Of a stretch of 64,000 nucleotides of DNA, positions 1 to 64,000 are shown in pieces (positions within the stretch are counted from its first letter, which is position 1; each line of letters begins with the position of its first letter). This stretch comes from Gaiellales bacterium (lineage in GTDB: Bacteria > Actinomycetota > Thermoleophilia > Gaiellales > JAICJC01). The notes under the pieces are model-generated. The model had not been told where the DNA came from, did not search any database, and saw only the letters and a list, made by a program, of their open reading frames with translations. Where the stretch lies: assembly GCA_036403155.1 (NCBI GenBank), contig DASWRM010000037.1, positions 124,001 through 188,000 on the forward strand, written 5' to 3'. The position numbers were made by a program, and so were the translations under genes.

Positions 1-387
1 GATCTGCTCGATCCACGTCGTCGAGGAGCGCCGCACGCTGGCCGCGAGCCGCTCGTCGAAGATGGAGCTGCGCCACATCTCGACCCACAGCACCCAGTCG
101 TCGCGGAAGACGGCGTCCGCGCCCGCGTAGATCAGCAGCAGCCGCCTGAGCCGGTCGACCGCGCTGGGGATGTCCGCGATCGCCTCCTCCGCCGCCTCGT
201 CCGCCTTGACGTCGGCATGCTCGAACGCCTGCATCAGCAGGTCGGCGCGCGTGTCGAAGTAGTAGTGCAGCAGCGCGCTGGACACGCCCGCCTCGCGGGC
301 GACGGTGCCCATGCGAAGGCCGTCCGCGCCCTCGCGGGCGATGACACGGCAGGTTGCGTCGAGGATCTCGGTCTTGCGGTCGGCCAT
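1..387 (-). CDS. TetR/AcrR-family transcriptional repressor (C-terminus cut by window edge)
   Basis: About 129 residues are visible, from the ATG at 387 to the window edge. The N-terminus MADRKTEILDATCRVIAREG and the following GLRMGTVAREAGVSSALLHY segment form the TetR helix-turn-helix, continuing into YYFDTRADLLMQAF. The ligand-binding half begins but runs off the window. The gene lies just downstream of the MIP channel gene on the same strand, with 83 bases between them. That gap holds its own promoter and a perfect 20-bp palindrome, so autorepression is likely. TetR proteins are dimeric repressors released by small ligands; the ligand cannot be predicted here. Confidence 0.93.
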   Translation of the reverse strand, partial: MADRKTEILDATCRVIAREGADGLRMGTVAREAGVSSALLHYYFDTRADLLMQAFEHADVKADEAAEEAIADIPSAVDRLRRLLLIYAGADAVFRDDWVLWVEMWRSSIFDERLAASVRRSSTTWIEQI

Positions 388-396
388 GGCGCGCGA

Positions 397-451
397 CTGA
401 CTGACTAGTCAGTCAGAGGCCCAGCATAGCGGACGAGGCGGCCCGCGTGAA
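397..451 (-). promoter_or_regulatory. TetR promoter and palindromic operator
   Basis: A perfect 20-bp palindrome (CTGACTGACTAGTCAGTCAG, 397-416) sits 9 bases upstream of the TetR start codon. Upstream of it on the minus strand are a -10 TATGCT (423-428) and, after a 17-base spacer, a weak -35 TTCACG (446-451). The expected transcription start falls at the edge of the palindrome, the arrangement of a self-repressing TetR gene. Operator identity is inferred from symmetry and position. Confidence 0.75.
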
Positions 452-470
452 GGCCTTACACCAGGCGCCG

Positions 471-1142
471 TTACTCCGTGCTGGCCGCTTCCGCGTCGCC
501 CTCGAGCTTCTCGGCGGGGAGCACGTACAGGAACGTGGCCGCTGCCGCGGCGGCGCCGAGCAGCTCCGCGATCACGTAGATCCAGATGTTGCTCCACTCG
601 AACAGGCCCGTGACCATGCCGCCGACGGCGATCGCCGGGTTGAACACCCCACCGGAGATACCACCGACCGCGAAGGCGCCGGCCACCACGGTGAACCCGA
701 TCGCCAGTCCGTAGAAGGAGTTGCCGAGCGTGCCCCGGGCGGTGGCAACGTGCAGGACCACCCACGCGAGTGCGAACGTGAACAGGAACTCGGCGACCAG
801 CATCTTTCCCGAGCTCGCGACCGGAGCGGCCGACTCACGCCCGCCGACCCAGCGGACGACGAGGCCCGCGAGCGCGGCCGCTATCACCTGCGTGGCCGCG
901 TAGGCCGCCCATTCGACGGGCGCCATCCTGCCTCGCACCAGCACCGCGGTGCTCACCGCGGGGTTGTAGTGCCCGCCGGAGACGTGACCGCCCGCGAACA
1001 CCATCACCATCAGCACTGCGCCGATCGCAAGCGGCGCCAGCGCGCCGGCGCCGGCCTTGTTGGTGACCATGCCAACGGTGAACATGAAGATGAACATTCC
1101 GATGAACTCGACGACGAGCTTGCGGTCAAGCGGATAGGTCAT
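471..1142 (-). CDS. MIP-family (aquaporin/glycerol-facilitator) membrane channel
   Basis: This 223-residue protein starts at the ATG at 1142, which has a GGGAGG ribosome site; the frame is open further upstream but without family similarity. It has the six hydrophobic segments and two half-helix NPA motifs of the MIP superfamily: GGHYNPAV (Asn60) and GGVFNPAI (Asn168). Such channels pass water or small neutral solutes across the inner membrane. In ordinary aquaporins the second NPA is followed by the selectivity-filter Arg (NPAR); here Ile171 takes that place, so the pore should be wider or less polar and the substrate may not be water. The neighbouring TetR gene may control it, but the visible operator lies downstream of this gene. 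Confidence 0.9.
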   Translation of the reverse strand: MTYPLDRKLVVEFIGMFIFMFTVGMVTNKAGAGALAPLAIGAVLMVMVFAGGHVSGGHYNPAVSTAVLVRGRMAPVEWAAYAATQVIAAALAGLVVRWVGGRESAAPVASSGKMLVAEFLFTFALAWVVLHVATARGTLGNSFYGLAIGFTVVAGAFAVGGISGGVFNPAIAVGGMVTGLFEWSNIWIYVIAELLGAAAAAATFLYVLPAEKLEGDAEAASTE

Positions 1143-1255
1143 GGTGGTCCTCCCACACGGTGCCAGTACGGCCGCAGCGGTTCGGCGGTGGCGCCACCCT
1201 AGCGTTCGCCCCGGTCGGCAGGACTTCCCGAGCCGCCCGCGAATTGGTGCTGTCC

Positions 1256-2092
1256 ATGCGTCGATTCCGACAGCTGCTCCTGCTTGCCCCGGCGGCGCTC
1301 GCGCTGGCAGGGCCGTCCTCGGCCCAGGCCGCGGGGCGCTACACCGTTCGCTGGGGCGATACGCTGACCTGGATCGCCCAGGCGCACCACGTGTCCCTCC
1401 AGCGGCTGGCACGGACGAACGGCATCGACCCGCTCGGGATCCTGGTCGAAGGCACCGTCCTGCGCATCCCCGGCCACCACGCGATGGAGACGCACGCCGA
1501 CGTCCTGCGCCGTGCACACGGGCGCCGCATCACCGTCGAGTGGGGCGACACGTTGAGCGGGATCGCCGCGCGGTACGGCACGACGTTCACCCACCTTGCC
1601 GAGATGAACGGGCTCGACCCGAACGGCGTGCTGCTGGCCGGCTCGACGCTGGTCGTGCCGCGCGGCCATGCGGCCGCGGCCGCGCCGCCGGCGAGCGCCG
1701 GATCGGCCGGCTTCGACGCCCAGCGCTCCATCGACCGCTGGTCGGCCCACTACGGCGTCGACCCGCACCTCGCGCGCGCGGTCGCCTGGATGGAGTCCGG
1801 CTACCACACGGGCGTCGTCTCGCCGGTCGGCGCCTGGGGTGTGATGCAGATCATGCCCGACACGTGGCGCTTCGTGGAGCGTTTGATCGGCCATCCGGTC
1901 GCGCGCACGCCGGACGGCAACGTCCGCATCGGCGTCGCCTACCTCCACCACCTGCTGAACGCCTTCGGCGGCAGCGAGCGCCTGGCTCTGGCCGCGTACT
2001 ACCAGGGGCCGGCCGGGGTGCGCCGCTACGGCGTCCTGCCCGTCAGCGAGATCTACATCGCGGACGTGCTCGCGCTCAGGGCGCGGATGTAG
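1256..2092 (+). CDS. Secreted LysM-repeat lytic transglycosylase
   Basis: 278 residues from ATG 1256; a GTG nine bases upstream is an alternative start. An N-terminal signal peptide (MRRFRQLLLLAPAALALAG, cleavage near SSAQA-AG) is followed by two LysM peptidoglycan-binding repeats (YTVRWGDTLTWIA and ITVEWGDTLSGIA, each ending in a VLRIPG or LVVPRG type strand). A C-terminal SLT domain contains AWMESGYHTGVVSPVGAWG and MQIMPDTW; the Glu in AWMESG is the expected catalytic acid. It should cleave the glycan strands of peptidoglycan outside the membrane. Its 3' end overlaps the convergent arsR-type gene by 17 bases. The 113 bases between it and the divergent MIP gene hold no clear operator. Confidence 0.93.
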   Translation: MRRFRQLLLLAPAALALAGPSSAQAAGRYTVRWGDTLTWIAQAHHVSLQRLARTNGIDPLGILVEGTVLRIPGHHAMETHADVLRRAHGRRITVEWGDTLSGIAARYGTTFTHLAEMNGLDPNGVLLAGSTLVVPRGHAAAAAPPASAGSAGFDAQRSIDRWSAHYGVDPHLARAVAWMESGYHTGVVSPVGAWGVMQIMPDTWRFVERLIGHPVARTPDGNVRIGVAYLHHLLNAFGGSERLALAAYYQGPAGVRRYGVLPVSEIYIADVLALRARM

Positions 2093-2423
2093 CCGACCGC
2101 AGGGCGCCGGCCCGCGCATCGAGGTGCGACAGCACCGACGCGCACACCGCGTCGCACAGCTCGAACACCCGCTCGTCGGCGACGGCGTAGTAGCACCGCA
2201 GCCCCTCGCGGCGTCGCCGCAGCAGGCCGCCGTCGGCAAGCAGCGTCAGGTGCTTCGAGGCGTTGGCCTGGGTACACCCGAGATCGGCGGCGAGGGCGCC
2301 CACCGAGCGCTCGCCGTCGCGCAGCAGGTCCATCAGCAGCAGCCGCGTGGGATCGCCGAGCAGGCGGAACCGGTCGGCTACCGTGCGGGCATACTCAGCT
2401 GGAAGCGGGTGGGGAAGCGCCAT
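2076..2423 (-). CDS. ArsR-family winged-helix repressor
   Basis: 115 residues from ATG 2423; an ATG at 2432 would add three residues (MAQ). I prefer 2423 because a TACGAT hexamer ends 7 bases before it, the leaderless spacing seen repeatedly in this window. The core is a canonical ArsR winged helix: FRLLGDPTRLLLMDLL, then the recognition helix GCTQANASKHLTLLADGGLL and the wing RRREGLRCYYAVAD. The classic metal-binding CxC of ArsR is absent. Cysteines occur at the start of the recognition helix (GCTQA), in the wing (LRCYY) and in the C-terminal helix (LCDAVCAS), so thiol or metal sensing is possible. It is divergent from thioredoxin with a shared dyad between them. Confidence 0.92.
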   Translation of the reverse strand: MALPHPLPAEYARTVADRFRLLGDPTRLLLMDLLRDGERSVGALAADLGCTQANASKHLTLLADGGLLRRRREGLRCYYAVADERVFELCDAVCASVLSHLDARAGALRSATSAP

Positions 2424-2430
2424 TTGCGCC

Positions 2431-2436
2431 ATCGTA
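2431..2436 (-). promoter_or_regulatory. -10 element TACGAT of arsR-type gene (leaderless)
   Basis: TACGAT on the minus strand lies 7 bases before the ATG at 2423. The corresponding -35 region, 17 bases upstream, falls at the edge of the TGTAAC dyad. Confidence 0.6.
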
Positions 2437-2451
2437 GCGCATATGCAACTA

Positions 2452-2469
2452 TGTAACCAGCCAGTTACA
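2452..2469. promoter_or_regulatory. Putative ArsR operator between arsR-type gene and thioredoxin
   Basis: Inverted repeat TGTAAC-6-GTTACA in the divergent region. It abuts the predicted -35 of the repressor gene and lies 15 bases before the thioredoxin ATG, so one bound dimer could control both directions. Assignment rests on symmetry and position. Confidence 0.65.
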
Positions 2470-2484
2470 CAGTCAGGAGACGAG

Positions 2485-2829
2485 ATGTCAGCAGCCATCG
2501 AGATCACGAAGGACAACTTCAAGAGCGAGGTGCTCGAGTCCGAGCTACCCGTTCTGCTCGACCTCTGGGCCGCGTGGTGCGGTCCCTGCCGCCTGGTCGC
2601 GCCGGTCGTGGACGAGCTCGCCACCGAGTACGCCGGCCGCATCAAGGTCGGCAAGATCGACGTCGACGAGCAGCCCGAGCTGCAGGAGGCCTTCCAGGCC
2701 CTCAGCATCCCGACCATCGTGCTCGTGAAGGACGGCAGCGTGGTCGCCAAGGCCGTCGGCGCGCGGCCCAAGGCCGCACTCGCGGCCGCGCTCGAGCTCG
2801 ACCAGCACGCGCCCGCAGCGGCAGCCTGA
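2485..2829 (+). CDS. trxA: Thioredoxin
   Basis: 114 residues from ATG 2485, preceded by a CAGGAGA ribosome site. It is a single thioredoxin fold with the active site WAAWCGPC (Cys32 and Cys35), the buried KIDVDEQ strand and the cis-Pro loop SIPTIVLVKDG. It reduces disulfides in cytoplasmic proteins using electrons from thioredoxin reductase, which is not encoded in this window. The Ala-rich C-terminal tail after ALELDQ is dispensable sequence. It is divergent from an ArsR-type regulator, with an 18-bp dyad between them, so expression is likely controlled by that regulator; a strong terminator follows at once, making it monocistronic. Confidence 0.95.
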   Translation: MSAAIEITKDNFKSEVLESELPVLLDLWAAWCGPCRLVAPVVDELATEYAGRIKVGKIDVDEQPELQEAFQALSIPTIVLVKDGSVVAKAVGARPKAALAAALELDQHAPAAAA

Positions 2830-2838
2830 CATCGCACC

Positions 2839-2872
2839 GGGTGCGGGGCCCCGCCCCCACGGCCCCGCACCC
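2839..2872 (+). terminator. Strong GC hairpin after thioredoxin
   Basis: A perfect 12-bp stem GGGTGCGGGGCC / GGCCCCGCACCC with a 10-base loop, just after the thioredoxin stop. There is no T-run, which is common for terminators in GC-rich actinobacteria. Confidence 0.75.
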
Positions 2873-2884
2873 CGGACCTGCCAG

Positions 2885-2890
2885 TAGCAT
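2885..2890 (+). promoter_or_regulatory. -10 element TAGCAT of the debranching-enzyme gene (leaderless)
   Basis: TAGCAT ends exactly 6 bases before the ATG at 2897, so transcription should begin at or next to the start codon. No Shine-Dalgarno sequence is present. Confidence 0.65.
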
Positions 2891-2896
2891 GCCGTG

Positions 2897-4981
2897 ATGC
2901 TGACGGTGCTCGAGGGCAACAACTTTCTCGTGGCGGACGACCACGGGGACGTCGGCACCGGCTCGCAGGGGCTCTACTACAACGACACCAGGTACCTGTC
3001 CGCCTGGCGCCTGCTGCTGAACGGCGAGCAGCCGCAGCTGCTCAGCTCCGGCACCGTCGACTACTACTCGGCCGCCGTCTTCCTCCAGAACCCGACCACG
3101 CCGACCATGCCGGCGGGCTCCGTGTCGCTGATCCGCGATCTCTTCGTGGGCGAGGGCGGCATGCAGAACGGCCTGCATGTCGAGAACCACCTGCTCGATC
3201 CGGTCGAGCTGCAGCTGCGCCTCGAGTTCGACTTCGACTTCCTCGACCTGTTCGAGGTCAAGGCCCGCGAGTACCGCGAGGAGGATCTGGTGTTCACCGG
3301 GCGCACCGAGCCGGACGCGCGCGTCGAGACCGAGCGCGACGACCGCGAGAACTCCTGGTCGTTCCGGCTGCGAAACGGGCCGTTCCGCCCGCAGGCGCTC
3401 GTGTGGGTGTCCGAGCGCGGCGAGAGCGGCGACCGGTCGATCACGCACCGCATCCGCCTCGAGCCGGGTGAGACGTGGGAGACGCGGGCAAACGTCGTGC
3501 TGCTGGGCGGGGACGAACAGCGCCGCTCGCGCTACACCAGCTTCTACTTCGGGCAGGAGCGCGTGCGCGTGGCGGAGTCCATGCGCTCGTGGCGGCTGCA
3601 CGCGCCCGAGCTCGTGACCGACTGGGAGGACCTGCGGAACACCTACCACCGCACCCTCGCCGATCTCGCCGCCCTGCGCATGCGCCCGCGGCAGGGCCCG
3701 GTGCAGCTGCGCGACCTGCCGGCGGCCGGCCTGCCCTGGTTCATGACGGTGTTCGGCCGGGACACCCTGATCACCAGCTACCAGACCATGCTGCTGGGCT
3801 CCACGCTCGCCTCCGGCACGCTCGAGGCGCTGTCCGCCCTCCAGGCCAGCGCCCGCGACGACACGCGCGACAGCGAGCCGGGCAAGATCGTCCACGAGGT
3901 GCGCGTGGGCCGGATCGCGGCGGAGGGCGGCGCGTTCCCGTACTACGGCAGCGTCGATTCCACGCTGCTGTTCCTGATCGTGCTCTCCGAGCTCTACCGC
4001 TGGACGGGCGACGTGGATCTGGTCGCGGCGCTCCGCGAGCCGGCGATGCGCGCGCTCTCGTGGATGCGGGAGGAGGGCGACCTGGACGGAGACGGCTACA
4101 TCGAGTACCAGCGGCGCTCGAAGCACGGGCTCGAGTCGCAGTCCTGGAAGGACTCGTGGGACTCGATGCGATTCCACGACGGCACGGTCGCGCGGACGCC
4201 GATCGCCACCGCGGAGGTACAGGGCTATGCGTACGACGCTCGTCTCCGCACGGCCGAGCTGGCCCGCGTTGTCTGGCACGACGATGCTCTGGCGGTCGAG
4301 CTCGAGTCCGAGGCGGCAGGCCTGCGCGAGCAGTTCAACCGCGACTTCTTCCGCGAGGCGGGGTCGGATGGCTTCTACGTGCTCGGGCTCGACCACACCA
4401 AGCGCCAGATCGACTCGCTGTGCTCGAACATCGGCCATCTGCTCTGGAGCGGCATCGTCGACGAGCGGCGCGCGGCGACGATCGCCGAGCAGCTGATGTC
4501 GCCCCAGATGAACTCCGGCTGGGGCGTCCGCACGATGTCCGACGGCGCCCGGGGGTTCAACCCGATCGGCTACCACACCGGCACGGTGTGGCCGCACGAC
4601 AACAGCCTGGTCGTGGCGGGGCTCGTCCGGTACGGCTACCGCCAGTACGCCAACCGCATCGCCGTCTCGATGCTGACGGCGGCCCGCCACTTCGAGTACC
4701 GGCTGCCGGAGGTGTTCGCCGGCTACACACGCGAGATGACGCCGTTCCCCGTGGCCTATCCGACGGCGTGCTCGCCGCAGGCGTGGGCGACCGGAGCGCC
4801 GGTCATGTTCCTCACGTCCATGCTCGGCCTGCGCCCCGATCCGCAGACGGGGCGCCTGCACGCCGACGCGGTGCTCCCGGAGGCCTGCCAGCGCCTCGAG
4901 CTGCGCGGTGTCCCCGCTCTCGGCCGCCGGTTCGACATCACCGTGCGGGGCGGCCACGCCGAGGTGCGCGAAAGCGCGTAG
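2897..4981 (+). CDS. Glycogen-debranching-type amylo-alpha-1,6-glucosidase
   Basis: 694 residues from ATG 2897; an immediately preceding GTG is also in frame, but the TAGCAT hexamer 6 bases upstream favours the ATG. Residues ~1-200 form the beta-rich debranching-enzyme N-terminal domain (LEGNNFLVADDHGDVGTGSQ, GLYYNDTRYLSAWRLLLNG). Residues ~240-690 form an (alpha/alpha)6-barrel glucosidase domain with PWFMTVFGRDTLITSYQTM, a DGDGYIEYQRRS loop and YHTGTVWPHDNSLVVAGL near the C-terminus. The family is expected to hydrolyse alpha-1,6 branches of glycogen or related oligosaccharides in the cytoplasm. No glg or mal genes lie nearby, so substrate is inferred from family only. It ends in a convergent terminator shared with thrC. 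Confidence 0.88.
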   Translation: MLTVLEGNNFLVADDHGDVGTGSQGLYYNDTRYLSAWRLLLNGEQPQLLSSGTVDYYSAAVFLQNPTTPTMPAGSVSLIRDLFVGEGGMQNGLHVENHLLDPVELQLRLEFDFDFLDLFEVKAREYREEDLVFTGRTEPDARVETERDDRENSWSFRLRNGPFRPQALVWVSERGESGDRSITHRIRLEPGETWETRANVVLLGGDEQRRSRYTSFYFGQERVRVAESMRSWRLHAPELVTDWEDLRNTYHRTLADLAALRMRPRQGPVQLRDLPAAGLPWFMTVFGRDTLITSYQTMLLGSTLASGTLEALSALQASARDDTRDSEPGKIVHEVRVGRIAAEGGAFPYYGSVDSTLLFLIVLSELYRWTGDVDLVAALREPAMRALSWMREEGDLDGDGYIEYQRRSKHGLESQSWKDSWDSMRFHDGTVARTPIATAEVQGYAYDARLRTAELARVVWHDDALAVELESEAAGLREQFNRDFFREAGSDGFYVLGLDHTKRQIDSLCSNIGHLLWSGIVDERRAATIAEQLMSPQMNSGWGVRTMSDGARGFNPIGYHTGTVWPHDNSLVVAGLVRYGYRQYANRIAVSMLTAARHFEYRLPEVFAGYTREMTPFPVAYPTACSPQAWATGAPVMFLTSMLGLRPDPQTGRLHADAVLPEACQRLELRGVPALGRRFDITVRGGHAEVRESA

Positions 4982-5062
4982 CGCCGGCTCACCGGTTCCG
5001 GGGAGGGCCGACCACCGCGCGCGTGAGGCACGGGCGGTCGGAGCGCCCGATCACATGTCTGC

Positions 5063-5095
5063 GGGCCGTACCACCAGCCGCCGGTGGTGCGGCCC
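5063..5095. terminator. Bidirectional terminator between debranching enzyme and thrC
   Basis: 13-base arms GGGCCGTACCACC / GGTGGTGCGGCCC with one mismatched pair and a 7-base loop, followed by GTTTG. It sits between the ends of two convergent genes. Confidence 0.8.
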
Positions 5096-5110
5096 GTTTG
5101 GCGCCGGCCG

Positions 5111-6346
5111 TCAGGCGGAGGCGCCGGCCGTCGCCAGCGCTGCGTCGACCTCGTCCGGGTCGGGTGCGACCGAGATCGTCTCGACCGACGGCTCGACGGC
5201 ATCGATCGTCTTCAACCCGTCACCGGTGATGTAGAGGACGACCGTCTCGCCGGCGCCGATCTCGCCACGCTCGGCGAGGCGCGCAAGCACCGCCGTCGTG
5301 ACCCCGCCCGCCGTCTCCGTGAAGATGCCGGTCGTGCGGGCCAGCAGGCGGATGCCCTCGACGATCTCGTCGTCCGGTACCGCCTCGATCGACCCGCCGG
5401 TGCGCCGCGCGACGTCGAGCGCGTAGACGCCGTCCGCGGGGCTGCCGATCGCCAGCGACTTCGCGATGCCGGTCGGCTTGACGGGGATCACCTCGTCGGC
5501 ACCGGCGGCGAAGGCGGTCGCGACAGGCGCGCATCCCGCCCCCTGCGACCCGTGCATGGCGGGCGCGGGGCCCGCAGGGAGCAGCCCGGCGGCGCGTCCC
5601 TCCTCGAACCCCTGCAGGATCTTCGTGTAGAGCGATCCGGATGCGATCGGCGCGACGACCCTGTCGGGCACGCGCCAGCCGAGCTGCTCCGCCGTCTCCA
5701 GGGCGATGGTCTTCGACCCCTCCGCGTAGTACGCGCGCATGTTCACGTTGACGAACGCCCAGGGCCGGTCATAGCTGAGCTCGGAGCAGAGGCGGTTCAC
5801 GTCGTCGTACGTGCCGTCGACGGCGAACACGGTGGCGCCGTACGCCGCCGCGGCGATGATCTTCTCCCGCTCGAGGTCACCCGGCACGAAGATGTACGTC
5901 GGCAGGCCGAGCGCCGCTCCCGCCGCGGCCGTGGCGCCGGCCAGGTTGCCCGTCGAGGCACAGGCGAGCGCCTCGAACCCGAGTTCGACCGACTTCGCGG
6001 CCGCGACGGCCACGACCCGGTCCTTGAACGAGTGCGTGGGGTTCGACGTCTCGGTCTTGACGTACAGCCGGCACGAAAGCCCCAGCTCGGCGGCCAGGCG
6101 ATCGGCAGGGATCAGCGGCGAGTTGCCAACGGGCAGACCGCGTGCCGGCGTGTCGACCGGCAGGAAGGCGGACCAGCGCCAGAGCGTCGCGGGGCCCTCG
6201 GCGATCTGCTCGCGCGTGACTCCGGCCGCGATGGCGGCGCGGTCGTAGGCCGCCTCGAGCGGGCCGAAGCAGCGGTCGCAGGCGAAACGCGCGTCGAGCG
6301 GGTGCTCGGCCCCACAGCCCTTACAGACCAGATGCGTTGCGTACAT
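5111..6346 (-). CDS. thrC: Threonine synthase
   Basis: 411 residues from ATG 6346. It converts O-phospho-L-homoserine to threonine using PLP. An N-terminal zinc-ribbon-like segment has Cys8, Cys11, Cys23 and Cys26 (CKGC and CDRC). The fold-type-II PLP core follows: NPTHSFKDR with PLP-binding Lys108, the phosphate loop ASTGNLAGATAA, and IFVPGDLEREK. The overall arrangement is that of the plant/archaeal-like class of bacterial ThrC. Its mRNA carries a SAM-I riboswitch, so threonine synthesis from the aspartate-family branch point is tied to the methionine/SAM pool. It is convergent with the debranching enzyme and divergent from a small membrane protein gene. No homoserine kinase or dehydrogenase is visible here. 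Confidence 0.97.
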   Translation of the reverse strand: MYATHLVCKGCGAEHPLDARFACDRCFGPLEAAYDRAAIAAGVTREQIAEGPATLWRWSAFLPVDTPARGLPVGNSPLIPADRLAAELGLSCRLYVKTETSNPTHSFKDRVVAVAAAKSVELGFEALACASTGNLAGATAAAGAALGLPTYIFVPGDLEREKIIAAAAYGATVFAVDGTYDDVNRLCSELSYDRPWAFVNVNMRAYYAEGSKTIALETAEQLGWRVPDRVVAPIASGSLYTKILQGFEEGRAAGLLPAGPAPAMHGSQGAGCAPVATAFAAGADEVIPVKPTGIAKSLAIGSPADGVYALDVARRTGGSIEAVPDDEIVEGIRLLARTTGIFTETAGGVTTAVLARLAERGEIGAGETVVLYITGDGLKTIDAVEPSVETISVAPDPDEVDAALATAGASA

Positions 6347-6349
6347 GTC

Positions 6350-6501
6350 AGTCTCCCGGAATGGGCCGAGCGATCGGCCGGTTCACATCTTTCGAGGCGG
6401 TCGCCTCGCCGGACGTGGCACCGTTCCCGCTGTCGCGGTGCGGTTGCCGAGGCTTCACAGGGCCGGTCCCTCCGCCTCTCTGGATGCGTTGCCGGGAAAC
6501 C
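6350..6501 (-). promoter_or_regulatory. Translational expression platform of the thrC SAM riboswitch
   Basis: The 10 bases just upstream of the aptamer (minus strand GGTTTCCCGG, 6492-6501) can pair with CCGGGAGACT (6350-6359), which contains the thrC ribosome-binding site, using eight Watson-Crick and two G-U pairs. This helix would close around aptamer stem P1, with a small hairpin GGCCGA-TCGC-TCGGCC (6364-6379) looped out. SAM binding, by stabilising P1, should favour the helix and hide the Shine-Dalgarno site. The pairing is read from the sequence; the switching direction is inferred. Confidence 0.7.
6384..6488 (-). ncRNA. SAM-I (S-box) riboswitch upstream of thrC
   Basis: Reading the minus strand from 6488, the transcript has P1 (CGCATC pairing with GATGTG at 6384-6389) and the S-box core TCCAGAGAGGCGGAGGGACC followed by GGCCCTGTGAAGCCTCGGCA and ACC. 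The second conserved block GGTGCCACGTCCGGCGAGGC and the P4 hairpin then lead to GAAAGATGTG. These are the near-invariant SAM-I elements: kink-turn, GGAGGGA...GGCCC P2, GAAGCC..GGCAACC P3/pseudoknot and GGTGC..A..TCC. The aptamer binds S-adenosylmethionine. It ends about 38 bases before the thrC start, leaving room for a translational platform. Confidence 0.96.
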
Positions 6502-6582
6502 CCGACGTCTGCTGGTTCAGTGGCCACATCGTAGTGAACGCCGCGCGGGGTGGTCAACGCGGAACCGCCGGGGGACGAGCGC

Positions 6583-6588
6583 TACCGT
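6583..6588 (+). promoter_or_regulatory. -10 element TACCGT of the small membrane protein gene
   Basis: TACCGT ends 9 bases before the GTG at 6598. This supports 6598 rather than the in-frame GTG at 6550 as the start. Confidence 0.45.
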
Positions 6589-6597
6589 TCACCACAG

Positions 6598-6894
6598 GTG
6601 GAACCGCTGCTGGAGTATGGCCTTCCGGCGATCGCGATCGCCGCCCTCCCCGCCTCGGTGCTGTGGGCGCGCACCGTGCAGCGCCGCCGCGAGTCGGCCG
6701 AGTGGCGGGTCGCGATCCGCTCGACGCCGCACGGCGCGGTCGTCGAGCTGGTCCGCCCGGGTGAGCACAGCCAGCGGATCGCCCGCCTCGATCCCGCCGA
6801 CGAGGACTTCTCGACGAAGCTCGAGGACGCGCGCCATGCGGCGCTCGAGCGCGCCGTCGCGCTGAACGTTGCCCGGCGCGGCCTCGACCGCTGA
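6598..6894 (+). CDS. Small single-pass membrane protein of unknown function
   Basis: 98 residues if translation starts at GTG 6598; an upstream in-frame GTG at 6550 would give 114. The N-terminus holds one hydrophobic helix (YGLPAIAIAALPASVLWA) followed by a basic RTVQRRR stop-transfer segment. A soluble ~70-residue domain then has a strand-rich half (EWRVAIRSTPHGAVVELVRP) and an acidic/helical half (DEDFSTKLEDARHAALERAV). I do not recognise the family. It is divergent from thrC and convergent, with a 3-base gap, with the sulfite/nitrite reductase gene. The codon usage matches its neighbours, so it looks like a real gene. Confidence 0.65.
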   Translation: MEPLLEYGLPAIAIAALPASVLWARTVQRRRESAEWRVAIRSTPHGAVVELVRPGEHSQRIARLDPADEDFSTKLEDARHAALERAVALNVARRGLDR

Positions 6895-6897
6895 CCC

Positions 6898-8550
6898 TTA
6901 GGCCGCGACCTCTTCGCGCTCGCGCGCGACGGTCACGCCGATCAGCGACGCCAGCCGCGCGTCGCCCTGCTCGTCGGCCCAGGCACCGAAGGTCTGATCC
7001 GCCCGGCGCTCGCCCTTGTAGGCGCGGACGATCCGCTCGACCGCGAAGCGGGCGTCGGTGGCCGGGATCGCCTTCGATGCGATCCGCCGGCCGAAGGTCG
7101 CCCCCTCGCCCAGCCGCCCGCCGATGTGCAGGATGAAGCCCTGCACCCGCTCCCCGTCGGCCGTCTTCGTGATCCCGCCCTGCAGCCCGATGTCGGCGAT
7201 CTGGTACTGCGCGCAGGCGTTCGGGCAGCCGTTCAGGTTGATCCGGATCGAGCCGTCGAGGTCGCCGATCCGCCGCTCGAGGTGCTCGATCAGCTCGGCC
7301 GCCCGCTCCTTGGTCTCAACGATCGCCAGCTTGCAGAACTCCATGCCGGTGCACGAGATGATGCCGCGCCGAAACGCCGACGCCTCGGTCGGCAGGCCGA
7401 GGTCGCCGAGCTCCGCCGCCACCGTCTCCACGTGCTCGTCCGGCACGCCCACCACGATGATGTTCTGCCGGTTGGTGCACCGCAGCTCGCCGGCCCCGTA
7501 GCGGTCGGCGATGTCGGCGACGCCGATCATCTGGTCGGCGGTGAAGCGGCCGCGAAGCGTCGTGCCGCCGACGTAGTAGAGCCCGTGCTGTACCTGCGGG
7601 TGGATCCCGAGGTGGTCGCGGTGCGGGTCGATCGGGTCGCCGGGGACGACCGACGTCTCCAGCTCGCGGCCCAGCTTCCGCTCGACCTCCGCGCGGAGCT
7701 TCTCCACGCCCCACTCGTCGACCAGGAACTTGATCCGGGCGCGCGTGCGCTTGGTGCGCTTTCCCTCGTCGCGGAAGATCTCGGTGATCACCCGGCAGAC
7801 GTCGACCGCCTCGTCGGGGGGGACGAAGACGTCCAGCCGGCGGCCCATCTTGGCCGATGCGCCGAGCCCGCCGCCAACCCATACGTCGTAGCCGATGACG
7901 CCGTCCTTGTCGACCGCGATCAGGCCGATGTCGTTGATCTCGTGCTGCGCGCACCGGTGCACGCACGCGGACACCGAGACCTTGAACTTGCGCGGAAGGT
8001 TCGAGAAGTCGCGGTTACCGACGAAGGTACGCTCGAGCTCGGCGACCAGGGGGCGGGAATCGATCAGCTCGTGGCCGTCGACTCCGGCCAGGGGGCATCC
8101 GACCACGTTGCGCCAGACGTCCCCGCACGCCTGCGTGAACGACAGCCCGACGGCGTTCAGCTCGTCGAGGACGACGGGCATGTCCTCGATCGCGAGATTG
8201 TGCAGCTGGATGTTCTGGCGGGTGGTGATGTCGCCCATGCTGCGCCCGTACCGCTCGGCCAGCGAGCCGACGGTGCGAAGCTGCTCGGCGGTGACGATCC
8301 CGTTCGGGAACTTGACCCGGAGCATGAACAGCCCGTCCGTCTCCTCCGACGGGCCAGGATCTCCGCTCTCGGCCGACTCCGCCGCGCGCTGCGTGTAGAT
8401 CCCGTACCACCGAAACAGCGCGAGATCGTCCGGCTCGATCGCCTCGAACCCGAGGTCGGCGTACCGGTAGATGTCGGCAAGCACGTCGAGGCCGTCCTTG
8501 CGGGCCTTGATGTGCTCGATCTCGGGAAGCTTGACGGCGGTGTCGGTCAT
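6898..8550 (-). CDS. Ferredoxin-type siroheme sulfite/nitrite reductase
   Basis: 550 residues from ATG 8550, which has a GGAGAGG ribosome site; the open frame extends upstream only into promoter sequence. It has the two-fold repeated ferredoxin-like/siroheme architecture. The [4Fe-4S]-siroheme ligands are Cys400, Cys406 (CTGMEFC), Cys442 and Cys446 (CPNAC), and an N-half segment GDITTRQNIQLHN matches the siroheme-contact strand of this family. It performs a six-electron reduction of sulfite to sulfide or nitrite to ammonia in the cytoplasm. Sequence alone does not separate the two substrates with certainty, and no cys or nar genes are adjacent. A palindrome within its promoter suggests repression by the divergent GntR protein. 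Confidence 0.92.
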   Translation of the reverse strand: MTDTAVKLPEIEHIKARKDGLDVLADIYRYADLGFEAIEPDDLALFRWYGIYTQRAAESAESGDPGPSEETDGLFMLRVKFPNGIVTAEQLRTVGSLAERYGRSMGDITTRQNIQLHNLAIEDMPVVLDELNAVGLSFTQACGDVWRNVVGCPLAGVDGHELIDSRPLVAELERTFVGNRDFSNLPRKFKVSVSACVHRCAQHEINDIGLIAVDKDGVIGYDVWVGGGLGASAKMGRRLDVFVPPDEAVDVCRVITEIFRDEGKRTKRTRARIKFLVDEWGVEKLRAEVERKLGRELETSVVPGDPIDPHRDHLGIHPQVQHGLYYVGGTTLRGRFTADQMIGVADIADRYGAGELRCTNRQNIIVVGVPDEHVETVAAELGDLGLPTEASAFRRGIISCTGMEFCKLAIVETKERAAELIEHLERRIGDLDGSIRINLNGCPNACAQYQIADIGLQGGITKTADGERVQGFILHIGGRLGEGATFGRRIASKAIPATDARFAVERIVRAYKGERRADQTFGAWADEQGDARLASLIGVTVAREREEVAA

Positions 8551-8588
8551 GGCACCTCTCCAGGGGCGACGGCACGGACGTGCACCGC

Positions 8589-8617
8589 ACCGTAGCTGGT
8601 TTGGATCCAAACTTCAA
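8589..8617 (-). promoter_or_regulatory. Sulfite/nitrite reductase promoter with palindromic operator in the spacer
   Basis: On the minus strand: -35 TTGAAG (8612-8617), a 17-base spacer, and -10 TACGGT (8589-8594). The perfect 14-bp palindrome GTTTGGATCCAAAC (8599-8612) fills most of the spacer, where a bound repressor would block RNA polymerase. The divergent GntR/FCD protein is the natural candidate; this is inference from position and from the short palindromic sites typical of that family. Confidence 0.75.
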
Positions 8618-8663
8618 ATCATCGGATACATTGGCGGCAGGGCCCGAGGCGGGCAGCGGCCTG

Positions 8664-8669
8664 TACGAT
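8664..8669 (+). promoter_or_regulatory. -10 element TACGAT of the GntR gene (leaderless)
   Basis: TACGAT ends 6 bases before GTG 8676. This fixes the start at that GTG and predicts a leaderless mRNA. Confidence 0.65.
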
Positions 8670-8675
8670 CTTCGC

Positions 8676-9383
8676 GTGCCGGACCGCCACTCCAGCCTCA
8701 GCCGCGCGGACGACCTCGCCCACGAGCTGCAGGTCGAGATCGTCACCGGCCGCATAGCCCTCGGGACGCGGCTGCGCCAGGAGGATTTGGCCGCCCGCTA
8801 CGGCGTGAGCCGCACACCCATCCGCGAGGCGTTGCGCCAGCTGCAGGCGATCGGGCTGGTCGAGCAGCTCGGCCACCGCGGCGCGCTGGTGCGATCGTTC
8901 TCACCCGACGAGTGCCGCAACATCTTCCTCGTGCGAGCGGAGCTGGAGGGCCTGGCCGCCGAGCGTGCCGCTGGCAGGCTGACCACCTACGACAATGCCG
9001 ATCTCGAGACCGCACAGGCCCTGCTCCGCGCCGGCGGCGACCGCCACGAGCAGCTGCCGGCCTCCGACGAGCCGGGCCGGATGATCGCCCTCGAGCAGTG
9101 CTCGCAGGCGAACGAGCTGTACCACAACGTGATCCTCGCGGCTGCGAACTGCCCGCCCCTGCGCGACACGGTGCAGGGGCTCACCAACCGGGTGCCCCGC
9201 AGCCTGGCGTGGCACACGTTCGCGGCAGACCCGGGCATCGTCCCGCGAAGCGCCGCCGATCATGACCGCATCACCGAGGCGCTGAACGCGCCCGATGCAC
9301 GACGGGCCCGAAAGCTGCTGCAATCACACGTCCTCGATACCGGCGAGACGCTCGCGCGCTGGCTCGAGCGTCAGGCGCGCTGA
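8676..9383 (+). CDS. GntR-family (FadR/FCD subfamily) transcriptional regulator
   Basis: 235 residues from GTG 8676. The N-terminal winged helix spans roughly residues 10-70 (DDLAHELQVEIVTGRIALGT, then RLRQEDLAARYGVSRTPIRE and ALRQLQAIGLVEQ). The C-terminal all-helical FCD ligand domain begins near FSPDECRNIFLVRAELEGLA; FCD domains bind metal-chelated carboxylates, and the ANELYHNVILAAANC and AADHDRITEALNAPD segments carry the expected Asn/His ligand positions. It is divergent from the siroheme reductase gene, whose promoter spacer carries a palindrome, so it probably represses that gene. The effector is unknown. Confidence 0.92.
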   Translation: MPDRHSSLSRADDLAHELQVEIVTGRIALGTRLRQEDLAARYGVSRTPIREALRQLQAIGLVEQLGHRGALVRSFSPDECRNIFLVRAELEGLAAERAAGRLTTYDNADLETAQALLRAGGDRHEQLPASDEPGRMIALEQCSQANELYHNVILAAANCPPLRDTVQGLTNRVPRSLAWHTFAADPGIVPRSAADHDRITEALNAPDARRARKLLQSHVLDTGETLARWLERQAR

Positions 9384-9387
9384 GCGG

Positions 9388-10467
9388 TCAGCCGACGCGG
9401 CGGGCGCCGACGTAGTTGTCGCTGTACCAGCCGCTGAGCGAGCTGATCTGCACGACGGTGCCCGTGTGCGGCGCGTGGATGAACGAGCCGCCGCCGACGT
9501 AGATGCCGACGTGCCCCAGCCCGTCGAAGAAGACGAGGTCGCCCGGCTCGAGGGCGTCGCGCGGCACGGGGCTGCCCATGCCGTACTGCGCCGCGGCGTT
9601 GTGCGGCAGCGAGACGCCGAGCTGCGCATACACGTACATCGTCAGACCCGAGCAGTCGAAGCCCGAAGGCGATGCACCGCCCCAGACGTACGGCACGCCG
9701 AGGTACTGCTCGGCGATGGCGACCGCCTGCCCGCCGAGAGTGCTCGACGGGGGCACCGGGATCGTCCCGCCGCCGCCACCCGACGACGCGGCGGCCGCGG
9801 TGGCCGCGGCCTGCGCCCGCTGCTGCTGCAGGTCGATCAGATGCTGGATGTCGGCGCCGATCCTGGCCTTCCGCGCCTGCAGGGCATGCAGCCCGGCTTC
9901 GACGCGCTGCTTCTCATGCGCCTGCGCCGCCTGGTCTGCCGCAAGCTGCGCAGTCTGCTCCTTCAGCTGTGCCGTGCGCTTCGCGATCAGCGCCTTGGTG
10001 CGGCTGATCTCGCGAATCAAATCGCCGTTGGCGTTGTTCTCGCGCTGCACCGCCTGGACATGGTCGACAAGGTCGCTGAAGGAATGCGCCGCGAGCAGGT
10101 AGGAGAGGACGTCGCTTCCGGAGGTCTTGTACGTGGTGGTCAGGCTCTGGGCCAGCGCCTGCTCGGCCCTGGCGAGGTTGTGCCTGGCGACGCTCAGCAC
10201 GATCCGGTTGTCGCGCAGCTGGTGCCGCGTGTCCAGGTAGTGCTGGTGGATCGCGTTGTACTTCTCGATCTGCTTCTCGAGCGCGGCCTCCTGGCTCATG
10301 ATCTCGTTCTCGACGCGCTGGGCCTCGGCCCGCTTGGCGGAGAGCGTGGAGGCGGCGCCGGCCTGGGTCGCCGTCGCCATCATTGCGACGGCGGCGAGGA
10401 CGAGAGCCAGGATGGACGCCCGGGTTGCGCGCGCACCCCCGTCGCGCGCATGGCCACGAACATACAT
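9388..10467 (-). CDS. Secreted NlpC/P60 (C40) peptidoglycan endopeptidase with coiled coil
   Basis: 359 residues from ATG 10467, chosen because a TAGGTT hexamer lies 7 bases upstream; the frame stays open to 10509. After a basic N-terminus comes a signal peptide (ASILALVLAAVAMMATATQA). Then follows a long coiled coil (~residues 40-215: AEAQRVENEIMSQEAALEKQ and LIREISRTKALIAKRTAQLK), a Gly/Ala linker, and the C-terminal NlpC/P60 domain: GASPSGFDCSGLTMYVYAQL with catalytic Cys, GHVGIYVG with His and SFIHAPHTG with the third residue. This is the RipA/PcsB-like layout of D,L-endopeptidases that cut stem peptides during cell separation. It is convergent with the GntR gene, 4 bases apart. Confidence 0.93.
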   Translation of the reverse strand: MYVRGHARDGGARATRASILALVLAAVAMMATATQAGAASTLSAKRAEAQRVENEIMSQEAALEKQIEKYNAIHQHYLDTRHQLRDNRIVLSVARHNLARAEQALAQSLTTTYKTSGSDVLSYLLAAHSFSDLVDHVQAVQRENNANGDLIREISRTKALIAKRTAQLKEQTAQLAADQAAQAHEKQRVEAGLHALQARKARIGADIQHLIDLQQQRAQAAATAAAASSGGGGGTIPVPPSSTLGGQAVAIAEQYLGVPYVWGGASPSGFDCSGLTMYVYAQLGVSLPHNAAAQYGMGSPVPRDALEPGDLVFFDGLGHVGIYVGGGSFIHAPHTGTVVQISSLSGWYSDNYVGARRVG

Positions 10468-10474
10468 GGCCAGC

Positions 10475-10480
10475 AACCTA
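10475..10480 (-). promoter_or_regulatory. -10 element TAGGTT of the NlpC/P60 gene (leaderless)
   Basis: TAGGTT on the minus strand ends 7 bases before ATG 10467. No ribosome-binding site is present. Confidence 0.6.
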
Positions 10481-10584
10481 CCAGAGCAGCCAGACGGCGG
10501 GCGCTGCACACCGAATGTTTACGATTCGGGGCAGCAACGCAGAATCCTTGCGATATCGCCCCCACCCGAAGGGATGAAACCACC

Positions 10585-10998
10585 ATGAAGCTCCGTCACA
10601 CGGCCGCACTCGTGCTGCTGCCCGCCGTCCTGCTCGCCGCCGGGTGCGGCGGCGGCTCGTCCAACGACACGAGCGCGAGCACCCCAGCCGCCTCGACGCC
10701 GGCGGCCGGCGGCACCAGCCAGACCATCGACATCCCGATCTCCGACTCCGCCTTCTCGTTCACCAAGACGTCGGTGACCGCGCCCGCGGGAACCGTCACC
10801 CTCAAGGCGACGAACCCCCAGTCGGTTGCCCATGACATCTCGATCAAGGGGAACGGCGTCGACGTGAAGGGCAGCGAGGTCAGCAGCGGCGGCACGTCGA
10901 CCGTGACGGCCAACCTGAAGCCGGGCACCTACGAGTTCTACTGCTCCGTGCCGGGACACGAGCAGGCCGGCATGAAGGGCACGCTCACGGTCTCGTGA
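10585..10998 (+). CDS. Cupredoxin-domain (plastocyanin-like) lipoprotein
   Basis: 137 residues from ATG 10585. A lipoprotein signal peptide ends in LLAAGC (Cys21). A Ser/Thr/Pro/Ala-rich linker (~residues 22-45) tethers a type-I copper domain. The four expected copper ligands are visible: His83 (VAHDI), Cys120 (YEFYC), His125 (SVPGHEQ) and Met130 (AGM), in the order and spacing of plastocyanins and azurin-like proteins. It should be a membrane-anchored periplasmic electron carrier. No partner oxidase or reductase is nearby. It is divergent from the NlpC/P60 gene and convergent with potC, 9 bases apart. Confidence 0.93.
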   Translation: MKLRHTAALVLLPAVLLAAGCGGGSSNDTSASTPAASTPAAGGTSQTIDIPISDSAFSFTKTSVTAPAGTVTLKATNPQSVAHDISIKGNGVDVKGSEVSSGGTSTVTANLKPGTYEFYCSVPGHEQAGMKGTLTVS

Positions 10999-11007
10999 CC
11001 CGCGCCC

Positions 11008-11811
11008 TCAGCGCGCCGTGATCCCGCCCCCGCCGGACTCGCGCATCAGCCGCTGGGCGAGGTAGACCGGGATCGCCGTCAGGACGATCACGAAGACCGC
11101 GACCGCGTTGACCTCCTGTGCGGTGGTGGGCAGACGGAACTGGTTGTAGATCCACAGCGGCAGCGTCTCCTGGGCGCCGGCGGTGAAGTTCGTGACCACG
11201 ATCTCGTCGAACGAGAGCGCGAATGCGAGCAGCCCGCCGGCGACCAGGGCCGTCGCCAAGTTAGGCAACGTCACGTGCCGGAACGTCTGCCAGCCGTCCG
11301 CGCCCAGGTCCATAGAGGCCTCCTCGAACGAGCCCGACGACCGGCGCAGCCGGGCGACGGAGTTGTTGTAGACGACGACGATGCAGAACGTGGCATGCCC
11401 CGCGACGATCGTCCACAGCGACGGCGTCAGCGAGAAGTACTTGATCGCCGAGAGCAGCGAGAGACCCGTGACGATGCCCGGCAGGGCGATCGGCAGCACC
11501 AGCAGCAGCGACAGCGAGTTCTTGCCGAAAAAGCTGAAACGCGACAGTGCGAAGGCTGCCGCCGTGCCGAGCACCAGGGCGATCGCCGTCGCGCCCAGCC
11601 CCACCTTGAACGACGTGATCAGCGCCTCCCGCGCGCGGTCGTCGTGCATCGCCAGCGACCACCAGTGGGTCGAGTAGTTCTTGATCGGCCACGTGGGAAT
11701 GCGCGACGCATTGAACGACGCCATCAGGATCACCGCCAGCGGCACGTAGAGGAACGCCATGACCAGCCCGGCGAAGATGCGAAGGCCGATGCGGACGCCC
11801 CGGGGCTCCAT
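11008..11811 (-). CDS. potC: Spermidine/putrescine ABC transporter permease (PotC type)
   Basis: 267 residues from ATG 11811. It has about six membrane segments and the ABC-permease EAA loop SFEEASMDLGADGWQTFRHV followed by TLPNLATALVAGG. The YVPLAVILMASFN start and ALSFDEIVVTNFTAG segment are typical of PotC. It is the last gene of the gabT-potA-potD-potB-potC operon, 19 bases after potB. With PotB it forms the membrane channel energised by PotA. The family also covers related substrates (other polyamines or amino compounds); the flanking gabT and aminotransferase genes support a polyamine. Confidence 0.93.
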   Translation of the reverse strand: MEPRGVRIGLRIFAGLVMAFLYVPLAVILMASFNASRIPTWPIKNYSTHWWSLAMHDDRAREALITSFKVGLGATAIALVLGTAAAFALSRFSFFGKNSLSLLLVLPIALPGIVTGLSLLSAIKYFSLTPSLWTIVAGHATFCIVVVYNNSVARLRRSSGSFEEASMDLGADGWQTFRHVTLPNLATALVAGGLLAFALSFDEIVVTNFTAGAQETLPLWIYNQFRLPTTAQEVNAVAVFVIVLTAIPVYLAQRLMRESGGGGITAR

Positions 11812-11830
11812 CAGATCGCCGTCCCGCCGG

Positions 11831-12736
11831 TCACAGTGCTTCGAACGCTCCCAGCCGCTTGACCAGCAGCAGGTAGACGGTGATCACGACCACGGGGATG
11901 ACCGCAATGGCCGCGGCGAGCGGCAGGTCGTTCGCCACGCCCTGGTACCGGAAGATCAGGCTGCCGATGAAATCCGTCTTGTTGCCCCCGACCAGGTCCA
12001 CCATGATGTAGTCCCCGAGGGTCAGCGAGAACGTGAAGATCGAGCCGGCCGCCACACCGGGCAGTGCGAGCGGCACGATCACGCTTCGCAACGTCCGCCA
12101 CGCGCGGCCGCCCAGATCGCCGGACGCCTCCACGAGCGAGTTGGGGATGCGCTCGAGCGCCGCGTAGATCGGCAGCACCATGTACGGCAGCCAGATGTAG
12201 CTGAACGCGAGCCACATGGCGATCTGTGAGAACGCGATGTGCACCGGGCCCAGGTCGACCTTCGCGAGCGCCCAGTTGATGGTGCCGCTGTCGCCCGTCA
12301 TCAGCCGCCAGGTGTAGGCCTTGATCAGGTAGCTCGACCACAGTGGCATGAGCACGCCGACGAACAGGAGCGACCGCGTGCGCCGCGACGCGATCCGCAC
12401 CATGTAGTACGCCAGCGGGAACGCGAGCACCATGTCGGTGACGGTGACCAGCAGGGCCATCTGCACGGTGTCGCGCGTCACCTTGTGCACGGTCGCGTCG
12501 TGGCGGACGTACTGGAGGTTGTCCCACGTGAAGGTGTGCAGGACCTTGCCGCTGAGCACGTCCTGCTGCCAGACCGCGGTGGCGAGCAGCACCGCCAGCG
12601 CCGCCAGGTAGACGACGACCATCCAGCCGATCGGCGGCAGCAGCAGCGAGACCAGCTTCAGCCAGCGCCGGCGGTAGAAGAACGCCGACACGCGGCGGCG
12701 AGCCGAGACGGGTGCAGAAGCTGTCGTGGTTGCCAT
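11831..12736 (-). CDS. potB: Spermidine/putrescine ABC transporter permease (PotB type)
   Basis: 301 residues from ATG 12736. After a basic cytoplasmic N-terminus it has about six membrane segments. The EAA coupling loop reads SLVEASGDLGGRAWRTLRSV then IVPLALPGVAAG. The segment LPLWSSYLIKAYTWRLMTGD is characteristic of PotB/PotH-like permeases. It heterodimerises with PotC. It is 45 bases downstream of potD and 19 bases upstream of potC in the same operon. Confidence 0.93.
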   Translation of the reverse strand: MATTTASAPVSARRRVSAFFYRRRWLKLVSLLLPPIGWMVVVYLAALAVLLATAVWQQDVLSGKVLHTFTWDNLQYVRHDATVHKVTRDTVQMALLVTVTDMVLAFPLAYYMVRIASRRTRSLLFVGVLMPLWSSYLIKAYTWRLMTGDSGTINWALAKVDLGPVHIAFSQIAMWLAFSYIWLPYMVLPIYAALERIPNSLVEASGDLGGRAWRTLRSVIVPLALPGVAAGSIFTFSLTLGDYIMVDLVGGNKTDFIGSLIFRYQGVANDLPLAAAIAVIPVVVITVYLLLVKRLGAFEAL

Positions 12737-12781
12737 GCGAAGAGCGCCCCGGGGGCCGCGCGGCCCCCGGGGCTTGAGCGA

Positions 12782-13960
12782 TCAGGAGTTCTTGATCGTC
12801 GTCCAGGCCAGCGCCCACTGTGAGTAGTCGACGCAGGCGTTGCCTCGGTTGTCACCGCAGTCCTGCAGCGGCGTCTTCCAGAAGGCGATGTTCTTGAAGT
12901 AGTTCTGATCCGTGACGTGGTAGTCGGTGCAGTAGTTCTTGACTTCCTTGTCGAGGATCGTGCAGGCCTGCGGGTTGGCCGGCGCCGAGCCGAACGTGTA
13001 GGCGGTCTTCGCCTGCACCTCGGGCGTCGTCGCGTACGCCATCCACTTCAGCATGCAGTTGGGGTGCGCGGCCTTCGAGTACATCATCCACGTGTCCGCC
13101 CACCCGGTGGCGCCCTCCTTCGGCAGCACGGCGTCGACGTGCACGCCCGATCCCTTCAGCGTGTTCACCTGGTAGGGCCACGTGGGACCGATCACGATGC
13201 TGCCCTGCGTGAAGTCCTGGATCTGCGAGGTGTAGCTCGACCAGTAGTTGCCGATCTGCTGGTGCTGCTTCTTGAGCAGCTCGACGGCCGCGTCGAACTG
13301 CGGCTGGGTCAGCTCGTACGGATCCGTGATGTTGAGATCCGGCTGCGCCGACCTGAGATACACCGCGGCGTCCGCGATGTAGATGGGGCTGTCGTAGGCG
13401 TCGACCTTGCCCTTGTAGCTGGTTCCGTCGAAGATCGGCGCCCAGCTGTCGGGGGCCTGGGTGACGTCATCCGTGTTGTACATCAGCACGTTCGCCCCCC
13501 ACTCGTACGACACGCCGTAGTGCACGCCGTCCACCGTGTTGTGCGGCGGGCTCTGGAGCTGCGGGCTGATGTCCCCGAAGTCGGGGATGAGGTCGGGGTT
13601 GATGGGCGAGGCGAGGCCCGCCGCGATCAGCCGGTTGCTTGCGTCTCCGGACGCCGAGACGCCGTCGTAGTGCCCCCCCTGCATGAGCTGGAACATCTCG
13701 TCCGACGTCTGGCCGTACTTCACGGTGACCTGGCAGTTGGTCTGCTTCTCGAACGGCTTCACCACGTTGTCCTCGGTGTAGCCCTGCCACGCGATCAGGT
13801 TCAGCTTGCCCTCGGTCGGGCCGATCGACGTCGGCAGCTTCGGCCCGTTCGAGCCGGAGCCCCCGCCGCCGGAGCTGTCGCTGGACGAGCTCGATCCACA
13901 GCCCGCCGCCACGGCCATTGCCGCGACCAGCAGCGTGGCCAGCGCGAAACGCACCCTCAT
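12782..13960 (-). CDS. potD: Polyamine-type extracellular solute-binding lipoprotein (PotD type)
   Basis: 392 residues from ATG 13960. The lipoprotein signal peptide ends in AVAAGC (Cys21), followed by a Ser/Gly linker. The mature part is a periplasmic-binding-protein fold of the PotD/PotF class (LNLIAWQGYTEDNVVKPFEK, QTNCQVTVKYGQTSDEMFQL, PYQVNTLKGSGVHVDAVLPK). Extra cysteines near the C-terminus may form disulfides. It delivers substrate to PotB/PotC. Its start overlaps the potA stop by 4 bases (ATGA), showing translational coupling. Polyamine specificity is inferred from family and neighbours. Confidence 0.93.
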   Translation of the reverse strand: MRVRFALATLLVAAMAVAAGCGSSSSSDSSGGGGSGSNGPKLPTSIGPTEGKLNLIAWQGYTEDNVVKPFEKQTNCQVTVKYGQTSDEMFQLMQGGHYDGVSASGDASNRLIAAGLASPINPDLIPDFGDISPQLQSPPHNTVDGVHYGVSYEWGANVLMYNTDDVTQAPDSWAPIFDGTSYKGKVDAYDSPIYIADAAVYLRSAQPDLNITDPYELTQPQFDAAVELLKKQHQQIGNYWSSYTSQIQDFTQGSIVIGPTWPYQVNTLKGSGVHVDAVLPKEGATGWADTWMMYSKAAHPNCMLKWMAYATTPEVQAKTAYTFGSAPANPQACTILDKEVKNYCTDYHVTDQNYFKNIAFWKTPLQDCGDNRGNACVDYSQWALAWTTIKNS

Positions 13961-15060
13961 ACTGTGACCTCCTGGTTATGCCGTTCCCGTTCACCCTCGA
14001 GCGGGCGGTTGTATTGCCTGCCCCACACCAGCCGGACCGCCCGCCCCTTGGCGGCGAGCGCCTCCATCGACGACGTGGTCAGGTTCTGCTGCACGACGAC
14101 GAGCTCGCCGCCCTGCTCCAGCGACACGATGTAGCGCGTCGTGATGCCGAGGTAGACAACGTCGCGGATGGTGCCGTCGGCGGAGCACTCCTCCGCGCTG
14201 ACCGGCGCTCCCGGCGGCTCGATCCGGATCTTCTCCGGCCGCACGGTGAAGCGGCCGCTGGAGCCCGTGACGGCCTGCGCGGACTCGCCCTCGAGCAGGT
14301 TGGACGTGCCCACGAACCCGGCGATGAACGCGCTGGCAGGATGCTCGTACACCTCGGCCGGCGTGCCGGTCTGTTCGATGCGGCCCTGGTTGAACACCGC
14401 GATGCGGTCGCTCATGGTCAGCGCCTCGTCCTGGTCGTGCGTCACGAAGATGAACGTGATGCGGACGTCCCGCTGGATCGCCTTCAGCTCGATCTGCATC
14501 TCCTCGCGCAGCTTCAGGTCGAGCGCTCCCAGCGGCTCGTCCAGCAGCAGCACGCGCGGCCGGTTGACGAGCGCGCGCGCGAGTGCGACTCGCTGGCGCT
14601 GGCCACCCGACAGCTGCGAGGGCTTGCGCTTCTCGAACCCCTCGAGGCGCACGAGCCCGAGCGCCTCGGCGGCCCGCTCGCGGCGCTCCGACCGCCGTAC
14701 GCCCTTCACCATCAGCCCGTAGGCGACGTTGTCCCCCACGCTCATGTGCGGGAACAGCGCGTAGTCCTGGAATACCGTGTTGACGTCTCGCTCGTACGGC
14801 GGCAGCCGCGAGACGTCCTGGCCGTGGAGCAGCACGGTGCCCTCGGTCGGCAGCTCGAAGCCCGCGATCATCCGCAGCGTGGTCGTCTTGCCCGAGCCGG
14901 ACGGGCCGAGCAGCGTGAAGAACTCGCCGTCGGCCACGTCGAGATCGACGCCGGCGACCGCGTCCACCTGACCGTATCGCTTGCGCACGCCGCGCAGGCT
15001 GACCGCGGGCGGCTCAGGCTGCGGCTGCTGCAAGCGACTCCTCGAGGCGGTCGAGACCAA
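13957..15060 (-). CDS. potA: Polyamine-type ABC transporter ATP-binding protein (PotA type)
   Basis: 367 residues if it starts at TTG 15060, overlapping the end of gabT by 47 bases; a second in-frame TTG at 15033, also preceded by a GAGGAG stretch, is possible. Walker A is GPSGSGKTTT (residues ~52-61). The signature LSGGQRQRVALARAL, Walker B LLLDEPLGALD and H-loop FVTHDQDEAL follow. The C-terminal TOBE domain (~270-360, VRPEKIRIEPPG) marks the PotA/MalK-like group. It hydrolyses ATP to power PotBC. Translation is coupled upstream to gabT and downstream to potD. Confidence 0.93.
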   Translation of the reverse strand: MVSTASRSRLQQPQPEPPAVSLRGVRKRYGQVDAVAGVDLDVADGEFFTLLGPSGSGKTTTLRMIAGFELPTEGTVLLHGQDVSRLPPYERDVNTVFQDYALFPHMSVGDNVAYGLMVKGVRRSERRERAAEALGLVRLEGFEKRKPSQLSGGQRQRVALARALVNRPRVLLLDEPLGALDLKLREEMQIELKAIQRDVRITFIFVTHDQDEALTMSDRIAVFNQGRIEQTGTPAEVYEHPASAFIAGFVGTSNLLEGESAQAVTGSSGRFTVRPEKIRIEPPGAPVSAEECSADGTIRDVVYLGITTRYIVSLEQGGELVVVQQNLTTSSMEALAAKGRAVRLVWGRQYNRPLEGERERHNQEVTV

Positions 15061-16306
15061 GGCTGAGATCCTCGTCGGTGGCCGTGATCGGCACCAGGAT
15101 CCGCAGCACGTTGTCGTAGATGCCGGTCTTCAGCAGGAGCAGGCCGCGCTCGAGCGCGCCGGCCACCGCGGCAGCGGCGACGTCCGCCGCCGGCTCACGC
15201 GTCTCCCGGTCGGTGACGAGCTCGATCGCCGCCATCGGGCCGATGCCGCGCACCTCGCCGATCACGGCATGGCGCTCGGCCATCGCGTTCAGCCGGGCCA
15301 TGATCTCCTCGCCGAACGCGCTGGCGTGCGCCAGGAACTCCGTGTCTGCGATCGCAGCGATGCTCTCGATCGCGGCGGCACAGGCGACGGGATTGCCGCC
15401 GTACGTCGAGCCAAGGCCGCCCGGATGCACGGAGTCGATCATCTCCGCGCGCCCGACGACGCCGGCGAGCGGCATGCCGGCCGCAAGCGACTTGCCGACC
15501 GTCATCATGTCCGGCACGACACCCGAGTGCTCGATGCCCCACAGCGTGCCGGTACGGCCCATGCCGGACTGGATCTCATCGTCGATGTAGACGATGCCGT
15601 ACGTCTGGCAGAGCTCGTACACGCCCTGGATGAACTCGGGCGGCATCACCGTGAACCCGCCCTCGCCCTGCACGGGCTCGAGGATGACGCAAGCGACGGA
15701 CTCCGGGTCGACGTGGGCCTTGAACGTGAACTCGAGACCCTTCAGCGCGTCCTTCGTGGTCACGCCGCGGTAGGGGTACGGCGCCGGAGCGCGGTAGACC
15801 TCGGGTGCGAACGGCCCCATGCCGCGCTTGTAGACCAGCTTCGACGTGAGCGTCATCGTCAGCAGCGTGCGGCCGTGGAAGCCGCGGTCGAAGGTGATCA
15901 CCGCGTCCCGGCCGGTGTGGTAGCGGGCGATCTTGACCGCGTTCTCGACCGCCTCTGCGCCGGAGTTGATCAGCACCGCTTTCTTCGCATGCGTGCCGGG
16001 GGCGTGCTCGCACAGCAGGCGCGCCACCTCCAAATAGGGCTCGTACGCGGCGACCGGGAAGCACGAGTGGAGCATCGTCTCCGCCTGGCGCTTGATCGCG
16101 TCGACCACCGCGTCGGGAGTGTGGCCGAGGTTCAGCACGCCGATGCCGCCGGCGAAGTCGATGTACTCCTTGCCGTCCACGTCGGTCAGCCGCGCCCCGT
16201 GCGCATGGTCGGCGACGATCGGGGCCAGCGACACGCCCCGCGCCACGTACTGGTCGCGCTTGGCCATCAGCTCTTGGGTCTTGGTTCCGGTCGCGTGCAC
16301 TGCCAT
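15014..16306 (-). CDS. gabT: 4-aminobutyrate aminotransferase
   Basis: 430 residues from ATG 16306, close to the usual GabT length; the frame remains open upstream without homology. A class-III PLP aminotransferase: LINSGAEAVENAVKIARYHT (PLP phosphate loop), TFDRGFHGRTLLTMTLTSK, the Asp pocket IVYIDDEIQSGMGRTG, and Lys in MMTVGKSLAAGMPLAGVVGR that binds PLP. It moves the amino group of GABA or a related omega-amino acid to 2-oxoglutarate. As first gene of the pot operon it would act on the product of putrescine breakdown. The partner succinate-semialdehyde dehydrogenase is not in this window. Confidence 0.93.
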   Translation of the reverse strand: MAVHATGTKTQELMAKRDQYVARGVSLAPIVADHAHGARLTDVDGKEYIDFAGGIGVLNLGHTPDAVVDAIKRQAETMLHSCFPVAAYEPYLEVARLLCEHAPGTHAKKAVLINSGAEAVENAVKIARYHTGRDAVITFDRGFHGRTLLTMTLTSKLVYKRGMGPFAPEVYRAPAPYPYRGVTTKDALKGLEFTFKAHVDPESVACVILEPVQGEGGFTVMPPEFIQGVYELCQTYGIVYIDDEIQSGMGRTGTLWGIEHSGVVPDMMTVGKSLAAGMPLAGVVGRAEMIDSVHPGGLGSTYGGNPVACAAAIESIAAIADTEFLAHASAFGEEIMARLNAMAERHAVIGEVRGIGPMAAIELVTDRETREPAADVAAAAVAGALERGLLLLKTGIYDNVLRILVPITATDEDLSLGLDRLEESLAAAAA

Positions 16307-16386
16307 GAGGGGCCCCCGTCTGGTCGGTCTTTGCGCCAGCGAGTATAAGGCGGCAGGGGTTCCTCCTGCATGTGCTCCTGATAGCA

Positions 16387-16403
16387 TTGGCCAGTCTGTC
16401 CAA
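16387..16403. promoter_or_regulatory. Inverted repeat between gabT-pot operon and aminotransferase
   Basis: TTGGcCAG-T-CTGtCCAA is a 17-bp dyad with one mismatched pair, in the 118-base divergent region. It lies 21 bases before the aminotransferase ATG and 80 bases before the gabT ATG. The PucR protein encoded two genes downstream is the obvious candidate to bind it; this is inference. Confidence 0.5.
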
Positions 16404-16424
16404 CCGCGCACAGAAGGATCACGT

Positions 16425-17882
16425 ATGACCAGCAACGGCTCGGGGCCCTCGCTGTCCAACGACACGCTGCAGGAGCTCGCCAAGCGGCACCTGATGATGC
16501 ACTTCACGCGGCACTCGACGTACCGCACGGAGGACGTGCCGATCATCAGCCACGGTGAGGGCTGCTGGCTGTACGACACGAACGGCAAGAAGTACTTCGA
16601 CGGTCTCGCCGGCCTCTTCTGCACCCAGATCGGCTACAGCTTCGGGGCGGAGCTGGGCGAGGCCGCGGCGAAGCAGATGGCCGAGCTGCCCTTCTACACG
16701 AACTGGAGCTACGCCCACCCCCGCGCCATCGAGCTCGCCGCGAAGGTCGCAGAGCTGGCGCCCGGCGACCTCAACCGCGCGCTGTTCGTGAGCGGCGGAT
16801 CCGAGGCGAACGAGGCCATCATCAAGATCGTCCGCCAGTACCACCAGCTGCACGGGCATCACCACCGCTACAAGATGATCGCGCGCCGCATCGCCTACCA
16901 CGGCACCACGCTGGGGGCGCTCTCGCTGACCGGCATCTACCCGCTGAAGACGCCGTTCGAGCCGCTCATGCCGGGCGTCCGCCACGTCTCGAACACCAAC
17001 CGCTACCGCCGCCCAGAGGGCGAGACGGAGGCGGAGTTCACGCAGTTCCTGCTCGACGAGCTGCGCGGCCTGATCGAGCACGAGGGCCCTGAGTCCGTCG
17101 GCGCCGTGTTCATGGAGCCCGTGCAGAACGCCGGCGGCACGTTCACGCCGCCCGAAGGCTACTTCCAGGGCGTGCGCCAGATCTGCGACGAGTACGGCGT
17201 CCTGCTGGTCGCCGACGAGGTGATCTGCGGGTTCGGCCGGCTGGGCGAATGGTTCGGCTCCACGCGGTACGACATCCGCCCCGACATCGTCACGTTCGCC
17301 AAGGGCATCGGGTCGGCGCACGTGCCGCTCGGAGGCGTGCTGATGACCGATCGTGTCGCTGCGCCGTTCCTCGAGGGCACCACGCTGCTGAACCACGGCA
17401 TCACCTATGGCGGCCACCCCGTCGCCACGGCGGTCGGACTCAAGAACCTCGAGGTGATGGAGCGCGAGGACGTGCTCGGGAACGTGCGTCGCAACGAGCC
17501 GTACTTCCAGGAGATGCTGGACAAGCTGGCCGAGAAGCCGATCGTCGGCGATGTCCGCGGCGCCGGCTACTTCCACTCGATCGAACTGGTCAAGGACAAG
17601 GACTCGAAGGAGACGTTCTCGGACGAGGAGTCCGAGCACTTGCTCCGCGGCTTCCTCTCCGGGCGGCTGTTCGACGCCGGGCTGATCTGCCGTGCGGACG
17701 ACCGCGGCGACCCGGTGATCCAGCTGTCGCCGCCGCTCGTCGCGACGCGCGAGGACCTCGACTTCATCCACGACGTGCTCGACACGGTGCTGGACGACGC
17801 GTGGAACGAGATGCAGCGGCGGCCCAGCCCGCGCGAGCACCACGAGGTGCTTCCCGGCGCACGCCAGGTGGTCGGCGAGTAG
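16425..17882 (+). CDS. Class-III omega-aminotransferase (putrescine/beta-alanine-pyruvate type)
   Basis: 485 residues from ATG 16425 with an AAGGA ribosome site 6 bases upstream. It is a PLP fold-type-I aminotransferase: SHGEGCWLYDTNGKKYFDGL, GLFCTQIGYSFG, VSGGSEANEAIIKIVRQYHQ, the Asp in LLVADEVICGFGRLGEWFGS, and PLP-Lys in VTFAKGIGSAHVPLGG. The length and motifs are of the group that transfers amino groups from putrescine, beta-alanine or other terminal amines to pyruvate, and it is distinct from the divergent GabT. Together with PotABCD and GabT it would take imported putrescine to 4-aminobutanal and onward. The exact amine is not determinable from sequence. Confidence 0.88.
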   Translation: MTSNGSGPSLSNDTLQELAKRHLMMHFTRHSTYRTEDVPIISHGEGCWLYDTNGKKYFDGLAGLFCTQIGYSFGAELGEAAAKQMAELPFYTNWSYAHPRAIELAAKVAELAPGDLNRALFVSGGSEANEAIIKIVRQYHQLHGHHHRYKMIARRIAYHGTTLGALSLTGIYPLKTPFEPLMPGVRHVSNTNRYRRPEGETEAEFTQFLLDELRGLIEHEGPESVGAVFMEPVQNAGGTFTPPEGYFQGVRQICDEYGVLLVADEVICGFGRLGEWFGSTRYDIRPDIVTFAKGIGSAHVPLGGVLMTDRVAAPFLEGTTLLNHGITYGGHPVATAVGLKNLEVMEREDVLGNVRRNEPYFQEMLDKLAEKPIVGDVRGAGYFHSIELVKDKDSKETFSDEESEHLLRGFLSGRLFDAGLICRADDRGDPVIQLSPPLVATREDLDFIHDVLDTVLDDAWNEMQRRPSPREHHEVLPGARQVVGE

Positions 17883-17902
17883 CGCGACCGGCGAGGGGCG
17901 CG

Positions 17903-19342
17903 ATGCTCACCGTCGCACAGGTGCTGGCGCTCGACCCGCTCGAGCTGCGGCTGGCAGGCGGCGGCGCCGGCCTGGGCCGGCACGTCCGCTGGGCGCATAT
18001 CAGCGAGCTGGACGATCCGACTCCGTGGCTGCGGGGCGGTGAGCTGCTGCTGACGACCGGCCGGCCGCTGACCACGCGGCCCGACGCGTTCGTGGAGCGA
18101 CTGGCCTCGCACGGTCTGGCCGGGCTCTGCCTCGGCCTCGGCTTCGGTATCGACGAGATGCCGGCGGAGGCGGCCGGCGCGGCCGACCGGCTCGGCTTTC
18201 CGGTGATGACGACCCCCTACCACGTCCCGTTCATCGCGATCACCGAGGCCGTGTTCCGGGCGCAGGCCGATGCGCGGGTGCAGGCGCTCGAGCGCCTCAC
18301 GGCGCTCATGCTCGACGGCCGCGACCTCGAGTCGATGCTGGCCGAGATGGGCCGGCTGTCGGACGCGGCGCTCTGCCTCCGTGAGCCGTCGGGCCGCGTG
18401 CTCGCCCGCACCAGCGATATGGAGGACGCCGGCGCCGGGGCACAGGTGCTGCCCGTCGTCACCGGCAGCGTGGTCGAGGCGGAACTGGTCGCCCGTCCCG
18501 GCGACAGGTGCGATCCCCAGCTGCTGCACCATCTGCAGACCGTGCTGGCCGTCGAGCTGCTCAAGCGGCGGGCCGTGTCCGACGCGGAGCGGCGGCTCTC
18601 GGCCGATCTGGTCGATTCGATCCTGGCCGGCGAGGTCAGCTCGTCGGAGCTCCGCCGCAAGGCCGGGGCATTCGGCCTCGAGGGCGAGCAGCCGATGGCG
18701 TTCGCACTCCTGCGCCCCGCCGAGCGCGGCACGAGGGCGCTGGCCGCCCTGGCCGCGCGGGCCGAAGAGGCGGGGCCGTGCGTCGTGCGCGACGGCGGCG
18801 TGGCCGTCCTCATCGAGGCAGCCGACGACGAGCGTGCGGAGCTGCGCGCGCGTGAGCTGCTTGCCGAGACCGGCGCGGGCAGCGGCGGGGTCGGCCGCGT
18901 GCGCCGGGATCCCGCCGAGCTGCGGCGCAGCTACGACGAGGCGCTCTACGCGGCCGAGGCGCGACCGGCCAACGGGCACCCCACGCTGGCCACGTTCCGC
19001 GATCTGGGATCGATCCAGCTCCTGCTGTCGCTGCAGGACGAGCGGGGCGTGCAGCTCTACTGCGACTCCCTGCTCGGCCCCCTCATCGCCCACGACGCGG
19101 CGCACGGTTCGGCACTGGTCGAGTCGCTCCGCGCGTACATCGAGGCGAACGGCCGCTGGGCGGAGGCGGCCGCGGCGCTGTCGGTGCACCGACACACGCT
19201 CCGCTACCGGATGCGCAAGATCTCCGAGCTGACCGGCCGCGACCTCGGCGATGCGGGCGACCGCCTGGAGCTGTGGCTCGCCCTGCGCGCGGACCAGCTC
19301 CGCACCCCGCCCCTCGCGCCCTCGCCGCTGGAGCACGTGTGA
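17903..19342 (+). CDS. PucR-family transcriptional regulator
   Basis: 479 residues from ATG 17903, 20 bases after the aminotransferase. The PucR N-terminal domain spans ~1-125 (MLTVAQVLALDPLELRLAG, HVRWAHISELDDPTPWLRGG, ELLLTTG). A degenerate GGDEF-like middle region follows, and a C-terminal PucR helix-turn-helix (~425-479: YIEANGRWAEAAAALSVHRH, TLRYRMRKISELTGRDL). PucR-type proteins activate purine, GABA and polyamine catabolic genes in response to pathway metabolites. Lying between an aminotransferase and a dehydrogenase, and facing the gabT-pot operon, it is probably the local regulator. It overlaps the next gene by 4 bases. Confidence 0.93.
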   Translation: MLTVAQVLALDPLELRLAGGGAGLGRHVRWAHISELDDPTPWLRGGELLLTTGRPLTTRPDAFVERLASHGLAGLCLGLGFGIDEMPAEAAGAADRLGFPVMTTPYHVPFIAITEAVFRAQADARVQALERLTALMLDGRDLESMLAEMGRLSDAALCLREPSGRVLARTSDMEDAGAGAQVLPVVTGSVVEAELVARPGDRCDPQLLHHLQTVLAVELLKRRAVSDAERRLSADLVDSILAGEVSSSELRRKAGAFGLEGEQPMAFALLRPAERGTRALAALAARAEEAGPCVVRDGGVAVLIEAADDERAELRARELLAETGAGSGGVGRVRRDPAELRRSYDEALYAAEARPANGHPTLATFRDLGSIQLLLSLQDERGVQLYCDSLLGPLIAHDAAHGSALVESLRAYIEANGRWAEAAAALSVHRHTLRYRMRKISELTGRDLGDAGDRLELWLALRADQLRTPPLAPSPLEHV

Positions 19343-20475
19343 GCACCGTCGCGGTCGTCGGAGCCGCCGGCATCATCGGCCCGGCCATCGTCGCGACCCT
19401 GGCGGAGCACGAGGCGGTCGAGGAGATCCGCTGCCTCGACATGAACGCCGAGGGAGCCCGCGCCGTGGCCGCGCAGCACGGTGGCGGGAAGGCGACCGGC
19501 GCGGCACTCGACATCACGGACATCGAGGCGGCCGGGCAGGCGATCTCCGGCTCCGCCGTGCTCCTGAACACCGCCGCCTACCGGGTCAACCTCGCGGCGA
19601 TGGAGGTCGCGCTCGCAGCGGGAGCGCACTACCTCGACCTGGGCGGCCTCTACCACGTGACCCGCGAGCAGGTGAAGCTCGACCTCCGCTTCCGGGAGGC
19701 CGGGCTGGTCGCCGTGCTCGGCATGGGCTCGACCCCCGGCAAGACCAACGTCATGGCTGCGCACGCGGTGTCGCGGCTGGGCGGTCGCATCGACCGGATC
19801 GTCGTGGCGGCCGCCGGACGCGACCCCAGCCCGCCCGCCGGCCCGCTGGTCGCCCCGTATGCGGTCGAGACGATCCTCGACGAGCTCTCCATGCCGACGC
19901 CGCTGATCCGCGACGGCGCTCCGGTGCTCCTCCCTCCGCTCACCGAGGCGGGCACGGTGGAGTTCGGTGAGCCGGTCGGCCCGGCGCCGACGATCTACAC
20001 GATCCACTCCGAGCAGGCGACCTTCGCCGACAGCTTCGGCGCGAGCGACGTCAGCTTCCAGCTGTCGCTGAACCCGCTGTTCCTCGACAAGATCCGGCTG
20101 CTGACGGATATCGGCCTGGCTGGGACCGACCCCGTGGACGTGCGGGGCGTGCCCGTCGTTCCCCGGCACGTGCTGCTCGCGCTGATCGCCCGGCTGCCGA
20201 AGGCGTCGCCGTCGCGGGAGGCGTTCGGCATCCACCGAGTCGAGGTCTACGGCGAGAACGGCACGGCCGTTACGGAGTGCATCACGCGATCGGTCGACCG
20301 GATGGCGTTCGGGGGTGGCGTGCTCTCGACGGCCTGCCCCCCGGCCGTGGTGGCGGACATGATCTGCCGCGGCGAGATCGAGCGCCGGGGCGTCTTTCCC
20401 TCGGAGCAGATCGTGCCCTTCCACGCGCTGTTCGATCGCCTCGAGCGGTACGGCGTGTCGGTGCGGGACGCGTAG
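19339..20475 (+). CDS. Saccharopine-dehydrogenase-like NAD(P)-dependent oxidoreductase
   Basis: 378 residues from GTG 19339, overlapping the PucR stop in GTGA. The N-terminus is a Rossmann fold (TVAVVGAAGIIGPAIVATLA) with the LDMNAEGA acidic residue after strand 2. Then come the saccharopine-dehydrogenase signatures LLNTAAYRVNLAAMEVALAA, GAHYLDLGGLYH and GLVAVLGMGSTPGKTNVMAA. The C-terminal half is the alpha/beta substrate domain. Family members include saccharopine dehydrogenases and carboxy(nor)spermidine dehydrogenases, which act on secondary-amine adducts of amines with keto acids or aldehydes. In this polyamine setting a role in forming or cleaving such an adduct is plausible but unproven. 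A strong hairpin follows. Confidence 0.8.
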   Translation: MSTVAVVGAAGIIGPAIVATLAEHEAVEEIRCLDMNAEGARAVAAQHGGGKATGAALDITDIEAAGQAISGSAVLLNTAAYRVNLAAMEVALAAGAHYLDLGGLYHVTREQVKLDLRFREAGLVAVLGMGSTPGKTNVMAAHAVSRLGGRIDRIVVAAAGRDPSPPAGPLVAPYAVETILDELSMPTPLIRDGAPVLLPPLTEAGTVEFGEPVGPAPTIYTIHSEQATFADSFGASDVSFQLSLNPLFLDKIRLLTDIGLAGTDPVDVRGVPVVPRHVLLALIARLPKASPSREAFGIHRVEVYGENGTAVTECITRSVDRMAFGGGVLSTACPPAVVADMICRGEIERRGVFPSEQIVPFHALFDRLERYGVSVRDA

Positions 20476-20525
20476 CCCCACGAGGGCTGAGGCCAGACCC
20501 TCCGTCGAGACGGGGTCAAGCCTCA

Positions 20526-20569
20526 GGCTGACCCGGGTTGCGGCGCGACGCACGCAACCGGGGTCAGGC
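20526..20569. terminator. Long hairpin between convergent genes
   Basis: 17-base arms GGCTGACCCGGGTTGCG / CGCAACCGGGGTCAGGC with two mismatched pairs and a 10-base loop, between the saccharopine-dehydrogenase-like gene and the convergent AT-hook gene. The preceding 45 bases contain related fragments (GGGTCAAGCC, CTCAGGCTGACCC), so it may derive from a dispersed repeat. Confidence 0.7.
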
Positions 20570-20591
20570 TGAAGCCAGGCCCTGAGACATG

Positions 20592-20987
20592 TCAGTCGAG
20601 CAGCTTCTTGACGCCGTCGAGCTTCTTGCGCAGCTCGGCAACCTCGCCGGCCTGCGTCTTCATCGCGTCGGCCAGTGCCTGGACGTTCTGCACGAGCGCC
20701 GTCGCGAGCCTGTCGATGTCGCCACCGCCGCCCGAGCGCGCTCGGCCACGCCGGGGGCTCGACGCGGCGGCCGGCCGCCGGGCCGGGCGGCCACGGGTCT
20801 TGCGGGGGCGCAGCGTGCCGCCCGCTCGCTTGCGGGCCACCCTGTAGTAGTTCGCGGCAACCGTACCCGCACGGCGGCCGGAGTCGGCGGAGATCTTTGC
20901 GAAGGCCTCGGTTCGGTTCATACCGTCCGCAACGAGCTTCTCGACCTGGTCGAAGATCTGTTCACCGATCTCACCTGAGCGCGGCAT
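20592..20987 (-). CDS. Small AT-hook DNA-binding protein with C-terminal coiled coil
   Basis: 131 residues from ATG 20987, preceded by GAGGTGAG. Three parts are visible. Residues 1-55 form a compact helical domain that resembles a helix-turn-helix (IFDQVEKLVADGMNRTEAF, RRAGTVAANYYRVARKRAGG). Residues ~56-88 are a very basic linker with an AT-hook core RGRP (KTRGRPARRP) and a second RRGRARSGG patch. Residues ~90-131 are a heptad-like helix (LATALVQNVQALADAMKTQA, EVAELRKKLDGVKKLLD). The layout suggests a chromatin-like or bridging DNA-binding protein. I do not recognise a named family. It is downstream of pgi on the same strand, separated by a 35-bp inverted repeat. Confidence 0.7.
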   Translation of the reverse strand: MPRSGEIGEQIFDQVEKLVADGMNRTEAFAKISADSGRRAGTVAANYYRVARKRAGGTLRPRKTRGRPARRPAAASSPRRGRARSGGGGDIDRLATALVQNVQALADAMKTQAGEVAELRKKLDGVKKLLD

Positions 20988-21021
20988 ATCTCACCTCACT
21001 ATCCGGGATGGGGGAGCGAGA

Positions 21022-21056
21022 CTGTAGCGCAAACCTATATGACAATGCGCTTACAG
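21022..21056. promoter_or_regulatory. Inverted repeat between pgi and the AT-hook gene
   Basis: Arms CTGTAGCGCA (21022-21031) and TGCGCTTACAG (21046-21056), complementary except for one bulged base, around an AT-rich 14-base centre. It covers the pgi stop codon and lies 35 bases before the AT-hook start, so it could be the pgi terminator or an operator for the AT-hook gene. Confidence 0.45.
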
Positions 21057-22676
21057 CGAACCGCGTCTATAGAGACGAATCAGCGCGTTCGTCGAAGCAT
21101 CGTGTGTCAAATCCGGCTCGTCATCGCTTGCAATTTCGGAAGCTATGCGTTTCGCAAGCACCTTGCCCAGTTCCACGCCCCACTGGTCGAAGGAGTTGAT
21201 ATCCCAGATGACACCTTGCGTGAACACGGTGTGTTCGTATAGCGCAACGAGGTTCCCGAGCACCGCGGGGGTCAGGCGCTCCGCGATGATGGTGCTGCTG
21301 GGCCGGTTCCCCTCGAACACCCTGTGCGGGACAAGGCGATCGTCGGTTCCTTCAGCGCGCACCTCCTGCGCAGTCTTGCCGAAGGCGAGCGCCTCGGTCT
21401 GCGCGAACACGTTTGCCGTCAGCAGGTCGTGATGCGTGCCGAGCGGGTTGAGCGTGTGCAGGAAGCCGATGAAGTCGCACGGGATCAGCTTCGTGCCCTG
21501 GTGGATCAGCTGGTAAAAGGAGTGCTGGCCGTTCGTCCCCGGCTCGCCCCAGTAGACCGCGCCGGTCTGGTAGTCGACGGTCGCACCGGCCAGCGTGACG
21601 TGCTTGCCGTTGCTCTCCATCGTCAGCTGCTGGAGATACGCGGGAAAGCGCTTGAGGTACTGGTCGTAGGGCAGCACCGCCACCGTCTGCGCGTCGAAGA
21701 AGTCGCCGTACCACACCGCGAGCAGCCCCATCAGAACCGGCAGGTTCTGCCGGAACGGCGCGGTGCGGAAGTGGACGTCCATCTCGTGGAAGCCGTCGAG
21801 CAGCTCGCGATAACGGTCGGGGCCGATCGCGATTATCGTCGAGAGCCCGATCGCGGAGTCCATCGAATAGCGGCCGCCCACCCAGTCCCAGAACCCGAAC
21901 ATCGCCTCGGTGTCGATCCCGAACGCCCGCACCTCCTCCGTGGCGGTGGAGACGGCGACGAAGTGCCGTGCCACCGCGGCGTCGTCGTGCAGCGCCGCGA
22001 GCACCCACTCCCGGGCACTGGCGGCATTCGTCATGGTTTCCTGCGTGGTAAACGTCTTCGACGACACGATGAAGAGCGTCTCGGCGGGATCCAGATCACG
22101 CGTTGCCTCAACGAAATCGGTCCCGTCGACGTTCGATACAAATCGGACGGTCAGTGCGCGGTCGGAGTAGTGACGCAACGCCTCGTACGCCATGACCGGC
22201 CCGAGGTCCGATCCTCCAATGCCAATGTTGACGATGTTGCGTATCGGCCGCCCGGAGTATCCGCGCCACTCGCCGGAGCGGATCGCGGTCGCACATGCCG
22301 CCATCCGCCGGAGCACCTCGTGCACCTGCCTGACGACGTCCACGCCGTCCACCACGATCGACTCGTTGGCGGGCGCCCGCAGCGCGACGTGCAGAACCGA
22401 CCGGTTCTCGGTCGTGTTGATCGGCTCGCCGGTGAACATCGCCTCGATCCGCCCGGGCAGGTCGCGATCCTGCGCGAGATCCACCAGCAGTCGCAGCGTC
22501 TCCTCAGTGACGCGGTGCTTGGAGATGTCGAGCAGCAGCCCGGCGGCCCGCGCCGTCATCCGCTCCGCGCGTCCCCGATCGGATGCGAACAGCTCGCGAA
22601 GGTGCAGCGGCGCGACCTCGGCATGGTGCTGGTGCAGTGCCTTCCAGGGCGTGGTCTCGCGGAGGGGCGGCGCCAT
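21051..22676 (-). CDS. pgi: Glucose-6-phosphate isomerase
   Basis: 541 residues from ATG 22676, the usual length of the long bacterial form. It interconverts glucose-6-phosphate and fructose-6-phosphate in the cytoplasm. Signatures: [55 protein letters not shown] (PGI signature), [27 protein letters not shown] with catalytic Glu/His, and [16 protein letters not shown] with Lys. The start is supported by TAGGTT 8 bases upstream. Flanks are an AT-hook protein downstream and a TOPRIM protein upstream; no other glycolytic gene is linked. Confidence 0.97.
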
Positions 22677-22684
22677 CGCCCGAC

Positions 22685-22690
22685 AACCTA
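22685..22690 (-). promoter_or_regulatory. -10 element TAGGTT of pgi (leaderless)
   Basis: TAGGTT on the minus strand ends 8 bases before ATG 22676; there is no ribosome-binding site. Confidence 0.55.
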
Positions 22691-22749
22691 CACCCGATGC
22701 ACGGGCGCGCCCGCAGGCCGCCACACGCCCGGCACGGGGTCCGCTCGGT

Positions 22750-23337
22750 TCAGACGTGGTCGAGCACGCGGTCGAGCGGCCTCGGCATGTCGGCGAGATC
22801 GAGCGCCTCGACGAGCAGCCGCGCATAGCGGATCTTGCGGGTTCCGGCGCTGCCCATGAACCGCCGCAGCTGCTCGGCCGGTGGGCGCCCGAGCCAGGCG
22901 GCCTGCTTCTGCAGCGTGCGGAACGACCGCAGCTCGCCCTGTGCGTCGACGACCCGTTCCACGGATGTGACACCGAGCGCGCGAATCAGCTCGTCCTCGA
23001 GGTCGGCCACGCAGACGTAGAACCCCAGGCGCTCCATGCCGGGGGTGTCCAGACCAGCGCCGAGGCCGGCGCGCTCCAGGCCGCGCCGGAAGTGGGCCGC
23101 CTCGCCTTCGTCGCAGAGACCGGCCAGCCGCACCTGCGATCGGCTCGGGCGGAACCGGCGCAGGAACCGGTCGATCGCCTGCGCCCCGCCGATCGGGACG
23201 ATGGACACCCGCTCAGCCTCGAGATCGCGGCCACGGCGCTCGGCGAGCGCCTCGAGTGCGCGCTGGTCGCTGACGCCTTCAACCAGGACAACACCCAGGG
23301 GGTCCACTGCTCGCGAGACGGCGTCCATACGGTGCAT
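22750..23337 (-). CDS. Stand-alone TOPRIM-domain protein (OLD-nuclease-like)
   Basis: 195 residues from ATG 23337 (a second in-frame ATG is four codons in). The N-terminal [20 protein letters not shown] carries the TOPRIM catalytic Glu20 with Asp24, as in OLD-family nucleases and RecR/DnaG-type folds. The acidic second motif appears as [12 protein letters not shown]. The sequence then runs through [15 protein letters not shown] and a helical C-terminus ([20 protein letters not shown]). Unlike OLD proteins there is no ATPase domain. Such lone TOPRIM proteins may act as metal-dependent nucleases or phosphotransferases; the substrate is unknown. It is divergent from the leucine leader peptide. 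Confidence 0.75.
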
Positions 23338-23376
23338 GGTGCCTCGCTGGCGTCCCTGAGCCCCGCAGCCTCACGT

Positions 23377-23405
23377 TTGACTTCGCAACCTTCCCTCCCT
23401 ATCCT
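23377..23405 (+). promoter_or_regulatory. Promoter of the leucine leader peptide / leuA region
   Basis: TTGACT (23377-23382), a 17-base spacer, then TATCCT (23400-23405): the best sigma-70-type promoter in the window. The -10 ends 9 bases before the ATG at 23415, so the leader peptide mRNA has almost no 5' leader. Confidence 0.88.
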
Positions 23406-23414
23406 GTGCGCACG

Positions 23415-23537
23415 ATGCCGAGCACCGCGACCACCAAGGAGACGACTGCCCGCTCCCCGCTGAGCGGGCGTCTTGTCGGGCTCCAGTCTGCGTTCGCGAT
23501 GTCGCTGCTCGGCCTCCTCCTGCTCCTCGCCCGCTAG
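23415..23537 (+). CDS. Leucine-rich 40-residue leader peptide (probable leu attenuator peptide)
   Basis: Forty codons from ATG 23415 to TAG 23535, beginning MPSTATTKETTARS and ending SLLGLLLLLAR. Seven of the residues from 31 to 38 are leucine, immediately before the stop, the placement of control codons in amino-acid attenuators. It sits under a strong promoter and ends 100 bases upstream of leuA. A GC hairpin follows 20 bases after its stop. Slow decoding at the Leu run when charged leucyl-tRNA is scarce would change RNA folding or coupling downstream. The alternative is a tiny membrane peptide, since the same leucines form a short hydrophobic stretch. Confidence 0.7.
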   Translation: MPSTATTKETTARSPLSGRLVGLQSAFAMSLLGLLLLLAR

Positions 23538-23557
23538 GGCGACGGACTTCTGCTCAC

Positions 23558-23574
23558 GCGCCGCCCGCCGGCGC
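23558..23574 (+). terminator. Hairpin downstream of the leader peptide (possible attenuator)
   Basis: GCGCCG-CCCGC-CGGCGC, a 6-bp GC stem 20 bases after the leader peptide stop and 63 bases before leuA. There is no T-run, so it may work as a pause or alternative-pairing site rather than a classical terminator. I did not resolve the competing structures. Confidence 0.4.
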
Positions 23575-23637
23575 ACACGCACAGGAAGCCACCGGGAGAG
23601 GTGCGTCCTCACCCGATCACGCAGGAGGTCACCAGCA

Positions 23638-25173
23638 ATGCCGACGGACACCGTTCGGATATTCGATACGACGTTGCGCGACGGCGAGCAATCTCCGGGC
23701 ATCGCGCTGAACGCGGCCGAGAAGGTCGAGATCGCCCGCCAGCTCGAGCGGCTGGGCGTCGACATCATCGAAGCCGGCTTCGCCATCTCCTCCCCCGGCG
23801 AGGTCGAGGGGATCCGGGCCGTCTCCCAGGCGGTCGACTGCGTGGTCGCATCGCTCGCACGCACGAACGACGACGACATCGACGCGGCGATCGAGTCGCT
23901 CGACAGCGCGCGCAACCCGCGCATCCACACGTTCATCGCCACCTCGGACATCCACCTCGAGCACAAGCTGCGCATGACCCGCGGCCAGGTGGTCGAGGCG
24001 GCCGACCGGGCGGTGCGCCGGGCGAAGGAGTTCACCTCGGACGTCGAGTTCTCGTGCGAGGACGCGACGCGAACGGACATCGACTTCATGGCGGAGGTGG
24101 TGCGGGTGGCGATCGCCGCGGGCGCGACCACCATCAACATCCCCGACACGGTCGGCTACACGGTGCCGGAGGAGTACATCGAGATTCTCACCGCGCTGCG
24201 CGAGCGCGTGCCCGAGCTGGATGCCGTCACCCTCTCCGTCCACTGCCACAACGACCTGGGCATGGCGGTCGCGAACTCGATGGCCGGCGTGATGGCGGGC
24301 GCCCGGCAGGTCGAGTGCACGATCAACGGCATCGGCGAGCGCGCGGGCAACGCGTCGCTGGAGGAGATCGTGATGCTCCTGCGCACGCGCAAGCCGCGCT
24401 TCGCCCTGGACACGGCCGTCAACACACAGGAGATCGTGCGCACGTCGCGGATGGTGTCGCGCCTGACCGGCTACTCCGTGCAGCCGAACAAGGCGATCGT
24501 CGGCCGCAACGCCTTCGCCCACGAGGCGGGGATCCACCAGCACGGCGTGCTGGCCGACCGCCGGACGTACGAGATCATGGACGCCGAGTCCGTCGGCCTG
24601 GCCGGCTCCGACATCGTCCTGGGGAAGCACTCCGGCCGCCACGCGCTGCGCCAGGCGTTCGCGGAGCTGGGATTCGCGATCGAGGGCGACGAGCTGAAGC
24701 GCGCCTTCGAGCGGTTCAAGGAGATTGCCGACCGCAAGCAGAAGATCAGTTCGCTGGATCTGGAGGCGATCGCCTCCGACTCCCTGCGCGAGCGCGAGGA
24801 CGACCACCATCTTCTCTCCCTTGCCATCGGCACGCGAACCGGCCGGCCCGCGCGGGCGGAGGTCACCGTGAGCACCGGTGACGGCGAGCGGACAGGCATC
24901 GCGGAGGGCGACGGCCCGGTCGACGCCGCATTCAAGGCGATCGACCAGGTGCTCGGAGTCACCGTCACGCTCGTCGAGTACACCATCGGCGCCGTCTCCG
25001 GCGGCGCGGACGCCCTGGGCGAGGTGCGCGTGGTGGTCGAATCGGCAGGGCGCTCGTTCTCGGCGCAGGCCGTGTCGACGGACGTCACGGAAGCGTCGGC
25101 CGAGGCGTACCTCCGGGCGTGCGCGCACGCGAAGACCGCCGCCGAACCGGAGCAGGAGCTCGCCGGAGTCTGA
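23638..25173 (+). CDS. leuA: 2-isopropylmalate synthase
   Basis: 511 residues from ATG 23638, with GCAGGAGG as ribosome site. First committed step of leucine synthesis: acetyl-CoA plus 2-oxoisovalerate. The N-terminal TIM barrel has RIFDTTLRDGEQSPGIALNA (metal-binding Asp and catalytic Arg), IHTFIATSDIHLEHKL and the metal-binding SVHCHNDLGMAVANS. VLGKHSGRHALRQAF follows. The C-terminal allosteric LeuA domain (~residues 385-495) has GTRTGRPARAEVTVSTGDGE and VLGVTVTLVEYTIGAVSGG. The domain makes leucine feedback likely, and the upstream Leu-rich peptide adds a second control. The C-terminal domain and the leuB neighbour favour LeuA over citramalate or homocitrate synthase. Confidence 0.96.
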   Translation: MPTDTVRIFDTTLRDGEQSPGIALNAAEKVEIARQLERLGVDIIEAGFAISSPGEVEGIRAVSQAVDCVVASLARTNDDDIDAAIESLDSARNPRIHTFIATSDIHLEHKLRMTRGQVVEAADRAVRRAKEFTSDVEFSCEDATRTDIDFMAEVVRVAIAAGATTINIPDTVGYTVPEEYIEILTALRERVPELDAVTLSVHCHNDLGMAVANSMAGVMAGARQVECTINGIGERAGNASLEEIVMLLRTRKPRFALDTAVNTQEIVRTSRMVSRLTGYSVQPNKAIVGRNAFAHEAGIHQHGVLADRRTYEIMDAESVGLAGSDIVLGKHSGRHALRQAFAELGFAIEGDELKRAFERFKEIADRKQKISSLDLEAIASDSLREREDDHHLLSLAIGTRTGRPARAEVTVSTGDGERTGIAEGDGPVDAAFKAIDQVLGVTVTLVEYTIGAVSGGADALGEVRVVVESAGRSFSAQAVSTDVTEASAEAYLRACAHAKTAAEPEQELAGV

Positions 25174-25207
25174 TGAGATACCCACCCCCAGCGAAACCGA
25201 GGATCAC

Positions 25208-26296
25208 ATGAGCCCGACCACACGACCACTCCCGATCGTCGCCTGCCTGTCCGGCGACGGCATCGGCCCCGAGGTGATGGCGGAGGCGGGCCGCGTGATC
25301 GACGCCGCGTCCGAGCTGTTCGGCATCCGCATCCGGCAGGTGCACCTGCCCTTCGGCGGCGATGCGATCGACAAGCACGGCGACCCGTTCCCGGCCCACG
25401 TGCGCGCCGCCGTCAAGGCGTCGGACGCCGTGCTGCTCGGGGCGGTCGGCGGCCCTCGCTGGGACGGCGCCGTCCGCCGGCCTGAGGAGGGCCTGCTCGG
25501 GCTGCGCAAGGAGCTCGACGCCTACGCAAACCTACGTCCCGTGCGGCACCGCGACATCGACCTGATCGTCGTGCGCGAGCTGACCGGCGGCCTCTACTTC
25601 GGCAAGAAGTCGCTGGAGGAGGACGTTGCCAGCGACGAGTGCCGGTACACCCGCGAGCAGGTCGAGCGGGTGGCACGCTGGGCGTTCAAGCTCGCGCGAC
25701 GGCGCGACGGCCGTGTTGTCTCGGTGGACAAGGCCAATGTGCTGTCTACCTCGAAGCTGTGGAGGCGGGTCGTCTCGGAGCTGCAGGCGGCGGAGTTCGA
25801 GGAGATCCGGCTGACGCACGAGCTGGTCGACTCGTTCGCCATGAACCTGGCGACCAAGCCGCAGGCGTACGACGTGATCCTGACCGAGAACCTCTTCGGC
25901 GACATCCTCTCGGACCTGGCGGCCGCGGTCGGCGGTGGGCTCGGGCTGGCGCCGTCCGCGTCGATCGGCAGCGAGCCGCCGGGCATCTTCGAGCCCGTCC
26001 ACGGGTCGGCGCCCGACATCGCCGGACAGGGCGAGGCGAACCCGATCGCGATGATCCTCTCGGTCGGCATGATGTTCACGTACGGCCTGGGCCGGCGCGA
26101 CATCGGCCGCGCCATCACGGCGGCGGTCGACCAGGTGCTGGCCGAGGGCACCGCGACCGCCGACCAGGTGTCGGGCGGCCGGGCCTACGCCACGTGGGAG
26201 GTCGGGCAGGCCGTGTGCCGGGCGCTGGCCGACCACGCCCACGGCTCCGGCGAGTTCGCCGCAAACCCCTATCGTGAGGCGGTCGCCCGTGGATAG
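25208..26296 (+). CDS. leuB: 3-isopropylmalate dehydrogenase
   Basis: 362 residues from ATG 25208, 34 bases after leuA. It oxidatively decarboxylates 3-isopropylmalate with NAD+. Signatures include LSGDGIGPEVMAEAGRVID, the substrate arginines in LLGLRKELDAYANLRPVRH, VRELTGGLYFGKKS, SVDKANVL, and the IPMDH/ICDH motif NLFGDILSDLAAAVGGGLGL. The NAD-specificity loop EPVHGSAPDIAGQGEANP contains the Asp that selects NAD. The stop overlaps the next gene by 8 bases. The leuCD subunits of isopropylmalate isomerase lie 12 kb downstream on the same strand. Confidence 0.97.
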   Translation: MSPTTRPLPIVACLSGDGIGPEVMAEAGRVIDAASELFGIRIRQVHLPFGGDAIDKHGDPFPAHVRAAVKASDAVLLGAVGGPRWDGAVRRPEEGLLGLRKELDAYANLRPVRHRDIDLIVVRELTGGLYFGKKSLEEDVASDECRYTREQVERVARWAFKLARRRDGRVVSVDKANVLSTSKLWRRVVSELQAAEFEEIRLTHELVDSFAMNLATKPQAYDVILTENLFGDILSDLAAAVGGGLGLAPSASIGSEPPGIFEPVHGSAPDIAGQGEANPIAMILSVGMMFTYGLGRRDIGRAITAAVDQVLAEGTATADQVSGGRAYATWEVGQAVCRALADHAHGSGEFAANPYREAVARG

Positions 26297-28043
26297 CGAG
26301 AAACGCAGGATGACGGGCGCCGAAGCGGTGATCCGGTCGCTCGAGGCGGAGGGCGTCACCGACGTCTTCGGCCTGCCCGGGGGCGCGATCCTGCCCCTCT
26401 ACGACGCCTGGGCCTCGTGCGAGCACACCATCCGCCACTACCTGGTGCGCCACGAGCAGGGCGCCGGGCACATGGCGCAGGGCTATGCGCGCGCGACCGG
26501 CAAGGTGGGCGTGGCGATCGCGACGTCCGGCCCTGGAGCCACCAACCTCGTGACCCCGATCGCGGACGCCTATCTCGACTCGACGCCGATCGTGTGCATC
26601 ACCGGCCAGGTGCCGACGCACCTGATCGGCACGGACGCCTTCCAGGAGGCCGACATCCAGGGCATCACGATGCCGGTCGTCAAGCATTCCTGGCTGGTCG
26701 ACCGGGTGGAGGACATCCCGCGGGTCGTCAAGGAGGCGTTCCACATCGCGCGCAGCGGCCGGCCGGGCCCCGTGCTGATCGACATCCCGAAGGACCTCCA
26801 GCTGGCCGAGCTCGAGTTCTCGTATCCCAAGCAGGTGGACATCCCGGGCTACAAGCCCTCGCGGCACGGCCACCCCAAGCAGGTGATCACGGCGGCTGAG
26901 GCGATCCTTGCGGCGGAGCGGCCGGTGTTCTACGTCGGCGGCGGCGCGGTCTCGGCGAACGTCGACCCGGCCGACCTGATCCGCGTTGCGGAATCGGTGC
27001 AGATGCCGGTCATCACCACGCTGATGGCGAAGGGCGTCTTTCCGGACTCGCACCCCCTGTGCATCGGCCTGCCCGGCATGCACGGCTCGAAGGCGGCGAA
27101 CTGGGCGATGAACCGGTCCGACCTGCTGATCGCATGCGGATCGCGGTTCGACGACCGGGTGACCGGCAAGCTGGACGCGTTCGCGCCGGGCGCGCGCGTG
27201 ATCCACATGGACATCGATCCCGCCGAGATCGACAAGAACCGGGCGGCCCAGATCCCGATCGTCGGATCGCTCGAGCTGGTCGTGCCGAAGCTGGCCGAGG
27301 CGGTGCAGTCTCGCATGAACGGCGGCCCGCCGAAGGCGGCCGAGTGGCTGCGGACGGTGCAGGGCTGGAAGCAGGAGCATCCGTTCCGCTACCGCAACAC
27401 CGAGCCGCTCAAGCCGGAGTACGTGATCGAGCGCCTGCGCGACCTGACCGCCGACCGGGACGTGATCTGGACGACCGGCGTCGGCCAGCACCAGATGTGG
27501 GCGGCGCAGTACCTCCGTATCGACCGGCCGCGGCGGTGGCTCACCTCCGGCGGCCTCGGGACGATGGGGTTCGGCGTGCCGGCCGCGATCGGCGCGAAGG
27601 TGGGCCGGCCGGACGCCACGGTGATCAACATCGACGGCGACGGCTGCTTCCAGATGACCATGCAGGAGCTCGCGACCGCGAAGATGTACGGCATCGACGC
27701 GATCCACGTGGTGGTCAACAACGGCTGGCTGGGGATGGTGCGGCAGTGGCAGGAGCTGTTCCACGGCGAGCGCTACTCGGAGACGCTGCTCGAGTCGAGC
27801 AGCCCGGACTACGTCAAGCTGGCCGAGAGCTTCGGGCTGGCGGGGTTCCGGTGCGAGACCGTGGCCGAGGTGGACGCGGCCATCACGGGCGCGCTCGAGT
27901 GCGGAGGCCCGTGCGTGATCGACGCGCAGGTCGACCACGAGGAGAAGGTCTACCCGATGGTGCCGGCCGGCGCCTCGAGCGCCGAGATGCTCGACGTGGA
28001 GTGGGCCGAGGACGACAATGCATGGGTCGAGGAAGGGGTGTGA
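26289..28043 (+). CDS. ilvB: Acetolactate synthase, large (catalytic) subunit
   Basis: 584 residues from GTG 26289, which overlaps leuB; ATG 26310 is an alternative giving 577. It condenses pyruvate with pyruvate or 2-oxobutyrate using ThDP, FAD and Mg. The three ThDP-enzyme domains are visible: the pyr domain with catalytic Glu in LVRHEQGAGHMAQGYARATG, the FAD/central domain (ALMAKGVFPDSHPLCIGLPG), and the PP domain with NIDGDGCFQMTMQELATAK and NNGWLGMVRQWQE. The ilvN regulatory subunit follows with a TGATG stop/start overlap, so the two are made in step. Confidence 0.97.
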   Translation: MDSEKRRMTGAEAVIRSLEAEGVTDVFGLPGGAILPLYDAWASCEHTIRHYLVRHEQGAGHMAQGYARATGKVGVAIATSGPGATNLVTPIADAYLDSTPIVCITGQVPTHLIGTDAFQEADIQGITMPVVKHSWLVDRVEDIPRVVKEAFHIARSGRPGPVLIDIPKDLQLAELEFSYPKQVDIPGYKPSRHGHPKQVITAAEAILAAERPVFYVGGGAVSANVDPADLIRVAESVQMPVITTLMAKGVFPDSHPLCIGLPGMHGSKAANWAMNRSDLLIACGSRFDDRVTGKLDAFAPGARVIHMDIDPAEIDKNRAAQIPIVGSLELVVPKLAEAVQSRMNGGPPKAAEWLRTVQGWKQEHPFRYRNTEPLKPEYVIERLRDLTADRDVIWTTGVGQHQMWAAQYLRIDRPRRWLTSGGLGTMGFGVPAAIGAKVGRPDATVINIDGDGCFQMTMQELATAKMYGIDAIHVVVNNGWLGMVRQWQELFHGERYSETLLESSSPDYVKLAESFGLAGFRCETVAEVDAAITGALECGGPCVIDAQVDHEEKVYPMVPAGASSAEMLDVEWAEDDNAWVEEGV

Positions 28044-28564
28044 TGAGCAAAGGTACGCATCACACGCTTTCCGTCCTGGTCGAGAACCGGCCGGGCGTGC
28101 TCACCCGCTGCGCCGGCCTGTTCGCGCGCCGCGGGTTCAACATCGACTCGCTCGCGGTCGGGACGACCGAAGACCCTCGCCGCAGCCGGATCACCATCCG
28201 GGTGGACTGCTCGCAGCACTCCGTCGAGCAGGTGATCAAGCAGCTCTACAAGCTGGTCGACGTCCTCAAGGTGCAGGAGCTGGACGCCACCGCGGTGGAG
28301 CTCGAGCTCCTGATGATCAAGGTGACCAGCACGCCGGAGCGCCGGTCTGAGATCATCAACCTGTCCGAGGTGTTCGAAGCCAAGGTCGTCGACGTGGGCC
28401 CGGAGGCGCTGACGTTCTCGTGCGTCTCGAGCCCCGACCGGCTGCAGGCGCTCGAGCAGCTGCTCGAGCCGTACGGCATCAGGGAGCTGGTGCGAACTGG
28501 CAGGATCGCGCTCGACCGTGACGGCGAGCTCGGTATACGCAAGCGAATGCGCGTCGTCGCATAA
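28043..28564 (+). CDS. ilvN: Acetolactate synthase, small (regulatory) subunit
   Basis: 173 residues from ATG 28043, whose A is the last base of the ilvB stop. The N-terminal ACT domain ([39 protein letters not shown]) binds valine in this family. The C-terminal ALS_ss_C domain ([29 protein letters not shown]) completes it. It activates IlvB and gives end-product inhibition. Length is typical of the long small-subunit class (IlvH/IlvN). Confidence 0.97.
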
Positions 28565-28577
28565 GGAGACCGAAACC

Positions 28578-29594
28578 GTGGCAACGATCTACTACGAGTC
28601 AGACTGTGACCCCTCGCTGCTCGAGGGGAAGCGCATCGCCGTCATCGGCTATGGCAGCCAGGGTCACGCGCACGCGCTGAACAACCACGACTCCGGGAAC
28701 ACGGTCGTGGTCGGCGCCCGGCCGGAATCGCGCGCCTGGAGCGCGGCGACGGCGGACGGCCTCGCGGTCGAGACGGTCGCCGACGCGACCGCGCAGAGCG
28801 ACGTGGTCATGGTGCTCGTGCCCGACCACGTGCAGGCACGCCTGTACCGGGACGAGGTCGAGCCGAACCTTCGCCCGGGATCGATGCTGATGTTCGCGCA
28901 CGGCTTCAACATCCGCTTCGGCGGCATCACGCCGTCGCCGGAGGTGGACGTCACCATGATCGCGCCCAAGGGCCCGGGGCACCTCGTCCGCCGCCAGTAC
29001 GTCGATGGCATCGGGGTTCCCGGTCTGATCGCGATCCACCAGGACGCGACCGGCAAGGCGCGCGGGCTGGCGCTGGCGTACGGGCATGGCATCGGGTGCG
29101 CGCGGGGTGGCCTGATCGAGACGACCTTCACCGAGGAGACCGAGACCGACCTGTTCGGCGAGCAGGCCGTGCTCTGCGGCGGCACCACCCAGCTGGTGAA
29201 GATGGGCTTCGAGACGCTCGTGGCCGCGGGCTACCAGCCCGAGATCGCGTACTTCGAGTGCCTGCACGAGCTGAAGCTGATCGTCGACCTGATGTGGGAG
29301 GGCGGCCTGGCGGGGATGCGGTACTCGATCTCGGACACGGCCGAGTACGGCGATCTCACCCGCGGCCCGCGGGTGATCGACGACCATGTCCGCAACAACA
29401 TGCGGAAGCTGCTGGGCGAGATCCAGGACGGGACGTTCGCGCGCGAGATGATGGCCGAGGAGGACGCGGGACGGCCGAACTTCACGCGGCTGCGCGAGCA
29501 GGACGCCGACCATCAGATCGAGGTCGTCGGCCGCAAGCTGCGGGCGATGATGCCGTGGATCGGTGAGAAGGCGGCAGTGAAGCCGGGCGTGTGA
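28578..29594 (+). CDS. ilvC: Ketol-acid reductoisomerase (class I)
   Basis: 338 residues from GTG 28578 with AAGGAG 8 bases upstream. It isomerises and reduces acetolactate to dihydroxyisovalerate with NAD(P)H and Mg. The Rossmann domain has [19 protein letters not shown], an unusual N-N-H-D-S variant of the common LNLRDSG loop. The knotted helical domain has the metal-binding acidic residues in [14 protein letters not shown] and [13 protein letters not shown]. The length marks the short class-I form. The altered loop after the Gly motif could shift cofactor preference. The stop overlaps the ribonuclease start in GTGA. Confidence 0.96.
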
Positions 29595-31003
29595 CGCCCG
29601 GCCCGGCGCGCATCGTCCGTCCCGCCCCGGGGGCGCCGGATGTCCTGCGCGGCGACTTCGCGCGGATCCGCGCCGAGTTCAAGCTGCCCGAGGAGTTCCC
29701 CGCCGATGCGCTCGCCGAGGCCGAGCGGGCGGCGTCCACGGCGTGGGCGCGCACCGGGCGAACGGACCTCCGCGACCGGCCGTTCGTGACGATCGACCCG
29801 CCGGGCAGCATGGACCTCGACCAGGCGATGCTGCTTGAGCGGCGCGGCGATGGGTATGCCGTGCACTACGCGATCGCCGACGTCGGGGCGATCGTTCCGC
29901 GCGGAGGAGCGATCGAGCGCGAGGCCTGGACACGCGGCCAGACCGTCTACCTGCCCGACGAGCGGGTGACGCTCTACCCCCCGGCCATCTCCGAAGGGGC
30001 GGCGAGCCTGCTTCCGGGTCAGGAGCGGCCGGCATTCGTCTACGAGATCGAGCTCGACGCGGCCGGCCGCCAGCTGCGGGCGCGCGTCGTCCGCGCGACC
30101 GTGCGCAGCCATCGCCGGCTCGCGTACGGCGAGGACGCGATCCCGCTGCTCGAGGAGGTCGGCACCCGACGGATCGCTCTGGCGCGGGAGCGCGGGGCCG
30201 TCTCGCTCGATGCGCCCGCACAGGAGGTTGTGGCCGACCCGGGCTCGCCGTGCGGCTACCGGCTCGAGCTCGAGCAGCGACGGCCGGACGAGGACTGGAA
30301 CGCGGAGATCTCGCTGCTGGCCGGCATGGCGGCTGCCGGCATCATGCGCGAGCGTCGCGTCGGGCTCCTGCGCACGATGGGCGGCGCCGACGCCTACCGG
30401 GTCGACAGGCTGCGGGAGGCGGCTCGCGGCCTCGGCGTCGCCTGGCCGCACGACGAGCCGTTCGAGCGGTTCGCGACGCGGCTCGATCCCGCCGTGCCGC
30501 GCGAGGCGGCGCTGCTCGAGGAGGCGCGCGACGCGATGGGCCATGCTGGATACCTGTTCTTCGAGGGAGCGCTGCCGGCGGGATCCGAGCACGCCGGCAT
30601 CGCGGCGCATTACGCCCACACCACGGCTCCGCTGCGCCGCCTGGCCGATCGCTACGTGCTGGAGCTGGTCGCCGGAGGGGGCGACCGGGACGCGCTCGCG
30701 CAGCTGCCGGACGTCATGACGGACGCCGGCTCGCGCGCGGCGCGCGTCGAGTCGGCAGTCGTCGACGACATGGAGGTGCGACTGCTGGAGCACCGCTTGG
30801 GCGAGGCGTTCGCCGCCGTCGCCCTGGAGAACGACCGGCATGGCACCGTGATCCGGATTGCCGACCCGCCGGTGCGGGCGCGCATGCACGCGGATCCACC
30901 ACCGACGCCGGGCGACGCGGTCACCGTGCGGCTCGCGCGCGCAGACCCGGTCTCGCGATCGCTGGAGTTCCACCCCGCGTCACAACCCGTGCCGGAACCG
31001 TGA
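29591..31003 (+). CDS. RNB-domain (RNase II/R family) 3'-5' exoribonuclease
   Basis: 470 residues from GTG 29591, overlapping ilvC by 4 bases. The RNB catalytic motif reads [16 protein letters not shown], giving Asp69, Asp75 and Asp77; where E. coli RNase II has a fourth Asp, this protein has Gln78. Other RNB features: [40 protein letters not shown], and [20 protein letters not shown]. It lacks the N-terminal cold-shock domains and shows only a short C-terminal beta segment in place of a clear S1 domain, so it is the compact actinobacterial type. It is translationally tied to the isoleucine/valine operon, an unexpected partnership. A terminator region follows. Confidence 0.9.
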
Positions 31004-31024
31004 CGACGGCATGCAGCGCCCCGG

Positions 31025-31061
31025 AACGGGCTCTGAGCCCTTTTCGGGCCGCTATCGGACG
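31025..31061. repeat. Intergenic repeat copy A with hairpin and T-run
   Basis: 37 bases (starting AACGGGCTCTGAGCCCTTTT) repeated with a few differences at 31134-31170. Copy A contains GGGCT-CTG-AGCCC followed by TTTT, so it can act as a rho-independent terminator for the ilv/ribonuclease operon. Confidence 0.6.
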
Positions 31062-31133
31062 GCGCGCCCGTGGAATCGTCACAACGCTGCCCATTCGCGC
31101 ACCGAGCCGTCGCGGATGCTCGTCGTGGGCCAT

Positions 31134-31170
31134 GACGGGCTCCGACCCCTTTTCCGGCCGGTACCGGACG
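31134..31170. repeat. Intergenic repeat copy B
   Basis: Second 37-base copy, 109 bases after copy A (GACGGGCTCCGACCCCTTTT onward). Substitutions weaken its hairpin. The surrounding 31004-31264 stretch has no gene that I can support. Confidence 0.6.
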
Positions 31171-31184
31171 CTTCGTTCGCCGGC

Positions 31185-31215
31185 GGTCTTCGCCCGCGGC
31201 CGGCGGGCGAAGACC
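31185..31215. terminator. Perfect 13-bp hairpin before the lipid operon
   Basis: GGTCTTCGCCCGC-GGCCG-GCGGGCGAAGACC, perfectly paired. It separates the ilv/ribonuclease transcript from the following operon. Confidence 0.75.
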
Positions 31216-31248
31216 CTGTGAACCGATCAGGGCCTCCCGGCGAATCGG

Positions 31249-31254
31249 TAGCAT
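31249..31254 (+). promoter_or_regulatory. -10 element TAGCAT of the lipid-modification operon
   Basis: TAGCAT ends 10 bases before GTG 31265; a leaderless or very short-leader mRNA is predicted. No good -35 is seen. Confidence 0.5.
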
Positions 31255-31264
31255 CACCGCGACC

Positions 31265-31963
31265 GTGACGACCCACCCAGGCGCCCAACCAGCGCTCCTG
31301 ACCCTTGCCCCTCGCGGCGATGTGCGATGCGTCGCGCTGCTGGCACACGGCGGGCGCAGTGTCAGCACGGTCCCCGCGACCGCGTCGCAGGCGACCGCGC
31401 TGCGGATGTATCCCTTCCTGGTCGACCTGCACCGGGCCGGACGCCGATCCGGCCTCGCGGCCTACCAGCTTCGCTACCGGGTACGCGGGTGGAACGGCGG
31501 CGACCCCGTCCGCGACCTCGAATGGGCGCTCGGCGAGATCGCGGCGCGGCACGGCGACGTCCCGATCTGCCTCGTCGGCCACTCGATGGGCGGACGCTCG
31601 GTGCTGCGCGCCGCCGGCGGCCCGCGCGTACTCGCCGTGGCCGCCCTCGCGCCATGGCTCCCGCCGGGCGAGCCGACCGGGCAGCTCGCCGGACGCACCG
31701 TCGTCATCGCGCACGGCACGCGAGACCGGGTAACGAGCCCGGCCGGCTCGCTCGCCTACGCGCTCGAAGGCCACCGCACGGCCGCGCGGCTGTGCCGGTT
31801 CGAGGTCGCCCGCTCCGGCCACGGGATGCTCGAGCGCTTCGCCGCCTGGCAGCGCCTCGTCCGCCGCGTCGTCCTGCCCTCGCTCGGGATCGGCTCGTGG
31901 GACGAGAGCCTCGCGCACGCCTTCTCGCTGCCCGCTCCGCACGCGTGCCGGGTGCCGCTGTGA
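31265..31963 (+). CDS. Alpha/beta-hydrolase
   Basis: 232 residues from GTG 31265. The nucleophile elbow is LVGHSMGGRS with Ser107; an acid is likely in IAHGTRDRVTSP and the His in ARSGHGMLE. The oxyanion region VALLAHGG follows the first core strand. It has no signal peptide and so is cytoplasmic. It opens a six-gene operon in which every junction overlaps by 4 bases (GTGA), ending in Cfa-type methyltransferase and SDR genes. An esterase, thioesterase or acyltransferase role on lipids is the contextual guess; sequence gives only the fold and the triad. Confidence 0.85.
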   Translation: MTTHPGAQPALLTLAPRGDVRCVALLAHGGRSVSTVPATASQATALRMYPFLVDLHRAGRRSGLAAYQLRYRVRGWNGGDPVRDLEWALGEIAARHGDVPICLVGHSMGGRSVLRAAGGPRVLAVAALAPWLPPGEPTGQLAGRTVVIAHGTRDRVTSPAGSLAYALEGHRTAARLCRFEVARSGHGMLERFAAWQRLVRRVVLPSLGIGSWDESLAHAFSLPAPHACRVPL

Positions 31964-32322
31964 TCTGGTTCCCGCGCCTCGTCGGCGCGCTGACCGCGCT
32001 CTACGGGCTCTCGGCGATCCTGCGACCGGACGTGATCGCACGGCACGGCGAGCTGGCGGACCCGGCTGACCGGCGGGCGGGCGTCGGCCTGCTGTCCGTC
32101 ACGGTGGGCGTCCGCGACCTGGTGTCCGGCGCGGCGATCATGGCCGCTCCCGCGGGCGGCGTGCTGCTGGGCGCGCTCGCAGCGCGGGTGGCACTGGACG
32201 CCGGCGACGCCGTCGCGTTCGGGCGGATGCTCCCCACATCGCGCGGCCGCCGCAAGGTCACCGCCATAGCGCTGGTCTGGGGCGCGGTGGCATTGGCGTC
32301 GATGCTGGCTGCCGGCGCGTGA
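31960..32322 (+). CDS. Small multi-pass membrane protein
   Basis: 120 residues from GTG 31960, overlapping the hydrolase by 4 bases. Four hydrophobic segments are visible (FPRLVGALTALYGLSAIL, VGLLSVTVGVRDLVSGAAIM, GVLLGALAARVALDAGDAVA, VTAIALVWGAVALASMLAAG). The charged residues R-D-L-V and D-A-G-D inside or beside helices resemble the DUF4267-like group of small membrane proteins. Function is unknown. Its fixed position in the operon suggests it serves the lipid-modifying enzymes at the membrane. Confidence 0.75.
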   Translation: MIWFPRLVGALTALYGLSAILRPDVIARHGELADPADRRAGVGLLSVTVGVRDLVSGAAIMAAPAGGVLLGALAARVALDAGDAVAFGRMLPTSRGRRKVTAIALVWGAVALASMLAAGA

Positions 32323-33572
32323 GGATCGCGGTCGTCGGCAGCGGCGTCTCGGGGCTCACGGCCGCCTACCTGATCTCACGGCGGCACGACGTGGCGCTCT
32401 ACGAGAAGGACGAGCGCTTCGGGGGGCACGCGAACACCGTGGCGGTGCACGGTGCGAGCGGCGAGGTCGGCCTGGACACTGGCTTCATCGTCCACAACGA
32501 GCGCACGTACCCGCACCTCCTGCGGCTCTTCGGCGAGCTGGGCGTGCCGACGCAGACCAGTGACATGTCGTTCGGTGTCAGCTGCGAGGAGTGCGGGCTG
32601 GAGTATGCCGGCGCTCGTGGCCTGGCCGGCGTTGCGGCGCCGCGAAGCCGGCTCGCGCGGCCGGAGTACCTGCGCATGCTGCTCGAGGTGAGGCGATTCC
32701 ACCGCAGCGCGCGCATGCTGCTGCGCGACGCGGCCGGCGACCGCATGACGCTCGCGGACTTCCTCGAGCAGGGACGCTACTCCCGGTACTTCCACGACCA
32801 CTTCATGCTGCCGCTGACGGGTGCCATCTGGTCGTGCGCGCCCGGTCAGATCGGCCAGTTCCCGGCGCGCTACCTGATCCGATTCTTCGCAAACCACGGG
32901 ATGCTGACCGTAAAGCACTCGCCCACGTGGAAGACCGTGACCGGCGGCAGCCGCGTGTACGTCAACGCCGTCGTCTCGCGGCTCTCCGATGCCATGGTGG
33001 GCAACGGCGTGATCGCGATCGAGCGGGATGACGGCGGCGTGACGATCACGGACGCCACGGGCGCAGCGCGCCGGTTCGACCGCGTGGTGATCGCAACGCA
33101 TCCCGACCAGGCCCTTCGCATGCTCGCCGATCCCACGCCGGCCGAGCTGCGGGTGCTCGGCAGCTTCAGCTACGCATCGAACGAGACCGTCCTGCACACC
33201 GACGGGTCCCTGCTGCCCCGGTCGAGCGGCGCCCGCGCCTCCTGGAACTACCTGCTCGAGTCGTGCTCGACCACCCGTCCGATGGTCGCGGTCACCTACC
33301 ATCTCAACCGCCTGCAGGCCCTGGACGAGCCGACCGAGTACTGCGTCACGCTCAACCAGAGCACGCGCATCGCCCCCGGCGCGGAGATCTCGCGCATCGT
33401 CTACGAGCACCCGATCTACACGCTCGACTCGCTCGAGGCCCAGCGACGCCTCCCCACGCTCTCCGGCGTGCACAACACCGCGTTCTGCGGGGCCTACCAC
33501 GGATGGGGCTTCCACGAGGACGGATGCGTGTCGGGAGTGCGAGCGGCGCTCGCGCTGGGGTGCGCCTGGTGA
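32319..33572 (+). CDS. FAD-dependent oxidoreductase (COG2907 type, amine-oxidase fold)
   Basis: 417 residues from GTG 32319, overlapping the previous gene by 4 bases. The FAD-binding start is MRIAVVGSGVSGLTAAYLIS with YEKDERFGGHANTV, then LDTGFIVHNERTYPHLLRLF. The C-terminal FAD motif lies at NTAFCGAYHGWGFHEDGCVS. It belongs with the predicted NAD/FAD-binding proteins that are found beside Cfa-type methyltransferases and DUF1365 proteins. In mycobacteria the homologous pair (UfaA1/Rv0447c and Rv0449c) makes 10-methyl fatty acids, where the FAD protein reduces a methylene intermediate. The same reaction is inferred here. Confidence 0.88.
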   Translation: MRIAVVGSGVSGLTAAYLISRRHDVALYEKDERFGGHANTVAVHGASGEVGLDTGFIVHNERTYPHLLRLFGELGVPTQTSDMSFGVSCEECGLEYAGARGLAGVAAPRSRLARPEYLRMLLEVRRFHRSARMLLRDAAGDRMTLADFLEQGRYSRYFHDHFMLPLTGAIWSCAPGQIGQFPARYLIRFFANHGMLTVKHSPTWKTVTGGSRVYVNAVVSRLSDAMVGNGVIAIERDDGGVTITDATGAARRFDRVVIATHPDQALRMLADPTPAELRVLGSFSYASNETVLHTDGSLLPRSSGARASWNYLLESCSTTRPMVAVTYHLNRLQALDEPTEYCVTLNQSTRIAPGAEISRIVYEHPIYTLDSLEAQRRLPTLSGVHNTAFCGAYHGWGFHEDGCVSGVRAALALGCAW

Positions 33573-34300
33573 CGGGCGCCCTGTACGAAGGCCAGGTGAT
33601 GCACGCCCGGCCGCGAACGGAGGCCGCGCCCTACACCTTCCAGTACGGCGTGTACATGTGGCTTGTCGATCTCGACCGGCCGCCCCGCCTGCCGTCCCTG
33701 CTCTCTCCGCTGGGACGGATCCGCAGCCGCGACCACCTCGGCGACCCGAAGCAGACCATCCGCGAGAACCTCGAGGCGTTCCTCGCCGCTCAGGCCGTCG
33801 CACTCGACGGCGGACGCATCCTCATGCTGACCAACGCCCGGGCGTTCGGCCATGTCTTCAACCCGCTCACGGTGTACTGGTGCTACGGCGAGGACGAGCG
33901 TGTGCGGTGCGTCGTCGCCGAGGTCCACAACACCTACGGCGAGCGGCACTGCTACCTGCTGCGACCCGACGAGCGCGGCCGCGCGGAGGCCGGCAAGGCG
34001 TTCTACGTCTCACCGTTCCTGAGCGTCGACGGCCGCTACCGGATGACGTTCTCGGAGCCGGCCGAGCGGCTCTCGATCCAGATGGAGCTCGTGCAGGACG
34101 GCCGGCGCGTGTTCCAGGCCTCGCTGACCGGGCGGCGCCGTGCGCTGACCGGCGGCCAGCTGCTGCGCCTGACGGCCAGGTACCCGTTCATGACGGCGCG
34201 CGTCACGGCGCTGATCCACTACAACGGTGTGAAGCTGCGGCTCCGCGGGGTACCGCGAGTGCGGTGCCCCGTCCGCGCGCCGCAGCGGGGACGCCCGTGA
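33569..34300 (+). CDS. DUF1365 family protein
   Basis: 243 residues from GTG 33569, overlapping the FAD protein by 4 bases; a GTG at 33560 is also possible. Family signatures are GALYEGQVMHARPRTEAAPY near the N-terminus, TNARAFGHVFNPLTVYWCYG, VVAEVHNTYGERHCYLL, and KAFYVSPFLSVDGRYRMTF. No catalytic residue is established for the family. It is almost always found next to COG2907 oxidoreductases and Cfa-like methyltransferases (Rv0448c lies in the same place in M. tuberculosis), so it probably takes part in the same fatty-acid modification. Confidence 0.9.
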   Translation: MTGALYEGQVMHARPRTEAAPYTFQYGVYMWLVDLDRPPRLPSLLSPLGRIRSRDHLGDPKQTIRENLEAFLAAQAVALDGGRILMLTNARAFGHVFNPLTVYWCYGEDERVRCVVAEVHNTYGERHCYLLRPDERGRAEAGKAFYVSPFLSVDGRYRMTFSEPAERLSIQMELVQDGRRVFQASLTGRRRALTGGQLLRLTARYPFMTARVTALIHYNGVKLRLRGVPRVRCPVRAPQRGRP

Positions 34301-35490
34301 CGGCGACAGCCACCCCTCCCCCACGCGCCCCGATCCGCTCACGGATCGCACGCGCCCTGTTCGAGCAGACCCTCGACCGCATCGAGGGGCTGGAGGTGAT
34401 CGGGCCGGACGGCCGGGCGATCCGGGCCGACCCCGGCGCTCCGCGGATGGAGATCACCTCGGACGCATTCTTCGACCGGCTGGCCGCCGCGGGCAAGATC
34501 GGCTTCGGCGAGGCCTACATGGCCGGGGACTGGCTCGCCGACGACCTGGTCGCCGTGCTGGAGGCGTTCGCCGCGAGGCTCACCTCCCTGGTGCCGCAGC
34601 CGCTGCAACGGCTGCGGAGGCTGTACGAGCCGCGCATGCCCGCCGACGAGCGCAACACCGAGCCGGGCGCCAGGTCGAACATCTCCCGGCACTACGACCT
34701 CTCCAACGAGCTGTTCGCGACCTTCCTCGACGAGACGATGACGTACTCCTGCGCCGTCTTCGAGCCGGGCGACAGCCTGGCCGACGCACAGCGGCGCAAG
34801 TACCGGGCGATCGCCGACCTGGCCGGCCTGCGGGCGGACCACCACGTGCTCGAGATCGGCACGGGCTGGGGCGGCATGGCGATCCACGCTGCGTCGACCG
34901 TCGGCTGCAGGATCACGACGATCACCCTGTCGAAGGAACAGCATGCGCTGACCACCGAGCGGGTCCGCGCGGCCGGGCTGGACGACCGCGTCGACGTGCT
35001 GCTGCGCGACTACCGGGCGATGGAGGGCCGGTTCGACCGGATCGTCTCGATCGAGATGTTCGAGGCGCTCGGCGAGGAGTACTGGCCGGTGTTCTTCGGC
35101 GTCTGCGACCGGCTGCTCGCGCCCGGCGGGCGCATGGCCCTGCAGACCATCACGATGCCGGACGCTCGGTACCGGGCATCCCGGCGCAGCTACACCTGGA
35201 TACACAAGTACATCTTCCCGGGCGGCCTGATCCCCTCGGAGCAGGCGATCGACCAGGCGCTCGCAGGCGCATCCGAGCTGCGGGTGGCCGGTCGCCGGGA
35301 CATCGCCCGGCACTACGCGCCGACGCTCCGGGCCTGGCGCGAGCGCTTCCTGGCGCACTGGGAGGACGTGCGGGCGCTGGGGTTCGACGACACCTTCCGG
35401 CGGATGTGGGAGTTCTACCTGGCCTACTGCGAGGCCGGGTTTCGCACCGGCGCGATCGGCGACGTGCAGCTCGCGCTGGAGCGGACGTGA
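34297..35490 (+). CDS. Cyclopropane-fatty-acyl-phospholipid-synthase-family methyltransferase
   Basis: 397 residues from GTG 34297, overlapping DUF1365 by 4 bases. The N-terminal lipid-binding part has GKIGFGEAYMAGDWLADDL. The SAM-methyltransferase domain starts at NISRHYDLSNELFATFLDET and has MTYSCAVF, motif I VLEIGTGWGGMAIHAAS, TLSKEQHALTTERVRAAGL and IHKYIFPGGLIPSEQ. Family enzymes transfer a methyl from SAM to a cis double bond of a phospholipid acyl chain, giving cyclopropane, methylene or methyl-branched products. The FAD partner two genes upstream favours a branched rather than cyclopropane product. Confidence 0.93.
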   Translation: MTATATPPPRAPIRSRIARALFEQTLDRIEGLEVIGPDGRAIRADPGAPRMEITSDAFFDRLAAAGKIGFGEAYMAGDWLADDLVAVLEAFAARLTSLVPQPLQRLRRLYEPRMPADERNTEPGARSNISRHYDLSNELFATFLDETMTYSCAVFEPGDSLADAQRRKYRAIADLAGLRADHHVLEIGTGWGGMAIHAASTVGCRITTITLSKEQHALTTERVRAAGLDDRVDVLLRDYRAMEGRFDRIVSIEMFEALGEEYWPVFFGVCDRLLAPGGRMALQTITMPDARYRASRRSYTWIHKYIFPGGLIPSEQAIDQALAGASELRVAGRRDIARHYAPTLRAWRERFLAHWEDVRALGFDDTFRRMWEFYLAYCEAGFRTGAIGDVQLALERT

Positions 35491-36254
35491 GGTTCGACGC
35501 CAGCCGCGTCTGGATCACCGGGGCGTCGAGCGGGATCGGAGAGGCGCTGGCACGCGAGCTTGCGGGCCGCGGTGCGCGCGTCGCGGTCACCGCGCGCCGG
35601 GCCGACCGGCTCGAGCAGCTGGCCGCCGGCCGGGGCATCGTCCCGGTGCCGGCGGACGTCAGCGACCGCGAGATGGTGCTCGCGGCCGAGGAGACCGTGC
35701 GGAGCGAACTGGGCGGGCTGGACATGGCGATCCTGAACGCCGGCACCTTCGGGCAGATGGACGTGACCGCATGGGACACGGCGGCCTACCGCCGGCACGT
35801 CGACGTCAACCTGATGGGGCTCGTCCACGGGGTGGAGGCCGTGCTGCCCGCGATGCGGCGCGCGCGGGCCGGTCGCATCGTCGGCATCGCAAGCGTCGCC
35901 GGCTACCGCGGGTTCCCGTCATCCCAGGCGTACGGGTCCACGAAGGCGGCCGAGATCAACCTGCTCGAGTCGCTGCGGATCGATCTGCTGCCGCTCGGCG
36001 TGCGGGTATCGACTGTCTGCCCGGGATTCGTGCGAACCGACCTGACGGCGCTGAACACCTTCCGCATGCCGTGGCTGCTGGAGCCCGAGGACGCCGCGCG
36101 ACGCATCGCCGACGGGCTCGAGAAGGACAAGGCCGAGATCGTGTTCCCGATGCCGATGATGCTCGCCATGAAGGCGGTCCGGCTGGTGCCGGTGCGGCCA
36201 TGGACGGCGATGATGTCGCGCCGCGCGCGCACCCGGCACCTCCGCCGCTCGTGA
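35487..36254 (+). CDS. Short-chain dehydrogenase/reductase
   Basis: 255 residues from GTG 35487, overlapping the methyltransferase by 4 bases. It is a classical SDR: ITGASSGIGEALARELAGRG, ILNAGTFGQMDVT in place of NNAG, the Ser in VGIASVAGYRG and YGSTKAAEINLLESL with the YxxxK catalytic pair. The C-terminal part has a hydrophobic stretch (MPMMLAMKAVRLVPVRPW) that could touch membrane. It is the last gene of the lipid operon; oxidation or reduction of a fatty-chain carbonyl or hydroxyl is the likely role. It is convergent with a small minus-strand gene, 23 bases apart. Confidence 0.9.
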   Translation: MRFDASRVWITGASSGIGEALARELAGRGARVAVTARRADRLEQLAAGRGIVPVPADVSDREMVLAAEETVRSELGGLDMAILNAGTFGQMDVTAWDTAAYRRHVDVNLMGLVHGVEAVLPAMRRARAGRIVGIASVAGYRGFPSSQAYGSTKAAEINLLESLRIDLLPLGVRVSTVCPGFVRTDLTALNTFRMPWLLEPEDAARRIADGLEKDKAEIVFPMPMMLAMKAVRLVPVRPWTAMMSRRARTRHLRRS

Positions 36255-36277
36255 CAACAGCCGCAGTCGAGGCGCTG

Positions 36278-36526
36278 CTACGCGCCCAGGCCCTCGGAGC
36301 GGTCGACCCGCTCCTGCGCGCCGATCACGATCTTCGCGATCTGCCCAAGCTCGTTCCCGCGCTGAACGACCGAGGGGACGACGAAGTGCAGCTCGCAGCC
36401 GTCACCCTCGCGGACGACGGTGACGGCGACCTGCTCGTCGCGTGACTCGAACGGCAGGTAACGCCAGCCGGGAGCGCCGGTGATCTCGATCGTCCCGTCG
36501 TCATCCGGGATGGCAGCTTCGGTCAT
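36278..36526 (-). CDS. Small conserved-looking hypothetical protein
   Basis: 82 residues from ATG 36526; an ATG at 36565 would give 95. The sequence is acidic and strand-rich (DDDGTIEITGAPGWRYLPFE, AVTVVREGDGCELHFVVPS), followed by a short helix and a charged tail. I do not recognise it. It stands alone between the convergent SDR gene and the divergent NHL-repeat gene. Confidence 0.5.
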   Translation of the reverse strand: MTEAAIPDDDGTIEITGAPGWRYLPFESRDEQVAVTVVREGDGCELHFVVPSVVQRGNELGQIAKIVIGAQERVDRSEGLGA

Positions 36527-36653
36527 GCGGACGTGGTACCCGGCGCGCCGCAGGTCCAGTCTCACCTGCGCGACTTGACATCTTCACCCGGTGGTTCCAT
36601 GCTTGCCGGGTTCTCCAGGCAGGGGAACCAGTGACCACAGGAGGGGGTGGGCA

Positions 36654-38645
36654 GTGCTCCGATCGAACCTCAGCCGCCACGGACGGCGGCTGCGTGCCGT
36701 CATCGCCGTGACTGCGCTGGCCGTCGCGGCCGGCATCGCGCCGTCCGGCGCGTCCGCAGCAACGCTCGTCAAGACCATCGGCTTCCCCGGCCCGGCGGGG
36801 CTCTATGCCTACGGCATGGACTGGGACCAGTCCGACAACACGATCCTCGTCGCCGACTACTGGAACTACCGCGTCAAGCGCTACACGACCTCCGGGGCCT
36901 ATATCGGAACCGTCTCGAAGCCCGATCCGCTGGGTTCGGGCAGCGGCATCGGCGCACCGTACGACGTCGAGGCCGACATGATCGGCAACCCGTCGGCCGC
37001 CCCGCTGTGGGTCGCCGACCAGGGCAACTCGCGCATCGTCGAGTTCACGCACACCGGCACCTTCATCCGCAGCATCGGCCGCAACGGGCACGGGACGGGC
37101 GGGCACGCCTATCCGGTCGGGTGCGGAAACGGCGCGATGACGATCCCCACCCACATCTTCGCCGATCCGGTGTCCGGACAGCTCTACGTCTCGGATCCGC
37201 GGTGCCGGCAGGTCTACATCTTCAACCACACCACCGGCGCGTACGTCGGCCACTTCAACTGGCCGGGCGGCTTCCAGCCGATCCCGCGCGGGATCGCCGG
37301 CGACGGCAGCGGCATCTACGTGGTCGAGCACAACACCCGGTCGATCTACGTCTTCAACCGCGCCGGCCAGTACGTCAAGAAGCTGGCGAGCAACAGCGAC
37401 ATGAACGATCCTCGCGGCCTCGACCTGGGCGGCGGCAACGTCTTCGTCGTGTCCGCCATCAAGAACAAGGTCTTCCAGTACAACGAATCCACCGGGGCGC
37501 TCGTGCGCTCGTGGTCGCACACCGGCGGCGGCACCAGCGGCCCGTCGTTCGACTCCATCCGCTTCCCGGCCGTTGACGGCAGCGGCAACGTCTACGTGGG
37601 CGACACCTGGGGATGCCCGGCCTACAACGGCCCATCCTGCAGCGGCGCGGATCCCGGCTACCGGGTCTACAAGTACTCGCCGTCGGGAGCGCCGATCGCC
37701 CTGACCGGCGGCAGCTGCACCTGGTCGCTCCAGGGCGCCTGCAGCATGGGGTCGACGCAGCCGCCTCCGATGGGCGGGTTCAACCAGCAGAACGGCGTCG
37801 GGATCAACCCGGCCGACAACTCGCTGTTCGTGGTGGACACGTTCGAGCAGCGGGTGCAGAAGTTCGACACCGCGAGCACGTGCACCAGCGCGAGCAGCTG
37901 CCCGGCGTGGATCCTGCAGTTCGCCGGCCGCGCCGGTGCGGGCGTCCAGTCCGAGGGCGTCGGCTACCCGCGGGCGCTGGTCTTCGGGAGCGACGGGCGC
38001 GTCTGGATCGGCGACAACAACAACGACGTCCAGGCGTGGACGCCGGGCGGCGGCAGCACGGCCTCGCCGGCGACGTTCGTCCACCGCTTCGGCTCGCAGG
38101 GCACATCGCCCGGGCAGTTCAAGGGCGGCGTGCAGGGGCTGACGGTCACGGCCGGCCGCATCTACGCGACGGACTACGCCGGCTGCCGGTTGCAGGTGTT
38201 CGACGAGAACACGCTGCTGCACGTGTCGAGCGGCACGTCGGCGCTCGAGGCAATCGTCGGCGATACGGGCTGCAGCACGATGCACGGGCCGCGCGGCGTC
38301 GCCGTCGACCCGGCGAACCCATCGGTCGCCTACGTGACCGACGGTGCCCGCCTGCTCCGGTGGAACCTGAACCTGGGAACCCCCGGGCATCCCGGCGGCG
38401 GCACGATGACCTCGATCACGTCCTGCGGTCTGGCGCAGGCCTGGGGCGTGACGTTCCACAACGGCGCGTACTACATCGGCGACGTCGGTCACAAGCGGAT
38501 CATGAAGTACGTGCCGGGAGGCGCGTGCACCGCGGTCGTCACCGGCCTGCCGCAGGGCTCCAACTTCGTCGCCTTCGACACGGCGGGGCGCATGTACGCG
38601 AGCGACAACAGCAAGCGCATCCTGGTCTACTCCGGGGTGGGCTGA
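36654..38645 (+). CDS. Secreted NHL-repeat beta-propeller protein
   Basis: 663 residues from GTG 36654 with a strong AGGAGGGGG ribosome site. A signal peptide ([20 protein letters not shown], cleavage near ASA-AT) is followed almost entirely by NHL-like blades: repeated [11 protein letters not shown]..., [68 protein letters not shown] and [14 protein letters not shown] units. There are at least eight, enough for one or two propellers. Paired cysteines in the inserts suggest disulfides. No anchor or catalytic motif is visible. Extracellular binding or lyase activity is possible; no function is assigned. Confidence 0.85.
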
Positions 38646-38656
38646 GTCCGGCTTCG

Positions 38657-38685
38657 GGGGGCGGGGCCGTCCCGGCTCCGCCCCC
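38657..38685 (+). terminator. Hairpin terminator after the NHL-repeat gene
   Basis: 12-bp stem GGGGGCGGGGCC / GGCTCCGCCCCC with one G-T wobble and a 5-base loop, 12 bases after the stop codon. Confidence 0.75.
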
Positions 38686-38701
38686 GCCGGTGCGCGTTCC
38701 G

Positions 38702-38707
38702 TACACT
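38702..38707 (+). promoter_or_regulatory. -10 element TACACT of leuC (leaderless)
   Basis: TACACT ends 6 bases before the leuC ATG at 38714. It starts the leuCD transcript directly after the terminator. Confidence 0.65.
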
Positions 38708-38713
38708 TCGGCC

Positions 38714-40063
38714 ATGCCGCGCACCCTGTTCGAGAAGGTCTGGGACGACCACCTGATCGGTGACGATCTGCTGTTCGTCGACCTGCATCTGGTGCACGAG
38801 GTGACCAGTCCGCAGGCGTTCGAGGCGTTGCGGCTCGCCGGGCGGCCGGTGCGCCGGCCGGACCGCACGCTGGCGACGGCCGACCACAACGTCCCCACCG
38901 GCCCCGGACGCGCGGACGAGCTGTCCCAGGCACAGCTCGAGGCGCTGCGGCGAAACTGCGAGGAGTTCGGCGTGCGGTTCTACCCCTTGGGTCACCGCCG
39001 CCAGGGCATCGTGCACGTGATCGGGCCCGAGCTGGGCGTCACCCAGCCCGGCATGACGATCGTGTGCGGGGACTCCCACACCTCGACCCACGGCGCATTC
39101 GGCGCGCTGGCGTTCGGTATCGGCACGAGCGAGGTCGAGCACGTCCTGGCCACCCAGACCGTGGCCCAGACCCGGCCGCGGACGATGCTGGTCTCCTACT
39201 CCGGCGAGCTCGGCCTCGGCTGCACGGCGAAGGACATGATCCTCGGCACGATCGGCCAGATCGGCACGGACGGGGCAACCGGCCACGTGATCGAATACGC
39301 CGGCGACGCGATCCGGGGGCTCTCGATGGAGGGCCGCATGACGATCGCGAACATGTCGATCGAGGCGGGCGCGCGTGCGGGGATGATCGCGCCCGACGAC
39401 ACGACGTTCGCCTACATGGAGGGCCGACCCGGCCTGCCGTCCGACGTCGACGCCGCGGTCGACCGGTGGCGAGAGCTGGTGACCGACCCGGGCGCCTCGT
39501 TCGACCGCCTCGTCGAGGTCGACGTGCCGTCGCTCGCCCCCCAGGTCTCGTGGGGGACGAATCCCGGGCAGGTCGCGCCGATCACCGGCGCCGTGCCCGC
39601 TCCCGCCGACGAGTCCGACGAGCGGGCGCTGGCCTACATGGACCTGCGGCCGGGCACGCCGCTGTCGGAGATCGCGATCGACCGGGTGTTCCTGGGATCG
39701 TGCACCAACGCCCGGATCGAGGATCTGCGCGCGGCCGCCGAGGTGGTCCGCGGCCGGAAGGTCGCATCGTCGGTGCGCGCCATGGTCGTCCCGGGATCGG
39801 TTGGAGTTAAAGCTCAAGCTGAGCGTGAGGGTCTGGACGAGATCTTCAAGGCGGCGGGCTTCGACTGGCGGGGGGCCGGATGCTCGATGTGCCTGGGGAT
39901 GAACCCCGACGTGCTTGCGCCCGGCGAGCGCTGCGCGTCCACGTCCAACCGCAACTTCGAGGGCCGGCAGGGCAAGGGCGGCCGGACGCACCTGCTCTCC
40001 CCCGTGATGGCGGCGGCAGCTGCCGTGACAGGACGGCTGACCGACGTGCGGGAACTGGCGTGA
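38714..40063 (+). CDS. leuC: 3-isopropylmalate dehydratase, large subunit
   Basis: 449 residues from ATG 38714. An aconitase-superfamily [4Fe-4S] enzyme that isomerises 2- to 3-isopropylmalate. Cluster cysteines lie in [12 protein letters not shown] and in [14 protein letters not shown]. Other signatures are [43 protein letters not shown] and NRNFEGRQG. It works as a heterodimer with LeuD, whose start overlaps its stop by 4 bases. The pair forms its own leaderless transcript, separate from leuAB. Confidence 0.97.
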
Positions 40064-40644
40064 AGCCCGTCACCGTGATCGAGGGCAGCGTGGCGGCGCT
40101 GGACCGCGCCAACGTCGACACCGACCAGATCGTGCCCAAGCAGTTCCTGAAGCGGATCGAGCGCAGCGGGTTCGGCGAGTTCCTGTTCTGGGATTGGTTC
40201 CGCGAGCCCGGCTTCCCGCTGAACCGGATCGAGTTCCACGGGGCGCCGATCCTGGCCGCCGGGCGGAACTTCGGATCGGGCAGCTCCCGTGAGCACGCGG
40301 CGTGGGCGCTCCAGGACTACGGCTACGAGGCGGTCGTGGCCCCCAGCTTCTCGGACATCTTCCGCTCGAACTGCACCAAGATCGGGCTGCTGCCGGTGGA
40401 GCTCCCGGAGGAGGACGTGCGCGAGCTGATCGACCACGCGCCGCACCCGGCGCGGATCGACCTGGAACAGCAGACGGTGACGCTTCCCTCCGGGCGGGTG
40501 TCGCGGTTCGAGATCGACCCGCACGTCAAGGAACGGCTCCTGAACGGCTGGGACGAGATCGCGCTGACCGAGAACCGGATGGCCGAGATCGAGGAGTACG
40601 AGGCCACCCGCGAGCGCGAGGGGCCAAACGCGCTGACGATCTGA
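40060..40644 (+). CDS. leuD: 3-isopropylmalate dehydratase, small subunit
   Basis: 194 residues from GTG 40060, overlapping leuC in GTGA. The swivelling domain of the isomerase: [20 protein letters not shown], the substrate loop [20 protein letters not shown], and [20 protein letters not shown]. Length is typical. It completes the leucine pathway enzymes of the window apart from the final transaminase, which is not seen. Confidence 0.97.
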
Positions 40645-40682
40645 GTCCGTCGGTTGGCGCGTCTCGCGGCCGCGCCCGCCAG

Positions 40683-40688
40683 TAAGAT
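40683..40688 (+). promoter_or_regulatory. -10 element TAAGAT of the pnt operon (leaderless)
   Basis: TAAGAT ends 7 bases before the ATG at 40696, fixing that start and predicting a leaderless pntAA-AB-B mRNA. Confidence 0.65.
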
Positions 40689-40695
40689 CGCGCGA

Positions 40696-41826
40696 ATGCG
40701 AGTCGGGGTACCCTCGGAGCACGGTGCCGTCGAGCGTCGGGTGGCACTGACGCCGGACGCTGTCGGACGGCTGCTCGGCCTCGGCGTCGAGGTCGTCGTC
40801 CAGTCCGGCGCCGGCGATGCCGCCGCCCTTCCGGACGCCGACTACGAGACGGCCGGCGCGCGGATCGTGCCGGACGGCCGGACGCTGCTTGCCGAAGCGG
40901 ACATGGTGGTCATGGTGACGCGCCCCCGTGACGAGGAGGTCTCGGCGTTCCGGCACGGCAGCGGCGTGGTCGGGATGCTGCAGCCGCTGATCAACCGCGA
41001 GCTGGTCGATGCGCTCGCCGCCGGCTCGATCACGGCGTTCAGCCTGGACGCCATACCGCGCATCACCCGGTCGCAGTCAATGGATGCGCTGTCGTCCCAG
41101 GCAACGGTGGCGGGCTACAAGGCGGTGCTGATCGCGGCGGGCCACCTTCCCAAGTTCTTCCCCATGCTGATGACCGCCGCCGGAACCGTCGCGCCGGCGA
41201 AGGTGTTCGTGCTCGGGGCCGGCGTGGCCGGGCTGCAGGCGATCGCCACCGCCCGCCGGCTGGGCGCCGTCGTCTCGGCATTCGACACGCGCCCGGTCGT
41301 CCGCGAGCAGGTGAACAGCCTCGGGGCCGCATTCGTCGAGCTGGAGCTGGACGTCGAGGAGGGCGAGGACGCACGCGGGTACGCCCGCGAGCTCACCGAG
41401 GCGCAGTACGCGCAGCAGCAGGAGCTGGTCGCGCGCACGGTGTCGGACTCCGACGTCGTCATCACCACGGCGCTGATCCCGGGCCGGCCCGCGCCGCGCC
41501 TGGTGACGGCGGCCGGGGTCGCATCGATGCGGCCCGGCTCGGTGATCGTCGACCTGGCGGCCGAGACGGGCGGCAACTGCGAGCTGACCGAGCCCGGCGA
41601 GGTGGTCGTGCGCGACGGCGTGACGATCGTCGGCACGCTGAACGTGCCGTCGACGATGCCGCTGCATGCGAGCCAGATGTACGCCCGCAACATCACCAAC
41701 CTGCTGACGCTGATCGTGCAGGACGGCGAGCTGCACCTGGACTTCGAGGACGAGATCGTCGCCGACGCCTGCATCACCCACGACGGCGCCGTGGTGTCGA
41801 AGCTGCTTCAGGGGGCGACGGCATGA
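40696..41826 (+). CDS. pntAA: NAD(P) transhydrogenase, soluble alpha-1 subunit
   Basis: 376 residues from ATG 40696. This is the NAD(H)-binding dI domain as a separate polypeptide: VGVPSEHGAVERRVALTPD, SLDAIPRITRSQSMDALSSQ with the RQD-loop region, KVFVLGAGVAGLQAIATARR (Rossmann motif) and VIVDLAAETGGNCELT. It passes hydride to the dIII domain of PntB. The split into AA and AB is usual in actinobacteria and some alphaproteobacteria. It overlaps pntAB by 4 bases. Confidence 0.96.
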   Translation: MRVGVPSEHGAVERRVALTPDAVGRLLGLGVEVVVQSGAGDAAALPDADYETAGARIVPDGRTLLAEADMVVMVTRPRDEEVSAFRHGSGVVGMLQPLINRELVDALAAGSITAFSLDAIPRITRSQSMDALSSQATVAGYKAVLIAAGHLPKFFPMLMTAAGTVAPAKVFVLGAGVAGLQAIATARRLGAVVSAFDTRPVVREQVNSLGAAFVELELDVEEGEDARGYARELTEAQYAQQQELVARTVSDSDVVITTALIPGRPAPRLVTAAGVASMRPGSVIVDLAAETGGNCELTEPGEVVVRDGVTIVGTLNVPSTMPLHASQMYARNITNLLTLIVQDGELHLDFEDEIVADACITHDGAVVSKLLQGATA

Positions 41827-42128
41827 CCCACGAGCTGGTGCTGCAGATCACGGTGTTCGTGCTGGCCGCGCTCGTCGGCTTCGAGGTGATCTCGAAGGTG
41901 CCGACGACGCTGCACACGCCGCTCATGTCGGGCACCAACGCCATCCATGGCATCGTCATCGTCGGGGCGATCCTGGTGGTCGGGCGGACAGACTCGCTGC
42001 TGGTCGAGGTGCTCGGGACGATCGCCATCGCGTTCGGCGCGATCAACGTCGCCGGCGGCTTCCTGGTCACCGACCGGATGCTGAACATGTTCAAGCAGAA
42101 GCCGGGAGAGCAGAAGCGCGATGCATGA
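41823..42128 (+). CDS. pntAB: NAD(P) transhydrogenase, alpha-2 membrane subunit
   Basis: 101 residues from ATG 41823 (ATGA overlap with pntAA). It supplies the short proton-channel part of the alpha chain: three hydrophobic segments, VFVLAALVGFEVISKVPTTL, HTPLMSGTNAIHGIVIVGAI and a third near LGTIAIAFGAINVAGGFLV, ending in a basic tail. TPLMSGTNAIHGI is the family hallmark. It overlaps pntB by 8 bases. Confidence 0.96.
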   Translation: MTHELVLQITVFVLAALVGFEVISKVPTTLHTPLMSGTNAIHGIVIVGAILVVGRTDSLLVEVLGTIAIAFGAINVAGGFLVTDRMLNMFKQKPGEQKRDA

Positions 42129-43515
42129 GCGGGAGGCGTTCGACCTCGCGTACCTCGCGTGCGCGGCGCTCTTCGTCTACGGCCTGAAGCAGCTGGGGTC
42201 GCCGCGCACGGCGGTGCGCGGGAACCAGCTCGCGGCGGCGGCCATGGTGATCGTGATCGCCGTGACGCTGTGGGACTCCGGAAGCCACAACCTGCTCTGG
42301 ATCATCGCCGGCATGGTGATCGGCGGAGCAGTCGGGGCCTACTCGGCGCAGGCGGTGAAGATGACCGCGATGCCGCAGATGGTGGCGCTGTTCAACGGCG
42401 TCGGCGGCGGCGCGGCCGCGCTGATCGCGTTCAACGAGTTCCACATGGCGACCGCGGGCGGCGGCAGCCTGCCGAACGACCAGGTCACCTCGACGCTGTT
42501 CTCGGCGATCGTCGGCTCACTCAGCTTCGCCGGCTCGATGGTCGCGTTCGGCAAGCTGCAGGAGGTGATCACGGGCAGCCCCGTGACCCTGCCGGCGCAG
42601 AAGCTCGTGAACGCGGCCATCTTCATCGTCATCCTGGCACTGGCCGTCTCGCAGTACGTCGGCACGCAGCGGGAGGGCGTGGTGGCGATCGCCATGGTGC
42701 TGGCACTGGTGCTCGGTGTGATCATGGTGATGGCGATCGGCGGCGCCGACATGCCGGTGGTGATCTCGCTGCTGAACTCGTTCACCGGCCTCGCCGCCGC
42801 GGCCACCGGCTTCGCGCTCCACAACAACGCCCTGATCATCGCGGGGACGCTGGTGGGCGCGTCGGGCACGCTGCTCACGCAGATGATGGGCAAGGCGATG
42901 AACCGGTCGATCGCGAACGTCGTGTTCGGCGCGTTCGGCACGGGCGGCGGAGGGGCCGCGGCAGCGGAGGGGCCGGCGGGCGGCCAGGTGCGCGCGACGA
43001 CCGCGGACGACGTCGCGGTGATGCTCGCCTACGCGCGGCGCGTCGTCATCGTCCCGGGCTATGGCCTGGCGGTGGCGCAGGCGCAGCACACGATCCGCGA
43101 GCTGGCCGACCAGCTCGAGCAGCGAGGCGTCGACGTCCGCTATGCGATCCACCCCGTCGCCGGACGGATGCCGGGTCACATGAACGTGCTGCTGGCCGAG
43201 GCGGATGTGCCGTACACCCAGCTGTACGAGATGGACGACATCAACGACGAGTTCCCGCGAACCGACGTCTCGCTGGTGATCGGCGCAAACGACGTGGTCA
43301 ACCCCGCCGCGAAGAACACGCCCGGCAGCCCGATCTACGGCATGCCGGTGCTGAACGTGGATCAGTCCTCGGCCGTGGTCGTGCTGAAGCGGAGCATGAA
43401 CACGGGATTTGCGGGGATCGAGAACGAGTTGTTCTACGACGCGAAGACGACGATGCTGTTCGGCGACGCGAAGCAGTCGATCATGGGGCTGATCGGCGCC
43501 GTCAAGGCCGTCTGA
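42121..43515 (+). CDS. pntB: NAD(P) transhydrogenase, beta subunit
   Basis: 464 residues from ATG 42121. The N-terminal two thirds have about eight to nine membrane helices (dII), with ALFNGVGGGAAALIAFNEF and ADMPVVISLLNSFTGLAAAA. The C-terminal dIII domain binds NADP(H): VIVPGYGLAVAQAQHTIREL, AIHPVAGRMPGHMNVLLAEA, VIGANDVVNPAAKNTPGSPI and YGMPVLNVDQSS. Together PntAA-AB-B couple proton flow to reduction of NADP by NADH, a plausible NADPH source for the neighbouring NADPH-consuming IlvC. A terminator follows. Confidence 0.97.
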   Translation: MHEREAFDLAYLACAALFVYGLKQLGSPRTAVRGNQLAAAAMVIVIAVTLWDSGSHNLLWIIAGMVIGGAVGAYSAQAVKMTAMPQMVALFNGVGGGAAALIAFNEFHMATAGGGSLPNDQVTSTLFSAIVGSLSFAGSMVAFGKLQEVITGSPVTLPAQKLVNAAIFIVILALAVSQYVGTQREGVVAIAMVLALVLGVIMVMAIGGADMPVVISLLNSFTGLAAAATGFALHNNALIIAGTLVGASGTLLTQMMGKAMNRSIANVVFGAFGTGGGGAAAAEGPAGGQVRATTADDVAVMLAYARRVVIVPGYGLAVAQAQHTIRELADQLEQRGVDVRYAIHPVAGRMPGHMNVLLAEADVPYTQLYEMDDINDEFPRTDVSLVIGANDVVNPAAKNTPGSPIYGMPVLNVDQSSAVVVLKRSMNTGFAGIENELFYDAKTTMLFGDAKQSIMGLIGAVKAV

Positions 43516-43577
43516 GCGGCCGGCCCGCGGACGTCACAGACCCGTGACACTGCATCACGCGGACGCAACCACACGCC

Positions 43578-43606
43578 CGCCCGTCCCCACCCGCAGGGGT
43601 TGGGCG
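43578..43606. terminator. Convergent terminator between pntB and the M20 peptidase
   Basis: CGCCCgtCCCC / GGGGttGGGCG: two 4-5-bp GC stems with a symmetric internal loop and a 7-base apical loop. A smaller GTCAC-AGACCC-GTGAC hairpin precedes it. Confidence 0.65.
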
Positions 43607-43614
43607 ACGGCCGC

Positions 43615-44685
43615 TCACAGCCGGGCGAGCAGCGCCGCCAGGAGCGTGCTTCGCTCCTCGATCGACGTCAGCGACACCCGCTCGTCGGCCGCATGCGCAC
43701 CGGCGCCGATCGGCCCCAGCCCGTCCAGCACGGGAGCGCCGATGGCAGCGGCGAAGTTCCCGTCCGAGCCGCCGCCTGACGCGTTCTCCTCGAGCCCCTG
43801 TCCGAGCTCGCGCGCGATTCCGATCGCCCGCTCCGCGAGCCTCGCGGACTCGGCGCTTCGGATCATCGGCGGCCGCGTCACCCCACCGCTCACCTCGAGC
43901 ACCGCCCCCGGCAGCACGGGCCGCAGTCCCCGGATCGCCGCCTCCAGCGCCTGCTGCTCCGGCGCCGTCCAGGCACGGGCGTCGATCCGCGCCCACGCCT
44001 CGGCGGCCACCACGTTGTCCCCCGTACCGCCGCCCACCTGGCCGACGTTCACGCGCACGCCGCGGTCAGGATCGACGAGCCGCGTCAGCGCCAGCGTCTG
44101 GTGGGCCAGCTCGACGACAGCCGAGATGCCGCCTCCCTGGTGTCCGGCATGCGCCGCCTGTCCACGCACGGCCAGCTGGTAGCGCGCCAACCCGGACCGC
44201 TGCGTCGTCATCGTCCCGTCGCGCACCGGCGGCTCGACGACGAGCACCGCGCGCGACCGGGCCGCGACCTCCTCGACCACCGGGCGGCCGCTCGGGCTGC
44301 CGATCTCCTCGTCCGCGGTCAGCAGCGCGGTCACCGGCCGCGTCAGCGGCGATGCCCTCCGGATGCCCTCCAGCATCACCACGATTCCGCCCTTCATGTC
44401 GAGCGCCCCGGGGCCGTGCGCCAGGTCGCCGCGCACCGCAAATGGCATCCGCTGGAGCGTGCCGGCGGGCCAGACCGTGTCCATGTGCGCCGCCACGGCG
44501 ATCGTCTCGCCGGGACTCTGCGGCCCGAACGTCGCCACCAGGTGCTCGCCCCGCTGCTCCACACGGCCGCCGAGCCCGGACAGCTCGGCCGCGAGGAACG
44601 ACCGTACGTGTGCCATCCGTGTCTCGTCGCCCGTCGGGCTCTCCAGCTCCACGAGGTGCCGCAGCATGTCGACCGGCTGCATCAT
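43615..44685 (-). CDS. M20-family metallopeptidase (glutamate-carboxypeptidase-like)
   Basis: 356 residues from ATG 44685 (a second ATG follows directly). Metal-site motifs: VAAHMDTVWPAGTL (His and Asp), GPGALDMKGGIVVML (bridging Asp), TADEEIGSPSGRPVVEE (catalytic Glu-Glu), and a C-terminal His in IGAGAHAADERVS. The dimerisation domain begins at QLAVRGQAAHAGHQ. The family releases C-terminal amino acids, often glutamate, or hydrolyses N-acyl amino acids. It overlaps the SNF2 helicase stop by 4 bases; nothing links the two functions. No signal peptide is visible. Confidence 0.92.
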   Translation of the reverse strand: MMQPVDMLRHLVELESPTGDETRMAHVRSFLAAELSGLGGRVEQRGEHLVATFGPQSPGETIAVAAHMDTVWPAGTLQRMPFAVRGDLAHGPGALDMKGGIVVMLEGIRRASPLTRPVTALLTADEEIGSPSGRPVVEEVAARSRAVLVVEPPVRDGTMTTQRSGLARYQLAVRGQAAHAGHQGGGISAVVELAHQTLALTRLVDPDRGVRVNVGQVGGGTGDNVVAAEAWARIDARAWTAPEQQALEAAIRGLRPVLPGAVLEVSGGVTRPPMIRSAESARLAERAIGIARELGQGLEENASGGGSDGNFAAAIGAPVLDGLGPIGAGAHAADERVSLTSIEERSTLLAALLARL

Positions 44686-47393
44686 CCGCGCAATTCGACC
44701 AGATCCGCCAGCTCCTCGTTCGAGAGGTCGCTGATCGCCGTCTCCACCCCGCGGTCGACGATGCTGGTGGCGAGGCCGCGCTTGGCCTCGATCAGCTGGT
44801 CGATCCGCTCCTCGATCGTCCCGGCGCAGATCATCCGGTGCACCTGCACGATCCGCGTCTGCCCGATCCTGTGCGCGCGGTCGGACGCCTGATCCTCCAC
44901 GGCCGGGTTCCACCACCGGTCGAAGTGGAAGACGTGGCTCGCGTTCGTGAGGTTCAGGCCGAGCCCCCCGGCGCGCAGCGACATGACCAGCACGCGAGGC
45001 TCTCCGCCGGGCGCCTGGAAGGCATCGACGACGCGCCCGCGCTCTGCGACCGGCGTCGACCCGTCGAGGTACAGCCGGTCGATCTGGAGCGTGCGCGGCA
45101 GGTAGTCGGACAGCATGCGTCCCATCACCGCGAACTGGGTGAACACCAGCGCGCTGTCGCCCTCGTCCACCGCCTCGCTCAGCATCTCGGTCAACCGGTC
45201 GAGCTTGCCGGAGCGTCCCGCCATCGACCCGGGTTTGCCGAGCGCCTGCGACGGGTGGTTGCACACCTGCTTCAACCGCGTCAGCAGCGCGAGCACGTGC
45301 CCGCGCCGCTCGATGCCCCCCGCCCCGCGCACGTCGCCCATCATCGCGTCGATCGTCGCCTGGTAGAGCGCCGCCTGCTCGACCGTCAGCGTGCAGAACT
45401 CGTTCGACAGCTGCCTCGGCGGAAGATCCGGGAGCACGCCGGGATCGCTCTTGTGCCGGCGCAGGATGAACGGGCCCGTGATCCTGCGCAGCCGCTCCCT
45501 GGCGGCCGCATCATCCTGCTTCTCGATCGGCGTCGAGTAGCGCCGCCGGTAGGCGCTGCGCGTGTCGAGCAGGCCGGGGTTGAGGAAGTGCAGGATCGAC
45601 CAGAGCTCGTCCAGCCGGTTCTCGATCGGCGTGCCGGTGAGGGCAACCCGGTGACTGGCCGTCAGCGCCCGCGCCGCCTGCGCGCCGCGCGTCAATGGAT
45701 TCTTCACCTGCTGGGCCTCGTCCAGCACGACCACGCGCCACTCCGCCCGCTGCAGCATCTGCCGGTCGCGCGGCAGCAGCGAGTACGACGTCAGCACGAC
45801 GTCGAAGCCGGTCAGCTCGTCGATCCGCCGCGTCCGCTCGGGCCCGTGGTGCACGTGCGTCGTCAGGCCGGGCGCGAAGCGCTGCAGCTCGCGCTGCCAG
45901 TTCCCGAGCACCGAGGCCGGGCACACGATCAGCGCCGGGGCCTCCACGCCGTCGGAACGGTCGAGCAGGTAGGCGATCAGCTGCACCGTCTTGCCGAGCC
46001 CCATGTCGTCGGCGAGCAGCGCGCCGAGGCCGAGGCGCCGCATGCCCACGAGCCAGCCCAGCCCGCTCTTCTGGTAGGGGCGCAGGACGCCGTGGAAGCC
46101 GGCCTCCGGCTCCGCGGCCGCCCGCAGCTCCGGATCGCGCAGCTGCCGCGCCAGATCCTCCAGCTCCCCCGCCTGCGCCGGGTCGACCTCCATGTCGAAC
46201 CCGCGCAGCTCGGCGCGGCCGGCCAGCGTCGCACCGAGCGCGGTGAGCGCGGGAATGCCGGTCCCGTGCAGCGCCAGCTGAGCGAGCTGGCGCGCCCGGC
46301 GCAGCGCCTTGTCGCCGAGCAGGCGCCACTCGCCGCCCAGGCGGACGAGCGGCTGCGTCGCCGCCGCAAGCGCGCGGAACTCCTCGTCGCTGATGGCAAC
46401 GCCGCCGAGCGCCGCATGCAGGTCGTAGTCGACGACGCCGCCGAGCGACAGCGGCCCCGGCGCGAAGCTCAGCCCGGCCGTGTCGAGCTCCAGCTCCTCC
46501 TGGTGCAGCAGCTCGTCGGGCAGCCGCACGGTCGCGCCCGAGAACTCGAGCGCCGGCGCGGCCGCCCGCACCTCGGTCACCTGGGCAAGCGTCAGCTCGG
46601 CGCGGCCGTTCTGCACGGCGCCCAGCAGCGGCAGGATGTTGGCGGCGCGGCGGATTCGGTCGAAGTCGGGTGGCGAGACCTCGAGCGGCCACGTGTCGCC
46701 CCCTCCCTCGGGAAGCCGCAGCACCAGCTCCAGCGGCTCCAGCGACTGGCGCAGGTTGACGACCGGGGCGACGGCGCCCAGATCCGGCGCGACCTTGCGC
46801 AGCGCCGGCTGCAGCAGGGAGAGGTCGATGTCCTCCGGGTAGCTGTCCGGCGCGGTCAGCAGGCGCGGCTCGCGGACGGCGGCGGCCAGCGCTCGCATGG
46901 CGGCGCGCACGAACTCCTCCACCGCCTGGGCCGCCCCGAGCCGTGACGGCCCGTCGCCGTTCTCCACGAGCGCCGCATGGGCCAGCGGCGGGAAGGCGGC
47001 CGCGAACCGGTCGAGCGCCGGCGGGTCGCCGCCGCTGTCGACCACGCGCTCCGTCAGCTTCGCGACCAGCCGCCACGCCTTGACCGAGGCGCTGGCCTCG
47101 CCGCGGCCCTCCTCGTCCGACAGCAGGTAGGCGAGCGCGGGCAGCATGGGCAGGCTGCGTGTCTCGACCGACAGCTCCTGGCCCTGCGCCGCGATCCAGA
47201 TCGGCAGCCGCCGCAGCGCGTGCGGCAGACCGCGATCGTCGAGCAGCGTGGTCCAGCCCCCCGGCGTCAGGGGGGACACCGAGTAGAAGCCCATCAGCGG
47301 CTCCTCGGCCCCGCGGGGAACGAACGTGAGCTCGAGCGGAGCGCGGCGCGCGGTTGATGTCGACGGCAGGCTCAAACCGAGGGACGCTAGCAC
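44682..47393 (-). CDS. SNF2/HepA-type DEAD-box-superfamily ATPase (RapA-like)
   Basis: 903 residues from GTG 47393; a TTG at 47375 with TAGCGT 8 bases upstream is an alternative leaderless start. The N-terminal ~440 residues are the bacterial SNF2-associated region. The RecA-like core follows: VLRPYQKSGLGWLVGMRRLG, Walker A LADDMGLGKTVQLIAYL, Walker B VVVLDEAQQVKNP, motif III ALTGTPIENRLDELWSILHF, and the second lobe with LVFTQFAVMGRMLSDYL, VLVMSLRAGGLGLNLTNAS and DRAHRIGQTRIVQVHR. It is expected to translocate on DNA and remodel nucleoprotein or polymerase complexes. It lies divergent from the molybdenum hydroxylase genes. Confidence 0.92.
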   Translation of the reverse strand: MLASLGLSLPSTSTARRAPLELTFVPRGAEEPLMGFYSVSPLTPGGWTTLLDDRGLPHALRRLPIWIAAQGQELSVETRSLPMLPALAYLLSDEEGRGEASASVKAWRLVAKLTERVVDSGGDPPALDRFAAAFPPLAHAALVENGDGPSRLGAAQAVEEFVRAAMRALAAAVREPRLLTAPDSYPEDIDLSLLQPALRKVAPDLGAVAPVVNLRQSLEPLELVLRLPEGGGDTWPLEVSPPDFDRIRRAANILPLLGAVQNGRAELTLAQVTEVRAAAPALEFSGATVRLPDELLHQEELELDTAGLSFAPGPLSLGGVVDYDLHAALGGVAISDEEFRALAAATQPLVRLGGEWRLLGDKALRRARQLAQLALHGTGIPALTALGATLAGRAELRGFDMEVDPAQAGELEDLARQLRDPELRAAAEPEAGFHGVLRPYQKSGLGWLVGMRRLGLGALLADDMGLGKTVQLIAYLLDRSDGVEAPALIVCPASVLGNWQRELQRFAPGLTTHVHHGPERTRRIDELTGFDVVLTSYSLLPRDRQMLQRAEWRVVVLDEAQQVKNPLTRGAQAARALTASHRVALTGTPIENRLDELWSILHFLNPGLLDTRSAYRRRYSTPIEKQDDAAARERLRRITGPFILRRHKSDPGVLPDLPPRQLSNEFCTLTVEQAALYQATIDAMMGDVRGAGGIERRGHVLALLTRLKQVCNHPSQALGKPGSMAGRSGKLDRLTEMLSEAVDEGDSALVFTQFAVMGRMLSDYLPRTLQIDRLYLDGSTPVAERGRVVDAFQAPGGEPRVLVMSLRAGGLGLNLTNASHVFHFDRWWNPAVEDQASDRAHRIGQTRIVQVHRMICAGTIEERIDQLIEAKRGLATSIVDRGVETAISDLSNEELADLVELRG

Positions 47394-47439
47394 CGCCGGC
47401 CCTCGCAGCGCGGCGGTTGGGGCACCGCGCCGGCCCTGG

Positions 47440-47445
47440 TAGGTT
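47440..47445 (+). promoter_or_regulatory. -10 element TAGGTT of the molybdenum-hydroxylase operon (leaderless)
   Basis: TAGGTT ends 7 bases before ATG 47453. No ribosome-binding site is visible. Confidence 0.6.
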
Positions 47446-47452
47446 TCGGCGG

Positions 47453-47908
47453 ATGCAGGTGTCGCTCGAGGTGAACGGCAGTGCCCACGACGTCGACGTG
47501 CACCCCGGGGAGCGGCTCTCGACCGTGCTCCGCGACCGGCTGGAGCTGACGGGCACGAAGGTCTCGTGCGGCGAGGGGACGTGCGGCAGCTGCACCGTCG
47601 TGCTCGACGGCCGGCCGGTGCTGTCGTGCCTGACGCTGGCGGCCGCCTGCCACGGCGCCTCGGTGCGGACGGTCGAGTGGCGTGGCGAGACGCTCGAGCG
47701 GCTGCGCGACGCGTTCACCGCCGAGGACGCGTTCCAGTGCGGATTCTGCACCCCGGGGCAGCTGATGTCGGCGCTCGCCCTGCTGGAGCGGACGCCCGCG
47801 CCGAGCCGAGACGAGATCGTCGCCGCGATGAGCGGGAACCTGTGCCGCTGCGGCGCCTACGAGGGCATCGCACTGGCCGTCGCGCGCGCGTCCGGGGACG
47901 CCGCCTGA
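47453..47908 (+). CDS. Molybdenum hydroxylase, [2Fe-2S] small subunit
   Basis: 151 residues from ATG 47453. Two [2Fe-2S] domains: a plant-ferredoxin-type site CGEGTCGSCTVVLDG...SC, and the helical second site with CGFCTPGQ and CRCGAY. This is the xanthine-dehydrogenase-family small subunit that passes electrons from the molybdenum centre to FAD. There is no Tat signal, so the enzyme is cytoplasmic. The next gene starts within its stop (TGATG). Confidence 0.95.
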   Translation: MQVSLEVNGSAHDVDVHPGERLSTVLRDRLELTGTKVSCGEGTCGSCTVVLDGRPVLSCLTLAAACHGASVRTVEWRGETLERLRDAFTAEDAFQCGFCTPGQLMSALALLERTPAPSRDEIVAAMSGNLCRCGAYEGIALAVARASGDAA

Positions 47909-50145
47909 TGGCGAAGCTGGTCAAGACGGAGGCGGTCGTCGAGGGCCGCACCGAGGAGCGCTGGACGCTCGTCGAGGAGGACGCGACGCCCGAGTGGGAG
48001 GCCGGCTCGACGCCGGCCGTCGTCGGTGAGCCGGCGACGCGCCTGACCGCCGCCGCGCGGCTGACCGGAACGGCCACGTACACGTCGGACGTCCGCCTGC
48101 CGGGGCAGCTGGAAGCGGCGGTCCTGCGCAGCCCGCACGCCCACGCGCGGCTCGCGTCCATCTCGCTCGATGCCGCGCGCGGGCTTCCCGGCGTGCGAGC
48201 CGTCATCGGCCCGGGCGACTGCCCGGACTTCGAGGGCGCGACGGTGCTGCACGAGGAGCCACCCTATGCGGGCGCGGCGGTCGCGGCGGTCGCCGCCGAG
48301 ACGGCCGACGCCGCCAACGCCGCGCTGGTCGCGCTGGATCCGGTGTGGGAGCCGCTCGGCTTCGTCACGGACCTGGATCAGGCGCTCGAGAACCAGACCT
48401 TCCAGGAGGACCCGTCGGAGTACGAGCGGGGCGACGCGGAGGCTGCCCTGGCGGCAGCCGAGATCGTCGTCGAGTCGGAATACGTCGCGCCCGCGCAGCT
48501 GCACAATGCCCTGGAGTCCCACTGCGCCGTCGCCGACTGGCGCGCCGACGGCGTCACGCTGTACTCCTCGACCCAGGCGATCTACCAGGCGCGGTCGCAG
48601 ATCAGCGAGGCGTTCGACGTGGATGCCGACCGCGTCCGCGTGATCTGCCACTACATGGGCGGCGGCTTCGGGGCGAAGTTCGGTTGCGGCCACGAGGGCA
48701 TCCTGGCCACCGAGCTGTCGCGGCGAGCCGGGCGCCCGGTGCGGCTCGTGCTCGGGCGCCGCGACGAGAACCTGACGACCGGTTTCAGGACGCCGGCGCG
48801 TGTCAGCTATCGCATCGGTGCGACGCGGGACGGCACGCTCCAGGCCGTGGAGGCGTCCGCCGTGATGGGCCTCGGCACCGGGGGCTGGGGCTATCCCGTG
48901 CTCGAGCCGGTGAAGTCGCTGTACGCGATCGAGCATCTGCACCTGATGACGCTGCCGATGCGGCAGAACCTGGGGCCGGCCGCCGCGTTCCGGGCGCCGG
49001 GGGTGATGGAGGGGACGTTCGCGTTCGAGCAGGCGCTGGACGAGGTGGCCGAGGCGGCCGGCATCGACCCGCTGGAGCTCCGCCGGCGCAACCACACGGA
49101 CGTCGACCCCAGCAACGGCCGGCCGTACACCTCCAAGCGGCTACTCGAGAGCTACGACCTCGCGGCGGAGCTGGCTGGGTGGGACGCCCGGGACGCGCTG
49201 CGCGGCGACGGCCGGATCCGGCGCGGCATGGGCTGCGCGAGCCAGTACTGGTGGGGCAGCGGCGCGCCGCCGGCGTATGCCGAGGTGCGCATCGGCGCGG
49301 CCGCGAAGCCGGTGCTGACCGTCGGGCTGCAGGATCTCGGGACGGGCGTCATCACGGCGTGCGCGGTGGTGGTCGCCGAGCGGCTCGGCATCCGCCCGGC
49401 CGACGTCACCGTGCGGGCCGGGGACACCGACCTGGCGGGGCACGGCCCGTTCTCGGGCGGCTCGATGACGCTCGCGTCGATCGCGCCTGCCGTCCGGTCG
49501 GCGGGCCACCACGTCCGCACGCAGCTGCTGGAGCTGGCGGCGGACATGTTCGAGATCTCGGCGGAGGACCTCGAGCTGGTGGACGGCGAGGTGCGCTCGG
49601 CCGACGGGACGCTCCACCACCCCATCCACGAGGTGACCGGGAAGCTGGGCAACGCGTGGGTCACCGGGTCAGGCTCGCGGGCGCCCAACCCCGACGGGAT
49701 GGCGGTGAACACGTTCGGATGCCAGATCGCGCAGGTGGCGGTGGACACGCTGACCGGCCTGGTCACGGTCGAGCGGATCGTCGCCGTGCACGATGTCGGC
49801 CGGATCGTCAACCCGATGGGCGCCCGAAGCCAGGTGCTGGGCGGCATCCTGCAGGGGATCGGCTTCGCACTGAGCGAGGAGCGGGTGGTCGATCCGACCA
49901 CCGGCACGGTCGTCAACGCCGGCCTCGAGGACTACAAGGTGCCGACCATGGCCGACATGCCCGAGGTCGTCTGCCAGTTCGTCGGCGAGCCCGACCCACG
50001 GCTTGCGCTGGGAGTGAAGGGACTGGGCGAGCCGCCGGTGATCCCGACCGCGGGCGCCATCGGCAATGCGATCGCGCACGCGCTCGGAATGCGCCTGCGC
50101 GAGGCGCCCTACACGCCCCGCCGTGTGCTGGAGGCGCTCGGATGA
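47908..50145 (+). CDS. Molybdenum hydroxylase, molybdopterin-binding large subunit
   Basis: 745 residues from ATG 47908. It begins with an unusual ~50-residue N-terminal extension before the family start TGTATYTSDVRLPGQLEAAV. Mo-cofactor motifs: MGGGFGAKFGCG, AAAFRAPGVMEGTFAFEQAL, and the catalytic Glu in GVKGLGEPPVIPTAGA. It hydroxylates a purine, aldehyde or aromatic substrate. It lacks the Cys-containing active-site loop AYxCSFR of CO dehydrogenase, so it is not CoxL form I. Subunit order (small-large-medium) and the Cys-rich FAD subunit resemble the PaoABC/YagTSR aldehyde oxidoreductases. The substrate is undetermined. No cofactor-insertion gene such as XdhC is adjacent. Confidence 0.92.
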   Translation: MAKLVKTEAVVEGRTEERWTLVEEDATPEWEAGSTPAVVGEPATRLTAAARLTGTATYTSDVRLPGQLEAAVLRSPHAHARLASISLDAARGLPGVRAVIGPGDCPDFEGATVLHEEPPYAGAAVAAVAAETADAANAALVALDPVWEPLGFVTDLDQALENQTFQEDPSEYERGDAEAALAAAEIVVESEYVAPAQLHNALESHCAVADWRADGVTLYSSTQAIYQARSQISEAFDVDADRVRVICHYMGGGFGAKFGCGHEGILATELSRRAGRPVRLVLGRRDENLTTGFRTPARVSYRIGATRDGTLQAVEASAVMGLGTGGWGYPVLEPVKSLYAIEHLHLMTLPMRQNLGPAAAFRAPGVMEGTFAFEQALDEVAEAAGIDPLELRRRNHTDVDPSNGRPYTSKRLLESYDLAAELAGWDARDALRGDGRIRRGMGCASQYWWGSGAPPAYAEVRIGAAAKPVLTVGLQDLGTGVITACAVVVAERLGIRPADVTVRAGDTDLAGHGPFSGGSMTLASIAPAVRSAGHHVRTQLLELAADMFEISAEDLELVDGEVRSADGTLHHPIHEVTGKLGNAWVTGSGSRAPNPDGMAVNTFGCQIAQVAVDTLTGLVTVERIVAVHDVGRIVNPMGARSQVLGGILQGIGFALSEERVVDPTTGTVVNAGLEDYKVPTMADMPEVVCQFVGEPDPRLALGVKGLGEPPVIPTAGAIGNAIAHALGMRLREAPYTPRRVLEALG

Positions 50146-51035
50146 GGACGTTCGCCTACGTGCGGCCCGGAGTGATCGACGCGGCGGCGGCTGCGCTCAC
50201 GCGCCAGGACGCACGGGCGATGGGCGGGGGCACGGACCTGCTGACCCAGCAGGACCGCGGCATCCTGCCTGCCGAGGCCGTGATCGACCTGCGCGGCCTC
50301 GGGCTTTCGGCGATCGACGACTTCGACGACGGGCTGCGGATCGGGGCGACGGCGACGCTGGCGGACATCGGGCGGCACCCGGCCGTCACGGAGCGGTTCA
50401 CGGTGCTCGACGAGGCGATCGCGGCCGCGGCGTCGCCGCAGCTGCGCGAGATGGGCACCGTCGCCGGGAACCTCTGCCAGCAGGTGCGGTGCTGGTACTA
50501 CCGGCATCCGGATCTGACGTGCTGGCTGAAGGGGGGCGATACCTGCTACGCCCAGATCGGCGACCACCGCAAGCACGGCCTGGAGCCGGGCGACTGCATC
50601 TCGGTGGCCCCGAGCGACCTGGCCGCGGCCCTGATCGCGCTGGACGCGACGGTCGAAACGAGCCGGCGGCCGGAGGGGCTTCCGCTGGCCGACCTCTACC
50701 GGCGCCCGACCGAGGACAACCGCTCGAACCTGACACTCGCAGCCGGCGAGTTCGTCACGTCGGTGACCATTCCGCGGACGCCCGACGTGAGCGCGTACGA
50801 GCGGGCCGGCGAGCGGCACGCATGGAGCTTCGCGCTGGCGGCCGTGGCCGCGGCGCGCACCGGGGACGAGCTGCGGATGGTCGCGATCGGCGTCGCGAAC
50901 GTCCCGCGCCTGCTCGACCCGGCCGATCCGCTGGCGGGACTGCCAGGCCTCGAGCAGACGGCGTGGAAGCGCCGGCTCGTGCAGGGCCTGGCCGACCTTG
51001 CCCGCGAGCGGGTCCTGTCGCCGGCCGCGGGCTGA
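50142..51035 (+). CDS. Molybdenum hydroxylase, FAD-binding medium subunit with extra cysteines
   Basis: 297 residues from ATG 50142 (ATGA overlap with the large subunit). FAD motifs: MGGGTDLLTQ, SPQLREMGTVAGNLCQQVRC. Between residues 112 and 152 there are five cysteines (112, 117, 127, 135, 152) in a loop that reads RCWYYRHPDLTC then GGDTCYAQIGDHRKHG. E. coli PaoB (YagS) and 4-hydroxybenzoyl-CoA reductase beta carry an additional [4Fe-4S] cluster in the same kind of loop, so an extra cluster is likely here. That would make the electron chain Mo, two 2Fe-2S, FAD and a 4Fe-4S. The C-terminal CO-dehydrogenase flavoprotein domain is present. Confidence 0.9.
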   Translation: MRTFAYVRPGVIDAAAAALTRQDARAMGGGTDLLTQQDRGILPAEAVIDLRGLGLSAIDDFDDGLRIGATATLADIGRHPAVTERFTVLDEAIAAAASPQLREMGTVAGNLCQQVRCWYYRHPDLTCWLKGGDTCYAQIGDHRKHGLEPGDCISVAPSDLAAALIALDATVETSRRPEGLPLADLYRRPTEDNRSNLTLAAGEFVTSVTIPRTPDVSAYERAGERHAWSFALAAVAAARTGDELRMVAIGVANVPRLLDPADPLAGLPGLEQTAWKRRLVQGLADLARERVLSPAAG

Positions 51036-51162
51036 CGCCGGCCGGACGCGATCCTCGGGCGTCGGTGCAGGCTCGCCGCCGTCACGCCGCCCGTTGCTTG
51101 ACGCCGGCCGCCGTGCGCCGGCCGCTGCGCGCGCTCCACGCGCGTGTCGGCTCCTGTGACGC

Positions 51163-51648
51163 TCAGCGGAGCTCGACGAGCACGGGCTCGAGCGGCCCCG
51201 CGCCGACCACCAGGCGGGCGACCGTCGGCGCGGCGGCGCGGCGCTTCCACGTGGGGCTCCCCGGGTTCAGGAAACGCACGCCGTCGACCAGCTCGTTCAC
51301 CGGCTGGTGGGAATGCGCGAACACGATCATGCCGGCATCCGGGAAGCGGGCCCGCAGGCGCCGCTCGCGGCCGTCCCGTGGCCCCGAGTCGTGCACCATC
51401 GCAACGGCCACGCCGCCGAGCTCGAGCCCGAGCGCCTCGGGCAGCTGCTCGCGCAGCTCCCACCGGTCGATGTTCCCGCAGACCGCGCGCACCGGCGCGT
51501 GGGTCTCGAGCTCCGCCAGCGTGGCGGCCGACGTGATGTCCCCGCCGTGGAGGATCAGCTCTGCCCAGTCCAGGTGCGGCATCAGCGCCTCGGGCAGGGC
51601 CCGCGCGTGGTCGGGAACGTGGGTGTCGGCCAGGACGAGGAGGTTCAC
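51163..51648 (-). CDS. YfcE/MJ0936-type metallophosphoesterase
   Basis: 161 residues from GTG 51648, overlapping the ilvD stop by 4 bases. Calcineurin-like metal-site motifs: [13 protein letters not shown] (D-x-H), [13 protein letters not shown] (GD), [12 protein letters not shown] (GN-D), MVHDSG (GH-like) and [14 protein letters not shown] (GHTH-like). It should be a cytoplasmic phosphodiesterase with two metals. In the first motif the variant DTHVPDH matches the YfcE group. Its link with ilvD appears to be only co-transcription. The 127 bases downstream (51036-51162) contain GC-rich short inverted repeats and no gene. Confidence 0.9.
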
Positions 51649-53345
51649 TGCGGCCGGGTGACCGCGCCCTCGCTGGCGCTCGACACGAGCGCCGCGTACT
51701 TCGCGAGCACGCCGGCGGTGTACCGCGGCGGCGGGGGCGTCCAGTCGCGCAGGCGCGCGGCGATCTCGTCGTCGCTCAGCTCGACCCGCAGCTCGCGCGC
51801 CGCGATGTCGAACTCGATCGTGTCGCCGTCCTGGACGATGGCGATCGGCCCGCCGTGGGCGGCCTCCGGCGTCACGTGGCCGGCCATGAGGCCGTGCGTG
51901 GCGCCCGAGAAGCGGCCGTCGGTGATCAGCGCGACGTCCTCCCCCAGCCCCTCGCCCACGATCGCCGCGGTCACGTGCAGCATCTCGCGCATTCCCGGGC
52001 CGCCCGCCGGCCCCTCGTAGCGGATCACCACCACGTCGCCGGCCTGGATCGACCGCTCCTTGACGGCCGCGAAGCACTCCTCCTCGGAGTCGAACACGCG
52101 CGCCGGCCCGCGGTGCGTGAGCCGCTCGTGACCGGCCAGCTTGACCACGCTGCCATCGGGCGAGAGGTTGCCGCGCAGCACCGCCAGCCCGCCCGTCGGC
52201 TTGATCGGCCGGTCGATCGGCACGACCACGGGCTGCCCGGGCGTCTCCACGGCCTGCTCGGCGATCTCGCCCAGCGTGCGGCCGTCGACCGTCCGCGCCG
52301 ATGCGTGGATCAGATCGCGCTTGGCCAGCTCCCGCGCCACCAGCGCGACGCCGCCCGCGTCGAAGATGTCGGTCGCGACGTACCGCCCGCCCGGCTTCAG
52401 GCTTGCCACGATCGGCGTGCGCCCCGCGATCCGGTCGAAGTCGTCGATCGAGAACGGGATGCCCAGCTCGCTCGCGATCGCGAGGATGTGCAGCACGCCG
52501 TTGGTCGACCCGCCCGTCGCGGCGACCGAGGCGGCGGCGTTCTCGAGCGCCTCGCGCGTGACGATGTGCGATGGGCGGATGTCGTCCCGGACGAGCCGCA
52601 TGACGAGCCGCCCGGCCTCCTCAGCCGCGTCGCCCTTGCCGCGGTTGAGCGCCGGGATGCCGTTCATCCCGCCCGGCGACAGGCCCAGGAACTCGAGCGC
52701 GGCCGACATCGTGTTCGCCGTGTACTGGCCGCCGCACGCTCCCGCACCGGGGCACGCGGCGGACTCGACCTCGTGCAGCTCCTCGGCGTCGATCCGCTCG
52801 GCCGCATAGGCGCCGATCGCCTCGAAGACGTCCTGGATGGTGATGTCACGGCCGCGGAAGGTGCCCGGCGCGATCGAGCCGTTGTAGAGCACGAGCCCGG
52901 GGACGTCGAGCCGGCAGAGCGCCATCGCGGCCGCCGGGATGGTCTTGTCGCAGCCCACGAGGCAGACGACGCCGTCCATCAGATGACCGCGCACGACCAG
53001 CTCGATCGAGTCGGCGATCACCTCGCGGCTGACCAGCGAGGCGCGCATCCCCTCGGTGCCCATCGAGACGCCGTCCGAGACCGAGATCGTGTTGAACTCC
53101 ATCGGCGTACCGCCCGCGGCGCGGATGCCCTCCTTGACGCGCCGGGCCAGCTCGCGCTGGTTGAAGTTGCACGGCATCGTCTCGATCCAGGTGGTGGAGA
53201 CGCCCACCAGCGGCCGGGCGAGGTCGTCGTCCGTGAAGCCGATGCCCTTCAGCATCGCGCGGGCTGCGGCCCGGTCGGGCCCGTCGGTGAGCGCGGCGCT
53301 GTGGCGCTTGGCCGGGTCGGACGGGCGGTCGTACGGGTTACTCAA
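51645..53345 (-). CDS. ilvD: Dihydroxy-acid dehydratase
   Basis: 566 residues from ATG 53345. It dehydrates dihydroxyisovalerate and dihydroxymethylvalerate to the keto acids of valine and isoleucine. Three cysteines at 59 (ETMPCNFNQ), 132 (LVGCDKTIP) and 204 ([15 protein letters not shown]) match the [2Fe-2S] type of the enzyme. Other motifs are [13 protein letters not shown] and [20 protein letters not shown]. It completes the pathway begun by ilvBNC 22 kb away on the other strand. Its start overlaps a small upstream gene by 8 bases. Confidence 0.97.
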
Positions 53346-53568
53346 CCGCGGTCACGACCTTGATCCCCCAGGCTGCGCCCGAGGCGAACAACTCGTCCGG
53401 GTCGACGTCGTCGGCGTAGCCGATCACGTGCTGCTCGGGGTTGTCGCGCGTCGACCCGAGCACGACCCGCCGGGTGACCCCGCCCGCCGGGCGCGCGAGA
53501 TGATCGCCGCGCTCACGCGCCGCCTCCGCCTCCTCGGCGGCCGGTCCCTCGGCATAGCCCTTGCCCAT
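53338..53568 (-). CDS. Small hypothetical protein upstream of ilvD
   Basis: 76 residues from ATG 53568. The first half is charged and Ala/Glu-rich ([20 protein letters not shown]); the second half is strand-like ([40 protein letters not shown]). I do not recognise a family. It overlaps ilvD by 8 bases and supplies the promoter for the ilvD transcript (TACACT 9 bases before its ATG), so it is probably translated. Confidence 0.6.
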
Positions 53569-53577
53569 AGGCGGGCA

Positions 53578-53583
53578 AGTGTA
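53578..53583 (-). promoter_or_regulatory. -10 element TACACT of the ilvD operon
   Basis: TACACT on the minus strand ends 9 bases before ATG 53568; a leaderless or near-leaderless mRNA is expected. Confidence 0.5.
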
Positions 53584-53610
53584 CCGGGAAGCGCCCCTTC
53601 CCTCGGCCGC

Positions 53611-54537
53611 TCAGGCGGACGCGGCGGCGATCATCGCGCGCAGCTCGCCGGCCGCGACCGGCGAGCCGGGCGTGTCGGCCAGCTCGGCCCTCGACATCGC
53701 CCGTTCCACCACCGCGTCGACAAGGCGCGGGTCGATCGGCACGCGCACCCGCCCGCCCAGCTCGTCCACGCGTTCGGCGAGGTGCTCGACCGAGGTGCCG
53801 AGCGCGGGAGCGAGCGGTGCGAGCGCCTCGCCGGCGCGCGGCAGCATCGTGCGGATCGTCTGCGGGAGCATCGCCGCGTTCGTCTGCGCGTGGCCGGTGC
53901 CACAGGTGCGCACGATCGTCTGGCAGAGGACGTGGTGAAGCGCGTATCCCGCCGAGTCGACGGCGTACCCGCACAGCAGCGAGCCGAGCGCGCGGTCATC
54001 GCCCGCGAGCAGCGTGGCCCCGCGCAGCGCGAGCATCGTGGCGACCGGGTTCGCGCGCGGCCCGTAGAGCGCCTCCACCCCGTGGGCGAGAGCGTTCAGC
54101 GTGCTCGCGCGGAGTGCCGCCTCGGGGAGCGAGCACATCAGCGCCGGGTCGGCCACCACGAGCACCGGACGCACGGACGGGCGCGCCTCCATCCCGGCGA
54201 TCTTGCGATGCAGCAGCGTCATCTCGGCCCCGGAGAGCGTCGTCGGCACGGCGCACACCGCTCCCCCGCGCGCGGACGCGAGCGCCTTGGCGACGTCGAC
54301 CACCCGGCCTCCGCCCCACGCGACGAGGCGTCCGACCGTGACGCGGTCGAGCAGCGCGGCAGCCAGGTCGGGCACCTGGCCGTCGCCGACGTGCAGTGCC
54401 GGCATGACGCCGGGGTCGGCCCGCTCGCTGGTGATCATCTGGGCGTCCGAGTCCCACCCGAAGCGGTGCAGGATCGCAGTCGCGTCGTCGCCATAGGCAA
54501 CGGCCCGGTCGCCGTCGCGCCAGACCCAGCCGCTCAT
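53611..54537 (-). CDS. Shortened iron-alcohol-dehydrogenase / maleylacetate-reductase-like protein
   Basis: 308 residues from ATG 54537, about 45-50 shorter than usual maleylacetate reductases; the N-terminal nucleotide-binding lobe is abridged. The glycine motif WGGGRVVDVAKALAS and the VPTTLSGAEMT loop are present. The metal/substrate region shows STLNALAHGVEALYGP and ALHHVLCQTIVRTCGTGHAQ, with the Asn-for-Asp replacement (LNALAHG) typical of maleylacetate reductases rather than metal-dependent alcohol dehydrogenases. The likely reaction is NAD(P)H reduction of a small unsaturated keto acid. It overlaps the EamA transporter by 4 bases; no ring-cleavage genes are near. Confidence 0.75.
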   Translation of the reverse strand: MSGWVWRDGDRAVAYGDDATAILHRFGWDSDAQMITSERADPGVMPALHVGDGQVPDLAAALLDRVTVGRLVAWGGGRVVDVAKALASARGGAVCAVPTTLSGAEMTLLHRKIAGMEARPSVRPVLVVADPALMCSLPEAALRASTLNALAHGVEALYGPRANPVATMLALRGATLLAGDDRALGSLLCGYAVDSAGYALHHVLCQTIVRTCGTGHAQTNAAMLPQTIRTMLPRAGEALAPLAPALGTSVEHLAERVDELGGRVRVPIDPRLVDAVVERAMSRAELADTPGSPVAAGELRAMIAAASA

Positions 54538-55409
54538 CGCCGCACCTGCGCCGTCGCGACGCCGCCCACGACGAGCGCCCCGCCGGCGATCAGCCATCCG
54601 GTCACCCGCTCGTCCAGCGTCAGTGCGCCGATTGCGACGGCGAGCGGCGGCACGCCGTAGAGGTACGCCACCGTCCGGGAGGCATCGATCCGGCCGAGCG
54701 CAACCGTCCAGGCGATGTATGCGAAGAGCGTGCATGCAAGACCGAGGTAGAGCAGCAGCATCACGTCCAGCGCGCCGAGGCCGCGGAGATCGTCGACCGC
54801 GCCGGGACGCAGCAGCGCAAGCAGCGGCACCGTGCCGATCAGGCTTGCGGCCGAGCTGACGGCGATCGTCCCTGCACGGGCCACGAGCGGCTTCACGAGG
54901 ACGTTGTACATGGCGAACGAGAGGGCGGAGACGAGAACCAGCACCGGCCCCTTCGCGGCATGCACCGAGACGGTCTCGCCCGACCCGAGGGTGATCACGA
55001 CCACGACGCCGGCGAAGGCGACCGCCAGGCCCGCGGCGCGCCAGGCCGAGAAGCGCTCGAGCCGCAGCAGGATCGCCAGCGCGAGCGTGATGCCCGGAGC
55101 CGTGCCGATGACCACGGCTGCCGTGCCGGCCGTCGTGTGGAGCTCGCCGTCATTGAGGGCGAGGTGGTACACGGTCACGGTGAGCAGGCCGGCCACGGCG
55201 ATCCGGAGCAGGTCGCGCCTCGCGATCCCCGGAAGCCCGCCCGAGGCGCGAAGTGCCACGCCGAATCCCGGGGCAGCGAGCAGATAGCGGCCGGCGGCGA
55301 TCTCCGGCCCGGTCAGCCCCGCCTCGAGCAGGTGCTTGATGGCGGCGAAGGCGCCCGCCCAGAGGACGACCACCGAGGCCAGCGCCAGATGGGCGCGGCG
55401 CTGTTTCAG
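54534..55409 (-). CDS. EamA-family (DMT) transporter
   Basis: About 291 residues. The upstream gene ends at 55406 and the reading frame has no ATG; a CTG at 55409 forms a CTGA overlap analogous to the other 4-base overlaps, and GTG 55373 is the next option. Ten hydrophobic segments form two EamA halves: SVVVLWAGAFAAIKHLLEAG, AAGRYLLAAPGFG and AVVIGTAPGITLALAILL in the first, LVSALSFAMYNVLVKPLVAR, LYLGLACTLFAYIAWTVALG and YLYGVPPLAVAIGAL in the second. These are exporters of metabolites such as amino acids or purines. The substrate is unknown. Confidence 0.85.
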   Translation of the reverse strand: MKQRRAHLALASVVVLWAGAFAAIKHLLEAGLTGPEIAAGRYLLAAPGFGVALRASGGLPGIARRDLLRIAVAGLLTVTVYHLALNDGELHTTAGTAAVVIGTAPGITLALAILLRLERFSAWRAAGLAVAFAGVVVVITLGSGETVSVHAAKGPVLVLVSALSFAMYNVLVKPLVARAGTIAVSSAASLIGTVPLLALLRPGAVDDLRGLGALDVMLLLYLGLACTLFAYIAWTVALGRIDASRTVAYLYGVPPLAVAIGALTLDERVTGWLIAGGALVVGGVATAQVRR

Positions 55410-56041
55410 ATGAGGTCTCCGACCCAGGCGGCCAGCTCGGGCAGGAACGCCGGATCGACGGTGTGCGGCAGCGGCGACTCGCGGTAGGTCACCGCCGCAC
55501 CGGCCGCGGTGAGCCGGTCGCGCGCCTGACGCCCCCACTCGACGCCGATCACCTGGTCTTGGCTGCCGTGACCGATGGCGACGGGGTACCCGTCGAGCGC
55601 GTCCAGGTCGAGCTCGAACCCGGGCACCGTGGGCATGAAGCCGGACAGGCCGATGATCCCGGCGGGCCGCGGCCGGCCGGCGCCGAGGCCCAGCGCCCAC
55701 GACATCACGCAGCCCTGCGAGAACCCGCCGAGCACCGTGCGGTCCCAGGACACGCCGGTCGTCTCGGGAAGGCCGTCGAGCCAGGCGCCAGCGGCGTCCA
55801 TCGTGGGCAGGAAGGTCGCCGGATCGGGGGTGCCGATCCCGCCCAATGCATACCAGTGCCGGCCCCCGGGCGGGAGGGCCAACGGCGCGCGCGGGGTGAT
55901 GCCGACGAGGCGCCGCTGCGGGTCGAGAGCGTCCAGCAGCGGCTGCAGGTCGAGCTCGTCCGACCCGCGCCCGTGGAGCAGGACCAGCGCTCCCTGCGGC
56001 TCGCCGGCGGCAGGGCGTGTGACTGCCGTGATCGGATCCAC
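55406..56041 (-). CDS. Phospholipase/carboxylesterase-family alpha/beta hydrolase
   Basis: 211 residues from GTG 56041, chosen because TACTCT lies 8 bases upstream; an ATG at 56062 would give 218 but overlaps the start codon of the divergent gene. Motifs: LVLLHGRGSDELDLQPLLDA (oxyanion loop), LGGFSQGCVMSWALGLG with nucleophile Ser, the Asp in AIGHGSQDQVIGVEW and the His in SPLPHTVDP. This is the small acyl-protein-thioesterase/esterase II group. It is cytoplasmic and acts on short-chain esters or thioesters. It is followed by the EamA transporter and the reductase gene. Confidence 0.9.
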   Translation of the reverse strand: MDPITAVTRPAAGEPQGALVLLHGRGSDELDLQPLLDALDPQRRLVGITPRAPLALPPGGRHWYALGGIGTPDPATFLPTMDAAGAWLDGLPETTGVSWDRTVLGGFSQGCVMSWALGLGAGRPRPAGIIGLSGFMPTVPGFELDLDALDGYPVAIGHGSQDQVIGVEWGRQARDRLTAAGAAVTYRESPLPHTVDPAFLPELAAWVGDLI

Positions 56042-56049
56042 GATCTGAG

Positions 56050-56055
56050 AGAGTA
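56050..56055 (-). promoter_or_regulatory. -10 element TACTCT of the esterase gene
   Basis: TACTCT on the minus strand ends 8 bases before GTG 56041. It lies just outside the divergent thioesterase ATG at 56061, so the two transcription units are tightly packed. Confidence 0.5.
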
Positions 56056-56060
56056 GCGGC

Positions 56061-56453
56061 ATGGCGAACAGCAAACGGATCGAGATCCGGTGGCGGGATC
56101 TCGACGGCTTCGGCCACGTCAACAACGCGGTCTTCCTCACCTACCTCGAGGAGGCCCGGGACGAGTTCTACACCGGGCTGCTGGCCTGGGAGACCGTCAA
56201 CCGGATGGTGCTGCGGCACACGACCGTGGACTTCCGCCGCAGCCTGGTGCAGTCCGACGACCTGGTCGACGTCTCGCTGAAGGTGCTTCGCATCGGCTCG
56301 TCGAGCGTGGTCACCGAGGAGACGGTCACGTCCGTCGCGACCGGAGAGATCGCCGCGGTCGCGGAGTCGGTGATGGTGCACTGCGACCAGGCTCGCGAGC
56401 GCGCGGAACCGTTTCCGGACGATGCCCGCGCACTGCTCGAGGCGCAGCTGTGA
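56061..56453 (+). CDS. Hotdog-fold acyl-CoA thioesterase (4HBT family)
   Basis: 130 residues from ATG 56061. The N-terminus IRWRDLDGFGHVNNAVFLTY followed by LEEARDEF is the 4-hydroxybenzoyl-CoA-thioesterase signature, with catalytic Asp in the DLDGFGHVN loop. The rest is the hotdog helix and strands (VLRHTTVDFRRSLVQSDDLV). It hydrolyses acyl-CoA thioesters in the cytoplasm. It overlaps the cupin gene by 4 bases. Confidence 0.93.
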   Translation: MANSKRIEIRWRDLDGFGHVNNAVFLTYLEEARDEFYTGLLAWETVNRMVLRHTTVDFRRSLVQSDDLVDVSLKVLRIGSSSVVTEETVTSVATGEIAAVAESVMVHCDQARERAEPFPDDARALLEAQL

Positions 56454-57370
56454 CGCACGTTGTCCATTGGGACGACGTCGGCGGGCGCGATCGCGAGGCG
56501 GGCGACATCCACGCCACCTGGTTCGACCTCGGCGGCGCGGCCGGCAGCGACCGGGTCGGCGTGAACCGGATACGCATCCACCCCGGCCGGCGGGCGACGC
56601 CGGCGCACGTCCACGGCGCGGAGGAGGAGATCTTCCACGTGGTCGGCGGGTCCGGGCTGCTCTGGCAGGACGGCACGACCTGCCGCGTCGGCGCGGGCGA
56701 CACGATCGTGCACGTGGCCGGTCGCGAGACGCACACGCTGCGCGCTGGTCCGGACGGCCTCGACGTGCTCGCGTTCGGCATGCGGGTGCCGGTCGAGCTC
56801 TGCTACCTGCCGCGAGCCGGCCACTCGTGGGCGGGCCCGACGGTGGTGGCAAGCCCCGGGCTGCAGAACCTGTTTCGGCTCGACGACGACGCCGGGGACT
56901 TCCCGTTCCCGGACCCGGGCGAGCGGTTTCCCAACGTCGTCCGGATCGACGATGTCGAGCCGATGGCGAGCGGCCCCCCTGGCCGCACGCGTCTCGACCT
57001 CGGCTCCGCCGGCGGGTCTCACCGCACGGGGCTGAAGCATGTGCGGTCTGATGTCGGGAAGCTGATCTGCGTGCCGCACTGCCACTCGGCTGAGGAGGAG
57101 CTGTTCGTCGTCCTCGAGGGCGACGGCACGTGCGAGCTGGGGGATGAGGTGTTCCCGGTGCGGCGCGGGAGCGTGATCGCGCGCCCGGCCGGTACGGGCG
57201 TCGCGCACGCGATCCGCGCCGGGTCGTCGGGGATCGGCGTGCTGGCATACGGCACGCGCGAGCCGTCGGACATCTGCTTCTACCCGCGATCGGGCAAGGT
57301 CTACATCTGCGGGGTCGGCGTGATCGGCCGGCTCGAGCAGCTCGACTACTGGGAGGGCGAGGAGCTCTAG
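56450..57370 (+). CDS. Double-cupin protein
   Basis: 306 residues from GTG 56450, overlapping the thioesterase by 4 bases. Two cupin barrels: the first with PAHVHGAEEEIFHVVGGSG and VHVAGRETHTLRAGP, the second with VPHCHSAEEELFVVLEGDG and IARPAGTGVAHAIRAG. Both keep the HxH...E...H metal ligands, so each barrel may hold a metal. Double cupins include dioxygenases, oxalate decarboxylases and sugar-processing enzymes. No specific reaction is assigned. The CYLPRAGHSW and CFYPRSGKVYI segments after each barrel are internal repeats that show duplication. Confidence 0.88.
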   Translation: MTHVVHWDDVGGRDREAGDIHATWFDLGGAAGSDRVGVNRIRIHPGRRATPAHVHGAEEEIFHVVGGSGLLWQDGTTCRVGAGDTIVHVAGRETHTLRAGPDGLDVLAFGMRVPVELCYLPRAGHSWAGPTVVASPGLQNLFRLDDDAGDFPFPDPGERFPNVVRIDDVEPMASGPPGRTRLDLGSAGGSHRTGLKHVRSDVGKLICVPHCHSAEEELFVVLEGDGTCELGDEVFPVRRGSVIARPAGTGVAHAIRAGSSGIGVLAYGTREPSDICFYPRSGKVYICGVGVIGRLEQLDYWEGEEL

Positions 57371-57384
57371 CCCTCGGGTCGGAG

Positions 57385-57918
57385 GTGTCACGGCACCCCA
57401 ATTCTTGGAGACCAAGTCGTTCAGGCCGGCCGTTGGCCGGCCGTGACGCCGCCGCCAGGAAGATCACGGGCGAGGCGGCGCCGCCTTCACCCGCGAACCG
57501 GCGTGGTTGCACCAATCCGGGCGATCGTCACAGCACCCGTGACGCCCAGCGCCAATCATTGGAGACCACGTCGTTCCGGCCGGCCGTAGGCCGGCCGTGA
57601 CGGGCACGTGACAAAGGCTCCTGCCGCGGCGGCGCGACCTTCACCCGCGAAGGGGGTGGTTGCACCGACCCGGGCGATCGTCACAGCACCCGTGACGCCC
57701 AGCGCCAATTATTGGAGACCAAGTCGTTCCGGCCGGCCGTAGGCCGGCCGTGACGGGCACGTGACAAAGGCTCCTGCCGCGGCGGCGCGACCTTCACCCG
57801 CGAAGGGGGTGGTTGCACCGATCCGGGCGATCGTCACAGCACCCGTGACGCCCAGCGCCAATTATTGGAGACCAAGTCGTTCCGGCCGGCCGTTGGCCGG
57901 CCGTGACGGGCGCGTGAC
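57385..57918. repeat. Tandem repeat array, 153-bp unit, about 3.3 copies
   Basis: The marker TTGGAGACC recurs at 57405, 57559, 57712 and 57865 (spacing 154, 153, 153). The two central units differ at only three positions; the first is more diverged and the last is truncated. Each unit contains GGCCGGCC-GTA/GTT-GGCCGGCC, a 9-bp-stem hairpin, and GTCAC-AGCACCC-GTGAC. The array fills the 550 bases between the convergent double-cupin and thioredoxin-like genes. It holds no supported gene; open frames across it are by-products of a period divisible by three. Confidence 0.93.
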
Positions 57919-57920
57919 GG

Positions 57921-58568
57921 TCAGTAGAGCGATGACGCGAGCTGGCGGCGATAGCGCAGCGCCAGCGGATGGTTCTGCCCGAGCTCCGCGAACACGCCCA
58001 CCATCACCCTCCGCAGCCGGTCGCGCTCGTCGCCGGTCGCCGACCGGATCGCCTCGAGCAGCAGCGCCAACCCCCGCTCGTGGTCGCCCTCCGCGATCGC
58101 CGCCAGCGCCGGCCCGGATGCGTCGTCGCCGGCGAGCTCCAGCCGCGCGAGCGCCGCCAGCGCTGCCGGATGACCCGGCTCGAGCGCGATCGCCCTGCGC
58201 AGCGACTCCTCGTCGCCCAGCTCCACCAGCCGGTCGGCCTCGCTGGGAAGCAGCCCCCGCAGGAACGCATCCACGGACTGGCGCGGCACCGCCCCCGTGA
58301 ACTGATCCACCATGCGCCCGTCCCTGAATGCCTTGACCGCCGGGATGCCCTGCACCCGGTATTCCATCGCGGTGCGCGGGCTGGCGTCCACGTCCACTTT
58401 CACCAACTCCACCTGGCCGTCGAGCGCCCCGACGGCCTCCTCCAGCACGGGCGTCAGCTGGCGGCACGGACCGCACCACGCCGCCCAGAAGTCCACGACC
58501 ACCGGCACCTCGTGCGACCGGTCGATGACGTCGCGGGCGAACGTCTCGTCCGTCGCGTCGCCGCTCAC
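57921..58568 (-). CDS. Thioredoxin/TPR co-chaperone-like protein (CnoX/YbbN type)
   Basis: 215 residues from GTG 58568, overlapping the PAC2 stop by 4 bases. The N-terminal thioredoxin domain keeps the active site FWAAWCGPC (Cys32 and Cys35) and cis-Pro loop QGIPAVKAF. The C-terminal half is helical with TPR-like repeats (EADRLVELGDEESLRRAIAL, GLALLLEAIRSATGDERDRL), ending YRRQLASSLY, which fits the CnoX/YbbN family. Such proteins guard oxidation-prone clients. It is co-transcribed with a proteasome-assembly-chaperone-like gene. Confidence 0.9.
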   Translation of the reverse strand: MSGDATDETFARDVIDRSHEVPVVVDFWAAWCGPCRQLTPVLEEAVGALDGQVELVKVDVDASPRTAMEYRVQGIPAVKAFRDGRMVDQFTGAVPRQSVDAFLRGLLPSEADRLVELGDEESLRRAIALEPGHPAALAALARLELAGDDASGPALAAIAEGDHERGLALLLEAIRSATGDERDRLRRVMVGVFAELGQNHPLALRYRRQLASSLY

Positions 58569-59410
58569 TGCCCCGGCTCCTCGCCGCCCTGCTCGCGCAG
58601 GTACCGCTCGAAGTCGCGCGCGAGATCCTCCCCGGTCGGCGGGTCCTCCGCGTCGGCGGCCGACTCGAGCTGCTCGACGTAGCCCGCCAGCTCCGGATCC
58701 TCCGCGACCGCGGCCGCGACCCGGACGGCGTACTCGCTCGCCGCGCGGACGAGCTCGCCGCTCGGCCCCGGCGTCCCGACCAGGTCCGACAGCCGCTCGA
58801 GCAGCGCCACCGCAGCCCGCGGGTTCGGCGTGGCAGAGATGTAGTGCGGCGTTGCCGCCCACAGGCTCGCCGAGCGCAGGCCGGCGCGGCCGCAGGCGTC
58901 GTGCAGCACGCCGACGATCCCCGTCGGCCCCTCGTAGTTCGACCGGGTCAGCGCGAGGCGCGCGATCAGCTCCTCGTCGGATGCCGTCGAGGACACCGGC
59001 ACCGGCCGCGTGTGCGGCGTGTCTGCCAGCAGCGCGCCGAGCGTGATCACCAGCTCGACGCCCATCTGCTGGGCGAGCCCGCAGATCGCGTCGGTGTACG
59101 CGCGCCACCGCATGTTCGGCTCGGGCCCGAGCACGATCACAACGTCGTCCTCCTCCGAGGCCAGCATCTCGGTCTCGGGCCACTCGACCTTGCGCACCTG
59201 GCCGTCGAGCAGGGTCACCGTCGGCCGCGTCTGCTGGTAGTCCACGAACGGGTCCGGGTCGATCACCGCGAACCGCTCGGCGGACGTCGCGACCCGCAGG
59301 TAGCCGGCCGCCAGACTGGCCGCGCCGCCCGCGTCATTCCACCCCTGGAAGGCGGCGATCATGGTCGGCGCCCGCAGGCGCGGGGTCGATTCGATCGTGA
59401 TGTGCTCCAC
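58565..59410 (-). CDS. PAC2-family protein
   Basis: 281 residues from GTG 59410; a GTG at 59428 would add six. Family motifs: MIAAFQGWNDAGGAASLAAG, the FVDYQQTRPTVTLLDGQVRK segment, VIVLGPEPNMRWRAYTDAIC, and LVITLGALLADTPHTRPVPV. Archaeal/eukaryotic PAC2 proteins help assemble proteasomes, and actinobacteria carry one or two of unknown role. The C-terminal acidic tail is long. No proteasome genes lie in the window. It is coupled to the CnoX-like gene and divergent from MarP. Confidence 0.9.
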   Translation of the reverse strand: MEHITIESTPRLRAPTMIAAFQGWNDAGGAASLAAGYLRVATSAERFAVIDPDPFVDYQQTRPTVTLLDGQVRKVEWPETEMLASEEDDVVIVLGPEPNMRWRAYTDAICGLAQQMGVELVITLGALLADTPHTRPVPVSSTASDEELIARLALTRSNYEGPTGIVGVLHDACGRAGLRSASLWAATPHYISATPNPRAAVALLERLSDLVGTPGPSGELVRAASEYAVRVAAAVAEDPELAGYVEQLESAADAEDPPTGEDLARDFERYLREQGGEEPGQ

Positions 59411-59442
59411 CTCGGCAGTGTCGCACACGCACGCGAAACGCC

Positions 59443-59448
59443 GATACT
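59443..59448 (+). promoter_or_regulatory. -10 element GATACT of the MarP-like gene (leaderless)
   Basis: GATACT ends 6 bases before GTG 59455, matching the leaderless spacing seen elsewhere. Confidence 0.5.
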
Positions 59449-59454
59449 ACGCGC

Positions 59455-60588
59455 GTGACGGCGGCCGACGTGATCGTGATCCTCTGGGTGGCGATGTCGG
59501 CGCTGGTCGGCTTCCGCCGCGGACTCGCCGCCCAAGCGCTCGCCCTCGGCGGCTTCGCGCTCGGTGCCTGGGTCGGGTCGCGGGTCGCCCCGCACGCGCT
59601 CACCTCCGGCGCCCGCGTGGACTGGCAGCCGGTCGCCGCGCTGGTCGGCGCCATCGCCTGCGGCGCGATCGCCCAGATGGCGACCGCGCCGATCGCCACC
59701 CTCATCCGCCGCCGTGTCCTGCTCGGCCCTCTCGCCACCGCGGACGGCGCCGGAGGCCTGCTGGTCGGGGCGGCGCTCGGCCTCGGCGTCGCCTGGCTGC
59801 TCGCCGTCACCGCGCTCCAGCAGCCGGAGCTGGGACTTCGCCGCACGGTGCAGGCCTCCGCCATCCTCCCCCGCCTCGTCCGCTGGCTGCCTGCGCAATC
59901 CCTGCTCGACGCGATCGCGCGGTTCGACCAGCTTCCCGTCCTCGCCGGCCGCGGCGTCACCTCCCTTCCGCCGCCCGATCGCACGGTGCCCGTCTCGGCC
60001 GCAGTCCGGCGGGCCGAGCGGAGCGTGCTGCTGGTCGAGGGAACCTCGTGCGGACTCACGCTCCAGGGCACCGGCTGGGTGGTACAGGCGGGGCTCGTGG
60101 TCACGAACGCGCACGTGATCGCGGGCGAGCACGACACCCGCGTGATCACGCACGAAGGCAGCCTGAGCGCACGCCCGGTCTACGTCAGCGCGTCGCACGA
60201 CGTCGCGCTGCTGCAGGTGCCGGGCCTGCGCGAACGCCCACTGGCCCGGCGCGGAGACGTGGCCGGCGGGACCGGTGTGGCGCTGGTGGGCTACCCCGGC
60301 GGCGGCCCGCTCACCGCGGCGCCCGGCCGGATCGGCTCTCCCGCGCTGATCGTCACGCGCAACGCGTACGAGCAGGGGGTCGTCCAGCGCACCGTCGTCC
60401 CGCTTCGCGGATCCGTGCGCCACGGCGACAGCGGCGGCCCGGTGCTCGACCGGCGCGGGCGGGTGGTCGCCATGATGTTCGCCGCCGCGGAGGGCGGCGG
60501 AGGTGGGTACGGCGTCACCGTTGCCGACGTGGACGACGCGATCGCGCACCGCGGTGGGCACGTCGACACCGGCCCCTGCGTGGGCTGA
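59455..60588 (+). CDS. MarP-like membrane serine protease
   Basis: 377 residues from GTG 59455. The N-terminal ~150 residues have four membrane helices of the colicin-V-production type (VIVILWVAMSALVGFRRGLA onward). The remaining part is a periplasmic trypsin-like protease with His220 (VVTNAHVIAG), Asp249 (SASHDVALL) and Ser326 (RHGDSGGPV). Cys199 and Cys375 occupy the positions of the activating disulfide in Mycobacterium MarP (Rv3671c), and overall length is close. In that organism the protease preserves intrabacterial pH by activating a peptidoglycan hydrolase; the same role here is inference. The window also encodes an NlpC/P60 hydrolase at 9.4-10.5 kb. Confidence 0.92.
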   Translation: MTAADVIVILWVAMSALVGFRRGLAAQALALGGFALGAWVGSRVAPHALTSGARVDWQPVAALVGAIACGAIAQMATAPIATLIRRRVLLGPLATADGAGGLLVGAALGLGVAWLLAVTALQQPELGLRRTVQASAILPRLVRWLPAQSLLDAIARFDQLPVLAGRGVTSLPPPDRTVPVSAAVRRAERSVLLVEGTSCGLTLQGTGWVVQAGLVVTNAHVIAGEHDTRVITHEGSLSARPVYVSASHDVALLQVPGLRERPLARRGDVAGGTGVALVGYPGGGPLTAAPGRIGSPALIVTRNAYEQGVVQRTVVPLRGSVRHGDSGGPVLDRRGRVVAMMFAAAEGGGGGYGVTVADVDDAIAHRGGHVDTGPCVG

Positions 60589-60597
60589 CGGCGCCCT

Positions 60598-61767
60598 TCA
60601 CAGCCCGCGGAGGAGCAGTCTCGCACCCTGTGGGTGGATCCGCCGCAGCGCCTCGCCGAGCGCCTCCAGGGCCGCGAGGTTGTGGCCCTCGAGGAAGTCG
60701 TCCACGTGCCGCAGCGCGATCTGCATGCCGCCGGCCAGCGGCTCGAAGCCCTCGTGGCCCTTCAGGGGGTTGACCCACATGAGCGTGTCCGCCTGCCGCG
60801 AGATGGTCGACAGCTGGGCGTCGAGCACCGAGAGGTCGCCGCGCTCCCAGCCGTCGGAGGCGACCACGACCACCGCGCCGCGCGTCAGCCCGCGGCGGCC
60901 GAACACCCGGTTGTACGCAGCCAGGGACTCCCCGATCCGCGTGCCGCCGCCCCAGTCCGACAGGGCCATGCTGGCCCGCGCGAGGGCGACGTCGGGATCG
61001 CGGCCGGCCAGATGCGGCGTCAGGCGGGTCAGCCGCGTGCCGAACGCGAACGCCTCCACGTACCGGGCGGCGCCCTCCCGCGCCGAGAGCGCCTGGAGGA
61101 ACATCACGAGCGCGCGCGCGTACGGCTCCATCGAGCCGGACACGTCCACGAGCACGACCAGCTTGCGCGGCACCAGCTTGGGACGCCGCCACTCCCGCTC
61201 CAGCGGGATCCCGTCGGAGCGCATCGACTGGCGCAGCGTGCGGCGCTGATCGAGCACGCCGCCGCCGTGGGCCGGCTCGAGCCGCCGCGAGCGCCGCAGC
61301 GGGTGCAGCGCCGCCAGGTCGTCCATCAGCCGCCGCACGCGGCGCAGCTCGTCCGGCGACATGTCGGCGAAGTCGCGGCGCCGCAGCACCTCGTGGTCGG
61401 CCGCGGAGATGCCGCGCAGCTCGTCATCGTCTGCCGGCTCCTCGCCGTCGTCCTCCTCCGGCTCGGTGGCACCGGCCTCGCCCGGCGGCCGCAGCTCCGG
61501 GAGGGCGACCGCGTCGGCCCGCTCCAGCCGGCGCGGCTCACGCTCCCAGAACGCCTGGAACGCCGCATCGAAGACGGCGAGGTGGTCGTGCCGGGAGACG
61601 AGCGTGCAGCGCAGCGCGTGGTACACCTGGTCGCGGTCGGCGAGGTCGACGAGCTCCAGCCCGCGCATCGCGTCCTGCAGCCGGCCCGGGCCGACCTCCA
61701 TGCCGGCCTCGCGCAGGATCCGGCCGAACGTGACCAGCTTGCGGGTGACCGCGTCGCCGGGGCTCAT
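60598..61767 (-). CDS. VWA-domain protein (CoxE-like)
   Basis: 389 residues from ATG 61767. The N-terminal ~180 residues are helical and end in a strongly acidic, disordered stretch (EPEEDDGEEPADDDE). The VWA domain starts near RKLVVLVDVSGSMEPYARAL, with the MIDAS DxSxS and later Thr (WGGGTRIGESL) and Asp (VVVASDGWERGDL). It overlaps the MoxR-type ATPase gene by 4 bases. MoxR-VWA pairs act as AAA+ chaperones that insert metals or cofactors; the CoxD/CoxE pair does this for CO dehydrogenase. Its client here is unknown, and the molybdenum hydroxylase lies 10 kb away. Confidence 0.9.
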   Translation of the reverse strand: MSPGDAVTRKLVTFGRILREAGMEVGPGRLQDAMRGLELVDLADRDQVYHALRCTLVSRHDHLAVFDAAFQAFWEREPRRLERADAVALPELRPPGEAGATEPEEDDGEEPADDDELRGISAADHEVLRRRDFADMSPDELRRVRRLMDDLAALHPLRRSRRLEPAHGGGVLDQRRTLRQSMRSDGIPLEREWRRPKLVPRKLVVLVDVSGSMEPYARALVMFLQALSAREGAARYVEAFAFGTRLTRLTPHLAGRDPDVALARASMALSDWGGGTRIGESLAAYNRVFGRRGLTRGAVVVVASDGWERGDLSVLDAQLSTISRQADTLMWVNPLKGHEGFEPLAGGMQIALRHVDDFLEGHNLAALEALGEALRRIHPQGARLLLRGL

Positions 61768-62657
61768 CCGCCGCGGACTTCGCCGACCAGCTCCCGCAGG
61801 CCGGCATCGCGCACGCGCTCGATGTCTTCGTGGTACTTCAGCACCGACCCGAGCGTCGCGTCGACGACGCCCGCGTCCAGCTCCTCCTGCCCCAGGGCGA
61901 GCAGCGCCTGCGTCCAGTCGATCGTCTCGGCCACGCCGGGCGCCTTCGCGAGGTCGAGCGCCCGCAGCTGCTGCACGAACGCGGCGGCCTGCGCGGCGAG
62001 CCGCTCCGGCACGCCCGGGACGCGGGCGCGCACGATCTCGATCTCGCGCTCGAGCGACGGGTGCCCGATCCAGTGGTACAGGCACCGCCGCTTGAGCGCG
62101 TCGTGCAGCTCGCGCGTCCGGTTGGAGGTGAGGATCACCGGCGGCCGGCGCTCGGCGCGGATCGTGCCGATCTCGGGGATCGTCACCTGGAAATCGGACA
62201 GCAGCTCGAGCAGGAACGCCTCGAACTCGTCGTCGGCGCGGTCGATCTCGTCGATCAGCAGCACCGGGGGCTGCGGGTCGCTGTTCTCGATCGCGTCGAG
62301 CAGCGGGCGGCGCTCCAGGAACTCGGGACCGAACAGCTCGTGCAGCCGCTCCTTGCCCCCGACCGCCTGGGCGGCCTCGAGCGTGCGGATGTACAGCAGC
62401 TGGCGGGTGTAGCTCCAGTCGTAGAGCGCGTGGGCGACGTCGATGCCCTCGTAGCACTGGAGCCGGATCAGGCGGCCGCCGGTGACGGCGGCGAGCACCT
62501 TGGCGAGCTCGGTCTTCCCGACCCCCGCCTCGCCCTCGAGCAGCAGCGGCTTCTCGAGCGCGAGCGAGAGGTGAAGCACGGTGGCGAGGCCCCGATCGGC
62601 CAGGTAGGCGTGCTCGCGGAGCGCTTCCGACAGCTCGTCGACGGTGTGCGGCGTCAT
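61764..62657 (-). CDS. MoxR-family AAA+ ATPase (CoxD-like)
   Basis: 297 residues from ATG 62657, with TACCCT 6 bases upstream. Walker A is LLEGEAGVGKTELAKVLA, Walker B LLIDEIDRADDEFEAFLLEL, sensor 1 VILTSNRTRELHDALKRRC with the Arg finger. The CoxD-like group is marked by LQCYEGIDVAHALYDWSY. It uses ATP to remodel a client together with the VWA partner, whose gene overlaps its stop by 4 bases. Confidence 0.93.
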   Translation of the reverse strand: MTPHTVDELSEALREHAYLADRGLATVLHLSLALEKPLLLEGEAGVGKTELAKVLAAVTGGRLIRLQCYEGIDVAHALYDWSYTRQLLYIRTLEAAQAVGGKERLHELFGPEFLERRPLLDAIENSDPQPPVLLIDEIDRADDEFEAFLLELLSDFQVTIPEIGTIRAERRPPVILTSNRTRELHDALKRRCLYHWIGHPSLEREIEIVRARVPGVPERLAAQAAAFVQQLRALDLAKAPGVAETIDWTQALLALGQEELDAGVVDATLGSVLKYHEDIERVRDAGLRELVGEVRGG

Positions 62658-62663
62658 CGAGTC

Positions 62664-62669
62664 AGGGTA
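62664..62669 (-). promoter_or_regulatory. -10 element TACCCT of the moxR-VWA operon (leaderless)
   Basis: TACCCT on the minus strand ends 6 bases before ATG 62657. The element lies just past the end of the upstream SDR gene (stop at 62688). Confidence 0.6.
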
Positions 62670-62687
62670 CCAGCGAAGGTTCAGCTG

Positions 62688-63440
62688 CTAGGCGGTAATG
62701 CCGGGCGCCGACGTGTGGGTGTTGTCGATGCCCCCGTCGATCACGATCGTCTGCCCGGTGATGTACCGGGCCCTGGGCGAGGCGAGGAACGCGATCGTGT
62801 CCCCCACCTCCTCGGCCGTGCCCAGCCGCCCCATCGGCACGAGCGCCGCGAGCTGCTCGAGGTCGTCGCCGTACCGGCGCATGCCCTCGGTGTCGATCCA
62901 CCCCGGCGCCACGCAGACGATCCCGATGTCGTGCTTGCCCCACTCGAGCGAGAGCACCCGGGCGACCGCCTCCGTCCCCGCCCGGGCGGCGGACGAGTGC
63001 ACCATGCCGGCGATGCCGCGCGTTGGGCACAGCACGACCGAGACGATGCGGCCGCCGCCGTTGCCGATCATCCAGCGCTTCGCCACCTGCTGCGTGAGGT
63101 ACCACGGTGCGTCGAGGTTGAGGCGGCGCACGGCGGCCCACCCGTTCGGGGTGATGTCCTCGGCCGGCGCCATGAACTGCCCGCCCGCGTTGTTGACCAG
63201 CACGTCGATGCGGCCGAAGCGCTCGAGTGCGAGGTCGATCAGGCGGTCGGCGACCTCCTGCTCGCGGATGTCGCCGGCCAGCGCGGCGCATTCCTGCTCG
63301 CCGATCTCGGCCCGCACCGCGTCGAGCGGCTCCTGCCTGCGCCCGGCGATCACCAGCCTGCAGCCATCGCGGTGCAGCGCCAGCGCCGTCGCCCGCCCGA
63401 TGCCGGTGCCGCCTCCGGTGACGATCGCGACGCGGGTCAC
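62688..63440 (-). CDS. Short-chain dehydrogenase-family protein with altered catalytic pair
   Basis: 250 residues from GTG 63440, overlapping the enoyl-CoA hydratase stop by 4 bases. The cofactor site VAIVTGGGTGIGRATALALH and VLVNNAGGQF are canonical. The usual YxxxK is replaced: the aligned stretch HSSAARAGTEAVARVL has Ser where Tyr and Arg where Lys normally stand. The IDGG C-terminal motif is present. The sequence is reminiscent of SDRs annotated as citronellol/citronellal dehydrogenases or 2,4-dienoyl-CoA-reductase-like proteins. Coupling to a crotonase suggests work on acyl-CoA intermediates. Confidence 0.85.
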   Translation of the reverse strand: MTRVAIVTGGGTGIGRATALALHRDGCRLVIAGRRQEPLDAVRAEIGEQECAALAGDIREQEVADRLIDLALERFGRIDVLVNNAGGQFMAPAEDITPNGWAAVRRLNLDAPWYLTQQVAKRWMIGNGGGRIVSVVLCPTRGIAGMVHSSAARAGTEAVARVLSLEWGKHDIGIVCVAPGWIDTEGMRRYGDDLEQLAALVPMGRLGTAEEVGDTIAFLASPRARYITGQTIVIDGGIDNTHTSAPGITA

Positions 63441-64000
63441 GCGTCCGCCCGATAGCTGTCCGCCGAGTGCGCGAGCATGCCCTGCGCAAGCTTCTCGGCG
63501 GCCAGCGAACCGGCCAGCGACATCTCGGCCGACCGGTCGATCAGGTCGCGTGTCACCTGGAGCGAGATCTGCGGCTGCTCGGCCATCTTCTGCGCCCACT
63601 CGAGCGCCGCATCCTCGGCCTCGCCGGCCGGGACGACGCGGTTGACGACGCCCAGCTCGAGCGCCCGCGCGGCATCGAACCGCTCGCCGAGCAGGATCAG
63701 CTCCTTCGCCCGCGCCGTGCCGAGCAGGCGCACCAGCCGCGTCATGCCGCCGGCGCTGGGAAGGATGCCGAGCGACACCTCGGGCAGCCCGAAGCGGGCC
63801 GTCTCGTCGGCGATGCGCAGGTCGGCGCTCAGAGCCAGCTCGAGGCCGCCGCCGATCGCCCAGCCGGAGATGGCCGCGATCGACGGCTGCGGGATCGCCG
63901 GGAGCAGCTCCCAGATCCGGCCCTGGTCGCGGTAGTAGCGCATCGTCTCCTCGGGGCTGGGGTCGGTGAACTCGGTCAGGTCGGCTCCCGCCGAGAACGC
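63437..64000 (-). CDS. Enoyl-CoA hydratase/isomerase (N-terminus beyond the window)
   Basis: About 187 residues are visible; the reading frame continues through position 64000, so the N-terminal ~70 residues are missing. The oxyanion-hole segments are AFSAGADLTEF near the edge and ISGWAIGGGLELALSADLRI. The catalytic Glu region is FGLPEVSLGILPSAGGMTRL. The C-terminal helix EKLAQGMLAHSADS is typical of crotonase trimers. It hydrates enoyl-CoA in fatty-acid or related degradation and is coupled to the SDR gene. Confidence 0.9.
   Translation of the reverse strand, partial: AFSAGADLTEFTDPSPEETMRYYRDQGRIWELLPAIPQPSIAAISGWAIGGGLELALSADLRIADETARFGLPEVSLGILPSAGGMTRLVRLLGTARAKELILLGERFDAARALELGVVNRVVPAGEAEDAALEWAQKMAEQPQISLQVTRDLIDRSAEMSLAGSLAAEKLAQGMLAHSADSYRADA

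What the first reader, a model, noticed from the sequence alone, without database searches (positions are those of the whole stretch)
6350..6501. SAM-I riboswitch on threonine synthase with a visible Shine-Dalgarno-sequestering helix
The S-box core is essentially complete, yet the gene is thrC, not a methionine or sulfur gene. A 10-bp helix between the 5' flank (6492-6501) and the thrC ribosome site (6350-6359) closes directly around P1, giving a simple translational OFF switch. High SAM would reduce threonine synthesis. That is the reverse of the SAM-activated threonine synthase of plants, and would leave more homoserine phosphate or homoserine when methionine is already plentiful. Either the switch works in the opposite sense, or methionine synthesis in this organism is wired differently.
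Basis: partly seen in the sequence, partly recalled or inferred. Interest (0 to 1): 0.78.

Follow-up and report, generated by a model that had tools for sequence, protein, structure and literature searches.

The report
SAM riboswitch controlling MetM-type homocysteine synthase
The RNA switch is real, but the gene it controls is most likely not threonine synthase: it looks like MetM, a recently described look-alike enzyme that makes homocysteine for methionine, so switching it off when the methionine product SAM is plentiful makes ordinary sense.

Summary
RF00162 scores 79.4 bits (E 4.9e-17) at 6490-6382 on the minus strand, the only S-box in this genome. The 10-pair helix 6501-6492/6359-6350 over the ribosome site (GGGAG, 6 nt before the ATG) exists; three family relatives keep it through four two-sided pair changes. 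The physiological paradox disappears, because the gene is not the cell's ordinary threonine synthase. The genome has a separate canonical thrC directly before thrB. The S-box gene belongs to a well-supported sister clade with a changed active site (NPTHSFK motif). Of 80 named loci of this clade, about 68 have an S-box upstream, about 39 a CysO-like sulfur-carrier gene downstream, and 9 a NIL-domain gene. MetX, MetA, the DUF39 pathway and a clear MetY were not found here. These features match MetM, the homocysteine synthase from O-phosphohomoserine described in Streptomyces albulus (Hasebe 2024, seen here only through a citing paper), with its carrier MetO and SAM riboswitch. Best reading: a translational SAM OFF switch on a MetM orthologue, a new member of a known kind. 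Local twist: no metO beside it; a cysO lies in a moeZ-cysO-cysM-mec cluster elsewhere.

The parts
6382..6490 (-). SAM-I (S-box) aptamer, RF00162
   Evidence: cmscan 79.4 bits, E 4.9e-17; only one in the genome
6492..6501 (-). 5' strand of the SD-sequestering helix (GGUUUCCCGG)
   Evidence: pairs 10/10 with 6359-6350; compensatory changes in G120-122
6350..6359 (-). 3' strand of the SD-sequestering helix (CCGGGAGACU), includes Shine-Dalgarno GGGAG at 6357-6353, 6 nt before the ATG at 6346
   Evidence: sequence; fold
6491..6506 (-). alternative 5' hairpin that would free the SD (putative ON state)
   Evidence: appears when the SD is held unpaired; 5' hairpins are also predicted in the flanks of the family relatives
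6365..6380 (-). hairpin between aptamer and SD
   Evidence: minimum-energy fold
5111..6346 (-). MetM-like PLP enzyme (named threonine synthase by standard models), 411 aa, N-terminal zinc-ribbon-like cysteines C8/C11/C23/C26, NPTHSFKDR motif; probable homocysteine synthase
   Evidence: families, active-site comparison, conserved cysteines, tree, neighbours in other genomes

Best explanation
A SAM-I riboswitch acts as a translational OFF switch on a MetM-type gene. The protein is a paralogue of threonine synthase that takes O-phosphohomoserine (made by hom and thrB) and a sulfur donor (the thiocarboxylate of a ThiS/MoaD/CysO-family carrier, or sulfide) to homocysteine, which is then methylated to methionine. 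When SAM is high, SAM binding holds P1, brings the 5' flank next to the ribosome site, and the 10-pair helix hides the SD, so homocysteine synthesis stops. When SAM is low the 5' flank can fold on itself and the SD is free. Shown here: aptamer, helix and its covariation, paralogy, altered active-site region, S-box and carrier linkage in other genomes, no detected MetX, MetA, DUF39 or clear MetY. Inferred: SAM binding, direction of switching, the enzyme's reaction in this organism, and its sulfur donor.
For: S-box strong and unique. Canonical ThrC (L038 9825-10877) directly before ThrB in the same genome. In relatives the S-box copy lies in clusters with hom, canonical thrC and thrB (G102: hom-thrC-thrB-ilvD-[S-box]-this gene-leuB-pheA). 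In the order, 90 examined S-boxes head this gene (37), MetY (21), homocysteine methyltransferase domains (18) and sulfite-reductase-type genes (3), with 11 unassigned: a methionine regulon. Against T. thermophilus ThrC, positions G58, T88, N157, R160, Q164, R242, P288 are H, L, R, Y, S, A, T in 36 of 36 copies, with the PLP lysine kept. The clade is split from all characterised ThrCs at 100/99. Of 80 named loci about 68 have an S-box upstream, about 39 a CysO-like carrier downstream, mostly directly, and 9 a NIL-domain gene. MetA and HcyBio: 0 of 129 genomes; MetX absent from G000; no MetY-length PF01053 hit among those listed for G000. MetM/MetO with a SAM riboswitch is reported for S. albulus, where MetM prevents methionine auxotrophy (PMC12172450 citing Hasebe 2024); a Streptomyces-sized genome has exactly S-box, this gene and a carrier in a row.
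Against: No activity or ligand binding was measured. The MetM paper itself is not held, so the S. albulus sequence could not be aligned. There is no carrier gene beside the window's copy; the closest carrier belongs to a CysM cluster. MetX absence is not informative inside the order (7 both, 36 this gene only, 20 MetX only, 66 neither; Fisher p 0.49); across the phylum the inverse association is modest (odds ratio 0.45, p 7e-4, not corrected for relatedness). The cyanobacterial homologue (51.6% to MetM) still showed threonine synthase and deaminase activity in vitro. The fold model sequesters the SD even without P1.
Confidence: 0.87

Rival explanations
1. It is a true threonine synthase and the switch lowers threonine synthesis at high SAM, perhaps as a second isozyme.
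For: Passes the TIGR00260 thrC cut-off (242.5 against 167.1 bits); the Microcystis MetM-like protein has threonine synthase activity in vitro.
Against: A canonical ThrC is present beside ThrB; invariant active-site changes; carrier and NIL neighbours; S-box conserved on this copy in many families. The same TIGR00260 model also accepts the Streptomyces-type gene next to a carrier, so passing it does not discriminate.
Confidence: 0.05
2. Bifunctional: homocysteine synthase with residual threonine synthase activity, so SAM tunes the split of O-phosphohomoserine between two products of one enzyme (a variant of the best explanation, not exclusive with it).
For: Shared presumed substrate and fold; behaviour of the Microcystis homologue.
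Against: A dedicated ThrC exists; seven invariant changes in the active-site region.
Confidence: 0.15
3. A carrier-dependent cysteine synthase (CysM-like), or a cystathionine gamma-synthase using O-phosphohomoserine plus cysteine.
For: The linked carrier is of the CysO family (best match M. tuberculosis CysO, 3dwg chain C); S-boxes can control cysteine genes (general knowledge).
Against: The genome already has moeZ-cysO-cysM-mec plus a cystathionine beta-synthase; a Streptomyces-sized genome has two carriers, one of them beside this gene; the protein is ThrC-like and in relatives sits with hom and thrB.
Confidence: 0.06

Closest known systems
MetM/MetO of Streptomyces albulus (Hasebe et al. 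2024, AEM 90:e01247-24; known here through PMC12172450)
   Same: ThrC-like PLP enzyme, SAM riboswitch upstream, O-phosphohomoserine route; the Streptomyces-sized genome G151 with S-box, this gene and a carrier falls in the same clade as the window protein
   Different: No carrier gene next to the window's copy; a different branch (Thermoleophilia relatives); in this family the expression platform is a 5'-flank/SD helix
SAM-I riboswitch (S-box, RF00162)
   Same: Full-length match, 79.4 bits
   Different: The 5' flank of the aptamer, not a downstream anti-SD, pairs with the SD; the helix is kept only in the window's family among those examined
CysM/CysO/Mec/MoeZ of Mycobacterium tuberculosis
   Same: A PLP enzyme of the same superfamily (PF00291) linked to a CysO-family carrier; the window's genome has such a cluster on another contig
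   Different: CysM makes cysteine from O-phosphoserine; the window protein is ThrC-like and SAM-regulated
Threonine synthase ThrC (2d1f, 1uim, 2zsj)
   Same: Superfamily, PLP lysine motif, presumed substrate
   Different: Separate clade at 100/99 support, N-terminal zinc-ribbon-like domain, seven invariant changes in the active-site region

Membership tests
SAM-I riboswitch (RF00162) | Covariance-model score above the gathering threshold over the full aptamer | tested here: met
   79.4 against 44.4 bits, 1-108/108
SAM-I riboswitch (RF00162) | Binds SAM and changes gene expression | not testable with these tools
   Needs in-line probing or a reporter
Threonine synthase ThrC | Curated equivalog cut-off (TIGR00260) | tested here: met
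   242.5 against 167.1 bits; but genes next to sulfur carriers also pass
Threonine synthase ThrC | Groups with biochemically characterised ThrCs | tested here: not met
   Separated at 100/99 by long branches
Threonine synthase ThrC | Active-site-region residues conserved in characterised ThrCs | tested here: not met
   G58H, T88L, N157R, R160Y, Q164S, R242A, P288T in 36/36; PLP lysine kept
MetM homocysteine synthase | In the same clade as a Streptomyces-type gene that has the S-box plus carrier layout of metM-metO | tested here: met
   T2_G151 falls inside the clade and has the S-box and adjacent carrier; direct comparison with the S. albulus sequence was not possible
MetM homocysteine synthase | SAM riboswitch upstream (a common, not universal trait) | tested here: met
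   absent in Microcystis by PMC12172450
MetM homocysteine synthase | Sulfur carrier MetO encoded next door (a common, not defining trait) | tested here: not met
   Not next to the window gene; a CysO-like carrier lies at G000:C20
MetM homocysteine synthase | Makes homocysteine from O-phosphohomoserine | not testable with these tools
   Needs an enzyme assay or complementation

The most novel reading that the evidence does not exclude
In this lineage MetM has no carrier of its own and instead draws on the CysO made by the moeZ-cysO-cysM-mec cluster (or on free sulfide), so one sulfur carrier would feed both cysteine and homocysteine synthesis while SAM controls only the homocysteine branch; in Chloroflexi a NIL-domain protein would be a further partner that I did not find reported.
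Probability: 0.35. Interest if true: 0.5.

Novelty: new member of a known kind. Interest (0 to 1): 0.36.

Why it matters
It removes an apparent regulatory paradox and shows that genes named threonine synthase by standard models are, in a large ThrC-like clade across Actinomycetota and Chloroflexota, probably homocysteine synthases. That affects predictions of methionine auxotrophy from genomes: in the phylum sample 102 of 396 genomes have this gene and no MetX hit.

Tried and rejected
Reversed (SAM ON) switch: no need once the gene is MetM-like. Anticorrelation with MetX inside the order as proof of function: tested, not significant. General SD/5'-flank helix across the order: not supported outside the window's family. 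Carrier presence as a discriminating test in 36 genomes: not discriminating, because CysM clusters carry CysO too. Literature: no held paper on MetM itself (searches; failed look-ups); it surfaced through a citing paper. No structure prediction was run, as it would not tell homocysteine from threonine synthase.

Full report
Observation. The window holds one Rfam hit, RF00162 at 6490-6382 on the minus strand, 79.4 bits, E 4.9e-17, and the genome holds no other S-box. The 10-pair helix 6501-6492/6359-6350 is present, covers the Shine-Dalgarno GGGAG (6357-6353), and is part of the minimum-energy fold. Holding the SD single-stranded costs 4.9 kcal/mol, or 7.6 when P1 is formed; the SD-free fold uses a hairpin in the 5' flank itself, 6506-6491. 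In the four family relatives the helix persists: G120, G121 and G122 have CGAUCCCC with GGGGAUCG where the window has GUUUCCCG with CGGGAGAC, four pairs changed on both sides. Against shuffled flanks each helix alone is borderline (p 0.02-0.13), and 31 leaders from elsewhere in the order do not share it.

The gene. Standard models call 6346-5111 thrC (TIGR00260 242.5 bits, cut-off 167.1; PRK08197 251.6 bits, below its cut-off of 303). The genome has a second protein, 350 aa, that matches four solved bacterial threonine synthases at 389-408 bits, against 150-194 for the window protein. It is followed at once by a GHMP-type homoserine kinase, with homoserine dehydrogenase nearby. In several relatives all stand in one cluster, for example G102: hom, canonical thrC, thrB, ilvD, S-box, this gene, leuB, pheA (ilvD, leuB and pheA named from their sequences). 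Aligned to T. thermophilus ThrC, the S-box copies keep the PLP lysine but change G58 to H, T88 to L, N157 to R, R160 to Y, Q164 to S, R242 to A and P288 to T in 36 of 36. From memory, not checked here, several of these line the substrate pocket. A PMSF tree of 69 proteins puts the characterised ThrCs and the genome's own second ThrC on one side (100/100) and all S-box copies on the other (100/99).

Company it keeps. In 129 genomes of the order, 90 S-boxes with sequence in hand head this gene (37), MetY (21), homocysteine methyltransferase domains (18), sulfite-reductase-type genes (3) and unassigned frames (11, several of which are the same genes cut or extended). In the public genome collection, 80 loci of the clade were fetched, mostly from Actinomycetota and Chloroflexota, with one labelled Acidobacteria and one FCPU426. 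A core-motif scan found an S-box upstream in 56 and Rfam found 12 more among those the scan missed, about 68 of 80. Nine Chloroflexi loci scanned with Rfam have none. Downstream lies a ThiS-family carrier ending in GG in about 39 loci, most of them directly adjacent; its best solved match is M. tuberculosis CysO (3dwg chain C, 106 bits). A NIL-domain gene lies downstream in nine loci, eight of them Chloroflexi. NIL-domain proteins take part in the DUF39 homocysteine pathway (PMC5764234).

Pathway holes. MetA and HcyBio are absent from all 129 genomes. MetX is absent from the window's genome and its family (only weak, short hits). The only strong PF01053 hit listed for the genome is a match of about 370 residues on the contig of a cystathionine beta-synthase. 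Inside the order the gene and MetX are not significantly exclusive (7 both, 36 this gene only, 20 MetX only, 66 neither; p 0.49), so MetX absence alone proves nothing there. In 396 genomes across the phylum: 35 both, 102 this gene only, 112 MetX only, 147 neither; odds ratio 0.45, p 7e-4 without correction for relatedness. At least 57 of the 137 phylum genomes with the gene have the S-box within 400 nt upstream, counting only the 150 best S-boxes listed. G062, which has MetX, has this gene split in two frames.

What is known. A 2025 paper on Microcystis ThrC (PMC12172450) reports that Hasebe et al. 2024 found in Streptomyces albulus a homocysteine synthase, MetM, acting on O-phosphohomoserine, with a sulfur-carrier gene metO and an upstream SAM riboswitch, and that MetM prevents methionine auxotrophy. 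The original is not held. S. lividans has an RF00162 switch before a two-gene unit labelled threonine biosynthesis (PMC8079986). The Streptomyces-sized genome G151 shows S-box, this gene and a carrier in a row and falls in the window gene's clade. The homocysteine-synthase reading was reached from genome context before that paper was found; the agreement is strong support but makes the kind known.

How it most likely works. hom and thrB supply O-phosphohomoserine; the canonical ThrC takes it to threonine and the S-box enzyme to homocysteine. SAM, the end product, shuts translation of the second branch. The sulfur source here is open: the gene has no carrier beside it, but the genome has moeZ-cysO-cysM-mec on contig C20, with a carrier ending GGAR, so a shared carrier or free sulfide are both possible. 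All biochemical steps are inferred.

Verdict. Observation confirmed; gene identity and physiology corrected; a new member of a known kind, of moderate interest.

Noticed in passing
L163, L164, L166, L169, L170, L173, L178, L210 (Chloroflexi), L176 (FCPU426): A ~80-aa NIL-domain gene (PF09383) lies directly downstream of the MetM-like gene in the Chloroflexi loci (3.8 kb away in L176), in several together with a CysO-like carrier; most of these loci lack an S-box. A possible third partner of the pathway.
   Followed up: partly
L039:8961-10196 (G000:C50): A third ThrC-like protein of the same genome has arginine in place of the PLP lysine (NPTGSWRDR), so it may be a non-catalytic or repurposed homologue.
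   Followed up: no
L280:1399-4243 (G000:C20): moeZ-cysO-cysM-mec cluster; the carrier ends in GGAR, so it would need trimming to expose the GG terminus, as reported for HcyS-type carriers (from memory).
   Followed up: partly
L261, L262, L263 (G031, G022, G064): A second, more diverged NPTHSFK paralogue (clade B, 41-46% to the window protein) on the same contig as the S-box gene in several genomes.
   Followed up: partly
L056 (G062:C1:2108653-2109836): S-box gene split into two frames in a genome that has MetX, suggesting decay where the acetylhomoserine route exists (or a sequencing error).
   Followed up: no
window 6898-8610 (-): Ferredoxin nitrite/sulfite reductase-type gene directly upstream of the riboswitch on the same strand; related genes carry their own S-box in some relatives (L040, L046, L049, L075), so it may be the sulfite reductase that feeds sulfide.
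   Followed up: partly
L051, L052, L083, L088, L043, L097: S-box hits in the order whose downstream reading frame could not be assigned.
   Followed up: no

Follow-up and report, generated by a model that had tools for sequence, protein, structure and literature searches.

A small basic protein of Thermoleophilia with a predicted helix-turn-helix, an optional AT-hook and a coiled coil: a candidate broad regulator or nucleoid-associated protein

The window, i.e. the entire 64-kb stretch of DNA analyzed here, carries a gene for a small basic protein in which a predicted N-terminal helix-turn-helix (HTH) domain is joined by an arginine-rich linker with an AT-hook to a predicted C-terminal coiled coil (Table 1). 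The protein represents a family that we did not find described anywhere in the literature and models examined, and that is seen in one class only, the Thermoleophilia, which are actinobacteria of soil and water. We propose that it is a dimeric DNA-binding protein which may serve as a broad regulator or nucleoid-associated protein, combining an HTH with an optional minor-groove hook and controlling its own gene. We consider the chances of this proposal to be evenly balanced.

Table 1. Features of the locus, in coordinates of the window.
Feature	Position	Strand	Basis
131-aa gene (HTH, AT-hook linker, coiled coil)	20592..20987	-	ORF, orthologues, dN/dS 0.16
N-terminal three-helix HTH (predicted), residues 4-54	20826..20978	-	AlphaFold2, dN/dS 0.02, invariant residues
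Disordered basic linker (predicted), residues 57-88	20724..20819	-	AlphaFold2 and net charge
AT-hook KTRGRPARRP, residues 63-72	20772..20801	-	sequence; hooks at the same site in relatives
C-terminal coiled-coil helix (predicted), residues 89-130	20598..20723	-	AlphaFold2 helix and heptads
Candidate Shine-Dalgarno sequence GAGGTGAG	20990..20997	-	sequence, directly 5' of the start
AT-rich upstream region, 53% GC (window 71% GC)	20988..21107	-	60-mer ranking
30-nt inverted repeat, 80% complementary (may act as terminator for this gene and the convergent one)	20513..20582	.	just downstream of the gene

The reading frame runs on the minus strand from an ATG at 20987 to a stop codon at 20592-20594, and its 131 codons specify a protein with a predicted pI of 11.2. 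Judging by sequence comparison, it is a real gene and not a chance open reading frame, since it has a same-genus orthologue with 78% identity, and dN/dS against this orthologue is 0.16 for the whole protein and 0.02 for the HTH domain. A same-family orthologue is 65% identical. The mirror reading frame on the plus strand (20589-20978) is not the conserved one. In the source genome (3.2 Mb, 98% complete) the gene is single-copy, with one strong match and six more at E>0.05. Both here and in genome G001, it is flanked by a pgi-like and a saccharopine-dehydrogenase-like gene (names according to our reading of the translations), and the genomic context is preserved in the genus-mate. Neighbor genes vary from lineage to lineage, and no conserved regulated partner was seen among the neighbors of relatives, for which gene calls are crude. 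No Rfam element was found in 20400-21400.

The window protein matches no Pfam or NCBIfam model above cut-off, and its PHROG matches are at noise level. Likewise, no covering Pfam family was found for 26 members, and no covering NCBIfam or PHROG family for 39. The profile search for homologues suggested with the original prediction brings up orthologues across the Thermoleophilia: at least 72 of 299 genomes of the class carry the family, a lower bound because scoring was limited to 13 candidates per genome, and so do all five searched genomes of the source's own family (G000-G004). In a sample of the phylum, 14 of 396 genomes are positive, all of them within Thermoleophilia. Across 84,980 species genomes, 38 loci were detected, with record titles that read Thermoleophilia, Gaiellales, Miltoncostaeales or Miltoncostaeaceae, unspecified actinobacteria or bacterium, and, for four, Bifidobacterium breve. 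The latter (L077, L079, L081, L092) are MAG records with Thermoleophilia-like loci, and their titles are probably wrong. As far as titles and abstract openings go, the open-licence literature on AT-hooks, nucleoid proteins, Lsr2, Thermoleophilia and Miltoncostaea does not describe the family.

Some relatives depart from the common pattern. L104 is a plasmid-borne paralogue (Miltoncostaea oceani plasmid NZ_CP064357.1, 456351-456812), annotated as a hypothetical protein and located near an N-6 DNA methylase gene. Genome G159 (4.5 Mb, 3 contigs) has four family matches, one of them on contig 2 at the coordinates of L104. Nucleoid proteins are often plasmid-borne. In L028 (1-1959) and L027 (3-548), long lysine/alanine-rich repeats, which we take to be histone-H1-like, are fused in front of the same HTH domain.

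The architecture of an HTH-like N-terminal domain, AT-hook and coiled coil, originally proposed from the window alone, is confirmed by the homologues and by the predicted structure, and the HTH, linker and coil each have the support of prediction and conservation. An AlphaFold2 model (39 sequences; mean pLDDT 77) contains helices at residues 4-20, 25-36, 40-54 and 89-130, and a disordered stretch with pLDDT<50 at residues 63-75 and 78-83. When the 55-residue HTH domain is folded alone, mean pLDDT rises to 94.1. Purifying selection is concentrated in this domain, with linker and coil much less conserved. Conservation peaks around helix 3 (GRRAGTVAANYYRVAR). In alignment A3, the invariant residues of the domain are A28, F29, T42, Y47, Y48 and A51. 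The linker has a net charge of +11 across 32 residues, in agreement with the basic surroundings initially ascribed to the hook. In the C-terminal helix, L, I, V or M occupy 83% of a/d positions (best of seven registers) versus 10% elsewhere. The proposed coiled coil is borne out as a single-chain helix with clean heptads, two features that would fit dimerization.

The predicted N-terminal fold is that of a tri-helical HTH. DNA-binding HTHs make up most of its best superpositions (IS3 OrfA, Mu transposase I-beta, response-regulator and sigma-4 domains, ArdK), and the best Foldseek row is an IS3-type OrfA HTH (TM 0.81 by query length). As all Foldseek matches to the PDB have E>0.5 and none is significant, we leave the type of HTH unassigned. 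VIA-align Z-scores are 7.4 for IS3 TnpE/OrfA, 6.6 for ArdK, about 6 for sigma region 4 and 5.1 for KorA, which is modest even at the top of the range and, by the tool's own note, may reflect just a common arrangement. Myb_DNA-bind_6 is matched by 4 of 26 family members (best E 9e-4), the window protein not among them. When solved structures were searched by sequence, the family profile gave nothing beyond coiled-coil noise and the window protein gave weak matches, and among viral predicted structures the best match (E 0.0047) pointed to no named relative.

The AT-hook has an R-G-R-P core and lies inside the disordered linker. At the same site, the genus-mate has TRRGRPPGRK, and G003, of the same family, has lost the hook (RRRRAGARRA). 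Miltoncostaeales-like relatives also have such hooks in this linker (TRRGRPRGSGR, KRGPGRPAGSR and others), with RRGRP-type ones at the site of the window hook, as well as likely decayed ones (KRGPGQPVGS). Overall, [RKP]GRP is present in the linkers of 13 of 60 distinct members versus 1.2 expected from shuffled linkers, a comparison that does not translate into a probability because the members are related. The 60 are what is left of 114 ORF matches after removal of 7 without the locating motif and collapsing of the rest; with a looser locating motif there are 63 members and the hook count is still 13. For the window protein by itself, the motif arises in 7% of shuffles of its own linker, and it occurs twice in 16,383 aa of long codon-biased window ORFs, once in the window protein. 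We therefore regard the hook alone as weaker evidence than the conservation of the gene, and its recurrence across the family as exceeding what composition explains. On the family tree, hook gains and losses amount to at least 6 changes, 3 of them forced by well-supported branches, in a tree that rests on few alignment columns and has many open forks. From these sequences, the hook appears real, recurrent and optional, and not a family constant. As an observation on the side, L065 (1489-1998) has two AT-hook-like motifs, KRGPGRPGG before the HTH and TRRRGRPRGRRRG after it.

Upstream of the start, the AT-rich region contains the joint AT-richest 60-mer of the entire window and extends into the 3' end of the pgi-like reading frame that lies upstream. 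The same tendency is seen in the relatives: the 120 bases that precede the start codon contain the AT-richest 60-mer of the locus (about 12 kb of surroundings) in 27 of 37, and lie within the lowest 5% in 35 of 37. This ranking covers 37 of the 38 loci (L103, with 18 bases upstream only, was left out), with the window ranked in its 64 kb and the others each in their own locus; the start of L081 was set at 5890 here and at 5944 in alignment A3. When HU promoters are given the same treatment, they rank lowest in 4 of 20 loci (Fisher p 1.5e-4). Counted by upstream group, a count compiled by hand, the figures are 13/21 versus 4/20 (p 0.007), and 19/21 versus 11/20 at the 5% level (p 0.012). The 20 HU loci come from 61 genomes searched, including genomes in which the family was not found. 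We prefer this control to a comparison with neighbor promoters (36 of 37 versus 7.3 expected), because the latter uses crude starts. Relatives without a hook have the AT-rich stretch equally, and so the stretch is no test of the hook. A plain strong promoter would be rich in AT as well.

A family-wide operator in these regions was rejected, since palindromes occur in 9 of 21 upstream regions versus 6.5 +/- 1.9 by shuffling, and no 7-mer is enriched, the best one in the 21 regions being within the null maximum. ATATGACAAT at 21037-21046 is the only match in the 64 kb (up to 1 mismatch) and resembles the upstream region of freshwater relatives, but it is absent from the genus-mate and we make no claim for it as a shared element. 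ACATGTGAGATA was dropped as well, with 4 of 122 loci, three of which (L013, L039, L091) are apparently one place. In one related group (L072, L076, L077, L097, L101), near-palindromes ACACATGT-n5-ACATGTGT were noted by eye near a TTGACA-like box, and for that group a local operator is possible.

In actinobacteria, the silencing of AT-rich foreign DNA usually falls to Lsr2. PMC6584129 describes Lsr2 as conserved throughout actinobacteria. However, the Lsr2 model (PF11774) finds no match in any of the 299 Thermoleophilia genomes, the source genome included, while it does match in the positive control, Corynebacterium glutamicum, and Lsr2_DNA-bd (PF23359) finds none in 61 genomes of relatives. 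HU is found in 60 of the 61. The window protein itself has no sequence match to the Lsr2 or H-NS family: neither PF11774 nor PF23359 nor any H-NS Pfam model is among its matches at E<=10, and its AlphaFold2 model has the HTH N-terminal and the coiled-coil helix C-terminal, the reverse of the H-NS-like plan of N-terminal oligomerization, linker and C-terminal DNA binding (PMC6936261). Because of the reversed order and the lack of sequence relation, we do not place it in either family.

Together, these data suggest a model in which two chains would pair via the C-terminal coiled coil, and the tri-helical HTH of each chain, whose fold is predicted, would bind the major groove. The arginine-rich flexible linker would lie along the DNA backbone, and the RGRP hook, where present, would reach into the minor groove of AT-rich DNA beside the HTH site. 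As the AT-rich upstream stretch is conserved, we infer that the protein probably regulates its own gene by binding the AT-rich promoter; as the genomic context changes between lineages, its action would be that of a broad regulator or nucleoid-associated protein and not of a single-operon repressor. The missing Lsr2 matches in the presence of HU, the AT-rich upstream regions, the changing neighbors and the DNA-compacting tails of some relatives all suggest a role beyond that of a local regulator.

A possible, if rather doubtful, alternative is an ordinary local or global transcription factor, in which an HTH dimer recognizes dyad operators, and linker and hook merely add affinity without any role in the nucleoid. 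A parallel coiled coil would place both HTHs at one end, as in dyad binding, and the nearest folds include the dimeric plasmid regulators KorA and ArdK. The much better conservation of the HTH compared with linker and coil, the dispensability of the hook within the family and the near-palindromes of the five-species group agree with such a factor too. However, an operator common to the family and a conserved regulated neighbor are precisely what the upstream and context comparisons did not bring up, and the strongly charged linker and the H1-like tails of relatives better fit binding of low specificity.

The original prediction, a DNA-bridging nucleoid protein, went further than a broad regulator and saw a xenogeneic-silencer-like role in which the AT-hook would mark AT-rich DNA. 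The idea is sensible, and the missing Lsr2 matches make it more pointed, but it is unproven. In its strict form, the protein would take the role of Lsr2 in Thermoleophilia, coating and bridging acquired DNA of high AT content as well as its own promoter, which we consider distinctly unlikely. The confinement of all positive genomes of the phylum sample to the class that lacks Lsr2 matches, the AT-rich upstream stretch, the plasmid-borne copy and the preference of GC-rich genomes for RGR-type hooks (PMC4466236) would fit silencing. But the family is too patchy in the class for a class-wide substitute of Lsr2, 47 of 60 members have no hook, and the domain order is opposite to that of H-NS and Lsr2. 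Moreover, because a parallel coil puts the HTHs together, bridging would need an antiparallel or higher-order assembly. The predicted role at AT-rich DNA has indirect support from the upstream regions, from the recurrence of hooks and from the lack of Lsr2 matches in the class, but since the hook is gained and lost within the family, it cannot be the core function. A related version, which we regard as unlikely, is that several Lsr2-less lineages of Thermoleophilia use the protein as a self-controlled silencer and architect of AT-rich DNA with a reversed plan, in which an HTH is followed by a swappable DNA-compacting linker (with an AT-hook, arginine-rich without one, or replaced by an H1-like tail) and then by a coil at the C-terminus, and that changes in genome GC and in the load of foreign DNA go along with repeated gain and loss of hooks.

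That the protein is an accessory of a mobile element or phage, as the IS3-type OrfA fold match and the plasmid copy might hint, is very improbable, given no match in 50,697 phage records, PHROG matches at noise, a location between chromosomal metabolic genes in a context preserved in the genus-mate, and purifying selection on the gene.

Thermoleophilia are a large, mostly uncultured class, and because Lsr2 is without a match in 299 of their genomes, how they handle AT-rich foreign DNA becomes a question. At least one copy of the family in the cultured Miltoncostaea oceani makes this question testable, and the family offers a natural series in which one HTH comes with a hook, a plain linker or an H1-like tail.

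Several known systems share parts of this plan. Lsr2 is likewise a small basic actinobacterial protein that inserts an RGR-type motif into the minor groove and has a dimerization module attached via a flexible basic linker, and, together with Bv3F, it provides a parallel for an RGR-type hook in GC-rich genomes (PMC4466236). In the window protein, however, the HTH comes first and the coil last, and the hook sits in the linker and is often lost in the family. H-NS, MvaT and Rok also have dimerization and DNA-binding modules parted by a linker, and a taste for AT-rich DNA would be expected in both cases, but their order is opposite (PMC6936261) and no sequence relation was found. KorA and ArdK, both small HTH regulators, can be superposed on the predicted domain (Z 5.1 to 6.6, 48 residues, rmsd 1.7-2.6), without a demonstrated sequence relation. 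To our knowledge, neither has an AT-hook or a comparable long coiled coil. Bacterial histone-H1-like proteins with lysine/alanine repeats resemble L027 and L028, whereas the window protein has no such tail. Finally, Myxococcus CarD and eukaryotic HMGA place AT-hooks within regulatory DNA-binding proteins, and HMG-I(Y) has an R-G-R-P hook (PMC4466236). CarD is described as having an RNA-polymerase-binding domain and HMGA as having no folded domain, whereas the window protein sets a single hook between an HTH and a coil.
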